Shown piece after piece: positions 1-64,000 of a DNA stretch of 64,000 nucleotides; the first letter of the stretch is position 1; every line of letters begins with the position of its first letter. This DNA comes from Verrucomicrobiia bacterium. GTDB taxonomy: Bacteria; Verrucomicrobiota; Verrucomicrobiia; Limisphaerales; CAIMTB01. The DNA is taken from contig JAHCBA010000004.1 in assembly GCA_019634625.1 (NCBI GenBank), positions 124,001-188,000 on the forward strand. Reading direction: 5' to 3'. The position numbers were made by a program, and so were the translations under genes. The notes beneath the pieces were generated by a model. The model was not told where the DNA came from. It ran no database searches and worked only from the letters and a program-made list of their open reading frames with translations.

Positions 1-102
1 CTCTACCTCCGCAGCGAAGACCGCCTTGTCTGCCTGGATCTCCGAACCCAACCCACTTCCCCCGGGTCCCCGGGCGCCGCCATCGACAGCGCCCCCCGAT
101 AA
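1..102 (+). CDS. C-terminal tail of a PQQ-like beta-propeller protein (partial)
   Basis: An open frame enters from the left edge and stops at a TAA at 100-102. Its first 15 residues, LYLRSEDRLVCLDLR, look like the last blade of a PQQ-like beta-propeller repeat, a type common in secreted proteins of this group. A low-complexity Pro/Ser tail of about 18 residues follows. Only 33 residues are visible, so the family call is an inference from one motif. An imperfect 13-bp direct repeat (CCCCCCGATAACAA) straddles the stop codon and lies just before the ychF start. Confidence 0.45.
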   Translation, partial: LYLRSEDRLVCLDLRTQPTSPGSPGAAIDSAPR

Positions 103-161
103 CAACCCCCCGATAACAACCCTTGCCGGATTGTCCCCGGCCCGCTTCCCTACCCGGCTCT

Positions 162-1265
162 ATGCTTCGTGCCGGAATCGTCGGTCTCCCCAACGTCGGG
201 AAATCCACCCTCTTCAATGCCGTCACCCGCACCCGCAAGGCGGAGGCGGCCAACTACCCCTTCTGCACCATCGACCCCAATGTCGGCGTGGTCACCGTCC
301 CCGATGACCGCCTCGAACCCCTCTCCCGCATCGCCAAAACCCAGACCATCATCCCCGCCGCCATCGAATTCGTGGACATCGCCGGCCTCGTGAAGGGCGC
401 CTCCCAGGGCGAGGGCCTCGGCAACAAGTTCCTCAGCCACATCCGCGAAGTCGATGCCATCATCCAGGTCGTCCGCTGCTTCGAGGATCCCGACATCCAT
501 CACGTCGCCGGCGCCATCGACCCCGTCCGCGACATCGAGACCATCTACACCGAACTCATCCTCGCCGACCTCGACAGCGTCCGTAAACGCCGCGAACGCC
601 TCGCCAAGGATGTGAAGCGCGGCGACAAGGCCGCCGCCACCGAGGACGCCGTCCTCGCCAAACTCGAACCCCACCTCGACTCCGGCAAACTCGCCCTCAC
701 CTGCCCCCTCACCCCGGAGGAAAAAGCCATCGACCGCGGCCTCTGGCTCCTCACCGACAAACCCACCATCTTCGCCGCCAACGTCCGCGAGTCCGACCTC
801 GCCAACGCCGACGCCAATCCCCACGTCCAGAAAGTCCGCCACTACGCCGAATCCCACATCGGCTGCGAAACCTCCGTCATCAGCGCCCAGATCGAAAGCG
901 ACCTCATCGACCTCGCCCCCGAGGAGGCCGCCCAGTTCCTCGCCGAACTCGGCGTCAAGGAATCCGGCGTCGGCCAGTTGATCCGCGCCACCTACCACCT
1001 CCTCGGCCTCCGCACCTACTTCACCGCCGGCGAAAAGGAAGTCCGCGCCTGGACCATCCGTGCCGGCGATACCGCCCCCAAGGCCGCCGGCGTCATCCAC
1101 ACCGACTTCGAACGCGGCTTCATCAAGGCCGAAACCGTCGCCTACGACGACCTCCTCCAATGCGGCTCCGTCGCCGCCGCCCGCGAAAAGGGCCTCTACC
1201 GCATGGAAGGCAAGGACTACGTCGTCCAGGACGGCGATGTCCTCCTCTTCAAGTTCAACGTGTAG
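162..1265 (+). CDS. ychF: Redox-regulated ATPase YchF (Obg-family P-loop NTPase)
   Basis: Universal ribosome-associated P-loop NTPase of the OBG family that prefers ATP over GTP; cytosolic. The protein is 367 residues, close to the 363 of the E. coli protein. The start is set by [18 protein letters not shown], which places the G1 loop GLPNVGKST at residues 7-15 as in the family; the frame is open 13 codons further upstream but that part is unconserved. The switch region with DIAG, a coiled-coil insertion and a C-terminal TGS-type domain ([16 protein letters not shown]) are all present. No Shine-Dalgarno sequence precedes the ATG. It stands alone, followed by a 750-bp repeat-rich spacer. Confidence 0.97.
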
Positions 1266-1334
1266 GCGGCGCCCCCGCCCGGGAAAGGCCCGAACTCCAG
1301 ACCCCTTCGGCGCGATCCCTCTAGGTGAGCCAAC

Positions 1335-1397
1335 CCCTTTCGGAGGGACGAGCTCCGCGAGTCCTCAACCCCTTGCCCCTCACCTCTTCCCCCTCCC
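1335..1397 (+). repeat. Partial copy a of the dispersed inverted-repeat element
   Basis: The core CGGAGGGACGAGCTCCGCGA followed by GTCCTCAACCC matches the inner part of the complete element at 6221-6380. The stretch continues with GCCCCTCACCTCTTCCCCCTC, shared with copy b at 1861-1922. The terminal GTGCATCCC arms are missing. Confidence 0.6.
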
Positions 1398-1523
1398 AGG
1401 GACTCGTACTCAGCCCGAAGGGCGGTACTCGTCCTCGTCCTCGTCCTCGATCCCGCAGACACACCCTTTCGATCCTCGCCTTGCCGCTGGCCCGATGGGT
1501 TCAGGAGGGCGAAGGGGAAGGGC

Positions 1524-1592
1524 GATTACGATTACGATTACGATTACGATTACGATTACGAGTACGAGTACGAGTACGATTACGAGTACGAG
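1524..1592 (+). repeat. GATTAC/GAGTAC hexanucleotide microsatellite
   Basis: About 11.5 units of a 6-bp repeat: a run of GATTAC, then GAGTAC units, then GATTAC and GAGTAC again. Units differ only by T/G at the third position and A/G-type interchange. A second tract of the same two unit types lies at 19594-19674. It is non-coding by context. Confidence 0.95.
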
Positions 1593-1753
1593 GCCGAGGC
1601 CTGCTGCAAGACCCTGAGGTGCACCCTCTCGAAGAGGGGGGGGTGGTGGAGCGCACCAAGGCGGATCACCGCGGAGCTCCCAGGGATCCCAGGGATCCTG
1701 CGAGCTTCACCTTCGATCGGGTCCCAGAAACCCGCAGGGTTTCCAGAGATTAG

Positions 1754-1791
1754 CCGGGGGTCGAGCCCGGCTCCGCGGGTTCGACCCCCGG
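1754..1791. repeat. Long GC-rich hairpin
   Basis: Two 15-base arms (1754-1768 and 1777-1791) are complementary at 14 of 15 positions around an 8-base loop. There is no T-tract, so it is not a standard intrinsic terminator. The second arm contains GGTTCGA, which resembles a tRNA T-arm, but no cloverleaf can be built around it. Confidence 0.6.
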
Positions 1792-1860
1792 TCAGAAGTC
1801 CCACCCCGCTCACGACCCCGCCAGGGGTCGCACAACCTATCCCTCGATCCCGCAAGCACA

Positions 1861-1922
1861 CCCTTTCGGAGGGACGAGCTCCGCGAGTCCTCAACCCACG
1901 GCCCCTCACCTCTTCCCCCTCC
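1861..1922 (+). repeat. Partial copy b of the dispersed inverted-repeat element
   Basis: Shares with copy a (1335-1397) the core GGAGGGACGAGCTCCGCGAG and the downstream GCCCCTCACCTCTTCCCCCT. It is preceded by ATCCCGCAAGCACACCC, which also occurs in near-identical form at about 1449-1466 without the core. The terminal arms of the complete element are missing. Confidence 0.6.
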
Positions 1923-2016
1923 GGGATACTCGCCCCTCCAACGCCACGCTCCGCGAAGTTCACTCCTCTGAGGTTTTCCCACGACAGTCCACGGTCCGGC
2001 CGGTACACCTACCCCC

Positions 2017-5000
2017 ATGCATCAGCGGCCATTCAGCCGGATACCCACCCTCGAGCGCCTGACCCGCCCCGCCACACTGCCGTCCGCCTTCCTCTCCCTC
2101 CTCCTCGGCGCATCCCTCGCCGCTTCCGAACCGTTTCCCGCGGCCGGCCTCCTCCCCAAGGACGAAACCGGCGCCACCCGCTTCCTCCAACAATACCCCG
2201 ACTACGACGGCCGGGGCGTCATTGTCGCCATCTTCGATACCGGCGTGGATCCCGGTGCCCCCGGCCTCCATCTCACTCCTGACGGACGCCCCAAGATTCT
2301 CGATGTCGTCGATGCCACCGGCAGCGGCGACGTGGACTTGTCCACCGTCCGCACCGCCAGCGAAGGCGTGCTCATGGGCCTCTCCGGGCGGCCGTTGACC
2401 ATTCCCCCGGACTGGGCCAACCCCACCGGTGAGTTCCGCCTCGGCCTCAAACGCGCCGACGAACTGTTCCCGCCCGCCCTCTCCCAACGCCTCCGACGCC
2501 ACCGCCGCGAACGCTGGGATGAGGAACAACACCTCCTCGAAATCCACCTCCGCCGCGAACTCGCCGCCTGGGATGCCGCCCACCCCAACCCCTCCCCCGC
2601 CCAGGCCAGGGACCGCGAAGAACATGCCGCCCGCCTCGAACAGTGGCGCGATCTCCAGGACAACTTCCAGGATCCCGGCCCCGTCTTCGATTGCGTCGTC
2701 TTCCACGACGGCCACGTCTGGCGCGCCGTCGTCGATACCGACGAGGACGGCGATCTCTCCAACGAAAAGGCCCTGGCCAGCTTCCGGCTCGAACGTCAGT
2801 TCGGTTCCTTCAGCGCCGAGTCCCAGCTCAACTACGCCGTCAATATCCACGACCACGGCCGGCGCCTGTCCATCGTCGTGGACAGCGGCATGCACGGCAC
2901 TCATGTCGCCGGCATCGTGGCCGCCCACTTCCCCGGTCAGCCCGAACTCGACGGCATCGCCCCCGGCGCCCAGATCGTCTCGGTCAAAATCGGCGACACC
3001 CGCCTCGACAGCATGGAGACCTCCACCGGGTTCGAACGCGGCCTCGCCGTCGTCCGCGAGTGGCAGTGCGATGTCATCAACCTCAGCTACGGCGAACCCA
3101 CCACCCTCCCCAACCGCGGACGCCTCATCGAACTCCTCGCCGAACGGGTGGACGAAGACGGCATCGTATTCGTCGCCTCCGCCGGCAACAGCGGCCCCGC
3201 CCTGTCCACCGCCGGCGCCCCCGGCGGCACCACCTCCAGCCTCATCGGTGTCGGCGCCTACGTCTCCCCCGCCATGATGGCCGCCGCCTATTCAATGCGG
3301 CATCAACCCCGGGAAACCCAGTACACCTTCTCCTCCCGCGGACCCACCTACGATGGCGACCTCGGCGTCGATGTCTCCGCCCCGGGCGGCGCCATCTCGC
3401 CCGTCCCCAACTGGACCCTCCAGCGTGGGCAGCTCGCCAACGGCACCTCCATGGCCGCACCCAGTGTCGCCGGTGCTGTCGCCCTCCTCCTCTCCGGTCT
3501 CAAGGCCGAAGCCGTCCCCACCTCCCCCATCGCCATCCGCCGTGCCCTCGAACACTCCGCCCGCCCCGTTCCCGACCTCTCGGTCTTCGATCAGGGACGC
3601 GGCCTCATCCAGGTGAACCGCGCCTTCCCGGTCGCCAAAGCCCTCGCCCACCCCCCCGAATCCACCCCCCGCTACGAGGTCTCCCTTCCCGACCGCCAGG
3701 CCGCCCGCGGCGTGTACCTTCGCGAACCCCACGAATCCTCCAGCCCTCTCGTCACCCAGGTCCGCGTCCGCCCTGTCTTCCCCAAATCCACCCCACACCC
3801 CCACCGGGTCCAATTCGAGGGACGCTTCCGCCTCGAATCGTCCGTCCCCTGGATCGAACTCCCGTCCCACCTCGTGCTCTACCACGGAGGTCGCATCTTC
3901 GAGATCCGCGTGGACCCCACCGCACTCCCCCCGGGCGCCCATTACGGCGAAATCCAGGCCCGCGAAGTCCCCGACCGCGGCGCCGGCCCGGCCTTCAGCA
4001 TCCCCGTCACCGTCATCCGTCCCCACGCCCTCGAGGACACCGATGCCACCGCCTGGTCGGAGAGAATCGAACTGGCCCCCGCCCATCTCGAACGTCGGTT
4101 CTTCACGATCCCCCATGACGCCACCCGCGCCGAACTTCACGTCCGCGCCGATCCCCTCGAGTCATCCCGGCGCCTGGTCGTTCACACCCTCCAGCTCGTT
4201 CCCGGCCGCCCCTACACCGACACCGGCACCCAACGGTACCTGACCCTCGCATCCCACGGAGAAGAGCGGCTCCACTTCCCCGTCGTCGGCGGACGCACCC
4301 TCGAACTCTGCCTCGGCCAGGCCTGGTCCAGCCTGGGCGAGGGCGCCTTCGAGTTCTCCCTCCAGTTCCGCGGGGTCGTTCCCGCCGAATCCGCCGTGTC
4401 CATGGGCTCCGGCGATCGCGCCCGCCGCGTCGAAGTCGCCGCCTCCATCGCCGACGCCCGCATCGCTCCCGCCGCCCGCCTCACCACCCGCCGTCGCTGG
4501 GTCCACCCGTCCGCCTCCCACATCACCGCCCTCCCCGAGGATCGCGACACCCTCCCCGGCCGCCGACGGGTCCACGAAAAGATTCTCGAATACCCCTTCA
4601 CCCTCGATGCCGACAGCACCGTGACGCCCCGCTTCCCGGCCCTCAATGCCCGCCTCTACGAAGCGGAATACGGGTCCCAACTCTGGGCCGTCTTCGATGC
4701 CGCCAAACGCCTCGTCGTCGTCGATGACGGATGGGACCCGGGTCCCGTCCGGCTCCCCAAAGGCTCCTACCTCCTCCGGTTCCACCTCCGTCACGACCGG
4801 ACCGAGGCGCTTCAGCATCTCGAATCCCTTCCCCTCGCCCTCGATCTCCAACTCGCCTCGCCCCTCACGCTCGACGCCTACACCGATGCCGACCAGGCCC
4901 TGGCCCGCGGATCACGCCTCCAACCCCGCACCCTGAACCGCGGCGACCACGTCGCCTTCTGGCTCGCCACCCCCGACGCCGATGCCCTCGCCTCGCGTGC

Positions 5001-5901
5001 CGCCCCCGGCGACCTGCTGCTGGGCACCCTGCGCTACGAATCCAACCCGGGAGCCCTCGACTACCCCCTCTCTCTCGCCGTCGGCCCCGCGCCGTCCGCC
5101 CCGTCCCCCGGCAGGACGAAGCCGTCCATCCCACCCGCCGATACTCCCCCCGAAGATCCCCTCGCCAAGGCGCGACGCGACTTCGAAATCTCGCTCCTGG
5201 ATCGCCTGAAGGGACCCCGCGACGCCGACGCCTTCCAGTCCCTCGCCGCCGAACTCCTCGAGAAATATCCCGACGCCCTCGAAATCCGCACCCGCCAACT
5301 CCATCGCCTCGACGATTCCGACCGTTCCTCCCGCGCCTGCGATGTCATCGCCGCCGCGGATGCCATCATCGACCGCATCGACCGCACCGCCCTCGCCGCC
5401 CATCTCGGCACCCGCCGCGATCCGGAGAACGACACCCATCCCGCCCAAACCCGCGCCTCCGCCGCACAACAGGAAGCCCTCCTCGACGCCCTGTTCCGAA
5501 AGGCCCGCGTCCTCGCCGGTCCCGACGGCCTCCAACCGGCCGTCCCGCTGCCCGCGCCCCAGGCCTCGGTTGAAAAGGCGCCCACGGCTGCGCACCACGA
5601 CGGCGAGTGGGACGCCGGGGCCGCCGACCCCCTGTTCGAGGAAACCTGCGTCGAACTCAGCCGCTGGGTCGATCTCACCCAGGGCCGTTACCTCGACCTT
5701 CACCTTCACCGCGAATGGCGTGCCGGTCGTCCCGCCGTCGTCCTCCGCCACCTGACCCGGCGCCTGCGCGACGATCCCACCGACCGTTCCCTGCACGAGC
5801 GGCGCATCCGCGTCCTCGATCGCCTCGGCTGGTCCTCCTGGGCCGAACACGAACGCGCCTGGCTCCACGCCCGCTTCCCCGCCGACTACCCCCCCTTCTG
5901 A
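2017..5901 (+). CDS. Secreted tripeptidyl-peptidase II-like subtilase (S8A)
   Basis: Serine exo/endopeptidase of the subtilisin clan. A signal-peptide-like segment at about residues 20-36 (PSAFLSLLLGASLAAS) suggests export, unlike the cytosolic eukaryotic enzyme. The N-terminus (LLPKDETGATRFL, PDYDGRGV) follows eukaryotic TPPII closely. The catalytic triad is visible: D74 in AIFDTGVDPGAPG, H293 in HGTHVAG, S478 in NGTSMAAPSVAG. As in TPPII, a long insertion separates Asp from His, and a large C-terminal region of about 750 residues follows the protease domain. The total of 1294 residues is close to human TPPII (about 1250). The last 250 residues are helix-prone and end in a repeat-like segment. 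It stands alone between repeat-rich spacers; substrate and assembly state are not shown by the sequence. Confidence 0.92.
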   Translation: MHQRPFSRIPTLERLTRPATLPSAFLSLLLGASLAASEPFPAAGLLPKDETGATRFLQQYPDYDGRGVIVAIFDTGVDPGAPGLHLTPDGRPKILDVVDATGSGDVDLSTVRTASEGVLMGLSGRPLTIPPDWANPTGEFRLGLKRADELFPPALSQRLRRHRRERWDEEQHLLEIHLRRELAAWDAAHPNPSPAQARDREEHAARLEQWRDLQDNFQDPGPVFDCVVFHDGHVWRAVVDTDEDGDLSNEKALASFRLERQFGSFSAESQLNYAVNIHDHGRRLSIVVDSGMHGTHVAGIVAAHFPGQPELDGIAPGAQIVSVKIGDTRLDSMETSTGFERGLAVVREWQCDVINLSYGEPTTLPNRGRLIELLAERVDEDGIVFVASAGNSGPALSTAGAPGGTTSSLIGVGAYVSPAMMAAAYSMRHQPRETQYTFSSRGPTYDGDLGVDVSAPGGAISPVPNWTLQRGQLANGTSMAAPSVAGAVALLLSGLKAEAVPTSPIAIRRALEHSARPVPDLSVFDQGRGLIQVNRAFPVAKALAHPPESTPRYEVSLPDRQAARGVYLREPHESSSPLVTQVRVRPVFPKSTPHPHRVQFEGRFRLESSVPWIELPSHLVLYHGGRIFEIRVDPTALPPGAHYGEIQAREVPDRGAGPAFSIPVTVIRPHALEDTDATAWSERIELAPAHLERRFFTIPHDATRAELHVRADPLESSRRLVVHTLQLVPGRPYTDTGTQRYLTLASHGEERLHFPVVGGRTLELCLGQAWSSLGEGAFEFSLQFRGVVPAESAVSMGSGDRARRVEVAASIADARIAPAARLTTRRRWVHPSASHITALPEDRDTLPGRRRVHEKILEYPFTLDADSTVTPRFPALNARLYEAEYGSQLWAVFDAAKRLVVVDDGWDPGPVRLPKGSYLLRFHLRHDRTEALQHLESLPLALDLQLASPLTLDAYTDADQALARGSRLQPRTLNRGDHVAFWLATPDADALASRAAPGDLLLGTLRYESNPGALDYPLSLAVGPAPSAPSPGRTKPSIPPADTPPEDPLAKARRDFEISLLDRLKGPRDADAFQSLAAELLEKYPDALEIRTRQLHRLDDSDRSSRACDVIAAADAIIDRIDRTALAAHLGTRRDPENDTHPAQTRASAAQQEALLDALFRKARVLAGPDGLQPAVPLPAPQASVEKAPTAAHHDGEWDAGAADPLFEETCVELSRWVDLTQGRYLDLHLHREWRAGRPAVVLRHLTRRLRDDPTDRSLHERRIRVLDRLGWSSWAEHERAWLHARFPADYPPF

Positions 5902-5990
5902 ATTCCCACGAAAAACGCCCCTCAACGACCCAGGTCACCCAGGCGGCCCAACTGCGTTCGGTGGACCGCCTGGTCGATGAATTCCCTGCG

Positions 5991-6075
5991 CACGGAGGCA
6001 CCGAGGCACGAAGGATCCTGATGCAGATGGTCCCAATGGTGTTCTCGTTCATCTCCGTGTCTTTGTGCCTCCGTG
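5991..6075. repeat. Imperfect inverted repeat with CACGGAGGCAC arms
   Basis: CACGGAGGCAC at 5991-6001 and its exact complement GTGCCTCCGTG at 6065-6075 form the outer arms. Weaker complementarity continues inward to about 25 bases per arm, with about 36 bases between. It could be a small dispersed element or a transcript hairpin. Confidence 0.6.
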
Positions 6076-6140
6076 AGAGGCATCCATTTTGATCGAACGC
6101 CACGGCCCGCCGCCACCGCATCACCCTCCAGCCCCGCGAT

Positions 6141-6200
6141 CCAAATAGCCGGAAACTTCGTGCATATGCACGAAGTTTGAGAGCATTTCGAGCCCGCCGC
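6141..6200 (+). repeat. Solo copy of the TGCATATGCAC module with a 26-bp perfect palindrome
   Basis: Positions 6153-6178 are a perfect 26-bp palindrome centred on TGCATATGCA and flanked by AAACTTCG/CGAAGTTT. The surrounding 60 bases align without gaps to 18361-18420 upstream of the PaaX-like gene (CCAAATnGCC, GAAACTT, core, then CATTTC and AGCCC). It sits between the 3' ends of two convergent genes, so it is not an obvious promoter operator for either. Confidence 0.8.
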
Positions 6201-6220
6201 TCGTCCGTCCAGCCTGCCTG

Positions 6221-6380
6221 GTGCATCCCCAAGTTGTCGGTGAGGAGGCAGCCAATCGGAGGGACGAGCTCCGCGAGTCCTCATCCCAACGCACCCCATC
6301 GTTGCGGCCTCGTGGAACCCGGCCCTCCGAGGCGATGCCTCGCGAAGTTCGCGCCTCGACCCACAACTCCGGGATGCACG
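6221..6380 (+). repeat. Complete ~160-bp imperfect inverted-repeat element (copy 1)
   Basis: The ends are GTGCATCCCCAAGTTGTCGG and, on the other strand, GTGCATCCCGGAGTTGTGGG: 20-bp terminal arms with three mismatches. The interior holds GGAGGGACGAGCTCCGCGAG and GAGGCGATGCCTCGCGAAG. A second complete copy in the opposite orientation lies at 19403-19561. No open frame is carried and no target-site duplication was recognised. The format resembles a MITE or a large REP-type element. Confidence 0.85.
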
Positions 6381-6407
6381 GCAGCCCGCCACCCCCCCCC
6401 GGCGCGG

Positions 6408-7196
6408 TCACGGGCTCCGTGCACCTTCGCCATGCGCCCCCCCCTCACTCCCCGTCCCACCCGATTGGATCAACCCTTCGAGGCGCCGCCGTAATTGCCC
6501 GAGTTCCCGCGACTTGAAGTGCCGTCGCGTCGCGTCCAGCGCCCCAATCACCTCCCGCAACACCGCTTCAAACTCCGGCGCCGGAATCGAACCGGATAAC
6601 CCCGGCGCAACCCCGGGCGCCACCGCCGTCGGGCCCGCGGACATCTCCAACCCCCAATGCTCGCTCACCCTCAGCGCCTCCTCGAATCGCGCCATCACCC
6701 GGTTCAAGGCGCCCTCGCCCTCCTCCCTCTCCGCAACCTCCCCCTCCCGCGGTAGCGCACGAAACTCCCTCAGACACTCCCGCAATTGCGCCTCCCGCTC
6801 CCGCCACGCCCTGGCCCTCCGCCTCGCCCCCATCCCCCGCTCGATCAGGGCAAGCAGCGTCCCGGGTTCCGGCGGCTTCACCAGATACCCAACCACCGGC
6901 GGACCCACCGACTGCATCGCCGTCTCCAGCGTCGGCCGCCCCGTCAGCAGAATGATCGGCACCTCCGGCGCCGCCGCCCGCAGATGCTCCACCAACGCCA
7001 ACCCATCGTTCCCCGGCATGTGAATGTCCGAAATCAACAGATCGTAAGGGCGCTCGCTCAACGCCGTCACCGCCCCGCTCACATCCTTCACCCATCGGCA
7101 CTCGTACCCGTGATGCCGCAGCACCCGCTCCAGGGTCGCCCCAAACAATGCATCGTCCTCCGCCACCAGGATCCAACCCTTGCTTCTCCCTTCCAT
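6408..7196 (-). CDS. Response regulator with a non-DNA-binding C-terminal region
   Basis: CheY-like receiver at residues 8-125 of a 262-residue protein. The acidic pair is D14/D15, the phospho-acceptor is D57 in DLLISDIHMPGNDG, and the conserved Lys is K107 in YLVKPPEP. The last ~140 residues are charged, probably helical, and match no output domain I recognise; no HTH, GGDEF or HD motif is visible. The start at MEGRSKGW follows an AGGAGG 4 bases upstream, which decides it over the start 21 codons earlier. No partner kinase is adjacent; the nearest is the hybrid kinase at 11198. It may act through protein contacts. Confidence 0.85.
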   Translation of the reverse strand: MEGRSKGWILVAEDDALFGATLERVLRHHGYECRWVKDVSGAVTALSERPYDLLISDIHMPGNDGLALVEHLRAAAPEVPIILLTGRPTLETAMQSVGPPVVGYLVKPPEPGTLLALIERGMGARRRARAWREREAQLRECLREFRALPREGEVAEREEGEGALNRVMARFEEALRVSEHWGLEMSAGPTAVAPGVAPGLSGSIPAPEFEAVLREVIGALDATRRHFKSRELGQLRRRLEGLIQSGGTGSEGGAHGEGARSP

Positions 7197-7274
7197 GATG
7201 CCTCCTACCGTACCCACCCCGCCGCCCCTGCCAATGGCAAACCCCGACAGCCCAGGCAACGGGGCAGCCCCATG

Positions 7275-7297
7275 TTGTCATATCCGTACTTTGACAA
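7275..7297. promoter_or_regulatory. Possible operator: TTGTCA/TGACAA inverted repeat
   Basis: TTGTCA (7275-7280) and TGACAA (7292-7297) flank an 11-base spacer in an AT-richer patch about 80 bp upstream of the response-regulator start. No correctly spaced promoter hexamers accompany it on the - strand. The call rests on symmetry and position alone. Confidence 0.2.
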
Positions 7298-7320
7298 TGG
7301 ACGTTCCTCGCCTTCCCCCA

Positions 7321-7974
7321 TCATCCCATCCCCGTCTCCGGCCAGCGCGCCGTCACAATCTCCCAGATCCGCTCGTGCACCGTCATGATGGGCAGGGTTC
7401 CGTCCACACTCACCACCCGGCCAGGTTCCTCCTCCGCCAGCCGCCGGTACCCCTCCGCAACCCGCTCGAAGAACTCCGCCCCCTCCCGCTCGAACCGGTC
7501 AGCCTCCTCACCGCCGGAACTCTCCCTTGCCCTCCGCCGCGCCAGGCTCACCTCGGGCGGCACCCGGAGCAGCAGCGTGATGTCGGGCAACGTCCCACCC
7601 ACCGCGAACCCCACCACCTCCCGCACCCGCTCCAACGCCAGACCGCGTCCCCAACCCTGGTAGGCCAGCGTCGAATGATGGAACCGGTCGCACACCACCA
7701 TCTCCCCCGCCGCCAGCGCCGGCCGGATCACCTCCCCCACCAACTGCGCCCGGGCGGCGTTCATAAGAAGCAGTTCCGCCTCCGAAGTCATGCGCGCCCC
7801 CGCCGGATGATGCTTCAACAGATCCCGGATCGCCTCCGACAACTCGGTGCCGCCCGGCTCCCGCACCACCCGCACCACCCGCCCCGCCCGCCGCAGCCGT
7901 TCGCCCAGCAGCGCCGCCTGCGTGCTCTTCCCTCCCCCTTCCGTCCCTTCCAACGTGATGAATCCCCCGGTCAC
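7321..7974 (-). CDS. tmk: Thymidylate kinase
   Basis: Phosphorylates dTMP to dTDP with ATP in dTTP synthesis; cytosolic. The protein is 217 residues, typical of bacterial Tmk. The P-loop GTEGGGKST is at residues 10-18, followed by VVREPGGTELSEAIR and the DRFHHSTLAYQG segment of the dTMP/DR(F/Y) motif. The GTG start at 7974 is chosen because the P-loop position fits the family and GGGGAGGGG precedes it. That GTG overlaps the stop of the upstream cytochrome gene by four bases (GTGA), so the two are probably translationally coupled. Confidence 0.95.
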   Translation of the reverse strand: MTGGFITLEGTEGGGKSTQAALLGERLRRAGRVVRVVREPGGTELSEAIRDLLKHHPAGARMTSEAELLLMNAARAQLVGEVIRPALAAGEMVVCDRFHHSTLAYQGWGRGLALERVREVVGFAVGGTLPDITLLLRVPPEVSLARRRARESSGGEEADRFEREGAEFFERVAEGYRRLAEEEPGRVVSVDGTLPIMTVHERIWEIVTARWPETGMG

Positions 7975-8837
7975 GGACCCCTCCCCGCCTCGTCCCGTCG
8001 ACCCCGGCCATCCCTCGCGTCCCCGTCGTCCCTGTCCCCATCCCCCATCGGCCGCCCGCCAAGGGTGCGGGCCAGATACTCCGCCAGGGATGCGATCTGC
8101 TCCGCACTCAGCGGGCCGCCCTCCTCCTCGGCGAACCCCGGCATCAGCGAACCCTCTCGACCCCGCGCAATCCATTCCGTCCAGTGCGCCGGATCCCCCG
8201 GATGCGCCATCCGCCGCAGATCCGGCACCATCGAAGCCCGGTTGGGCGAATCGTGACATATCGCACACACTGCGAGGTACAGCGCCGGCCCCCTCCTGCC
8301 GGCCGCCGGTTCGGCATGGCACGATGCACACTCCCCCCGGAACACCGCCGAACGATCCGCCATGGCAATCGCCATGTTCCGTTGACGGTCGGCCATGTCC
8401 TCCTCGTCCTCGGCACCCTTCCCCAACACCGCCCGGACGCTGAGCCGCTTCACCCCGATCGAGGTGTTGAGGAACACGGACTTGCTCACCGTCCCCCGTC
8501 GCCCCCGCGCATCGAGCGCCACCTTGAACCTTCCTCCCTCTCCGGGAGCCAGTGTCCATGGCAGCTCCGGCACCCGCGCGACCGTGCAACCGCACGAGGT
8601 GCGCACCGACTCGATCGTCACCGGTCCGGCTGCCGCATTGGTGAAGACGAACTCGAAGGGAATCTCGAACTGGGCCGCCACGCCCCGCTGCTCCAGGCGC
8701 ACCGCCTCGAACACCAGTTCATCGGCCTGGCCGCGGCCGAACGGCAGCCGGATCGCCCCCTCCAATTCCAAACCCAGCGTGAGGACCCAGGCCAGTCCCC
8801 ACACCCTCGTCGCCCGGCGCCAGGGTCCGGTGCGCAT
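7971..8837 (-). CDS. DUF1573-cytochrome c fusion lipoprotein/secreted protein
   Basis: Exported protein of 288 residues with an N-terminal hydrophobic segment (RVWGLAWVLTLGLELEGA). Residues about 35-145 form a DUF1573 (immunoglobulin-like) domain with the signature TSCGCTVARVP. The C-terminal half is cytochrome c-like with two haem-binding motifs, CASCH (170-174) and CAICH (191-195), and a distal methionine candidate in SLMPGF. The 16-residue spacing of the two motifs is short for two independent haem domains, so a compact dihaem or a single haem are both possible. AAGGAGATGCG just before the ATG supports the start. It is 11 bases after the zinc-ribbon gene and overlaps tmk by 4. An electron-transfer role is inferred. 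Confidence 0.8.
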   Translation of the reverse strand: MRTGPWRRATRVWGLAWVLTLGLELEGAIRLPFGRGQADELVFEAVRLEQRGVAAQFEIPFEFVFTNAAAGPVTIESVRTSCGCTVARVPELPWTLAPGEGGRFKVALDARGRRGTVSKSVFLNTSIGVKRLSVRAVLGKGAEDEEDMADRQRNMAIAMADRSAVFRGECASCHAEPAAGRRGPALYLAVCAICHDSPNRASMVPDLRRMAHPGDPAHWTEWIARGREGSLMPGFAEEEGGPLSAEQIASLAEYLARTLGGRPMGDGDRDDGDARDGRGRRDEAGRGP

Positions 8838-8848
8838 CGCATCTCCTT

Positions 8849-9577
8849 CTAATCCGCCGCCTTCAGGTCCATGCCGTGCAGGTAGTAGAGAATCCGGCCG
8901 CAATTGGCGCAATGCACGATCTCCCGGCCGGCCTGGGTGGTCAGCACATCCTGACGCGCCAGCTTCATATGGCATCCGCCACACACCCCCCGCTCGATCC
9001 CCACCACCACCCGGTCCCCCTTCGTCTTCAGGATCCGCTCGTACCGCGCCAGCAATCCCTCCTCGACCGTTGCCCCAAACTCCGTTCGCGCCGCCTCCGC
9101 TTCGGCAAGCTGCCTGCACAATCGCGCCTCCGTCTCCGCGCACTGCTTCAATTGCGCCTCGCTGTCCGCCCGCGCCAGCCGGACCGCCTCGGTGGCCGCC
9201 GCCAGCCGCTTGTCGGCCTCCTCCAGCTGCTCCATCAGAACGAGCTGCTGATCCTCCAGCCCGCGGATCACCTCCTTGCACGTCGCAATCTCGTGACTCA
9301 GCGCCTTGTACTCCTCGTTCTTGCGCGTCTGCCACTGCTGCCCGGCGTACTTCGCGATCTGTTCCTTCTTCGCCTCAACCTCCAGTTCCAGCCGCTTCCG
9401 CTCGCTTTCCAACCGCAACCCGTTCTGCCGCGAGGCCTCGAACTCCTGCTCCGCTGCCGCCCGCCGCTTCTCAATCAGGCGCCGCTGCGGATCCACATCC
9501 GCAACCTCCGCCCGCAATCGCAACAGCCGGCGGTCGCGATCCTGCAGCTTCAGCAGCTTCTCAATGGCTTCAAGCAT
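8849..9577 (-). CDS. Coiled-coil zinc-ribbon protein (CdsZ/YbgI-like C4 zinc ribbon)
   Basis: Soluble protein of 242 residues. Residues about 5-170 are a continuous charged heptad-like coiled coil. The C-terminus carries a four-cysteine zinc ribbon, CGGC about 199-202 and CANC about 225-228. This architecture is that of the widespread C4-type zinc-ribbon family in which chlamydial CdsZ is the studied member; the general cellular role is not settled. It is first in the - strand group zinc-ribbon/cytochrome/tmk. The divergent sulfatase gene begins 127 bp away, so this gap should hold promoters in both directions. Confidence 0.85.
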   Translation of the reverse strand: MLEAIEKLLKLQDRDRRLLRLRAEVADVDPQRRLIEKRRAAAEQEFEASRQNGLRLESERKRLELEVEAKKEQIAKYAGQQWQTRKNEEYKALSHEIATCKEVIRGLEDQQLVLMEQLEEADKRLAAATEAVRLARADSEAQLKQCAETEARLCRQLAEAEAARTEFGATVEEGLLARYERILKTKGDRVVVGIERGVCGGCHMKLARQDVLTTQAGREIVHCANCGRILYYLHGMDLKAAD

Positions 9578-9704
9578 GGGAGGTCAAAGAACCGCCACGC
9601 TATCGGCCCGGCGCAAACCAAGTCAACCCGCCCAAAAATCGCCCGGGCGCCTTGCAGGAGCAGGAATTGCCTCCAACCGCCCTTCTGGAGTGTCATCGGC
9701 CCCG

Positions 9705-11201
9705 ATGCGCCCCCTGCCAACCCCCGCACACCCGCAGCCCCCCGCTCCCCGTGCCGGCCTGATCGCACTCGCTCTTCTCCTCGCATGCGCCTCCCTCCCA
9801 ACCGCCACCCGCGCCGCCGCCCCCCTGGACACCGACCGCCCCCCCAATGTCATCCTGATCTTCTGCGACGACCTCGGCTACGCCGACATTGGCCCCTTCG
9901 GAGCCGACCGCATCCGCACCCCCCACCTCGACCGCCTCGCCCGTGAGGGCATCCGGTTCACCGACTTCTACGTCGCCCAGGCCGTCTGTTCCGCCTCCCG
10001 GGCCGCCCTCCTCACCGGCTGCTACCCCAATCGCATCGGCATCTCCGGCGCCCTCGATCATCGCTCCACCATCGGCCTCCACCCCGACGAAACCACTCTC
10101 GCCGAACTCCTCCGCGACCGCGGCTACGCCACCGCCATCTTCGGCAAATGGCACCTCGGCCATCACCTCCCCTTCCTCCCCACCCGGCACGGATTCCAGG
10201 AATGGCTCGGCATCCCCTACTCCAACGACATGTGGCCCTTTCACCCGGAAGCCCCTCCCGGCACCTACCCGCCACTCCCTCTCTTCGAAAATGACCGCAT
10301 CCTGCATCCCGACGTGCAACCGCACGATCAGGATAACCACACCACCCTCTACACCCAGCGCGCCCTCGACTTCATCGCCCGCCATCGCGACCGCCCCTTC
10401 TTCCTCTACCTCGCCCACCCCATGCCCCATGTGCCCCTGCACGTCCATGACCGCCGTCGTGGCCGCTCCCGCGCCGGCCTCTATGGCGATGTCGTCGAGG
10501 AACTCGACTGGTCCCTCGGACAAATCCTCCGCGCCCTCCGCCGACACCGCCTCGACCGCCATACCCTCGTCCTCTTCACCTCCGACAACGGCCCCTGGCT
10601 CTCCTACGGAGACCATGCCGGTTCCGCCAAACCCCTCCGCGAAGGCAAAGGCACCGCCTGGGAAGGCGGCGTCCGCGTCCCCTTCCTCGCCCGCTGGCCC
10701 GGTCGCATCCCGCCCGGCGCCGTCTGTCGCGAACCCGCCATGACCATCGACCTCCTGCCCACCCTCGCCCGCCTCGCCGGAGCCCCACTCCCCGACCGGC
10801 CAATCGACGGACGCGACATCACCCCTCTCCTCACCGGCCAGCCCGGCGCCCGCAGTCCCCATCGCGCCCTCTGGTTCTACTACCACGCCAACGAACTTCA
10901 CGCCGTCCGTGCCGGCCCCTGGAAACTCGTCTTCCCCCACCGCTACCGCACCCTCGCCGACACCCCACCCGCCACGGGCGGCATTCCCGCCCGCTATCTC
11001 CAGACCACCACCCCTCTCGCCCTCTACCGACTCGATACCGATCCCGGCGAAACCACCGATCTCGCCAGCACCCACCCCGATGTCGTCGCCCGCCTCCAGG
11101 CCCTCGCCGAAGAAGCCCGCGCTGACCTCGGTGACTCCCTCACCCAAAGGCCCCCAACCCGCGCCCGCCCCCCCGGTCGCTGGATCCCCCACTCCCCATG
11201 A
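9705..11201 (+). CDS. Secreted sulfatase (S1 family, arylsulfatase A-like)
   Basis: Hydrolyses a sulfate ester, probably of a polysaccharide, outside the cytoplasm. The protein is 498 residues with a signal peptide (LIALALLLACASLPTATRA). Metal-binding DD at residues 55-56 (FCDDLGYADIG). The formylglycine site is C95 in CSASRAALLTG, a C-x-A-x-R-compatible site that requires conversion of Cys by an FGE or anaerobic maturase. Later motifs GKWHLG and TSDNGPW are present. The start lies 15 bp after a weak GGAG. The stop overlaps the ATG of the histidine-kinase gene (ATGA), the first of two 4-base overlaps in this operon. Confidence 0.93.
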   Translation: MRPLPTPAHPQPPAPRAGLIALALLLACASLPTATRAAAPLDTDRPPNVILIFCDDLGYADIGPFGADRIRTPHLDRLAREGIRFTDFYVAQAVCSASRAALLTGCYPNRIGISGALDHRSTIGLHPDETTLAELLRDRGYATAIFGKWHLGHHLPFLPTRHGFQEWLGIPYSNDMWPFHPEAPPGTYPPLPLFENDRILHPDVQPHDQDNHTTLYTQRALDFIARHRDRPFFLYLAHPMPHVPLHVHDRRRGRSRAGLYGDVVEELDWSLGQILRALRRHRLDRHTLVLFTSDNGPWLSYGDHAGSAKPLREGKGTAWEGGVRVPFLARWPGRIPPGAVCREPAMTIDLLPTLARLAGAPLPDRPIDGRDITPLLTGQPGARSPHRALWFYYHANELHAVRAGPWKLVFPHRYRTLADTPPATGGIPARYLQTTTPLALYRLDTDPGETTDLASTHPDVVARLQALAEEARADLGDSLTQRPPTRARPPGRWIPHSP

Positions 11202-14200
11202 ACCGCCCCAGCTCCCCCACCCCCACACCGCATTCCGCCGAGGCGGCCCGCCCGTCGGCTACCCCCACACCGCATTCCGCCGAGGCGGCCCGCCTGGCCG
11301 CCATGCACGAATACCCCATCTGCCACCAGGTCCCGGGCACCGGCCCCTCCGAGGCCTGCCGCATCGCCGCCCTCCTCTGTCACCGGCCCATCGCCGCCGT
11401 CGAGTTCATCCTCCAGGATACCGTCGTCATCGCCGCCTCCGCCGGCCTCCATGTCGGTACCCTCCGCCGCGAAGACGCCCTCAGCCCCCTCGCCCTCGAT
11501 GCCACGGACCTCGTCGTCATCCCGGACACCTTCCGCCATCCCCGCTGCGCCTCCCTCCGGCTCGTCCGCGCCGGCCGCGGCGTCCGCTTCTATGCCGCCG
11601 TCCCCCTCGCCACACCCGAGGGCGCCGTCCTCGGCGTGCTCTCCGTCTGGGACCACGTCCCCGGACACCTCACCCCCGTCCAGTCCGAATCCCTCGAAGG
11701 CCTCGGCCGCATGGTCATGGCCCAACTCAACCTCGGCCGCCGCCAACGCCAGCTCGAAGCCCTCGAAACCCAGCACGCCGAAGTCGAAGCCGCTCTCCGC
11801 GAGGCCGAATCCAAGTTCCGCGGCATCTTCGAACACACCGTGGTCGGCATCTACCAGACCACCGCCGACGGCCGCTACCTCTCGGCCAACCCCATGCTCG
11901 CCCGCATCTACGGCTACGACTCCCCCGAGGAACTCATCGCTTCCGTCAACGACATCCAGCAGGACCTCTACGTCGATCCCGCCGCCCGCGACCGCTTCGT
12001 CCAGGCCCTCCGCCAGCAGGACACCATCGCCAACTTCGAGGCCCGCATCCGCCGCAAGGACGGCTCCGTCATCTGGATCGCCGAAAATGCCCGCGTCGTC
12101 CGCGATCCCCGCGGCGAAGTCCGCTTCTACGAGGGCACGGTCCAGGATATCACCGCCCGCAAGCTCGCCGAGGAACAGCTCCGCACCTCGGAAATGCTCT
12201 ACCATTCCCTCGTCGAGGACCTTCCCCAGAATGTCTTTCGCAAGGATGCCGCCGAACGGTTCATCTTCGCCAACAGCCGGTTCTGCCAGACCATCGAACG
12301 CCCCATCGACCGCCTCCTCGGCTGCACCGACTTCGATCTCTTCCCCCCCGAACTCGCCCGCAAGTACCAGGCCGATGACCAGCGCGTCATGGCCGAAGGC
12401 CGCACCCTCCGCGAAACCGAGCGCAACGTCACCCCCGACGGCACCGTCCACTGGGTCGAGGTCATCAAAACCCCCCTCCGCGACCCCGCCGGCCGCGTCG
12501 TCGGCATCCAGGGCATCTTCTGGGATGTCACCGAACGCAAACGCCTCCAGGACGCCCTCGCCTACGAACACGACCTCCTCCAGGCCCTCCTCGATCACAG
12601 CCCCGACATCATCTACTTCAAGGACCCCAAGTCCCGCTTCTCCAAGGTCGGCCGCGCCCTCGCCCGCCGCTTCGGCATCTCCGACCCCGACGACCTCATC
12701 GGCAAAACCGCGTTCGACCTCCTCCAGCCCGAACTCGCCCGCATCGTCCATGCCGAGGAACAGGAAATCCTCCGCCGCGGCGAACCCATCGTCAATCAGG
12801 TGGATGAACTCGTTGACCACCGCGGCCGGCGCTCCTGGGCTTCTGTCACCAAGGTCCCCATCTACAACCGGGCCGGCGAAATCCTCGGCCTCGTCGGCGT
12901 CGCCCGCGACATCACCAAACTCATCGAAACCGAACAGGCCCTCCGCGAAGCCGAGGAAAAATACCGGGCCATCTTCGAAAACTCCGTCGAGGGCATCTAC
13001 CAGACCTCCCCCGAGGGCCGCTTCCTCCAGGTCAACCCCTCCCTCGCCCGCATCTACGGCTACGCCTCCCCCGACGAGGTCATCCAGCACCTCACCGACG
13101 TCCGCACCCAGGTCTATGTCCAGCCCAGCCGCCGCGAGGAGTTCGTCCGCGCCGTCCTCGATGCCGGCAGCATCACCGGCTTCGAATCCGAAATCTACCG
13201 CCGCGACGGCACCCGCATCTGGATCTCCGAAAGCGCCCGCCTCGTCCGCGATCGCGAAGGACGCCTCGCCTTCTTCGAGGGTACCGTCGAGGACATCAGC
13301 GTCCGCAAGCAGATCGAGGCCGAACAGGAAAAGGCCCGCCAGGCCGCCCTGGAATCCGCCCGCCTCAAATCCGAGTTCGTCGCCACCGTCAGCCACGAAA
13401 TCCGCACCCCCCTCAACGCCATCCTCCCCAATACCGACCGCCTCCTCGATTCCGGCCTCGACCGCCAGCAACTCTCCCTCGTCGAGAACATCCGCCACGG
13501 AGCCCACATGCTCCTCCAGATCGTCAACGACATCCTCGACCGCTCCAAACTCGAAGCCGGCGCCGTCACCCTCGAATCCATCGACTTCGATGTCCATGAG
13601 GTCATCGAACGCACCCTCAACTTCTTCGCCAGTCATGCCCACGCCAAACGCCTCGAACTCGTGGGCCACATCCACCCCGACGTCCCCCACCGCCTCCGCG
13701 GCGATCCCGGACGCCTCGCCCAAATCCTCAACAACCTCCTCGGTAACGCCATCAAGTTCACCCCCTCCGGGGAAGTCGCCCTCGAAGCCTCCGCCTGCCC
13801 CCGCAATCACGACTCCATCGACCTCCAATTCCAGGTCCGCGACACCGGCATCGGCATCGCCCCCGATGCCCATGATCGCGTCTTCCAGGCCTTCGCCCAG
13901 GGCGACGGCTCCATGACCCGCCGCTACGGCGGCACCGGCCTCGGCCTCGCCATCACCCGCGGCTTCGTCGAACTCATGGGCGGTTCCATCGACTTCACCA
14001 GCCAGCTCGGCCAGGGCACCACCTTCCGCGTCCAGGTCCGCCTCCAGCTTCCTCCCCACCCCGTCCCCACCTGCCTCCCCCCTCCCCTCCTCGACGGCTT
14101 GCGCGTCCTCGTCCTCGACGACAACGCCTCCCAACGCCGCGTCATCGCCGACTCCCTCCGTCAGCTCCACCCCGCCCAGATCACCCAGTCCGAATCCATC

Positions 14201-15328
14201 GCCGCTGCCGTCCACGCCCTCCGCCAGGCCGCCCGCACCCGGCTGCCCTTCGATCTCGTCCTCTTCGACGCCGACCTCCCCGGCAGTTCCACCCTCCAGA
14301 CCGCCCGCCGCCTCCGCGTCGCCACCGGCTCCCGTACCCGCCTCGTCGCCCTCCTCCCCCCGGGCACCGTCTCCCGCGCCCGCGGCTTCCGCGCCGCCGG
14401 CCTCGCCGGCACCCTCAACAAACCCCTCCGCCAATCCCGCCTCCCCCTCGATCTCCAGGCCATCTTCACCGGCCTTTCCGAACCCGCCCCCCAGCCCCCC
14501 GCCCGGCCGGTTGCCGAACCCCGCCCCGGTGCCGGCCTCAAGGTCCTTATCGTCGAGGATCAGGACCTCAACCAACGCGTCGCCAGCGACCTCCTCCAAC
14601 GCCTCGGCGCCCGCGTCGTCACCGCCGCCACCGGCCCCGATGCCATCCGCGCCTTCTCCGAACAACCCTTCGATCTCATCCTCATGGACTGCCAGATGCC
14701 CGAAATGGACGGCTATGAGGCCACCCGGCGCATTCGCAATCTCGAACGTCAGCGGCCTTCCCCACATCGCATCCCCATCGTCGCCCTCTCCGCCAATGCC
14801 CTCCACGGCGACCGTGAACGCGGCCTCCAGGCCGGCATGGACGATTATCTCACCAAACCCCTCCTCGTCCCCGAACTCATCCGCATCCTCCAGAATGTCG
14901 CCCGTCGCCAAGCCCCCTCCCGCCATTCACCCACCCCCTCCGCCACCCCCCCACCCCTGACCGAACCCGACCTCCCCGTCCTCGACCCGGAACCCCTCCG
15001 CTCCCTCGCCTCCCCCGACGACCCCCGCGCCGCCGACGACTTCATCCGCCAGTTCCTCCTCGATGCCCCCGCCATCCTGGACCGCCTCGAATCCGCCCTC
15101 GCCGAGGCCTCCCATTCCCGCCTTCGCACCGAAGCCCACCGCCTCAAGGGCAGCTCCGGCTATATGGGAGCCCAACGCCTCGTCGAGGCTTGCGCCCGTC
15201 TGGAAGCCGACTCCCGCGATGCCCTCCCCGACGATGCCACCCAATCCGTCGCCCGCATCCGGTCCGAATTCGACGCCGCCCGCCTCGCGCTCGAAAACGT
15301 CCTCGCCCATCCTCCCGCCACCCCGTGA
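11198..15328 (+). CDS. Giant hybrid sensor histidine kinase (GAF-PAS4-HisKA-HATPase-REC2-HPt)
   Basis: Cytosolic multistep phosphorelay protein of 1376 residues with no membrane segment. In order: a GAF-like domain (about 45-180), a short coiled coil, four PAS/PAC units (from about 205, 330, 460 and 585; units 1 and 4 closely alike), HisKA with phospho-acceptor H733 in SHEIRTPLNAI, HATPase_c with LLGNAIKFTPSG, DTGIGIAPD and GGTGLGLAIT, a first receiver (about 970-1090), a second receiver with D1164 in LILMDCQMPEMDG, and a C-terminal HPt with H1314 in HRLKGSSGYMG. The first receiver ends LVALLPPG and is more divergent. It overlaps the sulfatase upstream and the zincin downstream by 4 bases each. 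A start at MHEYP (11303) would skip the repeated N-terminus. Confidence 0.95.
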   Translation: MNRPSSPTPTPHSAEAARPSATPTPHSAEAARLAAMHEYPICHQVPGTGPSEACRIAALLCHRPIAAVEFILQDTVVIAASAGLHVGTLRREDALSPLALDATDLVVIPDTFRHPRCASLRLVRAGRGVRFYAAVPLATPEGAVLGVLSVWDHVPGHLTPVQSESLEGLGRMVMAQLNLGRRQRQLEALETQHAEVEAALREAESKFRGIFEHTVVGIYQTTADGRYLSANPMLARIYGYDSPEELIASVNDIQQDLYVDPAARDRFVQALRQQDTIANFEARIRRKDGSVIWIAENARVVRDPRGEVRFYEGTVQDITARKLAEEQLRTSEMLYHSLVEDLPQNVFRKDAAERFIFANSRFCQTIERPIDRLLGCTDFDLFPPELARKYQADDQRVMAEGRTLRETERNVTPDGTVHWVEVIKTPLRDPAGRVVGIQGIFWDVTERKRLQDALAYEHDLLQALLDHSPDIIYFKDPKSRFSKVGRALARRFGISDPDDLIGKTAFDLLQPELARIVHAEEQEILRRGEPIVNQVDELVDHRGRRSWASVTKVPIYNRAGEILGLVGVARDITKLIETEQALREAEEKYRAIFENSVEGIYQTSPEGRFLQVNPSLARIYGYASPDEVIQHLTDVRTQVYVQPSRREEFVRAVLDAGSITGFESEIYRRDGTRIWISESARLVRDREGRLAFFEGTVEDISVRKQIEAEQEKARQAALESARLKSEFVATVSHEIRTPLNAILPNTDRLLDSGLDRQQLSLVENIRHGAHMLLQIVNDILDRSKLEAGAVTLESIDFDVHEVIERTLNFFASHAHAKRLELVGHIHPDVPHRLRGDPGRLAQILNNLLGNAIKFTPSGEVALEASACPRNHDSIDLQFQVRDTGIGIAPDAHDRVFQAFAQGDGSMTRRYGGTGLGLAITRGFVELMGGSIDFTSQLGQGTTFRVQVRLQLPPHPVPTCLPPPLLDGLRVLVLDDNASQRRVIADSLRQLHPAQITQSESIAAAVHALRQAARTRLPFDLVLFDADLPGSSTLQTARRLRVATGSRTRLVALLPPGTVSRARGFRAAGLAGTLNKPLRQSRLPLDLQAIFTGLSEPAPQPPARPVAEPRPGAGLKVLIVEDQDLNQRVASDLLQRLGARVVTAATGPDAIRAFSEQPFDLILMDCQMPEMDGYEATRRIRNLERQRPSPHRIPIVALSANALHGDRERGLQAGMDDYLTKPLLVPELIRILQNVARRQAPSRHSPTPSATPPPLTEPDLPVLDPEPLRSLASPDDPRAADDFIRQFLLDAPAILDRLESALAEASHSRLRTEAHRLKGSSGYMGAQRLVEACARLEADSRDALPDDATQSVARIRSEFDAARLALENVLAHPPATP
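11219..11294 (+). repeat. 42-bp tandem duplication inside the kinase N-terminus
   Basis: Two identical 34-base blocks (11219-11252 and 11261-11294) repeat with a 42-base period, encoding PTPHSAEAAR twice. Each block carries a CCGCC/GGCGG hairpin. It lies within the first 35 codons, just before the alternative start at 11303. Confidence 0.9.
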
Positions 15329-18252
15329 ATCCACCCCGCCGCACCCTCGCCTCGCTCCTCCTCCTCCTCCTGACGGCCGCGCTCCTCCCCGTCGCCACCC
15401 GCGCCAACATCCCCCACCTCCTCGTCCGCTCCCCCCACCCCGCCCCCATCCCCCTCCCCCTCGCCCATTCCCCCGCCACCCCCTCCCCATTCCAATCCTC
15501 CACCGCCCTCTCCCTCCCCACCCCCACCCCCCCTCCCGCCGCCTGGCGCCCGGGGGACCGCTGGCGCCTGCCCGTCAATCCCCACACCGACGAAACCCTC
15601 GTCGTCGATGCCGTCCGCCTGACCCATCCGGACTTCGTCGAAGTCCGCGGCCGCCTCGCCGGCATCCCCGGTTCCCATTGCCTCCTCGTCCTCGGACCCA
15701 ACCTCGTCGCCGGCACCATCCGCCAGCCCGGTCAACCCATCGCCCAATTGCTCCCAGGCCCCCGCGGCACCCACCACCTCAACACCCTCAGCCCCACCCA
15801 CGGCCCACTCTGCGGCAACCCTTCCCTCCCCGCCCCACCCCTCCACCGCCACCAGCCTCCACCTCCGCCCTCCGCCGCCCCTGACGACGCCCCCTCCGAT
15901 CCCGGCGACGCCATCCTCGACCTCGCCTTCTTCTACACCCCCGCCGCCGAAGCCGGCGCCGGCGGCACACGCGGCATGCACGCCCTCCTCTCCCTCGCCG
16001 TCCTCGAAGCCAATGACGCCTTCGCCCGCAGCGGTGCCCGCCTCCAACTCCAAACCGTCCTCGTGCGCCGTGTCGAATACACGGAGTCCGGCGACCTTGC
16101 CCGCGACCTCGACCGCCTCACCCGCCCCAACGACGGCTGGCTCGATGACCTCCACACCCTCCGCGACCACTACGCCGCCGACCTCGTCTGCCTCGTCACC
16201 GAATCCGAGAACTCCCACCTCCTCGCCGGCATGGCCAATCAACTCTTCGACACCTCCCCCGCCTCCCTCGCCCGCGGCTTCACCGTCTGCCTCCGCCCCT
16301 TCCTCGTCGGCAATTACACCCTCCCCCACGAAATCGGCCACCTCCTCGGCTGCAATCATGACCACGCCAATGCCCCCGGCTCCGGCCTCCATCCCTGGTC
16401 CCACGGCACCCGCATCGCCGTGGAAGACATCCTCCACCGCACCGTCATGGCCTATCGCCCGGGAATTCAGTTCCCCCACTTCTCCAATCCTCTCGTCTCC
16501 TACCGCGGCGTCCCCACCGGCGTCGCCTCCGGCCCCAACGCCGCCGACAATGTCCGCACCCTCAATGCCACCGCCCCCCTCGTCGCCGCCGTCCGCAACC
16601 CGCCCTCCCGCGTCGGCTTCCCCGAACCCCACCTCGTCGTCCGTGAATTCCATCCCGCCATCCGCATCCCCTGGACCCGCACCGGCACCCCCTCCAACGC
16701 CGCCTTCACCCTCCGAACCCGCGATGGCTCCGCCCGCGCCCACACCGACTACCTCCCCCTCGACCTCCGCGTCTCCCTCGACGAGGACCCCGCCCACGAC
16801 GCCGTCGAACTGCACCTCCTCGAAAACCCCCTCCCCCAGGGTCCCCGCCTCCTCGCCATCGACCTCCTCGATCCCTCGCCAGGCCTCGCCCTCGGCCCCG
16901 TTGCCTCCCTCACCATCACCCTCCCCGACGACCCCCTCGATGCCGCCGCACCCCTCGACACCAGCGTCCGCGCCAACCCCGGCGCCGATTACCTCGTCGC
17001 CGCCCTCGCCGTCACCCCCGACCACCACCTCCTCGCCGCCGGCGCCTTCGTCACCTACCAGCACCAACGCCATCCCCGCCTCGTCCGCATCCGTCCCGAT
17101 GGCTCCCCCGACCCGGACTTCCGCGCCGACGTGAAATACCAGGTCGATGCCCTCGCCGTCTTCCCCGATGGCCGCATCGCCCTCGCCGGCGAATTCAACA
17201 CCGTCAATCACGTCCGCCACGACCGCGTCGCCATCCTCCGTCCCGATGGCTCCCTCGATCCCCGGTTCCGCTTCGATCCCGGCGCCGACCGTGCCGTGCA
17301 TGCCCTCGTCATCGACGCCGACGGCCGCCTCGTCCTTGGTGGCGCCTTCCTCAGCATCGCCGGTCGCCCCGTCACCCGGCTCGCCCGACTCCTCCCCACC
17401 GGCGCCCTCGACCCCGCCTTCCAGACACCGCTCGGACCCGATCGCGACGTCCTCGCCCTCGCCCTCGATTCCGACGGCCGCATCCTCGTCGGCGGCCGCT
17501 TCCGCCAGCTTGCCGGCACCGCCCTCGGACTCGCCCGCCTCCTCCCCGACGGCCTCCCCGATCCCGATTTCCTGCCCCCCCACGACGTGGATGGCGCCGT
17601 CCGTGCCCTCGCTCCCGGCCCCGACGGCACCCTCCTCGTCGCCGGCGAATTCACCCGGTTCCGCGGCCAGCCCGCCGGCCGCCTCGTCCGCCTCCTCGCC
17701 AACGGTCTCCCGGACCCCGCCTTCGCCCCGGGCGTCGGCGCCGACGGTCCCATCCGGGCCCTCCTGCCCATGCCCGACCGCACCCTCTGGATCGCCGGCG
17801 GCTTCACCTCGGTCGACGGCCATCCCCGCCGCCACATCGCCCGCCTGCTCGCCGACGGTTCGCCGGACCCCAGCTTCGACCCCGGAAGCGGTCCCGACGA
17901 CTGGGTCCTCGCCCTCGCCGAGTGGCCCGACCGCGCCATCGCCCTCGGCGGCGTGTTCACCCACGTCAATGGTCTCCCCCGCGGCGGCGTCGCCTCCCTG
18001 CTTTCGGAACCCATCCTCCCGCCCCGGTTCCAATCGGTGGGCCTGCAAGACGGCACCTTCCTCTGGGAAGCCCGCCTCCTGCCACGCCAATTCTACCGCC
18101 TTCAATCCTCCTCCGACCTCACCCGCTGGACCGACTCCTCCCCCTTCCAGTCCCAATCCCCGATCACCACCGGCTCTCTTCCCGTCCCCCTCCCCGCCCC
18201 CTCGAACACCCCCGCTACCCACTTCCTCCGCCTCCAGCGCCACCTCGAGTAA
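15325..18252 (+). CDS. Secreted reprolysin-like zincin with seven delta-60 repeats
   Basis: Extracellular metallopeptidase of 975 residues. The GTG start at 15325 gives a clear signal peptide (TLASLLLLLLTAALLPVATRA) and overlaps the kinase stop (GTGA). The zinc site HEIGHLLGCNHD (335-346) is the HExxHxxGxxHD signature of metzincins, followed by a Met-turn candidate VMAYRPG. Residues about 550-900 are seven delta-60 (DUF5122) repeats of about 55 residues, each with the pattern ALA-x-x-DGR-x-x-x-GG-F and LLPDG-x-xDP-F, usually folded as a propeller. The C-terminal ~70 residues form a beta-rich tail with YRLQSSSDLTRW, a frequent ending in verrucomicrobial secreted proteins. Co-transcription with a sulfatase and a sensor kinase suggests polymer or glycoprotein breakdown. 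Confidence 0.85.
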   Translation: MNPPRRTLASLLLLLLTAALLPVATRANIPHLLVRSPHPAPIPLPLAHSPATPSPFQSSTALSLPTPTPPPAAWRPGDRWRLPVNPHTDETLVVDAVRLTHPDFVEVRGRLAGIPGSHCLLVLGPNLVAGTIRQPGQPIAQLLPGPRGTHHLNTLSPTHGPLCGNPSLPAPPLHRHQPPPPPSAAPDDAPSDPGDAILDLAFFYTPAAEAGAGGTRGMHALLSLAVLEANDAFARSGARLQLQTVLVRRVEYTESGDLARDLDRLTRPNDGWLDDLHTLRDHYAADLVCLVTESENSHLLAGMANQLFDTSPASLARGFTVCLRPFLVGNYTLPHEIGHLLGCNHDHANAPGSGLHPWSHGTRIAVEDILHRTVMAYRPGIQFPHFSNPLVSYRGVPTGVASGPNAADNVRTLNATAPLVAAVRNPPSRVGFPEPHLVVREFHPAIRIPWTRTGTPSNAAFTLRTRDGSARAHTDYLPLDLRVSLDEDPAHDAVELHLLENPLPQGPRLLAIDLLDPSPGLALGPVASLTITLPDDPLDAAAPLDTSVRANPGADYLVAALAVTPDHHLLAAGAFVTYQHQRHPRLVRIRPDGSPDPDFRADVKYQVDALAVFPDGRIALAGEFNTVNHVRHDRVAILRPDGSLDPRFRFDPGADRAVHALVIDADGRLVLGGAFLSIAGRPVTRLARLLPTGALDPAFQTPLGPDRDVLALALDSDGRILVGGRFRQLAGTALGLARLLPDGLPDPDFLPPHDVDGAVRALAPGPDGTLLVAGEFTRFRGQPAGRLVRLLANGLPDPAFAPGVGADGPIRALLPMPDRTLWIAGGFTSVDGHPRRHIARLLADGSPDPSFDPGSGPDDWVLALAEWPDRAIALGGVFTHVNGLPRGGVASLLSEPILPPRFQSVGLQDGTFLWEARLLPRQFYRLQSSSDLTRWTDSSPFQSQSPITTGSLPVPLPAPSNTPATHFLRLQRHLE

Positions 18253-18299
18253 ACGCCCCCCTCCCTCCTCCACAACCTCCCCCCTTAAATCACCCTATT

Positions 18300-18540
18300 C
18301 TCCGCACACATGCACGAATTTTACGACCATTTAACAGCCACACCCAAGTCTCCCCGCCCTCCAAATCGCCAGAAACTTTGTGCATAGGCACGATTATCAG
18401 GACCATTTCCAGCCCACCGCCCCGCGCCATAATCGACCCAATCGCCGTGCATGTGCACAGGCTTTTCGGCCTTGAAACGGTTGGCCTCCGTTCCCCTGGA
18501 TCAACGTAACTGTCGTGCATATGCATGAGAATTAAGTCGA
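18300..18540 (+). promoter_or_regulatory. Four-unit array of the TGCATATGCAC module upstream of the PaaX-like gene
   Basis: Four degenerate copies have cores at 18305-18316, 18379-18391, 18447-18458 (GTGCATGTGCAC) and 18515-18526 (GTGCATATGCAT), spaced 76, 67 and 68 bases. In three of four, the core is followed by GA and, 17 bases after the core, by ATTT and then an AGCC. The same order and spacing occur in the solo copy at 6141-6200. The last unit ends about 30 bases before the regulator start. Use as an operator array for autoregulation is an inference. Confidence 0.6.
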
Positions 18541-18571
18541 TTTAGCCGCCGTGCCGGAGCAGGTTCGGTCC

Positions 18572-19369
18572 ATGCACCCGAAGACCGAGGAACTCCTCTA
18601 CATCCTCCTCTGGACCTGCGAATCCCTCTCCCAACCAACCGTCCGCAACCTGACCGAATCCTTCGAAAGCTGGGCCTATCGCAGCGGCCTGCTGCGCCAG
18701 ATCCGCGAACTCGAACACAAGGGCCTCATCGAAAGGACCAGCCCTCCCCCCCAGCGCGGCAAACGCGTGGACCGCCTGGTCCGGTTGACCGAGTCCGGCC
18801 GTCTGCACGCCCTCCATGGACGCGATCCCGAGGCCCGCTGGAACCGCGAATGGGACGGCCAATGGCGCCTGGTGCTCTACGATCTCCCCGCCGTCGATGG
18901 CACCCGCCGCAATCGCGTTCGTAACGCCCTTCGCAGCCGCGGTTTCGGCTGGCTCCAGGATAGCGTCTGGATCTCGCCCGATCCTGTCACCGAGCTCGTT
19001 GCCTCCCTCGACGAAAACCCCTCGGATGTCGAATCCCTCCTCTTCCTCGAAGCCCGCCCGGCCGGCGGCGAATCCGATCGCGACATTGTCGCCGGCGCCT
19101 GGAACTTCGAAGCCATCCACCAGCGCTACACCCGATACCTCAAGGTCCTCGCCCGCCTCCCCGCCAAATGGTCGGGATCGGAATCGGACGCCGAACACCT
19201 CCGGCAATGGCTCGCTCTCGAACGTGCCGCCTGGTCCGAAGCCGTCCGCAGCGACCCCCTGCTGCCCCGACGCCTCTGGCCCGAGGGCTATCCTGCCCCT
19301 CAAGCCCTCCGCCAGCGCCTCGAACGCCTCGCCGTCGCCGGCGAACGCATGCGCTCCTTCCGCCCCTGA
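18572..19369 (+). CDS. PaaX-like transcriptional regulator
   Basis: Predicted DNA-binding regulator of 265 residues from the ATG at 18572; a GTG 21 bases earlier is possible. The N-terminal ~75 residues are a winged helix (LLYILLWTCESLSQPTVRNL, then LIERTSPPP and VRLTESGRLHAL). The central part, WRLVLYDLPAVDGTRRNRVR with LRSRGFGWLQDSVWISP, is the Cas2-like ferredoxin fold of the PaaX family. The C-terminal helical domain matches PaaX_C in length. Classical PaaX represses phenylacetate catabolism, but no paa genes are near, so the ligand and targets are unknown. It is preceded by the four-unit TGCATATGCAC array and followed after 33 bases by an inverted-repeat element. Confidence 0.8.
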   Translation: MHPKTEELLYILLWTCESLSQPTVRNLTESFESWAYRSGLLRQIRELEHKGLIERTSPPPQRGKRVDRLVRLTESGRLHALHGRDPEARWNREWDGQWRLVLYDLPAVDGTRRNRVRNALRSRGFGWLQDSVWISPDPVTELVASLDENPSDVESLLFLEARPAGGESDRDIVAGAWNFEAIHQRYTRYLKVLARLPAKWSGSESDAEHLRQWLALERAAWSEAVRSDPLLPRRLWPEGYPAPQALRQRLERLAVAGERMRSFRP

Positions 19370-19402
19370 GGTTCTGACCGGCAGCCCCGCCCCCCCATTC
19401 CC

Positions 19403-19561
19403 GTGCATCCCGAAGTTGTGGGGCGAGCTGCGGACTTCACCCGGCATCGCTTCGGAGGGCCGGGTTCCACGAGGCCGCAACGGTGTGGAGCGTTGGGCTG
19501 AGGACTCGCGGAGATCGTCCCTCCGATTCGCTGCCTCCTCACCCACAACTCTGGGATGCAC
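19403..19561 (-). repeat. Complete ~160-bp imperfect inverted-repeat element (copy 2)
   Basis: Opposite orientation to the copy at 6221-6380. Read on the - strand the two align end to end without large gaps, with terminal GTGCATCCC arms conserved and the core GGAGGGACGATCTCCGCGAG differing by one base. It begins 33 bases after the PaaX-like stop codon and is followed by a GATTAC tract. Confidence 0.85.
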
Positions 19562-19593
19562 CGCTCCCATTCCGTGAGCGAACCGGGCTGGGC

Positions 19594-19674
19594 GATTACG
19601 AGTACGATTACGATTACGAGTACGATTACGATTACGAGTACGATTACGATTACGATTACGATTACGATTACGAG
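19594..19674 (+). repeat. GATTAC/GAGTAC hexanucleotide microsatellite (second tract)
   Basis: About 13.5 hexamers, mostly GATTAC with interspersed GAGTAC, of the same two types and orientation as 1524-1592. Both tracts are introduced by GGGC and end in GAG. It is not coding. Confidence 0.95.
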
Positions 19675-19800
19675 GGGAACCCAGGGGCATCTCCATGGCG
19701 TCGGAGATGCGTTCGGTCGAGGGATACGACGAGGAGACCGTCGGCAGACGTTTTCGCGTGAGGCATGGCCCCCGCTCCCGCTACGCTTCCCTCCCTCGCC

Positions 19801-20961
19801 ATGAACGAAGTCCGCCTCGGAATCATCGGCGTCGGCAACATCGGCCGGCACCACGCCCAATACCTCCTCGACGGCAAGGTCCGTCGCGCCCGCCTCACCG
19901 CCCTCTGCTCGGTGGTCCCCCGCGAACTCGAACCCTTCCGCGACCGCGGTCCCGCCCTCTTCACCGACGCCGACGAACTCCTCCGCTCCGGTCAGACCGA
20001 TGCCGTCATCATCGCCACCCCCCATTACCAGCATGTGACCATCGGCATCGCCGCCCTCGAAAAGGGCCTGCACATCATGGTCGAGAAGCCCATCGCGGCC
20101 CATAAGGCCGACGGCGAACGCCTCATCGCCGCCGCCCGGACCCGGCCCAAACAGGTCTTCGCCGCCATGTTCCAGCTCCGCATCGAACCCCGCTACCAGA
20201 AGATTCGGCAGCTTCTCCAGAACGGGGAACTCGGCCGGCTCATGCGACTCACCTGGATCAACACCGACTGGTTCCGCACCGACGCCTACTACGCGAGCAG
20301 CGACTGGCGCGCCACCTGGAAGGGCGAGGGCGGCGGTGTCCTGATCAACCAGTGCCTCCACAACCTGGACACCCTGCAATGGCTCGTCGGCATGCCCTCG
20401 CAGGTCCGCGGGTTCTGCCAGCTCGGCCGCCACCGCAACATCGAGGTCGAAGATACCGTCACCGCCCAGCTCCTCTGGCCCGACGGCGCCACCGGCACCT
20501 TCATCTCCACCACGGCCGAGGCCCCCGGGACGAATCGCCTCGAGATCGCCGGCTCACGCGGCCGTCTGGTCCTCGAAAACGACCGCCTCGTCTTCGATCG
20601 CAACGAGGTCGATGCCGTCGAGTTCAACCGCACCACCACCAGCGGCTTCGCCAAGCCCGATACCTGGCGGATCGAGATTCCCTTCGGCAACGCCACCCTT
20701 CCCCACGCCCAGCTCATGCAGGGTTTCGTCGATGCCATCCTCGATGGCACCCCGCCGCTCGTCGCCGGCGAGGAGGGCCTCCATTCCATCGAACTCGCCA
20801 ACGCCATGCTCTTCTCCTCCCTCCTCGAGAAGACCCTCGACCTGCCCCTCGAGGGTGCCGCCTACGAGGCCCGCCTCAACCAGCTCATTGCCGAGTCGCG
20901 CTTCCAGAAGAAAACCGTCGCCACCGGTACCGACGACTTCGAGAAATCCTTCCGCCGCTGA
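19801..20961 (+). CDS. Gfo/Idh/MocA-family oxidoreductase
   Basis: NAD(P)-dependent sugar or polyol dehydrogenase, cytosolic, 386 residues. The Rossmann motif [12 protein letters not shown] is at about residues 6-17, and the family EKP motif is [14 protein letters not shown]. The C-terminal alpha/beta domain contains [20 protein letters not shown], where the HNLD segment is typical of the active-site region. The start [10 protein letters not shown] is chosen by the Rossmann position over a start 12 codons upstream. The LysR and sulfatase genes follow on the same strand, suggesting a small sugar-use operon. The exact substrate cannot be told. Confidence 0.88.
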
Positions 20962-20999
20962 CGTCCGCCCGGCGGCCCGCCCCCAACGCCGCGCCCGCC

Positions 21000-21914
21000 A
21001 TGCTCAACCTCCATCATCTCGAACTCTTCTACTACGTCGCCCGCCACCGCGGCATCGCCGGCGCGGTCCGCCACATGCCCTACGGCATCCAGCAACCCGC
21101 CGTCAGCGGCCAGATCCTGACCCTCGAAGATCACCTCGGCGTCACCCTCTTCCGGCGGCGCCCCTTCGAACTCACCGCCGCCGGACGCGACCTCTTCGCC
21201 GTCCTCGAACCGTTCTTCTCCGGCCTCGACGACCTCGAACGCCGGCTCCAGCGCGAGGCCTCCGCCCGGCTCCGGCTGGGCGCCTCCCAGACCGTCCTCA
21301 AGGATCACCTGCCCGCCATCGCCCGCGCCCTGCGGGAACAGTTCCCCAATCTCCAGCTCGTCCTCCGTACCGGATACCAGCACCACCTCGAATCCCTCCT
21401 CGAAGCCGGCGAAATCGACCTCGCCGTGACCGTCATCGACCGCTCCATCGCCACCGGACTGCGCTCGGAAATCCTCATCGAACTCGAACTCGCCCTGCTC
21501 GTCCCCCCACGCCATCCCGCCCGAAACGCCGATCGCATCCTGGCCGCCGACCGCCTTTCCGAACCCCTCGTCGGCATGCCCGCCGAAGAGGCCGGACCCC
21601 GCGTCTTCCATCGCGAACTCGAACGCCGCGGCCTCGCCTGGCCCGTCACCCTCGAAGTCGGCACCCTCGAACTCGTGGCCACCTACGTCGCCGCCGGATT
21701 CGGCGTCGGCCTCGGCATCCGCATCCCCGGCGTCCCCCCGCCCCCCGGCGTCCGCGTCCTGCCCCTCGACGACTTCCCGCGCATCCCGGTCGGGCTCCTC
21801 TGGATCGGCAAACTCTCCCGCGTCACCCGAACCCTCGCCGACCGGCTCCGCGCCGCCGCCCGTTCCCTCATCGACCCGCCTTCGCCCCCATCCTCTCCCG
21901 TCGCCACGCGCTGA
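21000..21914 (+). CDS. LysR-family transcriptional regulator
   Basis: One-component regulator of 304 residues. The winged helix-turn-helix spans residues 1-62 ([46 protein letters not shown]). The effector domain from about residue 85 has the periplasmic-binding fold pattern, with [15 protein letters not shown] and [11 protein letters not shown]. The HTH has a short insertion (HMPYGI) relative to the common family pattern. It lies 38 bases after the Gfo/Idh/MocA gene and its stop shares one base with the following sulfatase ATG (TGATG). LysR members usually control neighbouring genes; here all three genes run in the same direction. Confidence 0.9.
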
Positions 21915-23509
21915 TGCCCCACTTCCCTCCCCTCCTCCAATCCCTCCCGCTCGCGGCGCTCCTTCTTGCCGTCGTCCCGGCCCCTTCGCCCGCCCATTCA
22001 GACACACCTCGCCCGCCAAACATCCTCATCGCCATTGCCGACGACTGGGGCGCCCATGCCGGCGCCTACGGCACCCGCTGGATCCGCACGCCCGCCTTCG
22101 ACCGCGTCGCACGCGAGGGACTTCTCTTCCGCCACGCCTACACTCCCACCGCCAAGTGCGCCCCCTCCCGCGCCAGCCTCCTCACCGGACGCAACCCCTG
22201 GCAGCTCAAGGCCGCCGCCAATCACGTCCCCTTCTTCCCGCCCGAGTTCAAGACCTGGCCCGAAGCCCTCGCCGAACACGGCTGGTTCGTCGGTCACACC
22301 CAGAAGGGCTGGGGCCCCGGCGTGGCCACCAATTCGCTCGGCCAACCCCGCCGCCTCACCGGATTCGCCTTCAACGCCCGACGCGCCCCACCCCCCGCCA
22401 CCGGCATCGCCCCCGCCGACTACGCCGCCAATTTCGAGGACTTCCTCGAAGCCGCTCCCGACGACCGCCCCTGGTGCTTCTGGTATGGCGCCCTCGAACC
22501 CCATCGCGGCTTCCAGTTCGGCTCCGGCATGGCCCAGGGCGGCAAACGCCTCGAAGACATCGACCGCGTCCCCGGTTACTGGCCCGATCTGCCCACCGTC
22601 CGCCACGACCTCCTCGACTACGCCTTCGAAGTCGAACACTTCGACCGCCACCTCGGACGCATGCTCGACCTCCTCGCCGCCCGTGGTCTCCTCGATACCA
22701 CCCTCGTCCTCGTCACCTCCGACCACGGCCCGCCCTTCCCCCGCCTCAAGGGCAACACCTACGAGGACGCCAACCGCGTTCCCCTCGCCCTCCGCTGGCC
22801 CGACGGCATCCCCCACCCGGGGCGCGTCCTCGACGACACCGTCAGCTTCATCGACCTCGCCCCCACGCTTCTCGAGGTCGCCGGCATACCCTGGGACCGC
22901 TCCGGCCTCGCCCCGTCCCCGGGACGCAGTCTCGTCGGTCTCTTCCGCTCCCCACGCTCCGGTCAGGTCGATCCCCGGCGCGATCACGTGCTCCTCGGTC
23001 GCGAACGCAACGATGTCGGGCGGCCCCGCGATGAAGGCTACCCCGTGCGCGCCATCCTCCACGACCGCATGCTCTACCTCCGCAACTTCCAACCCGGCCG
23101 CTGGCCCGCCGGCAATCCCGAGACCGGCTACCTCGACTGCGATGGCAGTCCGACCAAGACCCTCATCCTCGAATCCCGCCGCGCGGATCCCGACGATCCC
23201 CATTGGGCCCTCTGCTTCGGACACCGCCCCGCCGAGGAACTCTACAACCTCCGCGACGATCCCGACTGCCTCCACAATCTCGCCGGCCTTCCCGCCCACG
23301 CCGCCACCAAGGCCGCCCTCGAAGCCCGCCTTGTCGAAGCCCTGCGCGCGCAGGAAGACCCGCGCATCCTCGGCGACGGCGACATCTTCGACCGCTACCC
23401 CTACGCCCAACCCGCCCAGGCCCACTTTCACGAACGCCTCCTCCGCGGCGAAGACGTCCGCGCCCCATGGGTCCACCCCACCGACTTCGAACCTCTCCCG
23501 GCCCCATAA
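21914..23509 (+). CDS. Secreted sulfatase (heparan N-sulfatase-like, S1 family)
   Basis: Extracytoplasmic sulfatase of 531 residues with signal peptide ([20 protein letters not shown]). Metal-binding DD at 43-44 ([12 protein letters not shown]). The formylglycine site is C82 in [11 protein letters not shown], the canonical CxPSR form. Also present are [11 protein letters not shown] and a C-terminal [13 protein letters not shown] typical of the sulfamidase-like branch. It is translationally coupled to the LysR gene. Residues about 311-417 were copied into a 322-bp fragment 1.7 kb downstream, which is now broken. Confidence 0.93.
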
Positions 23510-23523
23510 GCCGTATCCATTCA

Positions 23524-23581
23524 ACTCGCGGAGCTCGTCCCTCCGGTTCGCTGCCTCCTCACCCACAACTCCGGGATGCAC
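23524..23581 (-). repeat. Partial copy of the inverted-repeat element (left end)
   Basis: This 58-base segment keeps the terminal arm (ACCCACAACTCCGGGATGCAC) and the core CTCGCGGAGCTCGTCCCTCC of the element at 6221-6380, in the orientation of copy 2. The other half is missing. It lies 14 bases after the sulfatase stop. Confidence 0.75.
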
Positions 23582-23708
23582 CGGGGAGGCGACCAGGGAG
23601 ATTCCCCGGATCGACCCGGGGAGCATGGTATGCATCCTTGTGCAATAGGAAGACTGCGACGCTGCGTCATCTGCGCCATGAGTACGGACCCCACCTTGAC
23701 GCCAGGCG

Positions 23709-23730
23709 CGTCTGACACTAGCGTCAGACG
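23709..23730. promoter_or_regulatory. Palindromic operator candidate of the toxin-antitoxin operon
   Basis: Two 8-base arms, CGTCTGAC and GTCAGACG, flank ACTAGC. The palindrome ends 2 bases before the antitoxin start codon, the usual place for the autoregulatory operator of a type II toxin-antitoxin pair. Confidence 0.6.
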
Positions 23731-23732
23731 CC

Positions 23733-23975
23733 TTGAAAACAATCCCGCTGCGCCAGCTGGTTCGCGAGCCACTGAAGGTCAAACGCTGGACCCGTTCCGG
23801 CCAGAGCGTCCAGGTCACGGACAGCGGACGGCCTCTTTGGGTCATCCACCCGGTGGTCTTGGAGGATCACGACGAAGATCGCGCTCGCGCCATCGATGAG
23901 TTGCTCGAGGAAGCGCTGCGCAGTCCACGCTCCCCGGTCAGCGCCGCCGCCCTGATCGAGGAATCGAGGCGATGA
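23733..23975 (+). CDS. Antitoxin of a VapBC-like pair
   Basis: Small protein of 80 residues starting at a TTG (23733), the only start that leaves the N-terminal IPLRQLVREPLKVKRWTRSG intact. The fold looks Phd/YefM-like: a short helix, then a strand pair VQVTDSGRPLWVIHP, then an acidic helical tail (DEDRARAIDELLEEALRSP) that could wrap the toxin. Its stop overlaps the toxin ATG by 4 bases (ATGA). The palindrome just upstream would be its operator. No close family name can be given from sequence alone. Confidence 0.75.
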   Translation: MKTIPLRQLVREPLKVKRWTRSGQSVQVTDSGRPLWVIHPVVLEDHDEDRARAIDELLEEALRSPRSPVSAAALIEESRR

Positions 23976-24451
23976 GAGTTTACGCGGACAGCAGCTTTCT
24001 GCTCCGACTGGTCACCGGAGAGTCCGGGGCTGAGCAAGGGGTTGCGGAGTATCGCCGGCTGGGCCGTCCCCCGCTTCCATACCTGCTGTTGCACACGCTG
24101 GAAGTGGAGAACAGCATCCGGCAGCGCGCCTTTCACGAGCGACGCGTGCTCCCATCCGGCCAGCGGGCGCGCATCCATCGCGAGCGTGACGCGGCCTTGT
24201 CGCGTCTGGGCGGCTTCCTGAAACGGGGTGCTTTCCAGGCGGTGGCGCTGGACATGGACTCCGCGCTGGACCGCGCACGACGGCTTTCGACCTCACACAC
24301 CGATCGACTTGGTGCCCGGGCGATCGACCTGCTTCATGTGGCCTGCGCGTTGTTGTTGGAAACCGGGGTTTTCCTGACCTTCGACCAACGCCAGTCCGAC
24401 CTGGCGAAGGCCGAAGGAATGCAGGTGTTCAGCCAGCAGACCGCGGCTTGA
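23972..24451 (+). CDS. vapC: PIN-domain ribonuclease toxin (VapC family)
   Basis: Predicted Mg-dependent endoribonuclease of 159 residues. The PIN acidic residues are D6 in VYADSSFLLRLV, E44 or E46 in HTLEVENS, D119 in RAIDLLHVACALL and D138 in FLTFDQRQSDLAKAEGM. The DLLHVA-x-A and F-x-T-x-D-x-R-Q motifs are typical of VapC. It overlaps the antitoxin gene by 4 bases. Codon use is more balanced, richer in G and T, than in the flanking C-rich genes, which suggests recent acquisition. The pair sits between the intact sulfatase gene and the duplicated sulfatase fragment. Confidence 0.88.
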   Translation: MRVYADSSFLLRLVTGESGAEQGVAEYRRLGRPPLPYLLLHTLEVENSIRQRAFHERRVLPSGQRARIHRERDAALSRLGGFLKRGAFQAVALDMDSALDRARRLSTSHTDRLGARAIDLLHVACALLLETGVFLTFDQRQSDLAKAEGMQVFSQQTAA

Positions 24452-24541
24452 GATGGCATCGCCGCCGGACCGCATGACACCCCGGCGCCCTGTGGCCAGA
24501 TCGGCCGGCGCATCGACCGACGCTTCCGGCCCACCACCGAA

Positions 24542-24940
24542 AGCTTCATCGACCTCGCCCCCACGCTTCTCGAGGTCGCCGGCATCCCCTGGGACCGCTC
24601 CGGCCTCGCCCCGTCCCCGGGACGCGGTCTCGTCGGTCTCTTCCGCTCCCCACGCTCCGGTCAGGTCGATCCCCGGCGCGATCACGTGCTCCTCGGTCGC
24701 GAACGCAACGATGTCGGGCGGCCCCGCGATGAAGGCTGCCCCGTGCGCGCCATCCTCCACGACCGCATGCTCTACCTCCGCAACCTCCAAACCGGCCGCT
24801 GGCCCGCCGGCAATCCCGAGACCGGCTACCTCGACTGCGATGGCAGTCCGACCAAGACCCTCACCGCCACCTGCGAGGCGGTCCTGGACGGCACCAAAAC
24901 TCCGGGCACCCCGACCACCCTCCGCCGAACGGCATCCTGA
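24542..24940 (+). pseudogene. Truncated duplicate of the upstream sulfatase gene
   Basis: 24542-24863 matches 22844-23165 inside the sulfatase gene without gaps; I count only about five differences over 322 bases. It encodes residues about 311-417 of the parent, beginning [20 protein letters not shown], without the formylglycine site. The frame stays open to a TGA at 24938-24940 but the last 25 codons are unrelated. Neither flank matches the parent gene, and no start or ribosome binding site is evident. After it, 24941-25118 shows no recognisable feature. Confidence 0.85.
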
Positions 24941-25118
24941 CCCTCCCCCAGCGCGAGGTGCCGGGAAGGCTTGGAGGCGGCCTCCCCTCCGCCCTCCCGG
25001 CACCATCCTCCAACGACCCTCAAGTCCCTCAGCACATCCGGCATCGAGGCATTCCGTCCGGCGACGGAGCAGCGGGCTCAAATCCGTACCAATTGTTGAT
25101 CTCCGCCCCCCGGTTCCA

Positions 25119-25184
25119 GATTTCTGATTTCTGATTTCAGGCCTCAGGTTTCAGGTTTCAGGTTTCAGGTTTCAGGTTTCAGGT
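25119..25184. repeat. TTTCAGG heptamer microsatellite abutting the hrpA stop
   Basis: Two TTTCTGA units, then five or more TTTCAGG units with a GCCTCAGG variant. The tract ends 1 base before the hrpA stop codon (- strand), so copy-number changes could alter the gene end. Confidence 0.9.
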
Positions 25185-25185
25185 A

Positions 25186-28100
25186 TCACGCCATCAACCT
25201 CAACCTCTCCCACTGCGCCTCAAGGCGCTTCGCCGAAATCGGCGTCGGCGTTCCCAACTCCTGGGCAAACAGCGACACCCGGAACTCCTCGATCATCCAC
25301 CGGAACGCCTCGAGTTCCCGCCGTTTCTCCTCGGACCATGCCTTGCCCGCGGACGTCCGCCAGGCCGTCGCCCACGGCGTCACCTGCGCCTCCCGTTCCC
25401 GGTCCTTCGCCGGGTTCACCCCGGCCCGTTCGAGGCGCAGCAACAGGGCCTTCAGGTAACGGGGAAAATGACCCAGCCGTTCCAGGGAGACCCGCTCCAG
25501 GAATCGCGCCCCCATCAACTCACCCAACTCCGCCTCACCCACCCGGACCGGACCGCGGGCCGCGGGCTGTGCGGGGATCGCTCTGGCGCCAAGGGCCAGT
25601 TGTCCCAACTGGCTCAAATCCTTCACCACCCGCGCCGCTCCCGGTCGTGGCCCCGCCGCCGCCGCTGACGATTCCCCTCCCATCCGCCGCACGACGTCAC
25701 GACGCAATTCGAGAATCCCGCGCAACCGCTCCATCCATGGCCCCGACAATCCCGTCAACCGTCCCCGGGCCGACGCCACCGCCGCGAGAAACGCCCGCTC
25801 GGTGAGCGCCCCGGACGGGCCCGGTCCGACCACATGCGCCATCAGGTGCCGGTACGCCGTCTCCTCGAGTTCTTCGACAGTCCCGATCGGCGCGTACAAC
25901 GGCCCCACGGCGGTCAATGCCCGCAGATCCTTCCGCAGCCAGGCCACATCCCGACCCAGGGCCAGTTCGATCAGGCGCCACCACCCGGACCCGGTCTTCG
26001 CCTTCGCCTCGGTGGCCGACCGGAACAACCGCACATCGACCGACTCGCCTGCCACCTCGAGCCCCGGCCAGCCGTACTCGGGCAAACCCGGACCCTCCCG
26101 CACCGTCACGCGCTCGGGGAGGTCACCGAACGACCATGTGGTCACCTGGCATCGTTCCCAGCGGGCTGCCGCCGCACGCCACGCGGCATCCCCGGCCGCT
26201 CCCGACGCTGGCACGGCCGGCTTGACCTCCGCCAACTGGCGCCGCACCGCCGCCCAATCCCGCGAAGCCACCAGCGGCTTCTCGTCCGGCCCCACCACCT
26301 CAACCCTCGCCCGCAAGTGCGGTGGAAGCGTGTCCGGCGCCCATGCGTCCGGCGGCACCGGGACGCCATATCGCTCCCGGATGAAGCGCGCCAGGTCATG
26401 GCCCAGGGAAGGTCCCTCGGGCCGGAAATCCCGCGCCATTTCCGCAGCCTTGGGAGCAATCGGCAGCAGGCGTGCCCGAAGCGATTTCGGAAGCGCCCGA
26501 AGCCACTCCTCCGCCTTGGCCTCCCGCAACCCCGGCACCGCCCACTCGAGCATCGCCGGCGACACCGAATCCGCCAGCGTGAACGGCACCCTCACGGTGA
26601 CGCCGTCGTGCTCCTCGCCCGGCGCGTAGGCGTAGCGCAGCGGAACCGGCTGCCCCCCCACCTGCACCGTGTCCGGAAAGGCTTCCCGGTCGTAGGCGGT
26701 CTCCTCGCCCCCCGCCAGGTCGGCCTCGGTCACGCCCAGCGCCTCCTGCCCGGCCGCTCCCCGCTCACCGATCCATCGGTCCAGATCGTCCCGCGACGAC
26801 ATGTTCTCCAACTGCCGCGCGTAGAATGTTTGAAGGGCGCCGTCCACGTCCCCGAGGTCCTGCCGTCGCACCCGCGTGCGCCAGTTCTCGACCGCTTCGC
26901 GCACCTTGCGGTTGTGCTCGATGAACCGGTACCGCGCCGGCCATTCCCGCGGACGTTCGTCCGTCCGGGTCCAGTTTCCCAACCGGTCGCGCCAGGCCGC
27001 CTTGCCAGCCCGATCGCCCCGCGCCGGTCCCTCGGTCTCCCCCGAACCGCGCGGGCGCGGCAGGAGTTCCTCCGCCACCAGCGCCGAACGGATGAAGATT
27101 TCCGTGGCCGCCACCGGGTCGATCGGTCCGTACGCCACCCACCGGCGCCGCACCTCCATGCCGTACAACGTCGTGATCTCGTCCGCCCCAACCCGGCCCG
27201 CCTCGGCGCTCCAACGCGGATCCCGATGGGTGACCTCGCATAGGTGCGGCGCCACGGCGACAATCCATTCCGGATCGATCCCCGCCACGGTCCGCGCATA
27301 GACTTGGGAAGTCTCGACAATCTCGCCCGCCACCACCCAGGCAGGCTGGGCGCTCCGGACCCGCGTTGCCCGGTCGTCGTCCGGGCGCGCCCCGCCCTTC
27401 CCCCGGCGTTCAGGCTTCTCGCCCCGCTCGAACAGGGCCGAACCGGGAAACAGGTGGACGATGCGGTTCCCCGCCCCCTTGTAGCGGTTCCGCTCCTCCC
27501 GGCGCCCAACATGCGCCAGCAATCCCGAGAGCACCGCGCGATGCACGGCCTCGTAGGCGGCATTGCTCTCGTTCAGGCGCACCGTTCCCAGTTCCTCGAG
27601 GGCGTCCCACAACTGCCCGTGCAAGTCCTGCCACTCCCGCATCCGCACGTAGGAAAGGAAATTCTCCCGGCAGAACTTCCGCCGCTGCCCCTGCGTCCGC
27701 AGCGCCTCCCAACGCTCGTGCACCGCCTCCCAAAGGTTGAGCAGGGTCAGGAAATCCGACCGCGGATGCACATGACGCCGATGCGCCGCCTCCGCCTCCG
27801 CCTGCCGTTCCATCGGCCGCTCGCGCGGATCCTGGATGCTCAGGCCCGACGCAATGATCAGCAGCTCCCGCGTCGCATGCTCGCGTTGCGACTCGAGCAG
27901 CATCCGGCCCAGCGTCGGATCGATCGGCAGCCGCGCCAGATCGCGCCCCAGCGGCGTCAGCTCGCGCGAGGAATCCAACGCCCCCAACTCCTCCAGCAGG
28001 GCATACCCCGACCGGATCGCCGCCGGTGTCGGCGGATCGAGAAAGGGAAAGGTCTCGATATCGCCCAGATGGAAGGCCTTCATCCGCAGGATCACCTCCG

Positions 28101-29400
28101 CCAGGTTCGCCCGCTGGATCTCCGGCTGCCCGTAAACCGGACGCCCTTCGAATTCCTCCTCGGAATACAGCCGGATGCAGATCCCCGACTCCACCCGCCC
28201 CGCCCGTCCCTTCCGCTGGTTCGCGTTGCTCTGCGCAATTGCCTCGATCGGCAGGCGCCGCGTCCGGGTCCGCGGACTGTACCGGCTGATCCGGGCCAGA
28301 CCGGTGTCCACGACATAACGGATCCCCGGGATCGTGAGCGAGGTCTCCGCGATGTTGGTCGCCACCACCACCCGGCGCCGCCCCCCCGGGGCGAACACCC
28401 GCTGCTGGTCGCCCGAACTCAGCCTCCCATACAACGGCACCACCTCGACCCTCCCGCCCAACCGGCCCTCGAGTTGATCCGTCGTCTCCCGGATGTCGCG
28501 CTCCCCCGGCATGAACACCAGCACGTCCCCCCGCGCCCCGTCGTCCACCACCGACTCCACCGCCCGTACCGCCGCATCCACGTAGGTGCATTCCCCGCTC
28601 TCCTCGTCCTCGGCCGCCAGCGGACGGTACTCCACCTCGACGGGATACAGTCGCCCCGAGACTTCAAGAATGGGTGCCCCCCCGAAGGCCTGGGCAAAGG
28701 TCGCCGTGTCGATCGTCGCCGAGGTGATGATCAGTTTGAGATCGTCCCGCCGCGCCAGCAGGCCCTTCAGGTGCCCGAGGAGGAAGTCGATGTTCAGGCT
28801 CCGTTCGTGCGCCTCGTCCAGCACGATGGCGTTGTACTCCGAAAGCAGCGGATCCCCCTGCACTTCCGCCAGCAGCATCCCGTCCGTCATCAGCTTGATG
28901 AACGTCTCCGGACTCGACCGGTCATCGAACCGGATCTTGCACCCCACCTCGCGCCCCCACGCCACCCCGAGTTCCTCCGCAATCCGCCGCGACACCGACA
29001 ACGCCGCCACCCGTCGCGGCTGCGTGCATCCGATGCGGGCCTCGATCCCCAGGCCCGCCTCCAGACACATCTTCGGAATCTGGGTCGTCTTCCCCGAACC
29101 CGTCTCCCCGGCCACCACGACCACCGGGTGCGCCCGGATCGCGGCCACCAGGTCCTCGTGCCGCGCCGCAATCGGCAGATCCGCCGGCACCGTCACCGGG
29201 GGCCGGTGCTCCGCCCGCCACTCCCGCAGCGCCACCGACGCCCGCCCCCGTTCCAGCAGGCGGTCAATCACCGCATCGTGCGATCCCGGATGCCGCCGGT
29301 CCCGTATCACCCGTGCCAGACGCGATCCCAGCCGCACCCAGTCCGGCAACATGCACCGGGGAAGCAACCCCTTCAGTTCCTCGATTCTTGTGTCGGTCAT
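25186..29400 (-). CDS. hrpA: ATP-dependent RNA helicase HrpA (DEAH box)
   Basis: Cytosolic DEAH/RHA-type RNA helicase linked in E. coli to rescue of stalled or collided ribosomes and mRNA processing. The protein is 1404 residues (E. coli about 1300). The N-terminal stretch resembles E. coli HrpA (ADLPIAARHEDLVAAIRAH). Motif I GETGSGKTT is at 98-106, DEAH at 195-198, then SATIDTATF and QRKGRAGRVESG. Winged-helix/HA2, OB-fold and the long C-terminal DUF3418 region follow. The start at 29400 lies 10 bases after the upstream protease stop; an ATG at 29433 would overlap that gene. It is third in the - strand group YugP-like, site-2 protease, HrpA. The C-terminus reaches a heptamer repeat. Confidence 0.96.
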   Translation of the reverse strand: MTDTRIEELKGLLPRCMLPDWVRLGSRLARVIRDRRHPGSHDAVIDRLLERGRASVALREWRAEHRPPVTVPADLPIAARHEDLVAAIRAHPVVVVAGETGSGKTTQIPKMCLEAGLGIEARIGCTQPRRVAALSVSRRIAEELGVAWGREVGCKIRFDDRSSPETFIKLMTDGMLLAEVQGDPLLSEYNAIVLDEAHERSLNIDFLLGHLKGLLARRDDLKLIITSATIDTATFAQAFGGAPILEVSGRLYPVEVEYRPLAAEDEESGECTYVDAAVRAVESVVDDGARGDVLVFMPGERDIRETTDQLEGRLGGRVEVVPLYGRLSSGDQQRVFAPGGRRRVVVATNIAETSLTIPGIRYVVDTGLARISRYSPRTRTRRLPIEAIAQSNANQRKGRAGRVESGICIRLYSEEEFEGRPVYGQPEIQRANLAEVILRMKAFHLGDIETFPFLDPPTPAAIRSGYALLEELGALDSSRELTPLGRDLARLPIDPTLGRMLLESQREHATRELLIIASGLSIQDPRERPMERQAEAEAAHRRHVHPRSDFLTLLNLWEAVHERWEALRTQGQRRKFCRENFLSYVRMREWQDLHGQLWDALEELGTVRLNESNAAYEAVHRAVLSGLLAHVGRREERNRYKGAGNRIVHLFPGSALFERGEKPERRGKGGARPDDDRATRVRSAQPAWVVAGEIVETSQVYARTVAGIDPEWIVAVAPHLCEVTHRDPRWSAEAGRVGADEITTLYGMEVRRRWVAYGPIDPVAATEIFIRSALVAEELLPRPRGSGETEGPARGDRAGKAAWRDRLGNWTRTDERPREWPARYRFIEHNRKVREAVENWRTRVRRQDLGDVDGALQTFYARQLENMSSRDDLDRWIGERGAAGQEALGVTEADLAGGEETAYDREAFPDTVQVGGQPVPLRYAYAPGEEHDGVTVRVPFTLADSVSPAMLEWAVPGLREAKAEEWLRALPKSLRARLLPIAPKAAEMARDFRPEGPSLGHDLARFIRERYGVPVPPDAWAPDTLPPHLRARVEVVGPDEKPLVASRDWAAVRRQLAEVKPAVPASGAAGDAAWRAAAARWERCQVTTWSFGDLPERVTVREGPGLPEYGWPGLEVAGESVDVRLFRSATEAKAKTGSGWWRLIELALGRDVAWLRKDLRALTAVGPLYAPIGTVEELEETAYRHLMAHVVGPGPSGALTERAFLAAVASARGRLTGLSGPWMERLRGILELRRDVVRRMGGESSAAAAGPRPGAARVVKDLSQLGQLALGARAIPAQPAARGPVRVGEAELGELMGARFLERVSLERLGHFPRYLKALLLRLERAGVNPAKDREREAQVTPWATAWRTSAGKAWSEEKRRELEAFRWMIEEFRVSLFAQELGTPTPISAKRLEAQWERLRLMA

Positions 29401-29410
29401 CCAGCCCGGA

Positions 29411-30562
29411 TCAGGACCTGGCCCCCCGGTCATGCAGAATCGGTGGCAGTCCGGAAGACCCGCGACGCCCGGAATTCAAGGCCGACCGGATCAGCACATA
29501 GTCCGTCACATTGTCCCAGGTCAGCAGCCCGACTAGTTCACCCCGCTCCACCACCGGCACCAGTCCCTGGCCCCGGCCGCTGTGCGCTGCCAGGACCTCG
29601 TTCAGATCCCCGGAAGCCTCGACCACGATGAAGTTTCGATCCATTGCCGCACTCACCGGCACCCACTTCCCCTGCTCCGCCAGACTCGCCACCAGTTGCT
29701 GCCGGGTGAGCACCCCCACAACCCGGCGCCCATCCACGACCGGGAAATCCTGCTGCGACCCCGCCAGCACCAGGTCCACCGCCCGCGCCAGCGGGTCCGA
29801 GGGCCCCAGCACGGCGAAGTGTGTCACCATGGCGTCCCGCACCCGCGCCCCCGACAGGTTCGACCGGAACTGGGCCAGCCCCGCCTCCTGGCTCGCCCCG
29901 ATCCAGACAAACAGGGCGATGAAGAGCAACAGCGGGTTCCCCATGCCCCCCAACAGCCCCAGCAACCCAAACACCGCGAAGATCAGGGCGATCCCCTGCC
30001 CCAGCGAGGCGGCAATCTGCGTCGCCCGCGCGTACTCCATCCTCATTGCCAGCAGCGCCCTCAACACCCGCCCCCCATCCATCGGGAACGCCGGGATCAT
30101 GTTGAACACCACCAGCATCGTGTTCACCACCAACAGCCGGGCGGCCATCGAGCCCTCCATCAATCCCATCGATCCCGTCCCCAGCCGTTGCCCTGTCGCC
30201 AGCAGCCAGAGAACCAGCAGCACGGCGATCACCACATTCACCGCCGGCCCCGCCAGCGCCACCCACAACTCCTGCAACGGCCGGTCCGGCATCCGTTCAA
30301 GCCTCGCCACCCCCCCGATCGGCAACAGCGTGATGTCCCGCGTCCGGATCCCATACCGCCGCGCCGCCAGCGCGTGCCCGTACTCGTGCAGCAGCACGCA
30401 GCCAAACACGGAACATAGAAAGAAGACCCCGTGGATCGCTGCCGCCATCGAACGGCTTCCCAGGAAGATGGCGGTCCCAATGAACCCCAGAAACAACACG
30501 AAGGTGACGTGCAAATACACGTCGATCCCCGCGTAGCGCCCGAGTCGCAACGACCATTTCAT
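29411..30562 (-). CDS. Site-2 protease family zinc metalloprotease with CBS pair (M50B)
   Basis: Integral membrane protease of 383 residues. The zinc motif HEYGH is at 59-63 within a transmembrane helix, and the third ligand is in NMIPAFPMDGGRVLRALL, the N-x-x-P-x-x-x-x-DG motif of the family. About six hydrophobic helices occupy residues 15-230. A pair of CBS domains, which usually bind adenosine nucleotides, fills about 245-365 (AMVTHFAVLGPSDPLARAV, PVVDGRRVVGVLT). This is the rhomboid-independent SpoIVFB/Rv2625-like class. It sits 32 bases after the YugP-like gene and probably shares its transcript. Substrate unknown. Confidence 0.9.
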   Translation of the reverse strand: MKWSLRLGRYAGIDVYLHVTFVLFLGFIGTAIFLGSRSMAAAIHGVFFLCSVFGCVLLHEYGHALAARRYGIRTRDITLLPIGGVARLERMPDRPLQELWVALAGPAVNVVIAVLLVLWLLATGQRLGTGSMGLMEGSMAARLLVVNTMLVVFNMIPAFPMDGGRVLRALLAMRMEYARATQIAASLGQGIALIFAVFGLLGLLGGMGNPLLLFIALFVWIGASQEAGLAQFRSNLSGARVRDAMVTHFAVLGPSDPLARAVDLVLAGSQQDFPVVDGRRVVGVLTRQQLVASLAEQGKWVPVSAAMDRNFIVVEASGDLNEVLAAHSGRGQGLVPVVERGELVGLLTWDNVTDYVLIRSALNSGRRGSSGLPPILHDRGARS

Positions 30563-30594
30563 GACCGCATCCCCTCACCCGCCCCGGTCCGGAG

Positions 30595-31290
30595 TCAATC
30601 CCGGGATCGTCCCATCAGCAGCGGCAGCAGGTACATCAGCATGTACGCCAGCGAGGTGATGAAGGCCGCCACATACGTGAGCGCCGCCGCGTTCAGCACT
30701 GCCGCCACCCCCTGCCCCTCCTGCGGCGTCCGCAGGAACCCCAGCCGCGACAACATGTCCTTCGCCCGCCGCGAGGCATCGTACTCGACCGGCAGCGTGA
30801 TCAGATTGAACAGCATGATCACCCCCCACCCCGCCGCCATCAGCGCCAGGCCCGTGTAGGTCTGGAACAGCCCCGTGACCATCCCGATGATCGGCAGCCA
30901 CATCACCAACTGGCTCGCGTAGTTCGTCGCCCCCACGGCCAGCATCCGCAATTGGAGGGGCAGGTACGCATTCTTGTGCTGGATCGCGTGTCCCGCCTCG
31001 TGGGCCGCCACCCCGAGCGCCGAAAGCGAATTCCCATGGTACACGTCGCTCGACAGCACCAGTCGCTTGTGCAGCGGATCGTAGTGGTCGCCCAGAAAGG
31101 ACTGGTGCTCGTGGATGCTCACCTCGGTGATGCCGTTCCGCCGCAGGATCTCCGCCGCCACCTGCGCCCCCGTGTACCCGCTCGATCCCGGCACCCGACT
31201 GTACCGGCGAAACATCGACTTCACGTACATCTGGGCCAGCAGCGCCAGCCCCATCGTCCCCAGAAACACCAACAAGAACAGTGCGCTCAT
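30595..31290 (-). CDS. YugP-like membrane zinc metallopeptidase
   Basis: Membrane protein of 231 residues of the YugP (neutral zinc metallopeptidase) family. One N-terminal helix (LFLLVFLGTMGLALLAQMYV) is followed by VPGSSGYTGAQVAAEILRR and GDHYDPLHKRLVLS, both typical of the family. The zinc motif HEAGH is at 97-101. Three more hydrophobic segments follow, with PVEYDASRRAK between them. GGAG stands 11 bases before the ATG. First gene of a - strand group with a second membrane protease; a role in envelope quality control is only a guess. Confidence 0.9.
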   Translation of the reverse strand: MSALFLLVFLGTMGLALLAQMYVKSMFRRYSRVPGSSGYTGAQVAAEILRRNGITEVSIHEHQSFLGDHYDPLHKRLVLSSDVYHGNSLSALGVAAHEAGHAIQHKNAYLPLQLRMLAVGATNYASQLVMWLPIIGMVTGLFQTYTGLALMAAGWGVIMLFNLITLPVEYDASRRAKDMLSRLGFLRTPQEGQGVAAVLNAAALTYVAAFITSLAYMLMYLLPLLMGRSRD

Positions 31291-31530
31291 AACGTCTTCG
31301 TCTCCGATTTTTGCCGGGCAGCTTTAGCCGAAGGCCCGCCCGGTTCAACAGAAACACGACACCACGGCCATCTTCCGTCCATCCCCACGCTGCCAAGGCC
31401 CCAGCCGATCGGGAGAGGCGTTGGCCAATAGTAAGTCAGGCAACCTTTTGTTGACGACAGAGATATACTGCGTCAGACATACAATTGTTGACGGCCCCCT
31501 CCGACTCGGTACTCCCGGAATTCCGCCGTC

Positions 31531-31560
31531 CCGCGGGGACAAGCTCCGCAACGCCTCATC
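31531..31560 (+). repeat. Degenerate fragment of the dispersed element core
   Basis: GCGGGGACAAGCTCCGC followed by AACGCCTCATCC resembles the core of the element at 6221-6380 with several mismatches. It overlaps the 3' end of the flavoprotein gene. The match may be chance. The rest of the gap 31291-31555 is AT-richer and contains two GTTGAC boxes but no clear promoter. Confidence 0.3.
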
Positions 31561-32956
31561 CCTCCGCCAGCTCCTCCGCCGGATAGGTCCAGATCTCCGC
31601 CAGCGTGGGGTGATAATGCGGCACCGCCGCCAGCTGCGCGGCCGTCAGTCCCGCGCTCATCGCCACCCCAATCTCGTGGATCAATTCCCCGCCCATGGGC
31701 CCGACGCACGCCCCACCCAGAATCCGACCTTCCTCCACATCCGCCAGCAGCTTCACGAACCCGTGGCGCGCCCCCATGATCAGCGCCTTCCCGTGGTCCT
31801 CGAACCGGTACCGCGCCACCCGGTGCGGGATGCCCTGCCTCCCGGCCTCCCGCTCTCCCAATCCCACCACCGCCACCTGCGGCTCAGTGAAGACCACCCG
31901 CGTCAGCAATCGATAATCCATCTCCCACGGCCGGTCCGGATCCACCGCATTGTGCCCCGCGATCTCCCCCTGCCGAACCGCCAGATGCACGATGTCGTGC
32001 GGCCCCGTGCAGTCCCCGGCCGCAAAGATGTTCCCGGCACGGGTCCGCATCCGGGCGTCCGTGACAATCCGCCCGCCCTCAACCCGAACCCCCGCCGTCT
32101 CCAACCCCAACCCGTCCAGGTTCGGCCGCCGCCCCAACGCCAGCAGCACCGCCTCCGCCCGGGATTCCCGCTCGTCGTCCCCATGGCGGAAGCGCACCAC
32201 CCGATCCGCCCCCTCCCGCCTTGCAGACAGCAGTCCGGTCCCGGTCCAGACGGTGATCCCCTCTGCCCTCAGCGCCTCCTCCAACGCCTCCCCGACATCC
32301 GCATCGAAGCCACTGAGCACCCGCGCGCTCCGTTGGATCACGGTCACCTCGACCCCGAATCGTGCCAGCATCTGGGCGAACTCCAGCGCAATGGCCCCGC
32401 CGCCCAGGACGATCATCGACTCCGGCAGCGTCGGCAGATGAATGAGTTCGTCGCTGGTCAGAAAACCCGCGTCGTCCAGCTCAGCCAGGGGAGGCGGGCT
32501 CACGGTTGATCCCGTCGCCACCACAAACTGATCCGCCGTCAAACGGTCCCCACCGTCTCCCAGCGCCAGGGTGTGTCCATCGAGGAATCGCGCCCGCTCG
32601 CGGATCAGGTCAAACCGCCCATCCTTCAATTGCCCCTGCCGGTACTCGGCAAACTCCCGAATGAGGGCGTCCTTGCGCGCCAGGACGTCCGCCCACGAAA
32701 ACGTGCCGGAAACCGGCTCGATTCCCCACGTCCGGGCGTTCCGCATCCAGTGCCGGATCTCCGCCGCCCACAGCAGCGCCTTGGTCGGCATGCACCCGCG
32801 CAGGATGCATAGCCCGCCCAAGGTGTCGGCGCCGTCCACGACGACTGCCCGCCGTCCTGCGGCGGCCACGGTTCGAGCCGCCGCGTAGCCGGCACTTCCT
32901 CCGCCAATCACGGCGACATCGTAATCCCAGCCTCTGGACGCTCCGTTTCGATTCAT
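31556..32956 (-). CDS. FAD-dependent pyridine nucleotide-disulfide oxidoreductase (mercuric reductase/Lpd-like)
   Basis: Cytosolic flavoprotein of 466 residues from the chosen ATG. FAD-binding VIGGGSAGYAAA is at about 17-28. The redox-active disulfide is C50/C55 in GGLCILRGCMPTK, the CxxxxC spacing of class I enzymes. A second Rossmann motif, VLGGGAIALEFAQ, and GDCTG complete the FAD/NAD folds. The dimerisation domain contains FTEPQVAVVGLGE and ends HYHPTLAEIWTYPAEE, resembling the catalytic His-Pro-Thr segment. No mercury-specific C-terminal cysteine pair is present, so mercury reduction is unlikely. No 2-oxoacid dehydrogenase genes are near. A GTG at 33037 would add 27 residues. Confidence 0.87.
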   Translation of the reverse strand: MNRNGASRGWDYDVAVIGGGSAGYAAARTVAAAGRRAVVVDGADTLGGLCILRGCMPTKALLWAAEIRHWMRNARTWGIEPVSGTFSWADVLARKDALIREFAEYRQGQLKDGRFDLIRERARFLDGHTLALGDGGDRLTADQFVVATGSTVSPPPLAELDDAGFLTSDELIHLPTLPESMIVLGGGAIALEFAQMLARFGVEVTVIQRSARVLSGFDADVGEALEEALRAEGITVWTGTGLLSARREGADRVVRFRHGDDERESRAEAVLLALGRRPNLDGLGLETAGVRVEGGRIVTDARMRTRAGNIFAAGDCTGPHDIVHLAVRQGEIAGHNAVDPDRPWEMDYRLLTRVVFTEPQVAVVGLGEREAGRQGIPHRVARYRFEDHGKALIMGARHGFVKLLADVEEGRILGGACVGPMGGELIHEIGVAMSAGLTAAQLAAVPHYHPTLAEIWTYPAEELAEG

Positions 32957-33420
32957 CGGAGGCCAAGGCTGGTGGGCTCCCTCCCCAAGGCAAGCCCACA
33001 CCTCAAACCGGGTCGCTGAACGGGTCGCTTCAGGCACCTGCCCCCCCGTTTTCTACGGCGTTTCCTTAACCCGACCGAAAACGCACCCCGCCCCCCGACT
33101 TTCCAGAGAAATCCAACGTACTTACATTCAAGTAGTTACGGCAATTCCACCCAACTCGCCTAAGGCAGGCGCTGAACCCTATAAGACTAAAGCATTAGGT
33201 CTGAGAAAATTCCCTATTTTCCCGTTGACGCCCTTCTCCCGCCGTGTTTTCCTCTACCTGCGTTTCCCATGACGCCTCGTTGTAGCGGGAGGTCAATAAG
33301 TCGTTCCATTATGTTGAAGAGTCGTTTCAGTGCATTCGGAGCCGTCAAAGGCGTCCGGCAGCCCCTCGAAGGGGCCGCAGCGGTCAGAACAGATTGCCCA
33401 GCCCAGGGAGGGAACCGCGC
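32957..33420. other. Divergent intergenic region before the exopolysaccharide locus
   Basis: This separates the - strand flavoprotein from the + strand EPS locus, so it should carry promoters both ways. Positions about 33110-33240 are clearly AT-richer than the surroundings and contain GCCTAAGGC (33158-33166), TATAAG (33180) and TTGACG (33225). None pairs into a convincing promoter at standard spacing. A 5' leader of 150 bases or more before the sugar transferase is possible. Confidence 0.5.
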
Positions 33421-34218
33421 ATGAGCACTCCCAGCATGAGCCCCTCCAGCATGGGCGCTCCCACCACACAACCCTTCGGACCCGCCTCCGGCAATCTGGA
33501 GGGATTTCCGGAAGCAATTCCCGTCCCGACCTGGAAACGGGTCCTGGACGTGTTCCTGCTGCTCATGGTTCTGCCGGTGGTCGGCCCCGTATTTCTCCTT
33601 GCGGCAGCGTGGGTTTCCCTCGTCTCGCACGGCCCCCTGCTCTTCGTCCAGGAACGTGTCGGACGGGGCGGACGTCGTTTCAAGTGCTTCAAGTTGCGCA
33701 CCATGCAGCCTGATTGCAGCACCGCGTCCCACCAGCAGCACCTCAAGCAGATCCTGGCCAGTGACAAGCCCATGCAGAAGCTCGACACGGTGGATCCCCG
33801 GTTGCTCCCGGGTGCCAAGATCCTTCGAGCCCTCGGCATCGACGAGTTGCCCCAGCTTTACAACGTCTTCCGGGGCGAAATGAGCGTGGTCGGTCCCCGC
33901 CCCTGTATTCCTTACGAGGCGCAGCAGTTTCAACCCTGGCAGCGCGAGCGCTTCGCCGGACTCCCGGGCATGACCGGCCTCTGGCAGGTGCGCGGCAAGA
34001 ATCGCACCACGTTCCTGGAAATGATTCGCCTCGACATCGAGTACGTGCGGACCCAGTCGCTCTGGCTGGATCTCCGCATTCTTGTCGCCACGCCCAAGGC
34101 CCTGATGCTCCAACTGGTGTACGCACTCTGGAATCGGGCACAAACGGGAAGACAGCGCTTAAGCCGGAGCCAACCTGTGCCGATTGCTACTGCGGACGGC
34201 TCAGGCGTTGTCGGATGA
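33421..34218 (+). CDS. Initiating sugar-phosphate transferase (bacterial sugar transferase, short WbaP/PssY type)
   Basis: Predicted to transfer a hexose- or HexNAc-1-phosphate from UDP-sugar to undecaprenyl phosphate, the first step of repeat-unit assembly. Membrane protein of 265 residues: one hydrophobic re-entrant segment (VFLLLMVLPVVGPVFLLAAA, about residues 45-65), then the catalytic core with KLRTM, LGIDELPQLYNVFRGEMSVVGPRP and GMTGLWQV. The GGGAGGG 9 bases before the ATG is one of the few good ribosome binding sites on this strand. It is first in the EPS locus. The C-terminus extends about 50 residues past the core. Confidence 0.93.
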   Translation: MSTPSMSPSSMGAPTTQPFGPASGNLEGFPEAIPVPTWKRVLDVFLLLMVLPVVGPVFLLAAAWVSLVSHGPLLFVQERVGRGGRRFKCFKLRTMQPDCSTASHQQHLKQILASDKPMQKLDTVDPRLLPGAKILRALGIDELPQLYNVFRGEMSVVGPRPCIPYEAQQFQPWQRERFAGLPGMTGLWQVRGKNRTTFLEMIRLDIEYVRTQSLWLDLRILVATPKALMLQLVYALWNRAQTGRQRLSRSQPVPIATADGSGVVG

Positions 34219-34266
34219 TCCGGGGCGCGCTGACCGGCGTCGCCCATGCATCTCCCTTCCCAGCTC

Positions 34267-35463
34267 ATGTCTGCCAAAATCAACGTCGGTGTCGTCGGAT
34301 GCGGCTATTGGGGGCCCAACCTCATCCGCAATTTTGCCTCCCTCCCGGACGCCAGACTTCGGGCGATCTGCGACCTGAACACCGAAAGACTGCGGCATGT
34401 TCAGAACCTCTACCGGGATGTCGAGGCGTACACCGACTTCCCCCGCTTCCTGTCCCAGGGAAAACTGGACGCCGTGGTGGTCGCCACTTCGGTCGGCCTT
34501 CACCACCGCATGGCCAAGGCCGCGATCGAAGCCGGCAAACACGTCCTCGTCGAGAAACCCCTGGCCACCAGTTCCGCCGAGTGCGCGGAACTCGTCGCTC
34601 TGGCCCGCCAGAAGGGTGTCATCCTCATGGCGGGACATACATTCCTCTACTCCCCGGTCGTGCGCCGCATCAAGCAGATCGTGGACGCCGGCGATATCGG
34701 CGAGGTGCGGTACATCTCCGCGCGACGATTGAACCTCGGCCTGTTCCAGAAGGACATCAACGTCGCCTGGGATCTCGCCCCTCACGACCTCTCGATCATC
34801 CTCTATATCCTCGGCGAACTGCCCCAGCGGGTGAACTGCTGCGGAAGCGCCAACGTCTCCCCTCGCGTCGAAGACGTCACCTCCCTCTGGCTCGGCTTCT
34901 CCAAAAATCGATCCGCCATCGTCCAGAGCAGCTGGCTCGATCCCCGCAAGACCCGCGAGATGACCATCGTCGGCAGCCGCCGCATGATCGTCTATGACGA
35001 CACGGCAAGCCTCGAAAAGATCCGCATCTTCGACGCCCGGGTCGATTCCCCCCCCCATTACGACACCTTCGCCGAGTTTCACTACGCCTATCACTACGGC
35101 GATGTGTACGTCCCCTACGTCCGCCAGGAGGAGCCGCTCCGGCTCGAATGCCAGCACTTCGTGGACTGCATCCGGTTCGGCCAGCGCCCGCTGAGCGATG
35201 GCGAACAGGCCCACCAACTGGTCCGCATCCTCGAGGCCTCCTCACTCTCCCTTCAGCAGAATGGAGCCCCGGTGGACCTGACCGCCCCCGCGCCGACCCC
35301 GGTGGCCCCGCCTGCCGGATTGCCTCCCGCGCCCAGGCAGGCCGCAAAGTCACCGGTGGCAGCCGTCCCGGGAGGCCCCGGTTCTTCGACACGCCGTGCC
35401 GCAACCCGATCCACGGGAAGCCGACGCCGCTCGTCCCGCTCCGTCACCGGTTCCGCCGCCTGA
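34267..35463 (+). CDS. Gfo/Idh/MocA dehydrogenase, WlbA/WbpB-like
   Basis: NAD-dependent oxidoreductase of 398 residues that probably oxidises C3 of a UDP-N-acetyl-hexuronate. MSAKINVGVVGCGYWGPNLIRNF gives the Rossmann motif, and VEKPLATSSAE the family EKP motif. Residues about 165-190 (NVAWDLAPHDLSIILYIL) hold the HD catalytic pair. The last ~55 residues are a Pro/Ala/Arg/Ser-rich tail unlike other members. It is followed by a hexapeptide acetyltransferase and a DegT aminotransferase, the same three activities as wlbA-wlbB-wlbC. The start at 34267 is preferred over 34246 by homology. Confidence 0.85.
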   Translation: MSAKINVGVVGCGYWGPNLIRNFASLPDARLRAICDLNTERLRHVQNLYRDVEAYTDFPRFLSQGKLDAVVVATSVGLHHRMAKAAIEAGKHVLVEKPLATSSAECAELVALARQKGVILMAGHTFLYSPVVRRIKQIVDAGDIGEVRYISARRLNLGLFQKDINVAWDLAPHDLSIILYILGELPQRVNCCGSANVSPRVEDVTSLWLGFSKNRSAIVQSSWLDPRKTREMTIVGSRRMIVYDDTASLEKIRIFDARVDSPPHYDTFAEFHYAYHYGDVYVPYVRQEEPLRLECQHFVDCIRFGQRPLSDGEQAHQLVRILEASSLSLQQNGAPVDLTAPAPTPVAPPAGLPPAPRQAAKSPVAAVPGGPGSSTRRAATRSTGSRRRSSRSVTGSAA

Positions 35464-35489
35464 CCGGAACCCCTCACCCCTCTGGCCGC

Positions 35490-36014
35490 GTGAGCACTCC
35501 CGCAGGCGATTTTCTCCGCGTGGCGCCCGATGTCCGATTGGGCAAAGGCGTCCGCCTCTTCGGCTTCGTCAACCTCTACGGTTGCGATATCGGGGACGAC
35601 ACCCGGGTCGGCACGTTCGTCGAGATTCAGAAGGACGTCCGCATCGGACGCCGGTGCAAGATCTCGAGTCACACCTTCATCTGCAGTGGCGTCACCATCG
35701 AGGATGAGGTTTTCGTGGGCCACGGAGTGATGTTCATCAACGACCTGGTCCCGCGTGCCACCAATCCCGATGGCCGCCCCCAGAGCGAGGCCGACTGGCA
35801 GTGCGTCCCCACGCTGGTCAAACGGGGCGCTTCCATCGGATCGAACGCCACCCTTCTCGCCGGGATCACCGTCGGAGAACGCGCCGTGGTCGGCGCCGGG
35901 GCGGTGGTGACCCGCGATGTCCCCAACGACACCGTCGTCGTTGGCAACCCGGCCCGCATCCTGCGGACCCTCGATCCGCACTCGACGACGCCCCAGGACA
36001 CAGTTTCCGATTGA
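35490..36014 (+). CDS. Left-handed beta-helix N-acetyltransferase, WlbB/WbpD-like
   Basis: Predicted acetyl-CoA-dependent N-acetyltransferase of 174 residues, GTG start. Hexapeptide repeats run throughout (VRLGKGVRLFGFVNLYGCDIG, VRIGRRCKISSHTF), with the family signatures HGVMFINDLVPRA, PTLVKRGASIGSNATLLAG and VVGAGAVVTRDVP. WbpD-type enzymes acetylate the 3-amino group of UDP-GlcNAc(3NH2)A after dehydrogenation and amination, which fits its two neighbours. It begins 26 bases after the dehydrogenase. Confidence 0.85.
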   Translation: MSTPAGDFLRVAPDVRLGKGVRLFGFVNLYGCDIGDDTRVGTFVEIQKDVRIGRRCKISSHTFICSGVTIEDEVFVGHGVMFINDLVPRATNPDGRPQSEADWQCVPTLVKRGASIGSNATLLAGITVGERAVVGAGAVVTRDVPNDTVVVGNPARILRTLDPHSTTPQDTVSD

Positions 36015-36167
36015 CAGGCTTGCGTCGTCCCCGGATAGCCGCAGGGGGTAACGCAGCCGACCAAGGAGGACGGGATGCGCGCCGGCCAGGCGCAGGGCAT
36101 CCCCGCGGCAGCCGGCCCGATCGCCAAGGATCCTATTTCCATTCCATCGACCCCCAACCCTGACCCC

Positions 36168-37331
36168 ATGAACGTTCCCTTCCTCGATCTCCAAGCTCAA
36201 CACGCCCCTCTCAGGGCCGAAATCGAAGCCGCCATTCGCGAAGTGCTCGACACCTGCGCCTTTGCCGGCGGCCCCTTCGTAACCCGGTTCGAAGAGGACT
36301 TCGCCGCCTTCTGTCAGGCACCCCACGCCATCGGGGTCGGCAATGGCACCGACGCCCTCTGGTTCGCCCTCCTCGCCCTCGGCGTCGGGCCCGGCGACGA
36401 CGTCATCACCGCTCCGGGCACCTTCATGGCCACCGCCGAGGCCATCAGTTTCACCGGGGCCACCCCCGTCTTCGCCGACATTGACGAATCCACCTACAAC
36501 CTCAATCCCGAGGCCCTCGAAAAAGCCCTCACCCCGCGCACCAAGGCGATCATTCCAGTCCACCTGTTCGGTCAACCCGCCGACATGGACCCGATCCTGG
36601 AGTTCGCCGCCCGCCACGGCCTGGCGGTGGTCGAGGACGCCAGTCAGGCCCATGGCGCGGAATACAAGGGCAAACGCGTCGGCACCCTCGGGGACTTCGG
36701 CTGCTTCAGTTTCTACCCGGGCAAGAATCTCGGCGCCATCGGCGAGGCCGGCGGTGTCGTCACCAAGGACGCCGCATTGGCCGAGAAGGTCCGCGTCCTG
36801 CGCGACCACGGTCAGATCCGCAAGTATCACCACCAGCACATCGGCTGGAACGGTCGCATGGACGGCATCCAGGGCGCCGTCCTGCGCATCAAGCTTCGGC
36901 AACTGGCCCGCTGGAACACCCAGCGGCGCGCCCACGCCCGCCGTTACACCGAACTGCTCGGACACCTGCCCAATCTCGTCCTGCCTGTCGAAGCCGGTTA
37001 CGCCCGCCACATCTTCCATATCTACGCCGTGCGCGTGGCCCGCCGCGACGAAGTCCTCGCCGAACTGACCCAACGCGGCGTCCATTGCGGCATCCATTAC
37101 CCCGTCCCCGTCCACCTCCAGGGCGCCTATCGCCAACTCGGCCACGCCCGAGGTTCGTTCCCTGTCGCGGAACGCTGCGCCGACGAGTTCCTCTCCCTCC
37201 CGATGTTCCCCGAACTCTCCGAGGAACAAATTGCGTACGTCGCCGCCAGCGTCGCTGACGTCCTGGGTCAGATCTCCCCCACCGGTCAGGAAGCCTTGAC
37301 ACCCCAGAACTCCCGCCAGACCGGGAATTGA
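36168..37331 (+). CDS. DegT/DnrJ/EryC1-family PLP aminotransferase, WlbC/WbpE-like
   Basis: PLP-dependent transaminase of 387 residues acting on a keto sugar nucleotide. It opens VPFLDLQAQ, has the cofactor Lys in FSFYPGKNLGAIGEAG, the VEDASQAHGA aspartate motif and the C-terminal GIHYPVPVHLQ. With its two upstream neighbours it would make a 2,3-diamino (3-acetamido) hexuronic acid. A strong AAGGAGG lies 5 bases before an in-frame ATG at 36075, which would add 31 unconserved residues. The ATG at 36168 fits the family but has no ribosome binding site, so the true start is open. Confidence 0.9.
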   Translation: MNVPFLDLQAQHAPLRAEIEAAIREVLDTCAFAGGPFVTRFEEDFAAFCQAPHAIGVGNGTDALWFALLALGVGPGDDVITAPGTFMATAEAISFTGATPVFADIDESTYNLNPEALEKALTPRTKAIIPVHLFGQPADMDPILEFAARHGLAVVEDASQAHGAEYKGKRVGTLGDFGCFSFYPGKNLGAIGEAGGVVTKDAALAEKVRVLRDHGQIRKYHHQHIGWNGRMDGIQGAVLRIKLRQLARWNTQRRAHARRYTELLGHLPNLVLPVEAGYARHIFHIYAVRVARRDEVLAELTQRGVHCGIHYPVPVHLQGAYRQLGHARGSFPVAERCADEFLSLPMFPELSEEQIAYVAASVADVLGQISPTGQEALTPQNSRQTGN

Positions 37332-37444
37332 TCGGACCCATCCGTCCACTCCCACGCGCCTCGGGAAACCAACTCACCTCCACCTCCAACGGTCCTCCAT
37401 CCAAATAGAAACCCTTCCCGAGAGTCACGGACCTGAGTTCCATC

Positions 37445-38593
37445 ATGGCTTCCCCCACCACCCGTCTCGAGCCCGCAACGGCGACGGCCAGGACGCTCCT
37501 CCCCAACCCGGGATCCGAGGTCGAGGTTGTCGATCCGCTGCTCTCGCCCGGGTGGGATGCCTGGGTGTCCCGCCATCCGGGCGCCACCGTCTTTCACCGG
37601 TCCGCCTGGTGCCGGACGCTGGTGGACGCCTACGGCTTTACCCCGCTTTACCTGATCCGGAAGGACGAGGGCAGCCCCGTGGCCGCCTGGCCTCTCATGG
37701 AGGTCGGTGGAACCCTCCGGGGCCGGCGGGGCGCTTCCCTGCCCTTCACCGATCATTGTCCGCCGCTTCTCCCGACACCGCAGCCGACCGGGACCGCGGA
37801 TGTCCCGGGCGACCTCGGCGACGTCGCCCTGCGCGAGCCCCTGCTCGCCAAGGCATTCGATCTCGGCCGGCAACGCCGTTGGCACTCGCTGGAACTCCGT
37901 GAAGCTGCCACTTGGACCCGCGAGGACCGGGCATCCGTCCGGTTTTTCGGGCACACAATCGACCTCGCCGAAGGGGAAGCCGCCGCCCTTCATCGGTGCG
38001 ACAGCGCGGTCCGCCGCTCGATCCGCAAGGCCGAGGCCTCCGGCCTTCGAGCCGTTCACGGTCAGGACTCCCACGCCATCCGCGCCTACGCCCGGCTCCA
38101 TGCCCTCACCCGCCGCCGTCACGGTCTCCCTCCCCAGCCCTACCCGTTCTTCAGCGCCCTCCAACGCCATGTGCTCAGCCCGGGATTGGGCACCGTCCTG
38201 CTGGTGCTCAAAGACCAGACCCCGATTGCCGGAGCCGTCTTCCTCTTCTCAGGCCCCCAGGCGATTTACAAGTTCGGCGCCTCCGACGAAACCCATCAGG
38301 CCCTGCGCCCGAACAATCTTGTCTTCCGGGAGGCCATCCGGCTTTGCGCCCGCCAAGGGGCCACCAGCCTCGACCTCGGTCGCACTTCCCTGGCCAACGA
38401 AGGCCTTCGACGCTTCAAACGCGGCTGGGGATCTTCCGAACGGATGGTCTCCTACCTCCGATACGATCTTCGAACACGGCAAACCATTCCCACCCCGGAC
38501 CGCGCCTCCGGCTGGCATACCCTCCTCTTCCAACACATGCCCCAACCGCTGGCTTCCCTAATCGGCAGATTTGTCTATCGTCTTGCCGCCTGA
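37445..38593 (+). CDS. FemAB-like GNAT acyltransferase (first of three)
   Basis: Acyltransferase of 382 residues with the tandem-GNAT fold of FemAB and CelD. Recognisable parts are VFHRSAWCRTLVDAYGF near the N-terminus, the central RRSIRKAEASGLR and the C-terminal core YKFGASDETHQALRPNNLVF with LDLGRTSLANEGLRRFKRGWG. The last block is diagnostic of the FemAB-related proteins found in EPS loci with exosortases. Donor and acceptor are unknown. It lies 113 bases after the aminotransferase and its end is followed by a 359-base gap. Confidence 0.85.
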   Translation: MASPTTRLEPATATARTLLPNPGSEVEVVDPLLSPGWDAWVSRHPGATVFHRSAWCRTLVDAYGFTPLYLIRKDEGSPVAAWPLMEVGGTLRGRRGASLPFTDHCPPLLPTPQPTGTADVPGDLGDVALREPLLAKAFDLGRQRRWHSLELREAATWTREDRASVRFFGHTIDLAEGEAAALHRCDSAVRRSIRKAEASGLRAVHGQDSHAIRAYARLHALTRRRHGLPPQPYPFFSALQRHVLSPGLGTVLLVLKDQTPIAGAVFLFSGPQAIYKFGASDETHQALRPNNLVFREAIRLCARQGATSLDLGRTSLANEGLRRFKRGWGSSERMVSYLRYDLRTRQTIPTPDRASGWHTLLFQHMPQPLASLIGRFVYRLAA

Positions 38594-38952
38594 CGACCGA
38601 TAAATGGATGAAGTCCGCTCAACTATGAAGGTCGTGGCCCCCTGAACATTCCCGACTCCGCCCCGACCCTGACAAACTTTGCCTATCGTTCCCCGTCCCA
38701 TGCCGCTTTCTGCACCTGCTCGTTCCCTTCCAGCGGCAACCCGGCCCCTTGGATGCCCATGCGCCATTCCCGCCGCGATACCCCGCTCCCATCCCGCGGC
38801 CCGGCCGCGCCATGCCCGTTCCTCCCTTTCGGCAGGCTCCCAACGCCTCCACCCCAAGCAGCTCCCCACCACCCTCCCATTGACATTTCCGCGAACCGGG
38901 TTCGACCCGGGTCACGCCGCTCCCCGGCGCAGTCGGACAACGGACCAATAAC
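38594..38952. other. Non-coding gap within the EPS locus
   Basis: 359 bases with no gene that I can support. The open frames here are short, overlapping and low in complexity. The start of the gap is less C-rich and could hold a promoter for the chain-length gene, but no convincing hexamer pair or terminator was found. Confidence 0.5.
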
Positions 38953-41193
38953 GTGAGACCAGGCGAAACCATTGTCGTGAACCCGCGCCCCGCGGATTCC
39001 CAATCCTCAGGCGGGTTCAGCACTCAGGACATCTATTACGTCCTGTTCCGCCACAAAGGAAAAATCCTCCTCCTGACCCTGCTCGGCCTCATTGCCGCCG
39101 CGGGCGTCTATTTCACCGCCAGGCCGACCTACGTCTCCGAGGCGCGCCTCCATATCCGGTTCGTCACCGAAAACCGGAACATCACCCCGGACGGCAGCGG
39201 GACCGTGCGCACACCGGACCCGCGGGGCGACAACATCATCAATTCCGAGCTCGAAATGCTCACCAGCTTCAATCTCGTTCGCGAGGTCGTGGAGTCGGTC
39301 GGCGCCACCAACATCGTCCGCAACCCCGAGGATCCGGACCCCGTCACCAGCGCCTACCGGGCCGTCATCCGGGGCATCGAGGTCAGCGTCCCCCGGCGCA
39401 GCAACGTCCTCCGCATTGCCTTCCGCCACTCCGATCCGCTCGTCGCCCAAACCGTCCTCACCAACCTCGTCGGCAGTTACCTCCGGATGCATGTCCGCGT
39501 CCATCGGTCGTTCGACGCCCTCAACGACGTGGCCCGGCAGGTCGATCAGCGACGGTTCCAGCTCGAACAGACCGAGCGCGAACTTCGCGAACTGAAAAAC
39601 TCCATCAACGTCGTCGATCTCCGGGAAACCAAGCGCTTCTTCAATGACCAGATCGGCCGGATCGAGGGCGAGATCGTCAACGCCCAGATCCAGCTCGAAG
39701 AGCGCCGCGTCGCCCTCGGATTCCTCACCAACCGCCTCGCCGCCGCCTCCACGTCCGCCGACGCCTCAGCCCCGGCCAGCACCGCCTCCCCCGCCAGGCT
39801 CTCCGAATACCGAGATGTCCTCGCCAATGTCCAGCGCCTCACCCTCCAGGAGCAGGACCAGGCCACCCGCTTCACCGAGCAAAGCCCCTTCCTCCGCGCC
39901 ACCCGCGACCTCCTCGCCGAAGCCGTCCGCAAGCGCGAGGCCCTCGAAACGGCCCACCCCGAACTCGCTCTGATGGCGGCTCCGTCGCCGTCCGGTCGCG
40001 GAGGCCCCTCCGAATTGACCATCGACCCCACCGCGGCCATCGCCGCCGTCCGTGGCCTCGAAGTGCGGCTGACCACCCTCACCAATCATCTCGCCCAGCT
40101 CCAGGCCCAGGCCCGGCAGGTCAACGACAGGGAGGACGAAATCTCCCGCCTCGAACGCAAACTCGAGATCGACGCCAAACAGTACGTGGACTACTCCACC
40201 GCCCTCGAAAGGGCCCGCGTCGAAGAGGAACTCAGCCAGGGCCGCTCCTCCACCCCGAACATCGCCCGCACCCAGGACCCAACCCCCTCCGCCGCCGATT
40301 ACGGCAACTGGAAGGCCATCGCCGCCGGCCTTGCCGGAGGTGGCCTGGTGCTCGGACTCGCCCTCGCCTTCCTCCTCGAGTTTCAGCTCGACAACACCCT
40401 GCGCCGCCCGGTCCACGTCGAACGCAACCTGCGCCTTCCACTCTTCCTCTCCATCCCGCGCCTGCGACTCAACGGCACCGCCCGCAAGGCCCTCCCCGCT
40501 CCCCCGCCCGCCCCATCCTCCCCCGATGCGCCCGCGGAACCCGCCCAGGACCGCTACACCGCCCCGGGTGAGATCGATTCCTATGCCGAGGCCCTTCGCG
40601 ACCGCCTGATGATGCATTTCCAGCTCCACGGCCTGAACCACAAGCCCAAGCTCGTCGGCGTCACCTCCTGCGGCCACGGCGCGGGCGTCACCACGCTCGC
40701 CACCAACCTCGCCTCGTCCCTGTCCGAAACCGGTGACGGCAACGTCCTCTACGTGGACGTCAATCCCGACCGCGGCCCTTCCGTCCAGCCCTTCAAACAC
40801 GGTCACCGCCTGGCCGGCATTCGCGATGCCCTCGAACAGGAAACCCGCGAGGTCGCCAAGGTGCAGGAAAACCTCTACATGGTCAGTCTCGCCGATCCCG
40901 CCTCCGGCAAGGTGGGCATCGTCCCCAAGACCCTGTCCGGTCTCGTCCCACGGATGAAGGCCAGCGATTACGATTACATCATCTTCGACCTGCCTCCCAT
41001 CACCCAGACCAGCGCCACCGCCAAGGTCGCCGGACTCCTCGACATGACCTTCGTCGTGGTCGAGTCCGAGAAAACCCAGTCGGAGCTGGCCAAAAAGGCC
41101 GTCGCCCTCCTTTCCGAATCCCGCGCCAATGTGGCCGCGGTCCTGAACAAGCACCGGCGCTATCTGCCGCGGAAGGTCGATACGGACCTGTAG
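38953..41193 (+). CDS. Wzz/Wzc-like polysaccharide co-polymerase with degenerate kinase domain
   Basis: Inner-membrane chain-length regulator of 746 residues, GTG start. TM1 at about 37-57 (ILLLTLLGLIAAAGVYFTA), a long periplasmic coiled-coil region including a Wzz-type part, TM2 at about 455-477 (AAGLAGGGLVLGLALAFLL), then a BY-kinase-like domain from about 545. The P-loop reads SCGHGAGVTT (572-581), with Val579 where the catalytic Lys should be; Walker A' is YVDVNPD and Walker B is YIIFDLPPI. There is no C-terminal tyrosine cluster. The domain probably cannot hydrolyse ATP in the standard way. Confidence 0.88.
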   Translation: MRPGETIVVNPRPADSQSSGGFSTQDIYYVLFRHKGKILLLTLLGLIAAAGVYFTARPTYVSEARLHIRFVTENRNITPDGSGTVRTPDPRGDNIINSELEMLTSFNLVREVVESVGATNIVRNPEDPDPVTSAYRAVIRGIEVSVPRRSNVLRIAFRHSDPLVAQTVLTNLVGSYLRMHVRVHRSFDALNDVARQVDQRRFQLEQTERELRELKNSINVVDLRETKRFFNDQIGRIEGEIVNAQIQLEERRVALGFLTNRLAAASTSADASAPASTASPARLSEYRDVLANVQRLTLQEQDQATRFTEQSPFLRATRDLLAEAVRKREALETAHPELALMAAPSPSGRGGPSELTIDPTAAIAAVRGLEVRLTTLTNHLAQLQAQARQVNDREDEISRLERKLEIDAKQYVDYSTALERARVEEELSQGRSSTPNIARTQDPTPSAADYGNWKAIAAGLAGGGLVLGLALAFLLEFQLDNTLRRPVHVERNLRLPLFLSIPRLRLNGTARKALPAPPPAPSSPDAPAEPAQDRYTAPGEIDSYAEALRDRLMMHFQLHGLNHKPKLVGVTSCGHGAGVTTLATNLASSLSETGDGNVLYVDVNPDRGPSVQPFKHGHRLAGIRDALEQETREVAKVQENLYMVSLADPASGKVGIVPKTLSGLVPRMKASDYDYIIFDLPPITQTSATAKVAGLLDMTFVVVESEKTQSELAKKAVALLSESRANVAAVLNKHRRYLPRKVDTDL

Positions 41194-41441
41194 TCCGCTC
41201 GCCGTCGCACCCGGTGCGGTGCCCCCTCCCGGACGTCCCTCGGCGACCGGCGCGGGAGCACTCATCGACAGTCCCAGGGAGGCATCGCCTCCGCCAAGGA
41301 TATGGGTCCCATCCGGGTCCACCAATGCAGGTCGCTCCCCGCGAACCGACCGGGACGAAGTCTGCCCCGGCCCCGTGCCGCCGCGGATGTCCGCCGCCCC
41401 GGCTCCGCGGATACCCGCCCTCCCTCCCTTTTCTGAGCACC

Positions 41442-43736
41442 ATGCTGCGCAACCGCCTCTACTACCTCCTCAAGCCCTACCTCCCCTGGAGAACCCGCAT
41501 GATGCTCCGTCGGTGGAGCGCACAGCGCATCCTTCGCCGCTCCGCCGATGTCTGGCCCGTCCTCGACGCCTCCGCCCGCGTGCCTGCCCACTGGCCGGGC
41601 TGGCCCGACGGACATGACTTCGCCCTCGTCCTGACCCATGACGTCGAAGACATCGGCGGCCTCCATCAGGTCCGGCAGCTCGCCGAGGCCGAACACGCGC
41701 TCGGCTTCCGCTCCTCCTTCAACCTCATCCCGGACGGGCCCTACTCCGTCCCGCCCGAACTGCGCGCGTGGCTCGTCGAGCAGGGCTTCGAGGTCGGCAT
41801 CCACGACCTCCACCACGACGGCCACCTGTACTCCTCACGCCAGGGCTTCCGCGAACGGGCCCAGCGCATCAACCAGTTCCTCGCCTCCTGGAATGCCGTC
41901 GGGTTCCGCTCCGGTTTCATGCACCACAACCTCGACTGGCTGCATGACCTGAACATCCTCTACGACGCCTCCACCTTCGACACCGACCCGCTGGAACCCC
42001 AACCGGACGGCGCCGGCACCATCTTCCCGTTCTGGGCCCCCCAGCGCCACAGCCCCGCCAGGCCCGATGGCCAGCCGCCTTCCGCATCCCGGCGTTACGT
42101 CGAACTGCCCTACACGCTCCCCCAGGACTCCACCCTCTTCCTCCTGCTCCAGCACCGCGACCCGTCCATCTGGATGCGCAAACTGGACTGGCTGGTCGAA
42201 CGCGGAGGCATGGCGCTGATCAACGTCCACCCGGACTACCTCGATTTTTCCGGCTCGGGTCGCAACGCCCGCCAGTTCCCAGCCTCCCACTACCTCGACT
42301 TCCTCAAGTACGTCCGCACCCGCTACGCCGGACGCTACTGGCAGCCCCTCCCCAAGGACCTCGCCGCCTGGTACCGCGACACCTGTCCCGCCCCTTCCCC
42401 GGTTCCCGCTCCCGCCCCGTCGATCCCCGAGATCTCCACTCCGGACGCCCGGCCGGAGGAGGATCCCGTTGGCCAGCGCGCCTGCCTCGCCGGCCGCCGC
42501 GCCGCCGTCATCCTTTACTCCTACTATCCCTCCGATCCCCGCCCCCGCCGCGCCGCCGAGGCCCTCGTCGAGGCCGGCATGCAGGTGGACCTCTTCTGCC
42601 TCTCGGAAGGCCCCCATGAACCCGCCGTCGAAACCGTGCACGGCGTCCAGGTCTTCCGGTCCCAGCTGAAACGCCGCCGCGACAGCAAGCTGACCTACTT
42701 CGTCCAGTACGCCGCCTTCCTCCTCGCCAGCGCCCTCTTCCTCTCCCGCCGCTCCCTCGCCGCCCGATACCACCTGGTCCATGTCCACAACATGCCGGAC
42801 GTCCTGGTCTTCTCGGCCCTCGTCCCCAAGCTCCTCGGCGCCAAAGTCGTGCTCGATTTCCACGATCCCATGCCGGAACTGATGACGGCCATCTACAACC
42901 TGTCCGACCGCCATCCCCTGGTCCGGCTCCTCCGTCGCCTCGAACGCTGGAGCATCGCCTTCTCCGACCTCTCGGTCACCCCCAACATCGCCTTCCGCAA
43001 CCTCTTCCTCTCCCGGGGCTGCCCCCCCGACAAGATGCGCATCGTCATGAACTCCCCCGAGGAGTCCATCTTCGATCCTTCCCGCGCCTCCCAGCGCCCG
43101 CCACCCAAACCCGGAAGCCCCCCCGCCTTCCGCCTCATGCACCACGGCTCGATCGTCCATCGCCATGGCATCGACACCCTCGTCCGCGCCGTCGCCATCG
43201 CCCGCCACCACATCCCTGGCCTCCGGCTCGACATCTTCGGTTCCCGCACCCCTTTCCTCGACACCGTCCTCGCCCTCACCCGGGAACTGGACCTCGAATC
43301 CTGTGTCGCCTACCACGGCCCCAAACCCCAGACCGACATCGCCCTCGCCATCCTCGAAGCCGATCTCGGCATCGTCCCCAACCGCCGCTCCCCCTTCACC
43401 GAACTCAATTTCCCCACCCGGCTCTTCGAGTATCTCTCCCTCGGCCGCCCCGTCATCGCCCCCAACACCCACGGCATCCGCGATTACTTCCCGGAGAATG
43501 CCATGTGCTACTTCGAACCCGGCGACGCCGAGGACCTCGCCCGCCAGATCCTCTGGATCCATCAACACCCGGACGAGATTCAGGCCCGGGTCCAACGCGG
43601 GCGCGACATCTACCAAGCCCACCTCTGGAGCCAGGAACGCCGCCGCTGGATCCACATGGTCCACAATCTGTTCCACAGCGCCCAGCACCGCCCCAGCCTC
43701 GCTCCCGAACCGTTCAGTGCCGCCCCCCTCCCCTGA
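41442..43736 (+). CDS. Polysaccharide deacetylase-GT4 glycosyltransferase fusion
   Basis: Two-domain protein of 764 residues. Residues about 55-320 look like a NodB-type carbohydrate esterase: LTHDVED (64-70) with the paired acids, GIHDLHHDG (119-127) with metal-ligand histidines, and GFRSGFMHHN. After a Pro/Ala-rich linker (about 325-345), residues 351-750 are a GT-B retaining glycosyltransferase of family 4: RAAVILYSYYPSDPRPRRAA, HVHNMPDVLVF, LDFHDPMPELM, and a C-terminal NFPTRLFEYLSLGRPVIAPN. Fusion suggests deacetylation and sugar addition are coupled. The frame is open a further 76 codons upstream, but homology begins at MLRNRLYYLL. No ribosome binding site is visible. Confidence 0.85.
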   Translation: MLRNRLYYLLKPYLPWRTRMMLRRWSAQRILRRSADVWPVLDASARVPAHWPGWPDGHDFALVLTHDVEDIGGLHQVRQLAEAEHALGFRSSFNLIPDGPYSVPPELRAWLVEQGFEVGIHDLHHDGHLYSSRQGFRERAQRINQFLASWNAVGFRSGFMHHNLDWLHDLNILYDASTFDTDPLEPQPDGAGTIFPFWAPQRHSPARPDGQPPSASRRYVELPYTLPQDSTLFLLLQHRDPSIWMRKLDWLVERGGMALINVHPDYLDFSGSGRNARQFPASHYLDFLKYVRTRYAGRYWQPLPKDLAAWYRDTCPAPSPVPAPAPSIPEISTPDARPEEDPVGQRACLAGRRAAVILYSYYPSDPRPRRAAEALVEAGMQVDLFCLSEGPHEPAVETVHGVQVFRSQLKRRRDSKLTYFVQYAAFLLASALFLSRRSLAARYHLVHVHNMPDVLVFSALVPKLLGAKVVLDFHDPMPELMTAIYNLSDRHPLVRLLRRLERWSIAFSDLSVTPNIAFRNLFLSRGCPPDKMRIVMNSPEESIFDPSRASQRPPPKPGSPPAFRLMHHGSIVHRHGIDTLVRAVAIARHHIPGLRLDIFGSRTPFLDTVLALTRELDLESCVAYHGPKPQTDIALAILEADLGIVPNRRSPFTELNFPTRLFEYLSLGRPVIAPNTHGIRDYFPENAMCYFEPGDAEDLARQILWIHQHPDEIQARVQRGRDIYQAHLWSQERRRWIHMVHNLFHSAQHRPSLAPEPFSAAPLP

Positions 43737-43772
43737 TCCCGGTCGTCCGGCTCCGATGGCATCGCTCCTCTC

Positions 43773-44660
43773 ATGACACCGGCCTCCCAGCCCTCCTACG
43801 TCGTCATCACGCCCGCCCGCAATGAGGAGGCCAACCTCGAGCGGTTGATCGGCTGCCTCGCCGCCCAGTCCATACGCCCCTCCCGTTGGGTCGTCGTCGA
43901 TGACGGCTCCACCGACCGCACCCCCGCCATCCTCGAAGCCGCCACCCGCACCCACCCCTGGATCCAGTCGGTCCGCCGCCAGGACCGCGGACATCGCAAA
44001 CCCGGGGCCGGCGTGGTCGAGGCCTTCTACGACGGCTACGGCCTCGTCGAGGACTTCCCCAGGGATTTCATCGTCAAACTCGATGGCGATCTCTCCTTCG
44101 ATCCCGATCACTTCGCCGCCTGCTTCGCCGAGTTCGACAAGGAACCCCGCCTCGGCATCGCCGGTGGCGCCGTCTGGACCCTCCAGGACGGCACGCTCCT
44201 CAATGACGGTGCCGGCGATCCCCCCTTCCACGTGCGGGGCGCCACCAAGATCTACCGCCAGGCCTGCTGGCACGACATCGGCGGCCTCATCCGCATGACC
44301 GGCTGGGATACCTTCGACGAAATCAAGGCCAACTCCCTCGGCTGGACCACCCGCACCCTCGCCCATCTCCGCGTCATCCAGCATCGCCAGACCGGCGGCG
44401 CCGACGGTTCCTGGCGCAACTGGTTCAAGAACGGACGCGCCAACTACGTGGTCGGCTATCACCCGGTCTTCATGTTCGCCAAGTGCTGCCGCCGCATCTT
44501 TCAACGGCCGTTCGTCCTCGCCGCCGCCGCCCTGTGGTCCGGCTACACCACCGGTTACCTCACCTCCGCACCGCGCGTCGGGGATCTCCCCGCCATCCGC
44601 TTCCTCCGTAACCAGCAGTTCCGCGCCCTCCTCGGCCGCCCCAGCTTCTGGTCCCGCTAG
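43773..44660 (+). CDS. Family 2 glycosyltransferase
   Basis: Cytosolic-face inverting glycosyltransferase, 295 residues. VITPARNEEANLERL opens the GT-A fold, then WVVVDDGSTDRT and KLDGDLSFDPDHF, the nucleotide- and metal-binding DxD region. The segment GWDTFDEIKANSLGW carries the acceptor-side ED-type motif. One hydrophobic stretch near the C-terminus (PFVLAAAALWSGYTTGYL) may attach it to the membrane. It starts 36 bases after the fusion gene and ends 4 bases before the asparagine-synthetase-like gene. Confidence 0.9.
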   Translation: MTPASQPSYVVITPARNEEANLERLIGCLAAQSIRPSRWVVVDDGSTDRTPAILEAATRTHPWIQSVRRQDRGHRKPGAGVVEAFYDGYGLVEDFPRDFIVKLDGDLSFDPDHFAACFAEFDKEPRLGIAGGAVWTLQDGTLLNDGAGDPPFHVRGATKIYRQACWHDIGGLIRMTGWDTFDEIKANSLGWTTRTLAHLRVIQHRQTGGADGSWRNWFKNGRANYVVGYHPVFMFAKCCRRIFQRPFVLAAAALWSGYTTGYLTSAPRVGDLPAIRFLRNQQFRALLGRPSFWSR

Positions 44661-44664
44661 GTCC

Positions 44665-46470
44665 ATGGCCGACTTCCTCCTCGATCTTCGCCCCCCCGGC
44701 CGGCGCGCTCTCGACCCCGCCGCCGGGTACCTCCGCTTCAACCCCGGGATCGCCGCCTTCTCTCACACGGCTCCCGACTTCGGCCTCGTCCTCACCCAGA
44801 CCGGCCGACCCGACCTCTGGAGCCCCTATCTCGATCCCAATGGCATCTTCGTCGCCATCGCCGGCCGCCCCGCCTTCGACGCCGCCGAGTGGGACCAGGC
44901 CCAGTCCCTGCCTGACCCCGGCGGTCTCGCCGCCAAGATCGCCTTCCTCCGCTATCGCCAGTCCGGTCTCCCCGCCCTCGAGTCCATCGGCGGCAATGTC
45001 GCCGTCATCCTCCACGATCCCAGCACCCGTACCCTCCACCTCGTCACCGACTGTGCCGGCGCCTTCCCGGTCTTCCATGGTCACACCCCCGACGGCGATG
45101 TGTTCGGTTCCCACCCCGATGTCGTCGCCGACGCCGCCGGCGAGAACTCCCGTCTGGACACGATCTCCCTCGCCGAGTTCCTCCTGACCAACACGGTCAC
45201 CCCGCCCCACACCTACTACGAGCGCGTCAAGGCCGTCGATCACGCGTCCACCGTGACCGCGACCTTCCAGGACCAGGCGCCGCCAACGCTCTCCCGGCAC
45301 CGAACCTTCGATTTTTCGCTCGCCGCCGATCCCAACGCCTCCGAAGAAGATCTCGCCGGGGCCCTCGCCGAAGCCCTCCGCCGCGCCGTCCGTCGTCGTA
45401 CCCTGCCCCGCCTCGGCACCACCGCCGTCGCCCTCAGCGGCGGCCTCGACTCACGCGCCCTCCTGGCCTGCATCGAGGATCCGGAACGTGTCTTTGCCTT
45501 CACCTGCTACGACCAGCCCAATCCGGAGTTCCGCGTCGCCCAGGCGGTCGCCCATTCCCTCGGTGTCCGTTTCCTCCCGTTCCAACGCCCCTTCGAATAC
45601 TACGGCGACCATGCCGCCGCGGGGGTCCGCATCTCGGGCGGCATGGGCACCTTCGCCAACAACCACTTTCTGGGCGTCATCGACCGGCTTCACCAGGAGG
45701 GCGCGGAGAATCTCCTCACCGGCTGCTACTGCGACTACCTCTTCAAGGCCCTCCCCCTCAACCTGGACCGCCACTGGCTCACCGGGCGCGAACGCCTCGG
45801 CCCCTTCCGCCACCAGTTCTACTTCAGCCATCGCTCGTCCGCCTCCCCGCTCGCCAGCGCGGTCCGCGATCGCTGGGAAGCCCGGATCCCCACGGAGTTT
45901 CGAACCCAATCCACCCCGGAAGCCGTCTTCCAAGTCGAGGCCCGACGCACCTTCCCCCTCTGCTACGAAGGCGACAACCAGCAGCGCGTTGTTCCCCAGC
46001 GCCTCACGGGTTGGGCCCTCCCCGTCTCCGATCGCGAGGTGCTCGCCCTCTACCGCACCCTCCCCTACACCCTCAAACTCGACCGCTCGATCTTCCTCAA
46101 GGCCGTCCTCCGCCTGACCCGGTCCTCCCCGGTGGCCCGCGTCCCCGATGCCAATACCGGCGCCCGGCCCGGCGCCCACCCGGCGACCGTCTGCCTCGCC
46201 TCCTCCTGGCTCCGCGCCAAGCGCAAACTGCGCAAACTCCGCCCCACCCTCGCCACCGAGGGTTCCTGGCCCGACTGGCACCATTACGTGGCCCAAAGCG
46301 CCACCCTCAAATCCCTCTGGGAACGTCCCAACCCCGAGGCCTTCGATCTCTTCCGCCAGGTCCTCGGTCCCGACGCCGTCCGCCCCGACATCCGCACCTA
46401 CGCCGGCAGGGACACCTTCCTCCTCGTCGCCCTCCTCACCCTCAAGCTCTGGTTCGAACGCCGCGCATGA
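44665..46470 (+). CDS. Asparagine-synthetase-like amidotransferase lacking the Cys nucleophile
   Basis: Protein of 601 residues with the AsnB architecture: a glutaminase-like N-terminal domain (about 1-215) and an ATP-pyrophosphatase synthetase domain. The PP-loop SGGLDS is at 258-263, followed by FAFTCYDQPNPEF. The mature N-terminus should begin with a catalytic Cys2; here it is Met-Ala-Asp, so glutamine hydrolysis is unlikely and ammonia or another nitrogen source would be needed. Similar proteins occur in exosortase-associated EPS loci and are thought to amidate a uronic acid or modify a peptide. It overlaps the deacetylase gene by 4 bases. Confidence 0.85.
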   Translation: MADFLLDLRPPGRRALDPAAGYLRFNPGIAAFSHTAPDFGLVLTQTGRPDLWSPYLDPNGIFVAIAGRPAFDAAEWDQAQSLPDPGGLAAKIAFLRYRQSGLPALESIGGNVAVILHDPSTRTLHLVTDCAGAFPVFHGHTPDGDVFGSHPDVVADAAGENSRLDTISLAEFLLTNTVTPPHTYYERVKAVDHASTVTATFQDQAPPTLSRHRTFDFSLAADPNASEEDLAGALAEALRRAVRRRTLPRLGTTAVALSGGLDSRALLACIEDPERVFAFTCYDQPNPEFRVAQAVAHSLGVRFLPFQRPFEYYGDHAAAGVRISGGMGTFANNHFLGVIDRLHQEGAENLLTGCYCDYLFKALPLNLDRHWLTGRERLGPFRHQFYFSHRSSASPLASAVRDRWEARIPTEFRTQSTPEAVFQVEARRTFPLCYEGDNQQRVVPQRLTGWALPVSDREVLALYRTLPYTLKLDRSIFLKAVLRLTRSSPVARVPDANTGARPGAHPATVCLASSWLRAKRKLRKLRPTLATEGSWPDWHHYVAQSATLKSLWERPNPEAFDLFRQVLGPDAVRPDIRTYAGRDTFLLVALLTLKLWFERRA

Positions 46471-47285
46471 TCAAGCGACTCCTCAGACTCGCCATCAGTC
46501 TCGCGGTCTTCGCCTGGGACCGCCTCCTCGACCTGGCCCTCCGCCTCGCCGGCAAACCCCTGCCGCCTCGGGCCACCGTCATTTACTACCACGCCGTCCC
46601 CGCCGCCCACCGTCCCCTCTTCGCCCGCCAGATGGACGAAATCCTCCGGCGTTTCTCCCCGGTCCCATCCCTCCACCAAGGCCCCCTCGCCCCGGGACAA
46701 CGCCACGTCTCGGTCACCTTCGACGACGCCTTCGTCAGCGTCCTCCACCACGCCCTCCCCGAACTGAAGAAACGCTCCATCCCCGCCACCGTCTTCATCC
46801 CGTCCGGTTGCCTCGGTCAACCACCCTCCTGGCTCGAACGGGCCCGGGATTTCGCCGCCCAGGACCGCGTCATGTCCGCCGACGAACTCCGCACCCTCGC
46901 CGCCGAGCCGTCCATCACCCTGGCCTCCCACTCGGTCACCCACCCGAATCTCCTCCGCCTCCCTGCCGATCAGGCCCGCACCGAACTGGCCGGATCCAGG
47001 GCCTCCCTCGAAGCCCTCTTCGAGCGCCCCGTGGACCAGTTCAGCTTCCCCTACGGCGCCCACCGCCCGGAACTCCGCCGCGCCGCCCTCGACCTCGGCT
47101 ACCGCCGGATCTTTACCAGCGATCCCCTCCCCGCCTTCACCCAGGCCGGTGAATCCGTCACCGGCCGCGTCTCGGTCGATCCCGATGACTGGCCGGTCGA
47201 GTTCCGCCTCAAAATCGCCGGCGCCTACCGCTGGCTCGGCCACCTCCAGGTCGCCAAACGACGGCGACGTTTCCCCGCCTCATGA
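46467..47285 (+). CDS. Polysaccharide deacetylase (NodB domain, CE4)
   Basis: Membrane-anchored deacetylase of 272 residues that removes N- or O-acetyl groups from the polymer. One N-terminal hydrophobic segment (LLRLAISLAVFAWDRLLDLAL) precedes IYYHAVP. Metal/catalytic motifs: TFDD (84-87) and SHSVTH (154-159), then FSFPYGAHRPELR. The start ATG overlaps the upstream stop, and its own stop overlaps the FemAB-like gene, so three genes in a row are coupled by ATGA junctions. Confidence 0.9.
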   Translation: MIKRLLRLAISLAVFAWDRLLDLALRLAGKPLPPRATVIYYHAVPAAHRPLFARQMDEILRRFSPVPSLHQGPLAPGQRHVSVTFDDAFVSVLHHALPELKKRSIPATVFIPSGCLGQPPSWLERARDFAAQDRVMSADELRTLAAEPSITLASHSVTHPNLLRLPADQARTELAGSRASLEALFERPVDQFSFPYGAHRPELRRAALDLGYRRIFTSDPLPAFTQAGESVTGRVSVDPDDWPVEFRLKIAGAYRWLGHLQVAKRRRRFPAS

Positions 47286-48376
47286 CGTCCACCATCGCCC
47301 CCCCCATGCCCGCCCAGGCACCCGATGTCGTCCGTATCGACGGCATGACCGAGGCCCGCTGGAATGAGTTCCTCGACGGCTTCGAGGACGCCAGCCTCTA
47401 CCAAACCTGGGCCTACGGCGCCGTCTCCTGGGGGGAACGGCAGTTGAGCCACCTCGCCCTCCTTCGCGACGGCCGGCCCATCGCCCTCGCCCAGTTCCGC
47501 ATCGTCCGCCTCCCCGTCGTCCGCCGGGGTGTCGCCTACCTCCGCTGGGGACCCGTCTGCACCCCCCGCGGCGAATCCTGGGATCCCAGCCGCTATCGAG
47601 CCGTCGCCCGTGCCATCGTCGCCGAATACGCCCAACGCCGCCGCCTCCTCGTCCGCATCCTCCCCGCCCTTCCCGTCGGAGACGAACGCTGGTCCGCCGC
47701 CGGCCAGATCTGGTCCGAACTCGGCTTCCGCCCCGACTCCGGCGTCCGCCCCTACCACTCCCTCCGCCTCGACCTCTCCCCGCCCCTCGACGTCCTGCGG
47801 AGGCAGCTCGACCAGAAGTGGCGCAACCAGCTCAACGGCGCCGAACGCAACGCCCTCACCGTCCGCGAGGGAACCGGTCGCGACCTCTACGACACCTTCC
47901 TCCGCCTCTACCACGAGATGATGGCCCGGAAGAACTTCGACACGACCGTCGATCCCGACGAATTCGGCCGGATCCAGGAACGCCTCCCCGAATCCCAGAA
48001 GATGCTCGTCTTCATCAGCGAAAAGGACGGGCAGCCCATGACCGGCCTGGTCGCCTCCCGCGTCGGCGAATCCGGCATCTACCTGCTGGGCGCCACCAGC
48101 GACGCCGGCATGAAAAGCAAGGGCTCCTACCTCCTCCAGTGGCGCATGATCGAGCGCCTCAAGGCCCTCGGCTGCCGCGGATACGACCTCGGCGGCATCG
48201 ACCCCGAAAAGAACCCCGGCGTGTATCACTTCAAGCAGGGCATGGGCGGCGACGAAATCCGCTTCCCGGGCCGCTTCTCCTTCAGCGCCGACCCGTTCAG
48301 CACCTTTTGTGTCTCCCTGGCGGAGCGCCTCCAGAGCCTGATGGCCCGCGCCCGCCGTCCCCGGCCCATCCCCTGA
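47282..48376 (+). CDS. FemAB-like GNAT acyltransferase (second of three)
   Basis: Protein of 364 residues of the FemAB/lipid II aminoacyltransferase-like group. ASLYQTWAYGAVSWGERQLS near the N-terminus and QKWRNQLNGAERNALTVREG in the middle are typical of the group. The C-terminal half contains LLGATSDAGMKSKGSYLLQW, GCRGYDLGGIDPEKNPGVYH and FKQGMGGDEIRFPG, the last matching the FemAB acceptor-site region. It overlaps the deacetylase gene by 4 bases. It differs clearly from the copies at 37445 and 62561, so substrates probably differ. Confidence 0.88.
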   Translation: MTSTIAPPMPAQAPDVVRIDGMTEARWNEFLDGFEDASLYQTWAYGAVSWGERQLSHLALLRDGRPIALAQFRIVRLPVVRRGVAYLRWGPVCTPRGESWDPSRYRAVARAIVAEYAQRRRLLVRILPALPVGDERWSAAGQIWSELGFRPDSGVRPYHSLRLDLSPPLDVLRRQLDQKWRNQLNGAERNALTVREGTGRDLYDTFLRLYHEMMARKNFDTTVDPDEFGRIQERLPESQKMLVFISEKDGQPMTGLVASRVGESGIYLLGATSDAGMKSKGSYLLQWRMIERLKALGCRGYDLGGIDPEKNPGVYHFKQGMGGDEIRFPGRFSFSADPFSTFCVSLAERLQSLMARARRPRPIP

Positions 48377-48416
48377 TCGGCCGCCGTCCAACACACCCCC
48401 TTTCGGTCCATTCCCT

Positions 48417-49058
48417 ATGAAAATCCTCGAGGTCAAGTCCCTGTCGATTCCTTCCGTTAAGGTGATCCGGTTCGCCCGTTTTCCCGATCACCGTGGCTAC
48501 TTCGCCGAACACTACCGCCGCAGTGACTTCAACAACCATCCCCAGATGGACTTCCTCCGCGCCACGGACTTCGTCCAGTGCAACGAGAGTTTCTCCCGGG
48601 CGGGCACCCTGCGCGGCCTCCATTTCCAGTGGAATCCCTACATGGGCAAACTCGTCCGCACCGTCGCCGGGCGCATGCTCGACATCGTCCTCGATATCCG
48701 CAAGGGCTCTCCCACCCTCGGCAAGGCCATCATCCACGACATGCCGTCCGACCCCTCCGCACCCCATCAGGAATGGATCTGGGTCCCGCCCGGCTTCGCC
48801 CACGGCAATGTCTTCCCCATCGACACCACCATCGAATACTTCTGTTCCGGCGAATACAGCCAGGGCTGCGAAGCCGGTGTCACACCCTACGCGAAGGACA
48901 TCGACTGGAGCCTCTGCGACCCCGCCGCCAGGGCCGTCTTCGACGCCATCGCCCCCACCACCCAGCTGGTCACCGACAAGGATCGCAACGCCTTCCAACT
49001 GGGCCAATGGCTCGATGACCCGCGCTCGGATCACTTCACCCTCGAAAAACTGGCCTGA
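48417..49058 (+). CDS. RmlC-like sugar-nucleotide 3,5-epimerase
   Basis: Cupin-fold epimerase of 213 residues. The catalytic histidine block TLRGLHFQWNPYMGKLVRTV, then LDIVLDIRKGSPTLG, WVPPGFAHGNVF and the EYSQG tyrosine all match the dTDP-4-dehydrorhamnose 3,5-epimerase family. No rmlA or rmlB lies in the window, so the substrate may be another 4-keto-6-deoxy sugar nucleotide or those genes lie elsewhere. It is followed after 21 bases by an RmlD-like reductase. Confidence 0.88.
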   Translation: MKILEVKSLSIPSVKVIRFARFPDHRGYFAEHYRRSDFNNHPQMDFLRATDFVQCNESFSRAGTLRGLHFQWNPYMGKLVRTVAGRMLDIVLDIRKGSPTLGKAIIHDMPSDPSAPHQEWIWVPPGFAHGNVFPIDTTIEYFCSGEYSQGCEAGVTPYAKDIDWSLCDPAARAVFDAIAPTTQLVTDKDRNAFQLGQWLDDPRSDHFTLEKLA

Positions 49059-49079
49059 TTCACCGCCGATTCTCCCCTC

Positions 49080-49805
49080 ATGAGCACACCCACGGTTCTC
49101 TTCACCGGCGGCGGCGGATTGCTGGGCTCCCAGGTCCGGCATCTGGCCCCCGAGTTCCTCTACCCCACCCGCGCCGAATTCGACATCACCGACTTCGCAG
49201 GCATGGAACGGTACGCCGCGGCCCACCCCTTCCAGCAACTCGTCCATGCCGCCGCCTTCACCTCGCCCCCGCAGGTGGACAAGGACCCCCTCCGCGCCAT
49301 CGAGGCCAACATCATCGGCACCGCCAATGTCGTCCGGCTCTGTCTCAAACACGGCGCCCGCCTGATCTACATCTGCACCGACTATGTCTTCCAGGGCGAC
49401 AAGGGCGGCTACCTCGAGTCGGACCCCGTCCATCCGGTCAACAAGTACGCCTGGTCCAAGCTCGGCGGCGAATGCGCGGCACGCCTCTATGACCGCGCCC
49501 TCATCGTCCGCACCACCTTCGGCCCCGACCGCTTTCCTTACGACCGGGCCTTCACCGACCAGTGGACCAGCCGCGAACCGGCCTCGGTCTTCGCCCGAAA
49601 ATTGCTCGAACTCGTCCGCTCCGATGCCTGCGGGGTCGTCCATGTCGGCGGTCCCCGCCGCACCGTCTTCGAGTACGCCAGAAGCCTCGACCCGTCCCGT
49701 CCCATTGGCGAAATGTCCGTCAAGGACGTCGCCTTCAAGGTGCCCGTGGATACCTCTCTCAACTGCGATCGCTACCAGAGCCTTGTCCAGGAAGTCTCCC
49801 GATAA
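49080..49805 (+). CDS. RmlD-like SDR sugar-nucleotide reductase
   Basis: Short-chain dehydrogenase of 241 residues. The Rossmann motif is VLFTGGGGLLGSQV at about 6-19, HAAAFTSPPQVDKDP resembles the RmlD substrate region, and the catalytic pair is YAWSK with ICTDYVFQGDKGG before it. It is shorter than typical RmlD (about 290-300) and lacks part of the substrate domain, so the product could be a different reduced sugar. It follows the RmlC-like gene and precedes an epimerase gene. Confidence 0.85.
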   Translation: MSTPTVLFTGGGGLLGSQVRHLAPEFLYPTRAEFDITDFAGMERYAAAHPFQQLVHAAAFTSPPQVDKDPLRAIEANIIGTANVVRLCLKHGARLIYICTDYVFQGDKGGYLESDPVHPVNKYAWSKLGGECAARLYDRALIVRTTFGPDRFPYDRAFTDQWTSREPASVFARKLLELVRSDACGVVHVGGPRRTVFEYARSLDPSRPIGEMSVKDVAFKVPVDTSLNCDRYQSLVQEVSR

Positions 49806-49832
49806 ACCCAAGTCCCATCCCTCCCTTTGCCC

Positions 49833-50828
49833 ATGAAGATCATTGTCGCCGGCGGCGCCGGCTATGTCGGTTCCCATCTCATCCCCGTCCTCCTCGAACA
49901 CGGCTACGAGGTCGAGGTCATCGACCTCCTCTGGTTCGGCAATCACCTGCCCAAGGAGGTCAAGGTCACCCGCAAGGACCTCATCCACTGCACCGAGGAC
50001 GATCTGCGCGGCGCCGACCACGTCATCTTCCTCGCCGGTCTCTCCAACGACCCCATGGCCGAGTTCGATCCCTCGGCCAACTTCCTCGCCAACGGCGCCA
50101 TCCCTTCCTACCTCGCCTACATCGCCAAACGCGCCGGCGTGAAGCGCTTCATCTACGGCTCCTCCTGCTCGGTGTACGGGTACACCGTCAACCAGCTCTA
50201 TGACGAGGACAGCCCGGTGACCTGCGGCTACCCCTACGGCATCTCCAAACTCCAGGGCGAACGCGGCGTGCTCCAGCTCCAGGACGCCGATTTCTCCGTC
50301 ATCGCCCTCCGCAAGGGCACGGTGTGCGGTTACAGCCCCCGCATGCGCTTCGATCTCATCGTCAACACCATGTTCAAGGCCGCCCTCACCCAGGGCCAGG
50401 TCACCGTCAATAACGCCTCCATCTGGCGCCCCATCCTCGACATCCGCGACGCCGCCACCGCCTACCTCCGCGCCATCCAGGCCGACCACTCCATCAACGG
50501 CGTCTACAATGTCGCCTCCGGCAATTACACCATCGGTCAGGTCGGTGACATGGTGAAATACCGCACCGAGAAACTCACCGGCCGCAAAGTCGGCATCCAG
50601 ATCAAACAGATCCAGGACTTCCGCAATTACAAGGTCACCATCGACCGCGCCCGCACCTACCTCGGCTTCCAGCCCCAACACTCCGTCGAGGATATCATCG
50701 AGGATCTCCACTCCCATCTCCCCGAATACGGCGACTTCGAAAGCGACGCCTTCTACAACATCCGTGTCTTCAAATCCATGAAGGTCGGCCCGGCCGCCGC
50801 ATCCACCGCGTCCCAGACCGCCCGGTGA
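49833..50828 (+). CDS. NAD-dependent epimerase/dehydratase
   Basis: Extended SDR of 331 residues. MKIIVAGGAGYVGSHLIPV gives the GxxGxxG motif, and YGSSCSVYGYT with YPYGISKLQGER gives the Ser and YxxxK active site. RPILDIRDAATAYLRAI is characteristic of sugar-nucleotide epimerases. A TTG two codons earlier is possible. The set RmlC-like/RmlD-like/epimerase probably makes one deoxy sugar, but no step can be assigned. Confidence 0.88.
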   Translation: MKIIVAGGAGYVGSHLIPVLLEHGYEVEVIDLLWFGNHLPKEVKVTRKDLIHCTEDDLRGADHVIFLAGLSNDPMAEFDPSANFLANGAIPSYLAYIAKRAGVKRFIYGSSCSVYGYTVNQLYDEDSPVTCGYPYGISKLQGERGVLQLQDADFSVIALRKGTVCGYSPRMRFDLIVNTMFKAALTQGQVTVNNASIWRPILDIRDAATAYLRAIQADHSINGVYNVASGNYTIGQVGDMVKYRTEKLTGRKVGIQIKQIQDFRNYKVTIDRARTYLGFQPQHSVEDIIEDLHSHLPEYGDFESDAFYNIRVFKSMKVGPAAASTASQTAR

Positions 50829-50891
50829 CGAGGATCGGGCTCGGCGGGACCCTCCCCCCGGGTCCATGACCGGGGTTCAAACGGCATTCCC

Positions 50892-52079
50892 ATGTACGAC
50901 TACACCATCGTCGGAGGAGGCATCGTCGGCCTGTCCACCGCATGGGCCCTCTCCCGGAGGAATCCCTCGGCCCGGCTGCTGCTCCTCGAGAAGGAGGACG
51001 CCTGGGCCGCCCACCAGACCGGGCGCAACAGCGGGGTCATCCACTCGGGCATCTACTACAAGCCAGGCAGCCTCAAAGCCCGCCTCTCCCGCGAAGGCAA
51101 CGCCGCCATGGTCGCCTTCTGCCGCGAACACGGCATCCCCCACGAAACCTGCGGCAAGGTCATCGTCGCCGTCGCCCCCCACGAACTCCCGCTCCTCCAG
51201 AACCTCCACCGTCGCGGCCTCGAAAACGGCCTCCAGGTCGAGGAACTCTCCGCCGGACAGGTCCGCGACATCGAACCCCACGTCCGCTGTCTCCAGGGCC
51301 TCCGCGTCCCCTCCACCGGCATCGTGGATTACCGGGCCGTCTGCCGGAAACTCGCGGATCTCGTCGCCCGCAACGGCGGCGATCTCCGCCTTAATACCCC
51401 GGTCACCCGCATCGTCTCCTCGGGCGGTTCCCTCGTCGTTCATTCCCCCGCCGGCGAGTTCCCCACCCGGTTCCTCATCAATTGCGCCGGACTCCACAGC
51501 GACCGTGTCGCCCGCCTCGCCGGCGACCAGCCCCCGTCCCGCATCGTCCCCTTCCGCGGCGAATACTACGAACTTCGCCCGGATCGACGCCACCTCGTCC
51601 GGCACCTCATCTATCCCGTCCCCAACCCGGAGTTCCCCTTCCTCGGTGTCCACTTCACCCGGATGATCGACGGCTCCATCCACGCCGGCCCCAATGCCGT
51701 GCTCAGCTTCAAACGCGAGGGCTACCGGCGGACCGATTTCAACCCACGCGATTTCCTCGAGGTCATGACCTTCCCCGGCTTCTGGAAACTCGCCGCCAAA
51801 CACGCCCGCGAAGGCCTCAAGGAAATGCACCGCTCCGTCAGCAAGGCCGCCTTCGTCCGCAGCCTCCAACAGCTCATCCCCGACATCCAGGCCGGTGATC
51901 TCGTCCCCAGTCAGGCCGGCGTCCGTGCCCAGGCCCTCCGCCCCGATGGCGCCCTCGTGGACGACTTCCTCTTCGTCCGCGCCAACCACACCCTGCACGT
52001 CATCAACGCCCCGTCCCCCGCCGCCACCGCCTGCCTCACCATCGCCGACGCCATCGTCCAGCAAACCCCCGAACCCTGA
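50892..52079 (+). CDS. lhgO: L-2-hydroxyglutarate oxidase-like FAD oxidoreductase
   Basis: FAD enzyme of the DAO superfamily, 395 residues (E. coli LhgO about 422). YTIVGGGIVGLSTAWAL binds FAD; HQTGRNSGVIHSGIYYKPGS is the LhgO/L2HGDH signature; GLHSDRVARLAGD and the C-terminal HVINAPSPAATACLTIA also match. LhgO normally oxidises L-2-hydroxyglutarate into the electron-transport chain. Its place here, between sugar-nucleotide genes and a glycosyltransferase, is recurrent in EPS loci, and the real substrate could be a hydroxy acid or sugar linked to the polymer. Confidence 0.82.
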   Translation: MYDYTIVGGGIVGLSTAWALSRRNPSARLLLLEKEDAWAAHQTGRNSGVIHSGIYYKPGSLKARLSREGNAAMVAFCREHGIPHETCGKVIVAVAPHELPLLQNLHRRGLENGLQVEELSAGQVRDIEPHVRCLQGLRVPSTGIVDYRAVCRKLADLVARNGGDLRLNTPVTRIVSSGGSLVVHSPAGEFPTRFLINCAGLHSDRVARLAGDQPPSRIVPFRGEYYELRPDRRHLVRHLIYPVPNPEFPFLGVHFTRMIDGSIHAGPNAVLSFKREGYRRTDFNPRDFLEVMTFPGFWKLAAKHAREGLKEMHRSVSKAAFVRSLQQLIPDIQAGDLVPSQAGVRAQALRPDGALVDDFLFVRANHTLHVINAPSPAATACLTIADAIVQQTPEP

Positions 52080-52118
52080 CCCCGCCCCGCCGGCCCGATC
52101 CCTCACCCCCCGCCCCCT

Positions 52119-53090
52119 ATGGATGTCTCGATCATCGTCGTCGCCTGGAATGTCCGGGAACTGCTCCTCAACTGCCTCGAATCCGTGTACCAGGGCACAC
52201 GCGATATCGAGTTCGAGGTGATCTACGTGGACAACGGCTCCACCGACGGCAGCGTCGAGAGGGTCCGCGAAAAGTTCCCCAAGGTCCGCATCCTCGAAAA
52301 CAAGGAGAACCTCGGCTTCATCCGGGCCAACAACCAGGCCATCGAGGTCGCCCAGGGCCGTTACGTCCTCCTCCTCAATTCCGACACCCTGGTCCTCGAC
52401 AATGTCATCGGCAAAACCGTCGCCTTTGCCGACCAGAACCCCGGGGCCGCCGTCGTCGGCTGCCGTGTCCTCAACCCGGACCGCACCCTCCAGCGGAACT
52501 GCTTCCGCTTCTATTCCACCCTCAACATGCTCCTCGATGCCCTCTTCCTGAGGAGCCTCTTCCCCAGACATCCCCTCTTCGGACGCAAACTCTACGGGGA
52601 CTGGAAGTTCGACTCCGTCCGCGAGGTGGATGTCGTGGTCGGCTGCTATTCCCTCGTCCGCATGGAGGCCATCCGCCAGGTGGGCGTCATGGACGAAATC
52701 TTCTTCGTGTACGGCGACGACATCGACTGGTGCTACCGCTTCGTCAAGGCCGGCTGGAAGGTCATGTTCGCCCCCGTCGGCGAAATCATCCACTACGGCG
52801 GCCAGACCACCCGGCAGGCCCGCAGCAAATTCGCCCTCCAGCTCTACGGCGCCTATCTCATCAACGTGAAGAAGCACTACTCCGCCCTCACCTTCTGGGG
52901 CGCCCGGCTCCTCACCGCCACCTACTTCCTGCTGCGCGCCGCCTTCTGGTCCCTCCGCGCCCCCTTCCCCGGCAAATCCGGCGCCATGGCCCGCGCCTCC
53001 GCCGGCACCTTCTTCACCGCCGTGTACTACTGCCTCTTCGACTGGAAGGGCATGCTCATCAACCGAGCCGCCGTCGAGGGCAGGCTGTAA
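52119..53090 (+). CDS. Family 2 glycosyltransferase (WbbL/rhamnosyltransferase-like)
   Basis: Glycosyltransferase of 323 residues. SIIVVAWNVRELLLNCLESV, YVDNGSTDGS, NLGFIRANNQAI and LLLNSDTLV (the DxD equivalent) are the typical GT2 rhamnosyltransferase pattern. VMDEIFFVYGDDIDWCYR is the acceptor/catalytic motif, with ED replaced by GDD-I-D. A C-terminal hydrophobic stretch (AGTFFTAVYYCLF) may touch the membrane. It follows the LhgO-like gene by 39 bases. Confidence 0.92.
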   Translation: MDVSIIVVAWNVRELLLNCLESVYQGTRDIEFEVIYVDNGSTDGSVERVREKFPKVRILENKENLGFIRANNQAIEVAQGRYVLLLNSDTLVLDNVIGKTVAFADQNPGAAVVGCRVLNPDRTLQRNCFRFYSTLNMLLDALFLRSLFPRHPLFGRKLYGDWKFDSVREVDVVVGCYSLVRMEAIRQVGVMDEIFFVYGDDIDWCYRFVKAGWKVMFAPVGEIIHYGGQTTRQARSKFALQLYGAYLINVKKHYSALTFWGARLLTATYFLLRAAFWSLRAPFPGKSGAMARASAGTFFTAVYYCLFDWKGMLINRAAVEGRL

Positions 53091-53135
53091 CCGTCCGGCG
53101 CCGCCTCCATCGAGAACCACCCCCGGCCGTTCCCC

Positions 53136-54536
53136 GTGAGCCAACCCGTCATCGCCGCCGTCATCCTCGCCATCCTGATCCCGCTCTGGATCCGGCTGCG
53201 TCGCGATTTTGTCTCCGGCCTCTGCTATGCCGTGGTGGTCCTCGTCGCCGCCTCCCACTTCCTTCAAATCCGCACCCCGGGCATCCTGCCGGAACTCACC
53301 ATCCATCGCCTCGTCTTCCTCAGCATTGCGGTGGCCTGGGTCTTCCAACGCGACCGCGATCCCATCCGTTCCACCCCCCTCGCCGGCTGGATCATGGCCT
53401 GGGCCGGCCTCGCCTTCGTCTCCCTCCTCGGAACCGAGGACTCCGTCGCCGGCACCAAACGCTTCATCGAGTTCGTCTTCGAGCTCTTCCTCTTCTACTT
53501 CATCCTCGCCACCACCCTCCGCACCCGCGAAGACGGCCTCCGCGTCCTGCGCGCCGCCGTCTTCGGCCTCTTCCTGGTGGCCCTCATGGCCGCCTTCGAA
53601 AAGTACACCGCCATCAATCTCGTGGACCGCTACCTCGGGCTCGATCCCGATGCCCCCGTGGTCCGCGACGTCCGCGCCACCTACCGCCACCGCATCCTCC
53701 TCGGCACCGGCATGGCCATGGGCTGGCCGCTCGCCATGGCCCTCATGCGCCTCGCCCCCGCCCGGCGCCAGCGCTGGTATGCCTGGATCGCCGCCGCCGC
53801 CATGCTCGCAGCCTGCTACTACGCCCGCAGCCGCGGCCCCTGGATGGGCGCCGTCCTCGCCGGCGGTCTGATCTTCTGCTTCGGCTCCAGAACCCTGCGA
53901 CGTCCCCTCTTCGTCGTCGGCAGCCTCGCCGCCCTCGTCCTCATCGCCCGCCCCGGTGTCTGGGAAAACATCTTCGGCCTCGCCTCGGCCACCGTGGACA
54001 CCGATTCCTTCAAGGGCGGCACCTTCCAGTACCGTCTCGAACTCTGGAATGTCGCCTGGGAAGGCATCAAGGATTCGCCCTGGCGCATCCTGTTCGGGAA
54101 CGGTCCGGCCTCGGGGTTGAACCAGGCCATCTCCTGGGAGCTGTCCTATCGGGACACCGACTACACCATCTGGAGCTGGGACAACGATTTCGCCTACGCC
54201 CTGTTCCAGTACGGATTCCTCGGCCTCTTCGTCACCCTCGCGGTCTATGGCAGCGTCGCGTGGCGGCTGTGGCGGGAGTCCCGCCGCACCGAAGGCATCC
54301 AGCGCGATCTCTTCATCTGCCTCTGCGCCAGCGCCCTCGTGCTCTTCTTCATGATGTCCAACGTCACCGTCTTCGCCCGCCAGCTCCACTACCTCTTCTG
54401 GACCATCACCGCCGTCGCCTGGGCCACCCGCTCCGTCCCCGCCGCGTTGCCCACGGAGGAGACCCTGGCCGACGACACGCCTCGGATGGACTTGCCACCC
54501 GGCATCGAAGGCAGCACCCTCCGTCACCCGGTCTGA
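53136..54536 (+). CDS. O-antigen ligase/polymerase-like membrane protein (Wzy/WaaL family)
   Basis: Polytopic membrane protein of 466 residues, GTG start, with about 11 predicted helices. The central periplasmic loop between about residues 295 and 345 contains FQYRLELWNVAWEGIKDSP and LFGNGPASGLNQ, the Wzy_C pattern (R-x-x-x-W and GxG). It probably polymerises or ligates the repeat unit outside the inner membrane. Similar proteins accompany exosortase EPS loci as putative O-glycosylation ligases. It is the last assembly gene in the window; no Wzx flippase is seen. Confidence 0.85.
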   Translation: MSQPVIAAVILAILIPLWIRLRRDFVSGLCYAVVVLVAASHFLQIRTPGILPELTIHRLVFLSIAVAWVFQRDRDPIRSTPLAGWIMAWAGLAFVSLLGTEDSVAGTKRFIEFVFELFLFYFILATTLRTREDGLRVLRAAVFGLFLVALMAAFEKYTAINLVDRYLGLDPDAPVVRDVRATYRHRILLGTGMAMGWPLAMALMRLAPARRQRWYAWIAAAAMLAACYYARSRGPWMGAVLAGGLIFCFGSRTLRRPLFVVGSLAALVLIARPGVWENIFGLASATVDTDSFKGGTFQYRLELWNVAWEGIKDSPWRILFGNGPASGLNQAISWELSYRDTDYTIWSWDNDFAYALFQYGFLGLFVTLAVYGSVAWRLWRESRRTEGIQRDLFICLCASALVLFFMMSNVTVFARQLHYLFWTITAVAWATRSVPAALPTEETLADDTPRMDLPPGIEGSTLRHPV

Positions 54537-54859
54537 AGTCCGAGGCGGTCGTCAACGCCTCGCCAGTGGATGGATTCAGTGGCCCGCCCGTGCAGGCCTG
54601 GCGTCGATTTTCAATCGGCTCCGAATCCAGCCCCTCGCCGACCCACCCCTTCGGCGCGGCAGTCCGGATCAAGTTCCATCATGCCGAACCGATAGATTCG
54701 GCGGTGACATTCGATCGCATACCAGGCGCTGGACAGGGGACGAGGCTTCACGGCCTCCGGCCGCGGCAGGCTGCAGAGCAGCACGCCGGCACGCCGCCTC
54801 CCCTGTCGAACCTCCGCGATCTGCACCGCCGGCCATCACAATCCCCGCCATTCCGTACC
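54537..54859. other. Non-coding gap before the secreted-protein genes
   Basis: 323 bases, less C-rich than the flanks, with no gene that I can support. It may carry a promoter for the beta-helix gene at 54860, but no hexamer pair or repeat stands out. Confidence 0.5.
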
Positions 54860-56299
54860 ATGTTGTATTCAAGATTCGCGTCCCTCCTCCTCCTCCCGGC
54901 CCTTGCTGGCCCGGTCCTCGCCGCCGACCTCCATGTGTCCCTCCTGGGCAATGACACCAACCCCGGCACCGCCTCCGCTCCCTTCCGCACCATCCAGCGC
55001 GCCGTGAACGCCGCCATGCCCGGCGATACCGTCCGGGTCGGTGCCGGCTACTTCGACGAAACCGTCCGCACCGCCCGCAATGCTTCGGACAGCGCCCGGA
55101 TCACACTCGACGGCCAGGGAGTCGCCCGGGTCCGGCAGGTGATGCTTCAACACACCCACCACAGCCTCCAGAACATCACCGTCTCCGGTCTGGCCCAACA
55201 GTTTTCCAACCTCGTCTTCGTCCGCCGCGGCGCCCACTCCTCGATCATCTCCAACACGGTCGTCGATGCCGCCAGCGCCCTCCAGGTCGGCGGAATCTTC
55301 TGGGAAGGCCCCACCACCCGCCCGTTCGGCACCGATGCCGCCTCCAACTGCCTCGTCATCAGCAACCGCATCACCGGCATCCTCGCCAACACCGCCCTCC
55401 ACATCATGGGCGACAACAACCTGGTCGTCGGCAACTACGTCCACGATGTCGGCCAGGCCGACTTCGTCCGCCTCTGGGGCCAGGCCAACATCATTCGCGG
55501 CAACACCTTCACCAACAACTTCCCGGTCCCCGGCGTCGGCAATCACATCGACTTCATCCAGACCTTCGGCAACAACCGCTTCGGCAGCCAGGACCACATC
55601 ATCGAGGGCAATCGCGTCCTCCGCATCCGCTCCGGTCAACTCACCCAGCTCGAAGGCAACCTGGTCCCCGAAATCCGCAACTGGACCTTCCGCAACAACG
55701 TCTTCGCCGACATCGACCTTCAGGCCAGCTGCACCATCCCGGGCGTCAAGTACTACAACAACGTCTTCTATCGCTGCAATTCCACCGTCAACGCCGGCGC
55801 CGCCCTCAACTTCGGCAGCCGCTCCTACAATCTCTCCAATAACTGGGTCGAGGGCACCAATCGCGCCCACGGCGCCCAGGTCCTCAACAACATCTTCCTC
55901 GATTGCGGCCAGGATTCCCTCAACCAGGGTCACTACGGCTTCGGCCTCGAACTCGAAAACGTCCGCGCCGACTACAATTTCATTTCCAAGGCCGGCTTCC
56001 AGGCGCTGCGCGAGGACACCTCCGCCCGCGCCATCGGCGATCCCGGCGGCTGGGACAACTTCCGCTGGTACGAACCCAACGGCTACAACGGCGGCAACCC
56101 GGGCTTCATCAATGCCGCAGCCTACGATTTCCGCCCCAGCCCCGACAGCCCCCTCCTCGGACGCGCCCTGCGCCTCCCGGGCTTCTCCCACGACATCGTA
56201 GGTGCCCTCAGGCAGTCCGCCGGGCCCTGGGACATCGGCCCGTACCGCGCCCTCGGCGCCCGGCCGACCCCGCCCCAGAACCTGGTGGTCATCCCGTAG
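54860..56299 (+). CDS. Secreted right-handed beta-helix protein (first of three)
   Basis: Exported protein of 479 residues with signal peptide (FASLLLLPALAGPVLAADL). It opens HVSLLGNDTNPGTASAPFRT, an N-terminal cap shared with the two beta-helix genes downstream. Parallel beta-helix coils follow to about residue 400, rich in ISNRITGI, NNLVVGNYVHDV, NIIRGNTF and similar N-rich turns. The fold is used by pectate lyases, alginate epimerases and lyases, but no catalytic set can be picked out. The C-terminus is ARPTPPQNLVVIP, a motif also seen in neighbours. A polysaccharide-modifying or -binding role at the cell surface fits the context. Confidence 0.85.
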   Translation: MLYSRFASLLLLPALAGPVLAADLHVSLLGNDTNPGTASAPFRTIQRAVNAAMPGDTVRVGAGYFDETVRTARNASDSARITLDGQGVARVRQVMLQHTHHSLQNITVSGLAQQFSNLVFVRRGAHSSIISNTVVDAASALQVGGIFWEGPTTRPFGTDAASNCLVISNRITGILANTALHIMGDNNLVVGNYVHDVGQADFVRLWGQANIIRGNTFTNNFPVPGVGNHIDFIQTFGNNRFGSQDHIIEGNRVLRIRSGQLTQLEGNLVPEIRNWTFRNNVFADIDLQASCTIPGVKYYNNVFYRCNSTVNAGAALNFGSRSYNLSNNWVEGTNRAHGAQVLNNIFLDCGQDSLNQGHYGFGLELENVRADYNFISKAGFQALREDTSARAIGDPGGWDNFRWYEPNGYNGGNPGFINAAAYDFRPSPDSPLLGRALRLPGFSHDIVGALRQSAGPWDIGPYRALGARPTPPQNLVVIP

Positions 56300-56490
56300 C
56301 ACGCCGCCTCCAAGCCTTCGCGCGCCTCCGCCATCCCGCCATCCCGCCTCGCCCCACCCCGGGCAGGCGGGATGGCTCGTTCTCGCCCCCACCTCCGACC
56401 TCCAACCCTCCCCGCCGTCCCCAATCGGGCCCTTTCGGCCGGAGTCGGCTCAAGGGTGGGCATCCAACGGCCGACAGAGTCCTTGGATCG

Positions 56491-59400
56491 ATGAATCAAC
56501 TGACCCATTTCCTGGCCCTGTGCGGCGCCCTCTTCGCCGGCGCTGTCGCCTCCCTCGCCGCGACCTACCATGTCGCACCCACCGGCAACGACACCCACCC
56601 CGGCACCCCGACCCAGCCCTTCCGCACCGTCCAGCGTGGCGTCAACGCCGCCCTGGCTCCCGGTGACGTCGTCGTCGTGGCACCCGGACCCTACCACGAA
56701 AACGTCGTCACCCGCGCCGCAGGCACTCCGGGAAACCCCATCGTCATCCGGGCCGCGGGCGGCGGCGAATCCATCCTGCGCACCTTCCGCTTCAACAACC
56801 ATCCCTGGGTCACCCTCGACGGGTTCACCCTGACCAAGGCTCAAAACCAGCTCCTCGCCTTCGTCCGCATCGAGGCTGCAGCCCATAACGTCGTCGTCCG
56901 CAACTGCTTCATCCGCGACGCCGCCGCCATCGTCAGGCCCGACTGGCGCTTCGACGCCACCGATTCGAGCATCTCCGCACCCGGTGTGAACTGGGCCGCC
57001 CAAGGTTTCGAAACCGGCGCCAGGATCTACGCGGGAGCCGCCGGCATCGATCCCCACATCTACGAAAACCACGACCGCGCCTTCACCATCACCGGCATCT
57101 CCGGCGACAAGGCCTTCGTCAGCCCCGCCCTGTACCCGGAAACCATCACCTCTGTCTGGGCCCCGATCTTCGCAGGCATGGGCAACCCCGGTACCCGCGG
57201 CGTCATGTTCGTCCCCTCCGGAGGCCTCTCCGCCACGAATGCCCAGATCGTCAACAACACCTTCTCCAACCTCTTCGGTGCCTCGATCCTTCTCGGCATC
57301 GGCCCCGGTGGCACCCTCGTCCAGTCGAACACCATCACCCGCAACAATTCCTGGGCCGGCATCCACCCCCACGGCAGCAACCACCGTATCCTCGACAACC
57401 TTTTCATCGATCACCTCGGCCTCGTTCAGTGGTCCCGTACCGAGGGCGCCGGTCTCACCCACCCCGCCGGCACCGGCTGGTACGACTTCATCCAGGGCTT
57501 CATCCATACCGTCTATCCCGGCACCAACGTCGTCATCGCCCGCAACTGGTTCGAAAACATCCAAAACCCCTTCGGCACCTTCTCCCGGACCGCCGAAACC
57601 GCCAACTGGCGCTTCCAAAGCAATGTCGTCGTCGGCGTCCAGGAGCATATCGGCGGCGGCATGAACGACATGGTCCACTCCCATAATACCTGGTACCGCG
57701 TCAGCTACGGGGAAAGCCGCACCATCGCCGTCACTGCCGGAGGCTCCACGTCCGATCCCATCCGCAATTTCTGGCTGCACCACAACGCCTTCATCGACAC
57801 CGGCTCCCACGCCAACCTCAACCAGGAACGCGGCTACAACCTCGTCCATGCCGTCAACTCCGGCGGCTTCTCCAACTGGCTCGCCAGCGCCGAAACCACC
57901 GGCTGGCAGGGCGCCTCCACCTTCACCGAACCCACCGGATTCAACGGCGGCAATCCCCTCCTCCGCGACCCCCTCAACCCCCGCGGCCTGGACGGCATCC
58001 CCTTCACCGAAGATGACGGCCTCCGCCCCCTCCCAGGGTCGCCCCTCGCCCTCCACGGCATCGGCGCCCTCCCGCCCGTCCCAGTCCGTGTCGGCCAGCC
58101 CATCGCCCACTTCTCCGCCCTCCCCGATGTCCCCGGCTGGCACGACGTCATCGGCTTCGCCTTCGACCCCGCCTGGACCAACCTCGCCCCGTTCCAACGT
58201 ACCGAACCCGTCCGCCCCTGGCGTACCCCGGAGGTCCTCGGCACCGTCCCCTGCACCGTGCATTTCGACGCCTCCCATTCCGTGGGCGCCCTGACCTCCA
58301 ACAGCACCAACTGGACCGGGATCACCACCTTCGAATGGGACTTCGGTGACGGATCCACCTGGACCAATTCCTTCCGCCGCGACGGCCGGACCAGCCCCCA
58401 CGTCACCCATGTGTTCGGCAAGGAAGGCACCTTCACCGTCCGCCTCCGCGTCCGCAACGAGGCCGGAACCTCCGCCACCTTCACCAATCGGTACCGCGTC
58501 CGCCCCGCCCTCCCCGACGTGCGGATCCATCACGTCTCCCCCTCCGGCAACGACTCCACCGGCGACGGCTCCCAGCAGCGCCCCTGGCGCACCCTCACCG
58601 CCGCCTACGCCCGCGCCGACCTCTCGGCCAACACCTGGATCGTCGCCCACCCCGGCTCCTACCCCGAATGGCTGGTCTGCCATCGCACCCCCGCTCCCGG
58701 CCGGCGCATCCACCTCGTCGGCCTCGGCGCCACCGTGGGCGGTTTCCACCTCCAGCAACCCCGCCATACCGTCCGTGGCTGGCACCTCGATGGCTCCAAC
58801 GCCAAGGGAGCCGTCGTGCTCCTCGGCCAGGCCGCCAGCCAGACGGAAATCCTCCGCAATTCCGTCCGCTTCTCCCATCCCCTCCGCTCCGTCTTCGCCT
58901 TCGACGCCTTCGGCGCCAACCCCGCCAATCATCAGCAATCCTGCCTCATCGCCGACAACGTCATCCACTTCGCCAATCTCGAGGCCGGAGAGGGTCTCTT
59001 CTCCCTCCAGGGACGCGACCACCAGGTCCTCGACAATGTGGTCCATGCCGCCCGTGGCCAGGCGGATTTCGTCCGCCTCCACGGCGACGGGCATGTGGTG
59101 CGCAATAACTACCTCGCCAACCACGGGAACGGGGGCACCACCGATCGCGTCGATTTCTTCCACTGGTCCGGGCACCTCGGACGCTGGTTCACCAACATCC
59201 TCATCGAACACAACACGGTGATCGGCGATCCCAACCCCAACCTGTCCGGATCCATCTGCCTGCTCCAGCAGTTCGACATCGGCCGGGGCTACTTCGACAC
59301 CGGCGCCCCCAACGGCAACGTCATCGTCCGCAGCAACGTCTTTCATCAGGTCCACGCCGCCGATCAGTCCGCCAACGGAGTCCAGTGGCTCAACAACCTC

Positions 59401-59775
59401 TTCTACCGCTGCGCCCGCACCACCGCCTCGGTGATCGCGGGCGGCTCCACCGCCCATGGGACCGCCCATGACACCGTCATCCGAGGCAATCTCTTCTTCG
59501 AATGCGGCATTAACCCCGCCTCAGACCGCCAGGGATGGTACGCCCTTGCCCCCGCGCTCTCCTCGCTCGATGCCGATTTCAATACCGTCACCGGCCTTCT
59601 CGGCGCCTCCAAACGCACCGCCCCACCCGATGACCCCTCCTACTGGGGCAGTTACGGCTGGGAACGGCACGGCATCAACGGTGGATCCCCTCTCGTCGGC
59701 GATCCGCTCGCCTTCAACTTCCGCCCCATGGTCCGTCCCGCAGCACCCCGCAACCTGCGCCAGATCCCGGACTGA
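56491..59775 (+). CDS. Secreted double beta-helix protein with central PKD domain (second of three)
   Basis: Exported protein of 1094 residues. Signal peptide LALCGALFAGAVASLAA, then YHVAPTGNDTHPGTPTQPFR, the cap shared with the copies at 54860 and 63823. The first beta-helix covers about 25-560. A PKD domain (about 590-675) has TFEWDFGDGSTW and HVFGKEGTFTVRLRVRNEAG. A second helix begins with the same cap in diverged form, HVSPSGNDSTGDGSQQRPWR, and runs to the end. The C-terminus is PAAPRNLRQIPD. Length and domain order suggest two recognition or catalytic rods joined by an Ig-like spacer. Substrate unknown. Confidence 0.87.
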   Translation: MNQLTHFLALCGALFAGAVASLAATYHVAPTGNDTHPGTPTQPFRTVQRGVNAALAPGDVVVVAPGPYHENVVTRAAGTPGNPIVIRAAGGGESILRTFRFNNHPWVTLDGFTLTKAQNQLLAFVRIEAAAHNVVVRNCFIRDAAAIVRPDWRFDATDSSISAPGVNWAAQGFETGARIYAGAAGIDPHIYENHDRAFTITGISGDKAFVSPALYPETITSVWAPIFAGMGNPGTRGVMFVPSGGLSATNAQIVNNTFSNLFGASILLGIGPGGTLVQSNTITRNNSWAGIHPHGSNHRILDNLFIDHLGLVQWSRTEGAGLTHPAGTGWYDFIQGFIHTVYPGTNVVIARNWFENIQNPFGTFSRTAETANWRFQSNVVVGVQEHIGGGMNDMVHSHNTWYRVSYGESRTIAVTAGGSTSDPIRNFWLHHNAFIDTGSHANLNQERGYNLVHAVNSGGFSNWLASAETTGWQGASTFTEPTGFNGGNPLLRDPLNPRGLDGIPFTEDDGLRPLPGSPLALHGIGALPPVPVRVGQPIAHFSALPDVPGWHDVIGFAFDPAWTNLAPFQRTEPVRPWRTPEVLGTVPCTVHFDASHSVGALTSNSTNWTGITTFEWDFGDGSTWTNSFRRDGRTSPHVTHVFGKEGTFTVRLRVRNEAGTSATFTNRYRVRPALPDVRIHHVSPSGNDSTGDGSQQRPWRTLTAAYARADLSANTWIVAHPGSYPEWLVCHRTPAPGRRIHLVGLGATVGGFHLQQPRHTVRGWHLDGSNAKGAVVLLGQAASQTEILRNSVRFSHPLRSVFAFDAFGANPANHQQSCLIADNVIHFANLEAGEGLFSLQGRDHQVLDNVVHAARGQADFVRLHGDGHVVRNNYLANHGNGGTTDRVDFFHWSGHLGRWFTNILIEHNTVIGDPNPNLSGSICLLQQFDIGRGYFDTGAPNGNVIVRSNVFHQVHAADQSANGVQWLNNLFYRCARTTASVIAGGSTAHGTAHDTVIRGNLFFECGINPASDRQGWYALAPALSSLDADFNTVTGLLGASKRTAPPDDPSYWGSYGWERHGINGGSPLVGDPLAFNFRPMVRPAAPRNLRQIPD

Positions 59776-60014
59776 TGCCGGATCGGAGCAGGCTCCCGCC
59801 AACGGCTTTGCCAGCCGCTTCGCGCTTCACCGGCGATGCCCTCCCCGTTCCCTTCGGGGCGCGGACAGCCCCGTCCGCGCCCCGCAGGTGCGCGGGCCCC
59901 GTCGTCCTCGCATCCCCTTGGCCCCGACCTTCACGGTCTGCCAGGCTCCCTCGGAACCCCGGACACCCCTGCGACCCCGGGCACCTATCCCGGGTCCCCT
60001 TATTCCTGTCCCGC

Positions 60015-61226
60015 ATGCCCCACATCCTCGCCCTCACCGTCCTCCTCACCCTCTCCGTGGGGCGGACCACCCACGCCGAACTCGGCCAACTCTTCCGCGT
60101 CGTCACCGAATCCCCTTCGGTACCGATCCGGTTCACCGCCGATGGCTTCCTCATCTGGAGCAACGCGGTCCCTTCCGGCCCCTACGAAATCCAGCGCCGG
60201 CTCACCCCCGCCAGCCCCGACTGGTCACCCTGGACCCGCGGCACCTTCTCCAACCAGGTCTGGTCCGCCCGTGTTCATCACCCCGCGCCCCCGCCCGGCA
60301 TGCAGTTCATCCCCGGCGGCCAGTTCACCATGGGCGACATCCTCGGTGACCTCACCAACGCTCGCTCCGTCCATCAGGCCTTCGTCAGCCCCTTCTTCAT
60401 GGCCACCTTCGAGGTCACCACCCAGCAGGTCAGCGACGCCTACCAGTGGGCCTTCGACCACGGCCTCATCCTCGTCACCAACAACTCCGTCCGCCTCGCC
60501 CAGGGCACCAACACCCTCCTCATGCCCCTGCGCGCCTTCTCCCAGGAAGTCCAGTTCGCCGACGGGACCTTCTCCGTCCGTGACGGCCGCACCCTCTACC
60601 CGGTCTCCTTCGTCAACTGGTTCGGCGCCGTCGCCTACTGCAACTTCCGCGGCATGATGGAGGGCCGTGACCTCTGCTACGACCTCGCCAACTGGTCCTG
60701 CGACTTCTCCAAGGTCGGCTACCGCCTTCCCACCGAGTCCGAATGGGAGTTCGCCTGCCGCGGTGGCTATGAAGGCCAGCGCTTCCCCTGGCCCGATTCC
60801 CCCTTCATCGACCATTCCCGCGCCAATTACCGCAGCAGCACCAACAACTTCTACGACGTCAGCCCCACCCGCGACTTCCACCCCGACTACGCCGCCACCC
60901 GTCCCCGCTCCAGCCCCGTCGGCACCTTTGCCCCCAATCAGTACGGCCTCCACGATATGACCGGCAACGTCTGGGAATGGTGCTGGGACTGGGCCGCCCG
61001 TTACCCGTCCGGTTTTCACATCAACCGTACCGGCCCCGAAAATGACGGCACCCTCCAGTTCCGCATCTTCCGCGGCGGCGCCTGGTACACCACCGCTGAA
61101 CGCGTCACCAACGCCTCCCGCTACACCTCCGCCCGTCCCAGCGCCACCGTCGAGGATGTCGGATTCCGCGTCGTGATGCCCTACCGCCCGGCCCCCCCAC
61201 GCACCCTGCGGCGTGTCCCAAACTGA
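60015..61226 (+). CDS. Secreted SUMF1/FGE-fold protein (paralogue A)
   Basis: Exported protein of 403 residues with signal peptide (LALTVLLTLSVGRTTHA). Residues about 90-390 carry the sulfatase-modifying-factor fold: PPGMQFIPGGQFTMGD, FEVTTQQVSDAYQWA, VSFVNWFGAVAYCNF, YRLPTESEWEFACRGG, GLHDMTGNVWEWCWDW and FRGGAWYTTAERV. The two active-site cysteines of true formylglycine-generating enzymes are absent (ERVTNASRYTSAR), so it is unlikely to mature the sulfatases in this window. It ends PAPPRTLRRVPN. A near-identical paralogue follows. Confidence 0.88.
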   Translation: MPHILALTVLLTLSVGRTTHAELGQLFRVVTESPSVPIRFTADGFLIWSNAVPSGPYEIQRRLTPASPDWSPWTRGTFSNQVWSARVHHPAPPPGMQFIPGGQFTMGDILGDLTNARSVHQAFVSPFFMATFEVTTQQVSDAYQWAFDHGLILVTNNSVRLAQGTNTLLMPLRAFSQEVQFADGTFSVRDGRTLYPVSFVNWFGAVAYCNFRGMMEGRDLCYDLANWSCDFSKVGYRLPTESEWEFACRGGYEGQRFPWPDSPFIDHSRANYRSSTNNFYDVSPTRDFHPDYAATRPRSSPVGTFAPNQYGLHDMTGNVWEWCWDWAARYPSGFHINRTGPENDGTLQFRIFRGGAWYTTAERVTNASRYTSARPSATVEDVGFRVVMPYRPAPPRTLRRVPN

Positions 61227-61326
61227 GGCCGCCCCGCCAACCCATCCGTCCCATCTGTCCCATCCGTCCCATCCGACCGTCGGCCCTCGCCCCCCCCCGC
61301 CCCGCCAACCCCTCCCGCCCTCCACC

Positions 61327-62523
61327 ATGCCCCGCTCCCTGGTCCTCATCCTGCTCTCCACCCTCGCGATGCTGGGCCCGGCCCGCGCTGAACTCCGCAA
61401 GTTCTACCGCGTTGCCACCGAGTTCCCATCTGCAATCCTGGAGTTCAGTCCGGAAGGTTTTCTCACCTGGAGCAACGCGGTGGACACCGGTCCCTTCGAA
61501 ATCCAGCGCAGTCTCTCCCTCGATAACCCCGACTGGTCACCCTGGACCCGCGGCACCTTCTCCAACCAGGTCTGGTCCGCCCGTGTTCATCACCCCGCGC
61601 CCCCGCCCGGCATGCAGTTCATCCCCGGCGGCCAGTTCACCATGGGCGACATCCTCGGCGACCTCACCAACGCTCGCTCCGTCCATCAGGCCTTCGTCAG
61701 CCCCTTCTTCATGGCCACCTTCGAGGTCACCACCCAGCAGGTCAGCGACGCCTACCAGTGGGCCTTCGACCACGGCCTCATCCTCGTCACCAACAACTCC
61801 GTCCGCCTCGCCCAGGGCACCAACACCCTCCTCATGCCCCTGCGCGCCTTCTCCCAGGAAGTCCAGTTCGCCGACGGGACCTTCTCCGTCCGTGACGGCC
61901 GCACCCTCTACCCAGTCTCCTTCGTCAACTGGTTCGGCGCCGTCGCCTACTGCAACTTCCGCGGCATGATGGAGGGCCGTGACCTCTGCTACGACCTCGC
62001 CAACTGGTCCTGCGACTTCTCCAAGGTCGGCTACCGCCTTCCCACCGAGTCCGAATGGGAGTTCGCCTGCCGCGGTGGCTACGAAGGCCTCCGCTTCCCC
62101 TGGCCCGATTCCCCCTTCATTGACCATTCCCGCGCCAACTACCGCAGCAGCACCAACAACTTCTACGACGTCAGCCCCACCCGCGACTTCCACCCCGACT
62201 ACGCCGACTCCCGTCCCCGTTCCAGCCCCGTCGGCTCCTTCCCCCCGAACCAGTACGGACTCCACGACATGTCCGGCAACGTCTGGGAATGGTGCTGGGA
62301 CTGGGCCGCCCGTTACCCGTCCGGTTTCCACATCAACCGCACCGGACCCGAAGACGATGAAACCCTCCGCTTCCGCGTCTTCCGCGGTGGCGCCTGGTAC
62401 ACCACCGCCGAACGCGTCACCAACGCCTCCCGCTACACCTCCGCCCGTCCCATCGCCACCGTCGAGGATGTCGGATTCCGCGTCATCATCCCCTACCGCC
62501 CGACCAGTACCCCCGATCAGTGA
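61327..62523 (+). CDS. Secreted SUMF1/FGE-fold protein (paralogue B)
   Basis: Tandem paralogue of the previous gene, 398 residues with its own signal peptide (LVLILLSTLAMLGPARA). The first ~65 codons differ clearly. From 61527 the sequence is colinear with 60215 onward for 976 bases, almost identical at first and then diverging. The same SUMF1 motifs and the same lack of active-site cysteines are seen. It ends RPTSTPDQ without the PxxL-x-x-P tail. Paralogues of this kind may be carbohydrate- or peptide-binding lectin-like folds; function unknown. Confidence 0.88.
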   Translation: MPRSLVLILLSTLAMLGPARAELRKFYRVATEFPSAILEFSPEGFLTWSNAVDTGPFEIQRSLSLDNPDWSPWTRGTFSNQVWSARVHHPAPPPGMQFIPGGQFTMGDILGDLTNARSVHQAFVSPFFMATFEVTTQQVSDAYQWAFDHGLILVTNNSVRLAQGTNTLLMPLRAFSQEVQFADGTFSVRDGRTLYPVSFVNWFGAVAYCNFRGMMEGRDLCYDLANWSCDFSKVGYRLPTESEWEFACRGGYEGLRFPWPDSPFIDHSRANYRSSTNNFYDVSPTRDFHPDYADSRPRSSPVGSFPPNQYGLHDMSGNVWEWCWDWAARYPSGFHINRTGPEDDETLRFRVFRGGAWYTTAERVTNASRYTSARPIATVEDVGFRVIIPYRPTSTPDQ

Positions 62524-62560
62524 CCGTCCTCCCCAAAGTCCGGTCCAATACCTCAATCCC

Positions 62561-63826
62561 ATGACGTCCCAGGCCCCCGTCCTCGACACCCACCCGCCGG
62601 TTGCCCCTCCCGCCTCGCCGGCACCCGCCCTGGCCCCCCAACTTCGCCTGGCGACGTCCTTCGACGGGATCCTGCCCCGGCGCGATGAATGGGATGCCGC
62701 CGTCACAACCCTCGGCGGCACCATCTACCTCACCTTCGACTGGCTCCAGACGTGGTGGGAACACTACGGCCGGGGCGCCCGCCTCCGCCTCTTCCTCTTC
62801 GAAGAGGCGGATCGGATCGTCGGAATCCTCCCGCTGTACCTCGAGACGTTTGGGTCCGGCCCCCTCCGTACCGTGGTGGCCCGCCTTGTCGGCGCCAACA
62901 TCCCCCCGAAAGCCTTCAATCCCCCCATCCGTCCCGATCTCGCAGGGGCCATGCTCGGACAAGTGATCGCCCACTTGTTCGACAAGGAGGATTGCGACCT
63001 CCTCTCCCTCGGGGGCGTGACCTCGGACTGGATCCAACCCGGGGCCGTGGAAGCCGCCGCCGCCGCCACCCGTGCGGTCGCACACCCCCCCGTGTTCCAC
63101 ACGCGCGACGTCTCCACCCGCTTCCGCCTTCCGTCCACCTTCGACGAGTACCTCGCATCCCTCGGCTCCTCGGAACGGAAAAACCGGCTCAAACGCCTCC
63201 GCAGTCTCGACCGCAACTACCGCGTCGAGCGCGACATCGTTGCCGCTCCGGACCGCGTGGAGGCGGAGTTCGACACCTTCGCCGCCCTCCATGCAGACCA
63301 GTGGCGGCAGGTCGGCAAAGGCGGCCATTTCGAGGCCTGGCCCGGCGCCCTCGCCTACAATCGCGACCTCGTCCGCCGTCAGGCCCGCCACGGTCGCGTC
63401 CAGTTCTTCCGCCTGCTCCTCGATGGCCGGATCGTGGCCAGCCGGTACACCTTCCGTCTCGGTAATACCCTCTATTCCGAACTCCCCGCCCGCGCCGTCG
63501 GTGACCCTTGGGACGGCCTCGGAATTGGCGCCATCTCCCTCATCCGGTTCACCGAGCAGGCCATCGAGGCCGGGATCCGCGAAATCGACAGCGGTCTCGG
63601 CTCCTACACGCACAAAACCCAGCTCGGCGGCGACCAGGTCCCGGTGGGAGTCTGGCGCGTGACCTCTCGCCGCCCCGCGTCGCGCCTCAAGGTCCGTGCC
63701 TTTCATGCCGTCGGCGCCGCCTCCCGCCTGCTCCTCCACAAGCTCTGGTATCGCCGCCTCCTGCCCCGCCTTCCCGCTTGGGTGGGCCGCTCCCAATCCC
63801 TATCCTGCCTGCGCTTCGACGCATGA
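62561..63826 (+). CDS. CelD/BcsL-type GNAT acyltransferase (third FemAB-like protein)
   Basis: Protein of 421 residues of the CelD (cellulose biosynthesis acetyltransferase-like) branch of the FemAB/GNAT group. LTFDWLQTWWEHYGRGARLR near the N-terminus is the family signature. SSERKNRLKRLRSLDR in the middle and YSELPARAVGDPWDGLGIGA with REIDSGLGSYTHKTQLGGDQ near the C-terminus complete the pattern. A Pro/Ala-rich stretch of about 25 residues precedes the domain. Its stop overlaps the next beta-helix gene by 4 bases. Confidence 0.87.
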   Translation: MTSQAPVLDTHPPVAPPASPAPALAPQLRLATSFDGILPRRDEWDAAVTTLGGTIYLTFDWLQTWWEHYGRGARLRLFLFEEADRIVGILPLYLETFGSGPLRTVVARLVGANIPPKAFNPPIRPDLAGAMLGQVIAHLFDKEDCDLLSLGGVTSDWIQPGAVEAAAAATRAVAHPPVFHTRDVSTRFRLPSTFDEYLASLGSSERKNRLKRLRSLDRNYRVERDIVAAPDRVEAEFDTFAALHADQWRQVGKGGHFEAWPGALAYNRDLVRRQARHGRVQFFRLLLDGRIVASRYTFRLGNTLYSELPARAVGDPWDGLGIGAISLIRFTEQAIEAGIREIDSGLGSYTHKTQLGGDQVPVGVWRVTSRRPASRLKVRAFHAVGAASRLLLHKLWYRRLLPRLPAWVGRSQSLSCLRFDA

Positions 63827-64000
63827 TGTGCCATTCGTACCCCTCCCTCCTTCTCCTCGCCTTCTGCCTCGCCTTCGGAGCCGCGGCGCCGGCGGCGACC
63901 TACTACGTCGCCCCCCATGGCAATGATGACAACCCGGGCTCCCTCGACCTCCCATGGCGCACCATCCAGTTCGCCACCAATGTCCTGGCCGCCGGCGATA
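63823..64000 (+). CDS. Secreted beta-helix protein, third copy (cut by the window edge)
   Basis: Open from the ATG at 63823 (a second ATG follows directly) to the edge, 59 residues visible. A signal peptide (SLLLLAFCLAFGAAAPAA) is followed by YYVAPHGNDDNPGSLDLPWR and TIQFATN, the same N-terminal cap as the beta-helix proteins at 54860 and 56491. It overlaps the acyltransferase stop (ATGA). The remainder lies outside. Confidence 0.8.
   Translation, partial: MMCHSYPSLLLLAFCLAFGAAAPAATYYVAPHGNDDNPGSLDLPWRTIQFATNVLAAGD

Follow-up and report, generated by a model that had tools for sequence, protein, structure and literature searches.

What does a long, perfect palindrome do between two genes that both end beside it? 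The question is raised by positions 6141-6200 of a 64,000-nucleotide stretch of a Verrucomicrobiia genome (the window; contig JAHCBA010000004.1, positions 124,001 to 188,000). The left neighbor, on the plus strand (2017-5901; Pfam TPPII and Peptidase_S8), encodes a bacterial tripeptidyl-peptidase-II-like subtilase with TPPII Ig-like and galactose-binding-like domains, and the right neighbor, on the minus strand (6408-7259; Pfam Response_reg), encodes a response-regulator receiver protein; the convergent arrangement described in a first-pass annotation is thus confirmed. The ungapped match to 18361-18420 reported there was also recovered, with 47 of 60 positions identical, as was a perfect palindrome with 13-bp arms. 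This unstranded palindrome, AAACTTCGTGCATATGCACGAAGTTT at 6153-6178 (arms AAACTTCGTGCAT and ATGCACGAAGTTT), is the longest loop-less perfect palindrome of the window, the runner-up having an arm of 7, and its arm exceeds the longest one (11) in 100 shuffles of the window in two-base blocks.

Around this 13+13 core extends a palindromic module of about 46 bp, which occupies 48 alignment columns (6142-6189, unstranded) and has 18 of 24 symmetric pairs; pairing is unbroken for the first 13 and then mismatched. The module has a position weight matrix (PWM) score of 69.2 and a covariance model match of E=2.8e-11. Folded as single-stranded DNA, it reaches -12.1 kcal/mol (z -5.1), which no shuffle equals. 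No Rfam family matched anywhere in the window, and base composition was not conserved at the positions inspected outside the 48 columns. A separate repeat of about 159 bp with inverted ends (GTGCATCCC...GGGATGCAC; eight copies in 464 kb, of which two are in the window, at 6221-6379 and 19403-19561) adjoins the solo module and also stands right after the PaaX-like gene described below; flank matches suggest its presence near several other modules.

The module is typical of its family, but the family itself is unusual. Allowing up to three mismatches, the window contains 11 matches to the pattern CGTGCATATGCACG (1.87 expected); allowing up to two, the whole genome contains 239 matches to GTGCATATGCAC, compared with 57 to the same pattern reversed; and AANNNNNGTGCNNNNGCACNNNNNTT occurs 86 times in the whole genome (1 for the control). 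Using a PWM built from 40 modules (alignment A1) and a module definition of a score above 20, we found at least 108 modules in 62 clusters, comprising 43 solos and 19 arrays, in the window and 55 loci of the same genome; these loci were picked by exact core or model match from among the matches listed, and 108 is therefore a lower bound for the genome. Scores are sharply gapped: across 1.04 Mb, none falls in the range from 12 to 25, and 400 kb from other hand-picked places in the genome held no module above a score of 6. Read outwards from its center, the module is AAATnGnCnnnAAnnnnCGTGCAT plus the mirror image, conserved at positions 1-7, 12-13, 16, 18, and 20-22, such that near-invariant positions stand among free ones.

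The window also holds an array of four unstranded modules: a degenerate module 1 (18286-18333; 13/24 pairs, PWM score 40.7), module 2 (18362-18409; 13/24, 53.2), module 3 (18429-18476; 12/24, 33.2), and module 4 (18497-18544; 17/24, 51.5). Two of the four rank among the three lowest PWM scores. Several arrays at different loci have a unit of about 123 bp in common. Many contigs of this genome end at or near modules (e.g., C10, C11, C14, C20, C28, C38, and C39, and further C45, C47, C54, C55, C59, C68, and C84), and one array unit is common to the contig ends L109/L026 and L124/L114, as it is, by module sequence, to L036/L040; the real arrays are therefore probably longer than assembled. A third repeat, GCGCATCTC...CTCGTACTCAGCCCGAAG, lies beside a module at L017 (about 4280), L115 (about 13570), L025, and L041, which suggests that several kinds of intergenic repeat are combined in mosaics.

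All 62 clusters are located outside called genes. Both neighbors were called for 46 clusters, and the other 16 were dropped. Of the 46, 26 follow a stop codon by at most 60 bp, where 18% would be expected (p=5e-9), and only 6 are that close to a start codon, where the expectation is 22%; these expectations derive from intergenic blocks up to 400 bp from a gene, and all intergenic blocks give 10% and 12%, respectively. The setting is convergent in 9 clusters, codirectional in 28, and divergent in 9, and the location of 6142-6189 between convergent genes suits the family. As to whether the sites prefer promoters or gene ends, a point raised in the first-pass annotation, gene ends are favored in the loci of this genome, and promoters of a coherent regulon are not the sole sites. 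The 30 neighbor proteins scanned against Pfam are as diverse as a tRNA synthetase and a nickel insertion protein, with 6 lacking a match; they share no common function, no gene family recurs near modules, and the coherent regulon was accordingly rejected. An uptake-sequence idea was likewise dropped: 464 kb contained 8 half-sites scoring above 15, compared with 0 in shuffles, and the window's five modules could supply all 8. Two of the three roles first offered for the site, a remote target site and a mobile repeat, fit these data, and both may be true. The third, a small-RNA promoter, found no support in the base composition at the positions inspected around the modules or in the Rfam comparison of the window.

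The conservation pattern and the scarcity of intermediate scores are what would be seen if the palindromes were fixed binding sites of a PaaX-like protein, of regulator or nucleoid type, that arose in place and were kept by selection rather than by movement, and the array directly upstream of the PaaX-like gene agrees with this. We nevertheless consider such an origin unlikely, because the sites are mostly 3' of genes, with no coherence among the 30 neighbor proteins scanned, and because of two further observations given below, namely, a downstream palindrome in related units that has no evident regulatory reason and the stop of homology near palindrome edges.

Solos and arrays differ in how their arms pair. 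Counted at the eight non-conserved positions, the 33 interior solos pair in 195 of 264 cells, compared with 129.9 (sd 6.4) after shuffling (74% versus 49%); the array modules, one taken from each of the 19 arrays, pair in 55 of 152 free cells (56.1 shuffled), and the 10 solos at contig ends, which may belong to broken arrays, pair in 29 of 80 (31.4 shuffled). Therefore, interior solos tend to be hairpins, while array modules are symmetric at the conserved positions only. The window solo, in which 4 of the 8 non-conserved positions pair, is intermediate between the two, and for array modules 1 to 4 of the window, DNA hairpin z values range from -0.1 to -1.2. The contrast first drawn between a perfect solo and imperfect array copies thus extends to the modules examined genome-wide, but the arrays are not independent cases: several have the unit of about 123 bp in common, and part of the asymmetry was inherited once from an ancestral unit.

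Unbroken stems reach 31 bp, and the DNA hairpin of one locus (L022) reaches -29.8 kcal/mol. Together with the position just behind stop codons, such stems would be in keeping with transcription terminators or mRNA 3' hairpins whose arms were matched by selection or by template switching during replication. Beyond the first mismatch, pairing drops towards chance (75/141 versus 62.6, sd 4.6, in 40 modules); pairing is therefore partly tract-like, as arm-copying would yield, and excerpts of PMC8794818 describe arm-copying tracts produced by replication template switching. We see little chance that this accounts for the family, since it leaves the conservation at the tip, the unpaired arrays, and the bracketed gene (see below) unexplained, and no long T-run was seen by eye after the modules inspected.

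The window array stops 28 bp before a plus-strand gene (18572-19369), 12 kb from the solo module, and module 4 is centered about 52 bp before its ATG. The product, which starts MHPKTEELL, is a PaaX-like protein (PaaX_M, E=3.7e-18) with a Cas2-like central domain marked by the stretch WRxVxFDxP...R...GFGxLQxSVW. It scores 62.9 bits against the PaaX equivalog TIGR02277 (cutoff, 264.55) and 19.6 bits (E=8e-4) against Cas2 TIGR01573 (cutoff, 24.5), below the cutoff in both cases. Residues R99, D104, R113, Q129, and S131 are invariant in 29 aligned clade sequences, and D104 is presumably the counterpart of a Cas2 active-site residue. At D104, Q129, and S131, profile alignment places E, A, and S in Escherichia coli PaaX (8a39) and T, R, and G in 3kfw. 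Single-sequence structure prediction gave a mean pLDDT of 36.

Within the genus, the relatives found are only 34 to 36% identical; one of them is a paralog in the same genome (C24, 36%), with no module in the 20 kb around it. In the order, a homolog at E≤1e-20 is present in 34 of 196 genomes, the source genome included, with up to four copies per genome (in G028, four copies on four contigs); many of these are 50 to 57% identical, and some matches are partial. A viral origin was considered and rejected, as the viral contigs yielded one core-pattern stretch and no viral relative of the protein was found.

Many of the loci in the order have a palindrome 50 to 65 bp upstream of the start codon, the position that module 4 occupies in the window; the one at L191 reads CCAAACTTTGTCGCATATGCGACAAAGTTTGG, and some have GCATATGC and AAACTT..AAGTTT in common with the module. 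A second palindrome that matches the first often lies just after the stop codon, giving a palindrome-gene-palindrome unit of about 0.9 kb. We collected 63 such units from the order and the phylum, of which 61 were scored after dropping 2 at locus edges. Left-right similarity exceeds the best shuffle (19 of 32) in 44 of the 61 units, mostly in the form of two palindromes, and fails to do so in 17. Measured against cross-unit pairs (mean 17.9, largest 29), 27 units exceed the 99th percentile of 26 and the other 34 do not. Taken singly, the upstream palindrome is above the 99th percentile of shuffles in 44 of 61 units and the downstream palindrome in 24 of 61, the latter count being lowered because the scored stretch starts at the stop codon and clips palindromes close to it. 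Most scored loci are thus bracketed, and the matched ends differ between genomes.

Among the 27 phylum loci found after the idea had formed, 5 have both palindromes (p≤0.05) and 19 have at least one. Bracketing is clear at 32 to 47% protein identity in L282, L283, L309, L295, and L288 and was not seen at L302, L303, and L305. The window gene has no right-hand palindrome, its left-right match (18 of 32) being at shuffle level, and this copy may therefore be a plain autoregulator. By domain content the clade genes look like PaaX regulators, yet many across the phylum resemble mobile units with ends of their own. No description of a PaaX/Cas2-like gene with bracketing palindromes was found in the literature, subscription papers and preprints being outside the scope of the search.

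Evidence bearing on movement comes from comparing units between families. In five pairs (L187/L272, L182/L272, L182/L245, L182/L187, and L187/L194), DNA homology runs from 68 to 71 bp before the ATG to 24 to 42 bp after the stop codon and ends near the outer palindrome edges, as it would for a mobile unit. Nucleotide identity in these pairs is 78 to 84%; for comparison, the window subtilase and that of a congener are 46% identical as proteins. The five come from the 60 most similar pairs, most of which show one edge or the gene only. Homology of L187/L245 goes about 20 bp past the upstream edge, L245 and L272 (in G101 and G139) have the right flank in common, and L188 and L191 share about 1.1 kb upstream. 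Of 24 units whose own family is represented by a further unit, 16 are closest to a unit of a different family. One presumed target had no empty copy in three genomes, and no target duplication was seen. In L188 and L191, which belong to two families, a DprA-like gene (read from its translation) lies upstream of the unit and may be cargo or a common target.

In G139 and G101 (L239-L269), several solos are embedded in a longer repeat, the outer arms of which are CCATGAACCGG/CCGGTTCATGG, and in L260 and L265, a different palindrome takes the place of the solo. This hairpin repeat was tried as an insertion target and rejected, as there were no empty copies. In the same two genomes, comparison by eye shows many solos with two kinds of arm, one resembling the left end of the unit and the other the right end; such mixed arms would fit a recombination remnant or a circle junction.

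Scattered palindromes accompany the gene at the level of genome groups. A relaxed core pattern gave 590 forward matches versus 200 for the control in 24 gene-bearing genomes and 71 versus 80 in nine genomes without the gene (Mann-Whitney p=1.4e-4 for the excess and 0.009 for the ratio); the counts include palindromes at the gene itself, and the pattern misses cores like those of L181 or the source genome. Two genomes were placed in neither group: the source genome (6 versus 2) and G002 (7 versus 2), whose relative is only 34% identical. The excess is small in G134 (22/19), G051 (14/12), G085 (13/11), G191 (11/8), and G168 and G170 (5/3 each). One best-match locus per genome was inspected for a palindrome, defined by 14 or more symmetric pairs out of 20. 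Of the 21 gene-bearing genomes, 13 had one away from the gene, 2 had the gene's own, and 6 had none; of 7 gene-less genomes, one had a palindrome, and that one, at L219, resembles the parS consensus.

Some solos carry the core of the unit in the same genome (L228/L196, L233/L204, and L224/L184); a solo in G128 reads AACGATCGTT beside AACAATTGTT at the gene of G128, and TTCCGTACGGAA is found in G055. For lower-GC genomes, in which the longest ORFs stand in for called genes, the 39 palindromes divide into 11 within an ORF and 28 outside; of the latter, 16 follow the 3' end of an ORF by no more than 60 bp. A model search of 57 other genomes, four of them congeners, found no module in the congeners and one weak match in G020 (E=0.003), and genome contigs of other species (genome_contigs), from which the source genome may be excluded, gave 14 single stretches with PWM scores of -7 to 42, at most one each.

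The position at gene 3' ends, the repeat mosaics, and the tandem arrays are also traits of REP and BIME sequences, as far as the excerpts of PMC3733652 go, and the source genome has 30 Y1_Tnp matches compared with 3 to 8 in four congeners. A REP-type repeat moved in trans by a Y1 (RAYT-like) transposase, with the PaaX-like gene as a passenger or repressor, would account for these points. It is nonetheless improbable in our view: none of the 20 Y1 loci fetched out of 30 is flanked by a module with a score above 20, the one match being 10.8 (L090), the module ends lack GTAG or CGTC, and the gene that is bracketed is the PaaX-like one. A RAYT as the direct partner was therefore rejected. A 308-amino-acid Y1-transposase-like gene is itself repeated, at L086 (3139-4118) and 14 similar loci (including L087, L088, L090-L099, L102, and L103), in copies about 90 to 93% identical; homology extends little beyond the gene, and the flanks, compared by eye, are unrelated except for weakly similar upstream stretches.

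Taken together, we are confident that the solo site belongs with the palindromes of the PaaX/Cas2-like gene, and, judging from sequence, 6142-6189 is probably a dispersed cognate palindrome of a mobile-type PaaX/Cas2-like unit. In the mechanism that we propose, the gene would elsewhere form a compact palindrome-gene-palindrome unit that spreads between lineages. The protein would act as a dimer, combining an N-terminal DNA-binding part with a Cas2-like dimer fold, and would recognize a two-fold symmetric site; bound at the upstream end, the dimer would repress its own gene, and on both ends, probably as extruded or single-stranded hairpins, it would aid the copying of the unit or of a bare palindrome elsewhere. 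Solo palindromes would then be remnants or non-autonomous copies, which the host would tolerate shortly after stop codons. That the protein binds the site, does so as a dimer, regulates its own gene, acts as a catalyst, and causes movement is in each case inferred from sequence features of the gene and its surroundings.

A direct part for the protein in spreading the palindromes is plausible, though we lean somewhat against it. More tentative still is the full proposal of a new class of minimal mobile element, consisting of a PaaX/Cas2-like mobilizing enzyme, two cognate palindromes, and shed solos that spread as hairpins. We place the mobilizing enzyme slightly lower than we otherwise would for two reasons: (i) the serine and an acidic residue (glutamate) persist in E. 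coli PaaX, and (ii) 27 rather than 44 of the 61 units surpass cross-unit similarity. Should the protein move or copy the palindromes, the Cas2-like fold would gain a role in DNA mobility and a scattered hairpin family would have an identified partner, in a compact system of one gene and one site. An actual mobilizing enzyme would be a Cas2-fold counterpart of RAYT/REP and might offer a clue to the way in which Cas2-like proteins deal with mobile DNA in non-CRISPR settings.

Several known systems offer points of comparison. PaaX regulators (E. coli PaaX 8a39 and 3kfw) have the same PaaX_M and PaaX_C domains, and homologs have a palindrome before the gene, but the clade gene has a patchy distribution, is often present in several copies, and usually stands between palindromes, with D104, Q129, and S131 invariant. 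Compared with Cas2, to which the match is weak, the clade protein has extra N- and C-terminal parts. IS200/IS605 elements (PMC6006769) are likewise small single-gene units with hairpin-forming ends, but their protein is different, and in our units the palindromes at both ends match each other. The closest likeness is to REP/BIME/REPIN sequences and their RAYTs (REPtrons), whose features we took from excerpts of PMC3733652, PMC12306157, and PMC3116915: short multicopy intergenic palindromes near gene 3' ends, solo or arrayed, found in few genomes only, and a protein gene flanked by palindromes. The module family is intergenic, present in many copies, and near gene 3' ends, as REPs in general are. 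REP superfamilies have a GTAG or CGTC tetranucleotide at one palindrome end, according to the part of PMC3733652 consulted, whereas the module consensus ends AAAT/ATTT (alignment A1, 40 modules), and the palindrome-flanked RAYT of the GTAG superfamily was not found at the 20 of 30 Y1 loci. The modules are, moreover, nearly loop-less and show conservation at the tip as well as at spaced positions, unlike REPs, and the bracketed gene encodes a PaaX/Cas2-like protein instead of a Y1 transposase. On the best reading, the unit would work like REP/RAYT but with an unrelated protein.

Follow-up and report, generated by a model that had tools for sequence, protein, structure and literature searches.

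A PaaX-like, Cas2-fold gene and its cognate palindromes: a candidate REP/RAYT-like repeat system in Verrucomicrobiota

The window, a 64,000-nucleotide stretch of a Verrucomicrobiia genome, contains a PaaX-like gene preceded by a run of short TGCATATGCAC palindromes. Across the phylum, relatives of this gene are bracketed by palindromes whose cores match at the two ends of a unit, further copies are spread through the genomes concerned, and four sister species lack gene and palindromes at the sites compared. On balance, these data suggest that the palindrome and the PaaX-like gene constitute a two-part repeat system resembling REP/RAYT, in which the protein would mobilise the palindrome. An earlier note on this DNA had proposed a larger unit, in which three types of repeat move or are maintained together with a Cas2-fold regulator. 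The pairing of palindrome and gene survives our analysis; the inverted-repeat element, a MITE, and the GATTAC tract drop out as parts.

Direct reading of the sequence recovered every feature previously noted at 18300-19674, 6141-6380 and 1335-1922 (Table 1). The unit in the window is worn: the four-unit array described 5' of the gene does comprise four copies, all of them degenerate, and no recognisable 3' palindrome of the gene is present in the window. The solo palindrome, with 12/17 symmetric arm positions, is one of the sites counted genome-wide below. No Rfam families were found in the window. Elsewhere in it, a 300-bp duplicate (22837-23136 and 24535-24834) is 98% identical, and the heptamer GGTTTCA occurs in eleven tandem copies (25112-25188).

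Table 1. Palindromes, PaaX-like gene and neighboring repeats in the window
Feature	Position	Strand	Remarks
Region holding the palindrome-PaaX unit	18253-19800	no strand	between propeller gene and Gfo/Idh/MocA gene
Palindrome copy 1, remnant	18304-18332	no strand	core with 3 mismatches, right arm kept; read from sequence
Palindrome copy 2, degenerate	18363-18408	no strand	core 18380-18391, 1 mismatch; AAAT...ATTT ends kept
Palindrome copy 3, degenerate	18430-18475	no strand	core 18447-18458, 1 mismatch
Palindrome copy 4, degenerate	18498-18543	no strand	core 18515-18526, 1 mismatch; ends 28 bp before ATG
PaaX-like gene, 265 aa	18572-19369	+	Pfam PaaX_M, E=3.7e-18
MITE, outside unit	19403-19561	+	terminal inverted repeats GTGCATCCC..GGGATGCAC
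GATTAC/GAGTAC hexamer tract, outside unit	19593-19674	+	
Solo palindrome	6143-6188	no strand	exact core GTGCATATGCAC at 6160-6171; 46-bp quasi-palindrome
Second complete MITE copy, outside unit	6221-6379	-	89% alike to 19403-19561
GATTAC tract	1523-1591		

The PaaX-like protein matches Pfam PaaX_M, which denotes a Cas2-like domain, at 65.9 bits (gathering score 24), and PaaX_C at 21.7 bits, just below the cut-off of 22. Its predicted layout is a central Cas2-like domain (PaaX_M) and a C-terminal PaaX_C-like region, with an N-terminal winged-helix-like region that we take from the architecture of the family. NCBIfam TIGR02277 scores 63 bits, short of its equivalog cut-off of 264.55, and NCBIfam cas2 weakly matches two proteins (E=4.5e-4 and 8.4e-4), the second of which is the window protein. 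An aspartate, D104, is invariant in a 17-member alignment and presumably, from what is known of the family, occupies the position of the Cas2 catalytic Asp. The two solved PaaX-type sequences (PDB 8a39, 3kfw) show no Asp at this position. PaaX relatives that have no palindromes retain D104 as well, so the residue is not diagnostic. A single-sequence structure prediction (mean pLDDT 36) was left out of the argument. No phenylacetate catabolic operon was found among the flanking genes searched, which encode a propeller-domain protein, a Gfo/Idh/MocA oxidoreductase and, further on, a sulfatase, and no match emerged when the gene was sought in viruses, plasmids and phages. The second PaaX_M gene of the genome falls in a more remote subfamily and lacks nearby palindromes; it lies (L117 6677-7477) about 1.4 kb from a GATTAC tract (L117 5192-5245), probably by chance.

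Within the order, window-subfamily PaaX genes usually have palindromes a few to about 60 bp from each end. When the window-like loci of the order were scored as units, 13/16 had a strong palindrome 5' or 3' of the gene, and most had one at each end; the low-scoring loci (G062, G046a and G051) appear degenerate by eye. In a second, independent phylum-wide set, some members of which are remote (E about 1e-32), a palindrome score of at least 10 was reached at 43% of 60 gene flanks, as against 0/118 control windows. Moreover, the 5' and 3' half-sites are far more alike within units than between them (identity 0.94 vs 0.58, 22 units; 0/20,000 permutations as high), in tests that take the best palindrome near the gene, which favors a find; in the phylum-wide set, the 118 control windows were treated alike. 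The cores themselves vary between units, and include CATATG, CACGTG, CAGCTG, CACCTG and CGATCG among others; one genome (G028) has four paralogues, and each of these shows a distinct core, present 5' and 3' alike. Of the units with an asymmetric core, 5 carry it in inverted orientation at their two ends and 3 in direct orientation. The suggestion of a link between the palindromic module and the Cas2-fold gene is supported by these data, as relatives of the gene throughout the phylum lie between cognate palindromes. RAYT transposase genes are flanked by two REPs (PMC2817692), and the same arrangement is found for the PaaX-like family, the window contributing degenerate 5' copies only. Synteny between species is seen for some units (L165/L173, L208/L209, genus g156), and paralogues have diverged, so the gene itself rarely moves; such synteny would be expected if the gene is resident and does not jump.

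In the 6.74-Mb genome of the window (G000), the core GTGCATATGCAC occurs at 122 sites with at most one mismatch, compared with 1 for the reversed control, and forms the middle of an inverted repeat of about 46 bp, AAAT-n13-GTGCATATGCAC-n13-ATTT. All loop-less palindromes detected in 1.23 Mb of sampled sequence, at the length and strictness scanned, belong to the TGCATATGCAC family. The copies differ in their arms and are thus not simple clones. Near-perfect arms (at least 15/17) are seen in 7/20 singletons, against 0.68 expected. Arm symmetry beyond the shared consensus also occurs in G273 (P=0.0005) and G208/G138 (P=0.025) and is not clear in G101, in G040 or in the pooled arrays of G000; as it is uneven among genomes, we do not use it as a general argument. 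Tandem arrays have periods near 67, 103, 114 and 123 bp, and their spacers are partly repeated and recur between arrays, rather than being unique and uniform as in a CRISPR array. One five-unit array with a 114-bp period (L063 17911-18434; G000 C1:117911-118434) lies in a stretch of about 3.7 kb in which no genes were called. No convincing target-site duplication was detected at palindrome ends (P 0.05-0.96; G000 borderline, P=0.05), which fits REPs but would also fit any non-insertional origin. A GTDB-wide pattern scan returned 12 matches, one stretch each and no multi-copy genome, which by estimate is near chance.

The tie between palindrome and gene extends to copy number, as palindromes are multi-copy where a gene with the same core is present and rare elsewhere. 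Beside the sites in G000, genomes with a cognate gene, mostly MAGs, hold 71 copies (G046), 38 (G115), 27 (G092), 21 (G028 and G273 each), 18 (G101), 13 (G058), 10 (G031 and G208 each) and 9-10 (G138), with 6, 4 and 4 in three further genomes and 1 in a genome that is 73% complete (G076); 12 control genomes without the gene hold 0-1. In G302 and G430, only 2 copies are present beyond the flanking pair. Gene-bearing genomes thus show the many intergenic copies of a REP/RAYT-type dispersal. The exception, G040, has 23 palindromes and no PaaX-like gene; its palindromes are carried inside a dispersed repeat of about 200 bp (L284-L288, L305-L311), which can spread on its own. In G273 (L237-L241), palindrome doublets occur at fixed spacings of 65 bp (3 loci) and 36 bp (2 loci, inverted), and longer shared repeats contain the 36-bp pair as well as two of the doublets spaced at 65 bp.

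Four congeners served for comparison with closely related species. The exact 14-base core is found 68 times in G000 and 0 times in 57 other genomes, comprising four congeners and 53 others. At the syntenic site, the flanking genes are adjacent in 4/4 congeners, separated by a gene-free spacer of roughly 75-210 bp with no PaaX gene. At orthologous loci, the palindrome is absent beside metF (4/4), a nucleotidyltransferase gene (4/4) and the C9 gene (3/3), i.e. in 11/11 comparisons. Gene and palindrome were probably gained in this species, as one gain is simpler than four losses, with breakpoints that are inexact because the intergenic DNA is too diverged.

If the palindrome and the PaaX-like gene do form a REP/RAYT-like system, a dimer of the protein would bind the palindrome core via its winged helices, and may repress its own gene through the 5' copy. 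The protein would also cause the palindrome to be copied into new intergenic sites, as is thought for RAYT and REP, with the Cas2-like domain, perhaps together with hairpin-processing host nucleases, as the candidate source of chemistry. Decayed copies and tandem arrays would then be later products. We know of no transposase chemistry for PaaX or Cas2-fold proteins, which counts against this reading, as do the lack of a convincing target-site duplication, the differing arms of the copies, the synteny of some units, the G040 palindromes without a gene and the few copies in G302 and G430. We propose more tentatively that these genes represent a bacterial repeat system of a new class, whose palindromes might be made and spread by a PaaX-like protein of winged-helix/Cas2 fold, and not by an HUH transposase, each gene lineage having a core of its own.

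The principal alternative is that the protein regulates transcription as E. coli PaaX does, and that the palindromes are its operators, one autoregulatory and many serving a regulon. The homology to PaaX favors this, as does the palindrome usually found just upstream of the gene, and palindromic sites suit a dimeric winged-helix protein. The distribution of the sites points elsewhere. By our gene calls, nearly all are intergenic, with one inside a called gene. Among 51 sites from four genomes, a few of them copies that flank the gene in G101 and G273, 16% lie within 60 bp of a start, compared with 17% of random positions, and 35% are no more than 60 bp from a stop codon, compared with 18%. The sites are thus enriched near stops and not at gene starts, which argues against a plain operator set. 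Moreover, a second palindrome usually lies downstream of the gene, the protein scores far below the cut-off for the PaaX repressor, and the abundance of exact cores here, with none in four congeners, would demand that a regulon be built up very fast. We consider this explanation unlikely, though worth carrying forward.

The bias toward 3' ends would suit a protein that organises the chromosome or binds palindromes at 3' ends, as SlmA, Noc and MatP bind their own sites, the sites themselves having multiplied in some other way, for instance through replication slippage or by hitch-hiking on other repeats. The intergenic position of the sites, the G040 palindromes within a larger repeat and the tandem arrays of G000 are consistent with this, but it leaves the palindromes on both sides of the gene unexplained, and we regard it as distinctly improbable. 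Less probable still, with only a slight chance of being correct, is that these are classical REPs moved by an undetected RAYT elsewhere in the genome, the PaaX-like gene being a bystander. REPs, which are defined with a one-sided GTAG/CGTC tag beside the hairpin, are indeed present in a verrucomicrobium, Opitutus terrae (PMC3733652). The palindromes described here are symmetric, no such tag was seen on inspecting copies, and palindromes with cognate cores bracket the PaaX-like gene across the phylum.

The inverted-repeat element, 159 bp long, is an ordinary MITE. At least 40 copies occur genome-wide at 87-100% identity; in the 1.23 Mb sampled, 39 full copies were counted. Like other MITEs, it has terminal inverted repeats, dispersed copies and target-site duplications; no parent transposase was found in the 1.23 Mb. 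The duplications are short direct repeats of about 9 bp, offset about 2 bp from the ends, that match at 7/7 positions in 16/39 full copies (mean identity 0.69 vs 0.30 permuted). At the window copy 3' of the gene, CCCATTC is repeated at 19394-19400 and 19566-19572. A 1,476-bp pair considered as the parent IS has no transposase recognisable by eye. All 6 GATTAC-type tracts in the 1.23 Mb lie within 500 bp of MITE fragments (1.43 expected), a separate association; complete MITEs are not enriched near the tracts in this sample, the window cases being 1340-1939 and 19403-19674. As the genome has only 2 PaaX_M genes, MITEs and tracts are plentiful where the gene is absent. That palindrome, inverted-repeat element and GATTAC tract moved or were kept together with the gene, as their proximity at 18300-19674, and that of two of them at 6141-6380, had suggested, is effectively ruled out by target-site duplications of the MITE's own and by chance-level placement in the 1.23 Mb, where palindrome loci lie within 500 bp of a complete MITE twice (2.19 expected) and of a GATTAC tract 0 times (0.5 expected), independently of both.

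The only dedicated REP proteins we know of are HUH transposases, and REP-like palindromes without a known mobiliser are common. A dedicated protein of PaaX/Cas2 fold, paired with palindromes of its own and found widely in one phylum, would be a second solution beside HUH transposases. It would also assign a role to a PaaX subfamily currently labelled a repressor, and would tie a Cas2-like fold to palindrome DNA outside CRISPR. Among the open-licence PMC full texts searched, none names both PaaX and Cas2, and none joins PaaX with 'repetitive' and 'transposable'. The many cognate pairs of protein and palindrome are available for direct comparison of binding.

Three known systems invite comparison. 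With CRISPR Cas2, the protein shares a weak profile match and the equivalent Asp, but its Cas2-like domain is joined to N- and C-terminal regions and the array spacers are non-unique. To the phenylacetate repressor PaaX (TIGR02277; PDB 8a39, related 3kfw) it is related by sequence, with PaaX_M and PaaX_C regions in common, but it scores far below equivalog level and retains the Asp in the Cas2-like motif, and its gene, by contrast, is bracketed by multi-copy palindromes. REP/RAYT resembles the system in having a gene between two palindrome copies, many dispersed intergenic copies, a unit that is often vertically inherited, clusters of fixed spacing (as in G273) and no target-site duplication found (PMC2817692, PMC3733652). 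It differs in that the palindromes here are symmetric, have at most a small loop and lack the one-sided GTAG/CGTC tag, and in that the gene they flank encodes a PaaX-like protein unrelated to the HUH/Y1 tyrosine transposase.
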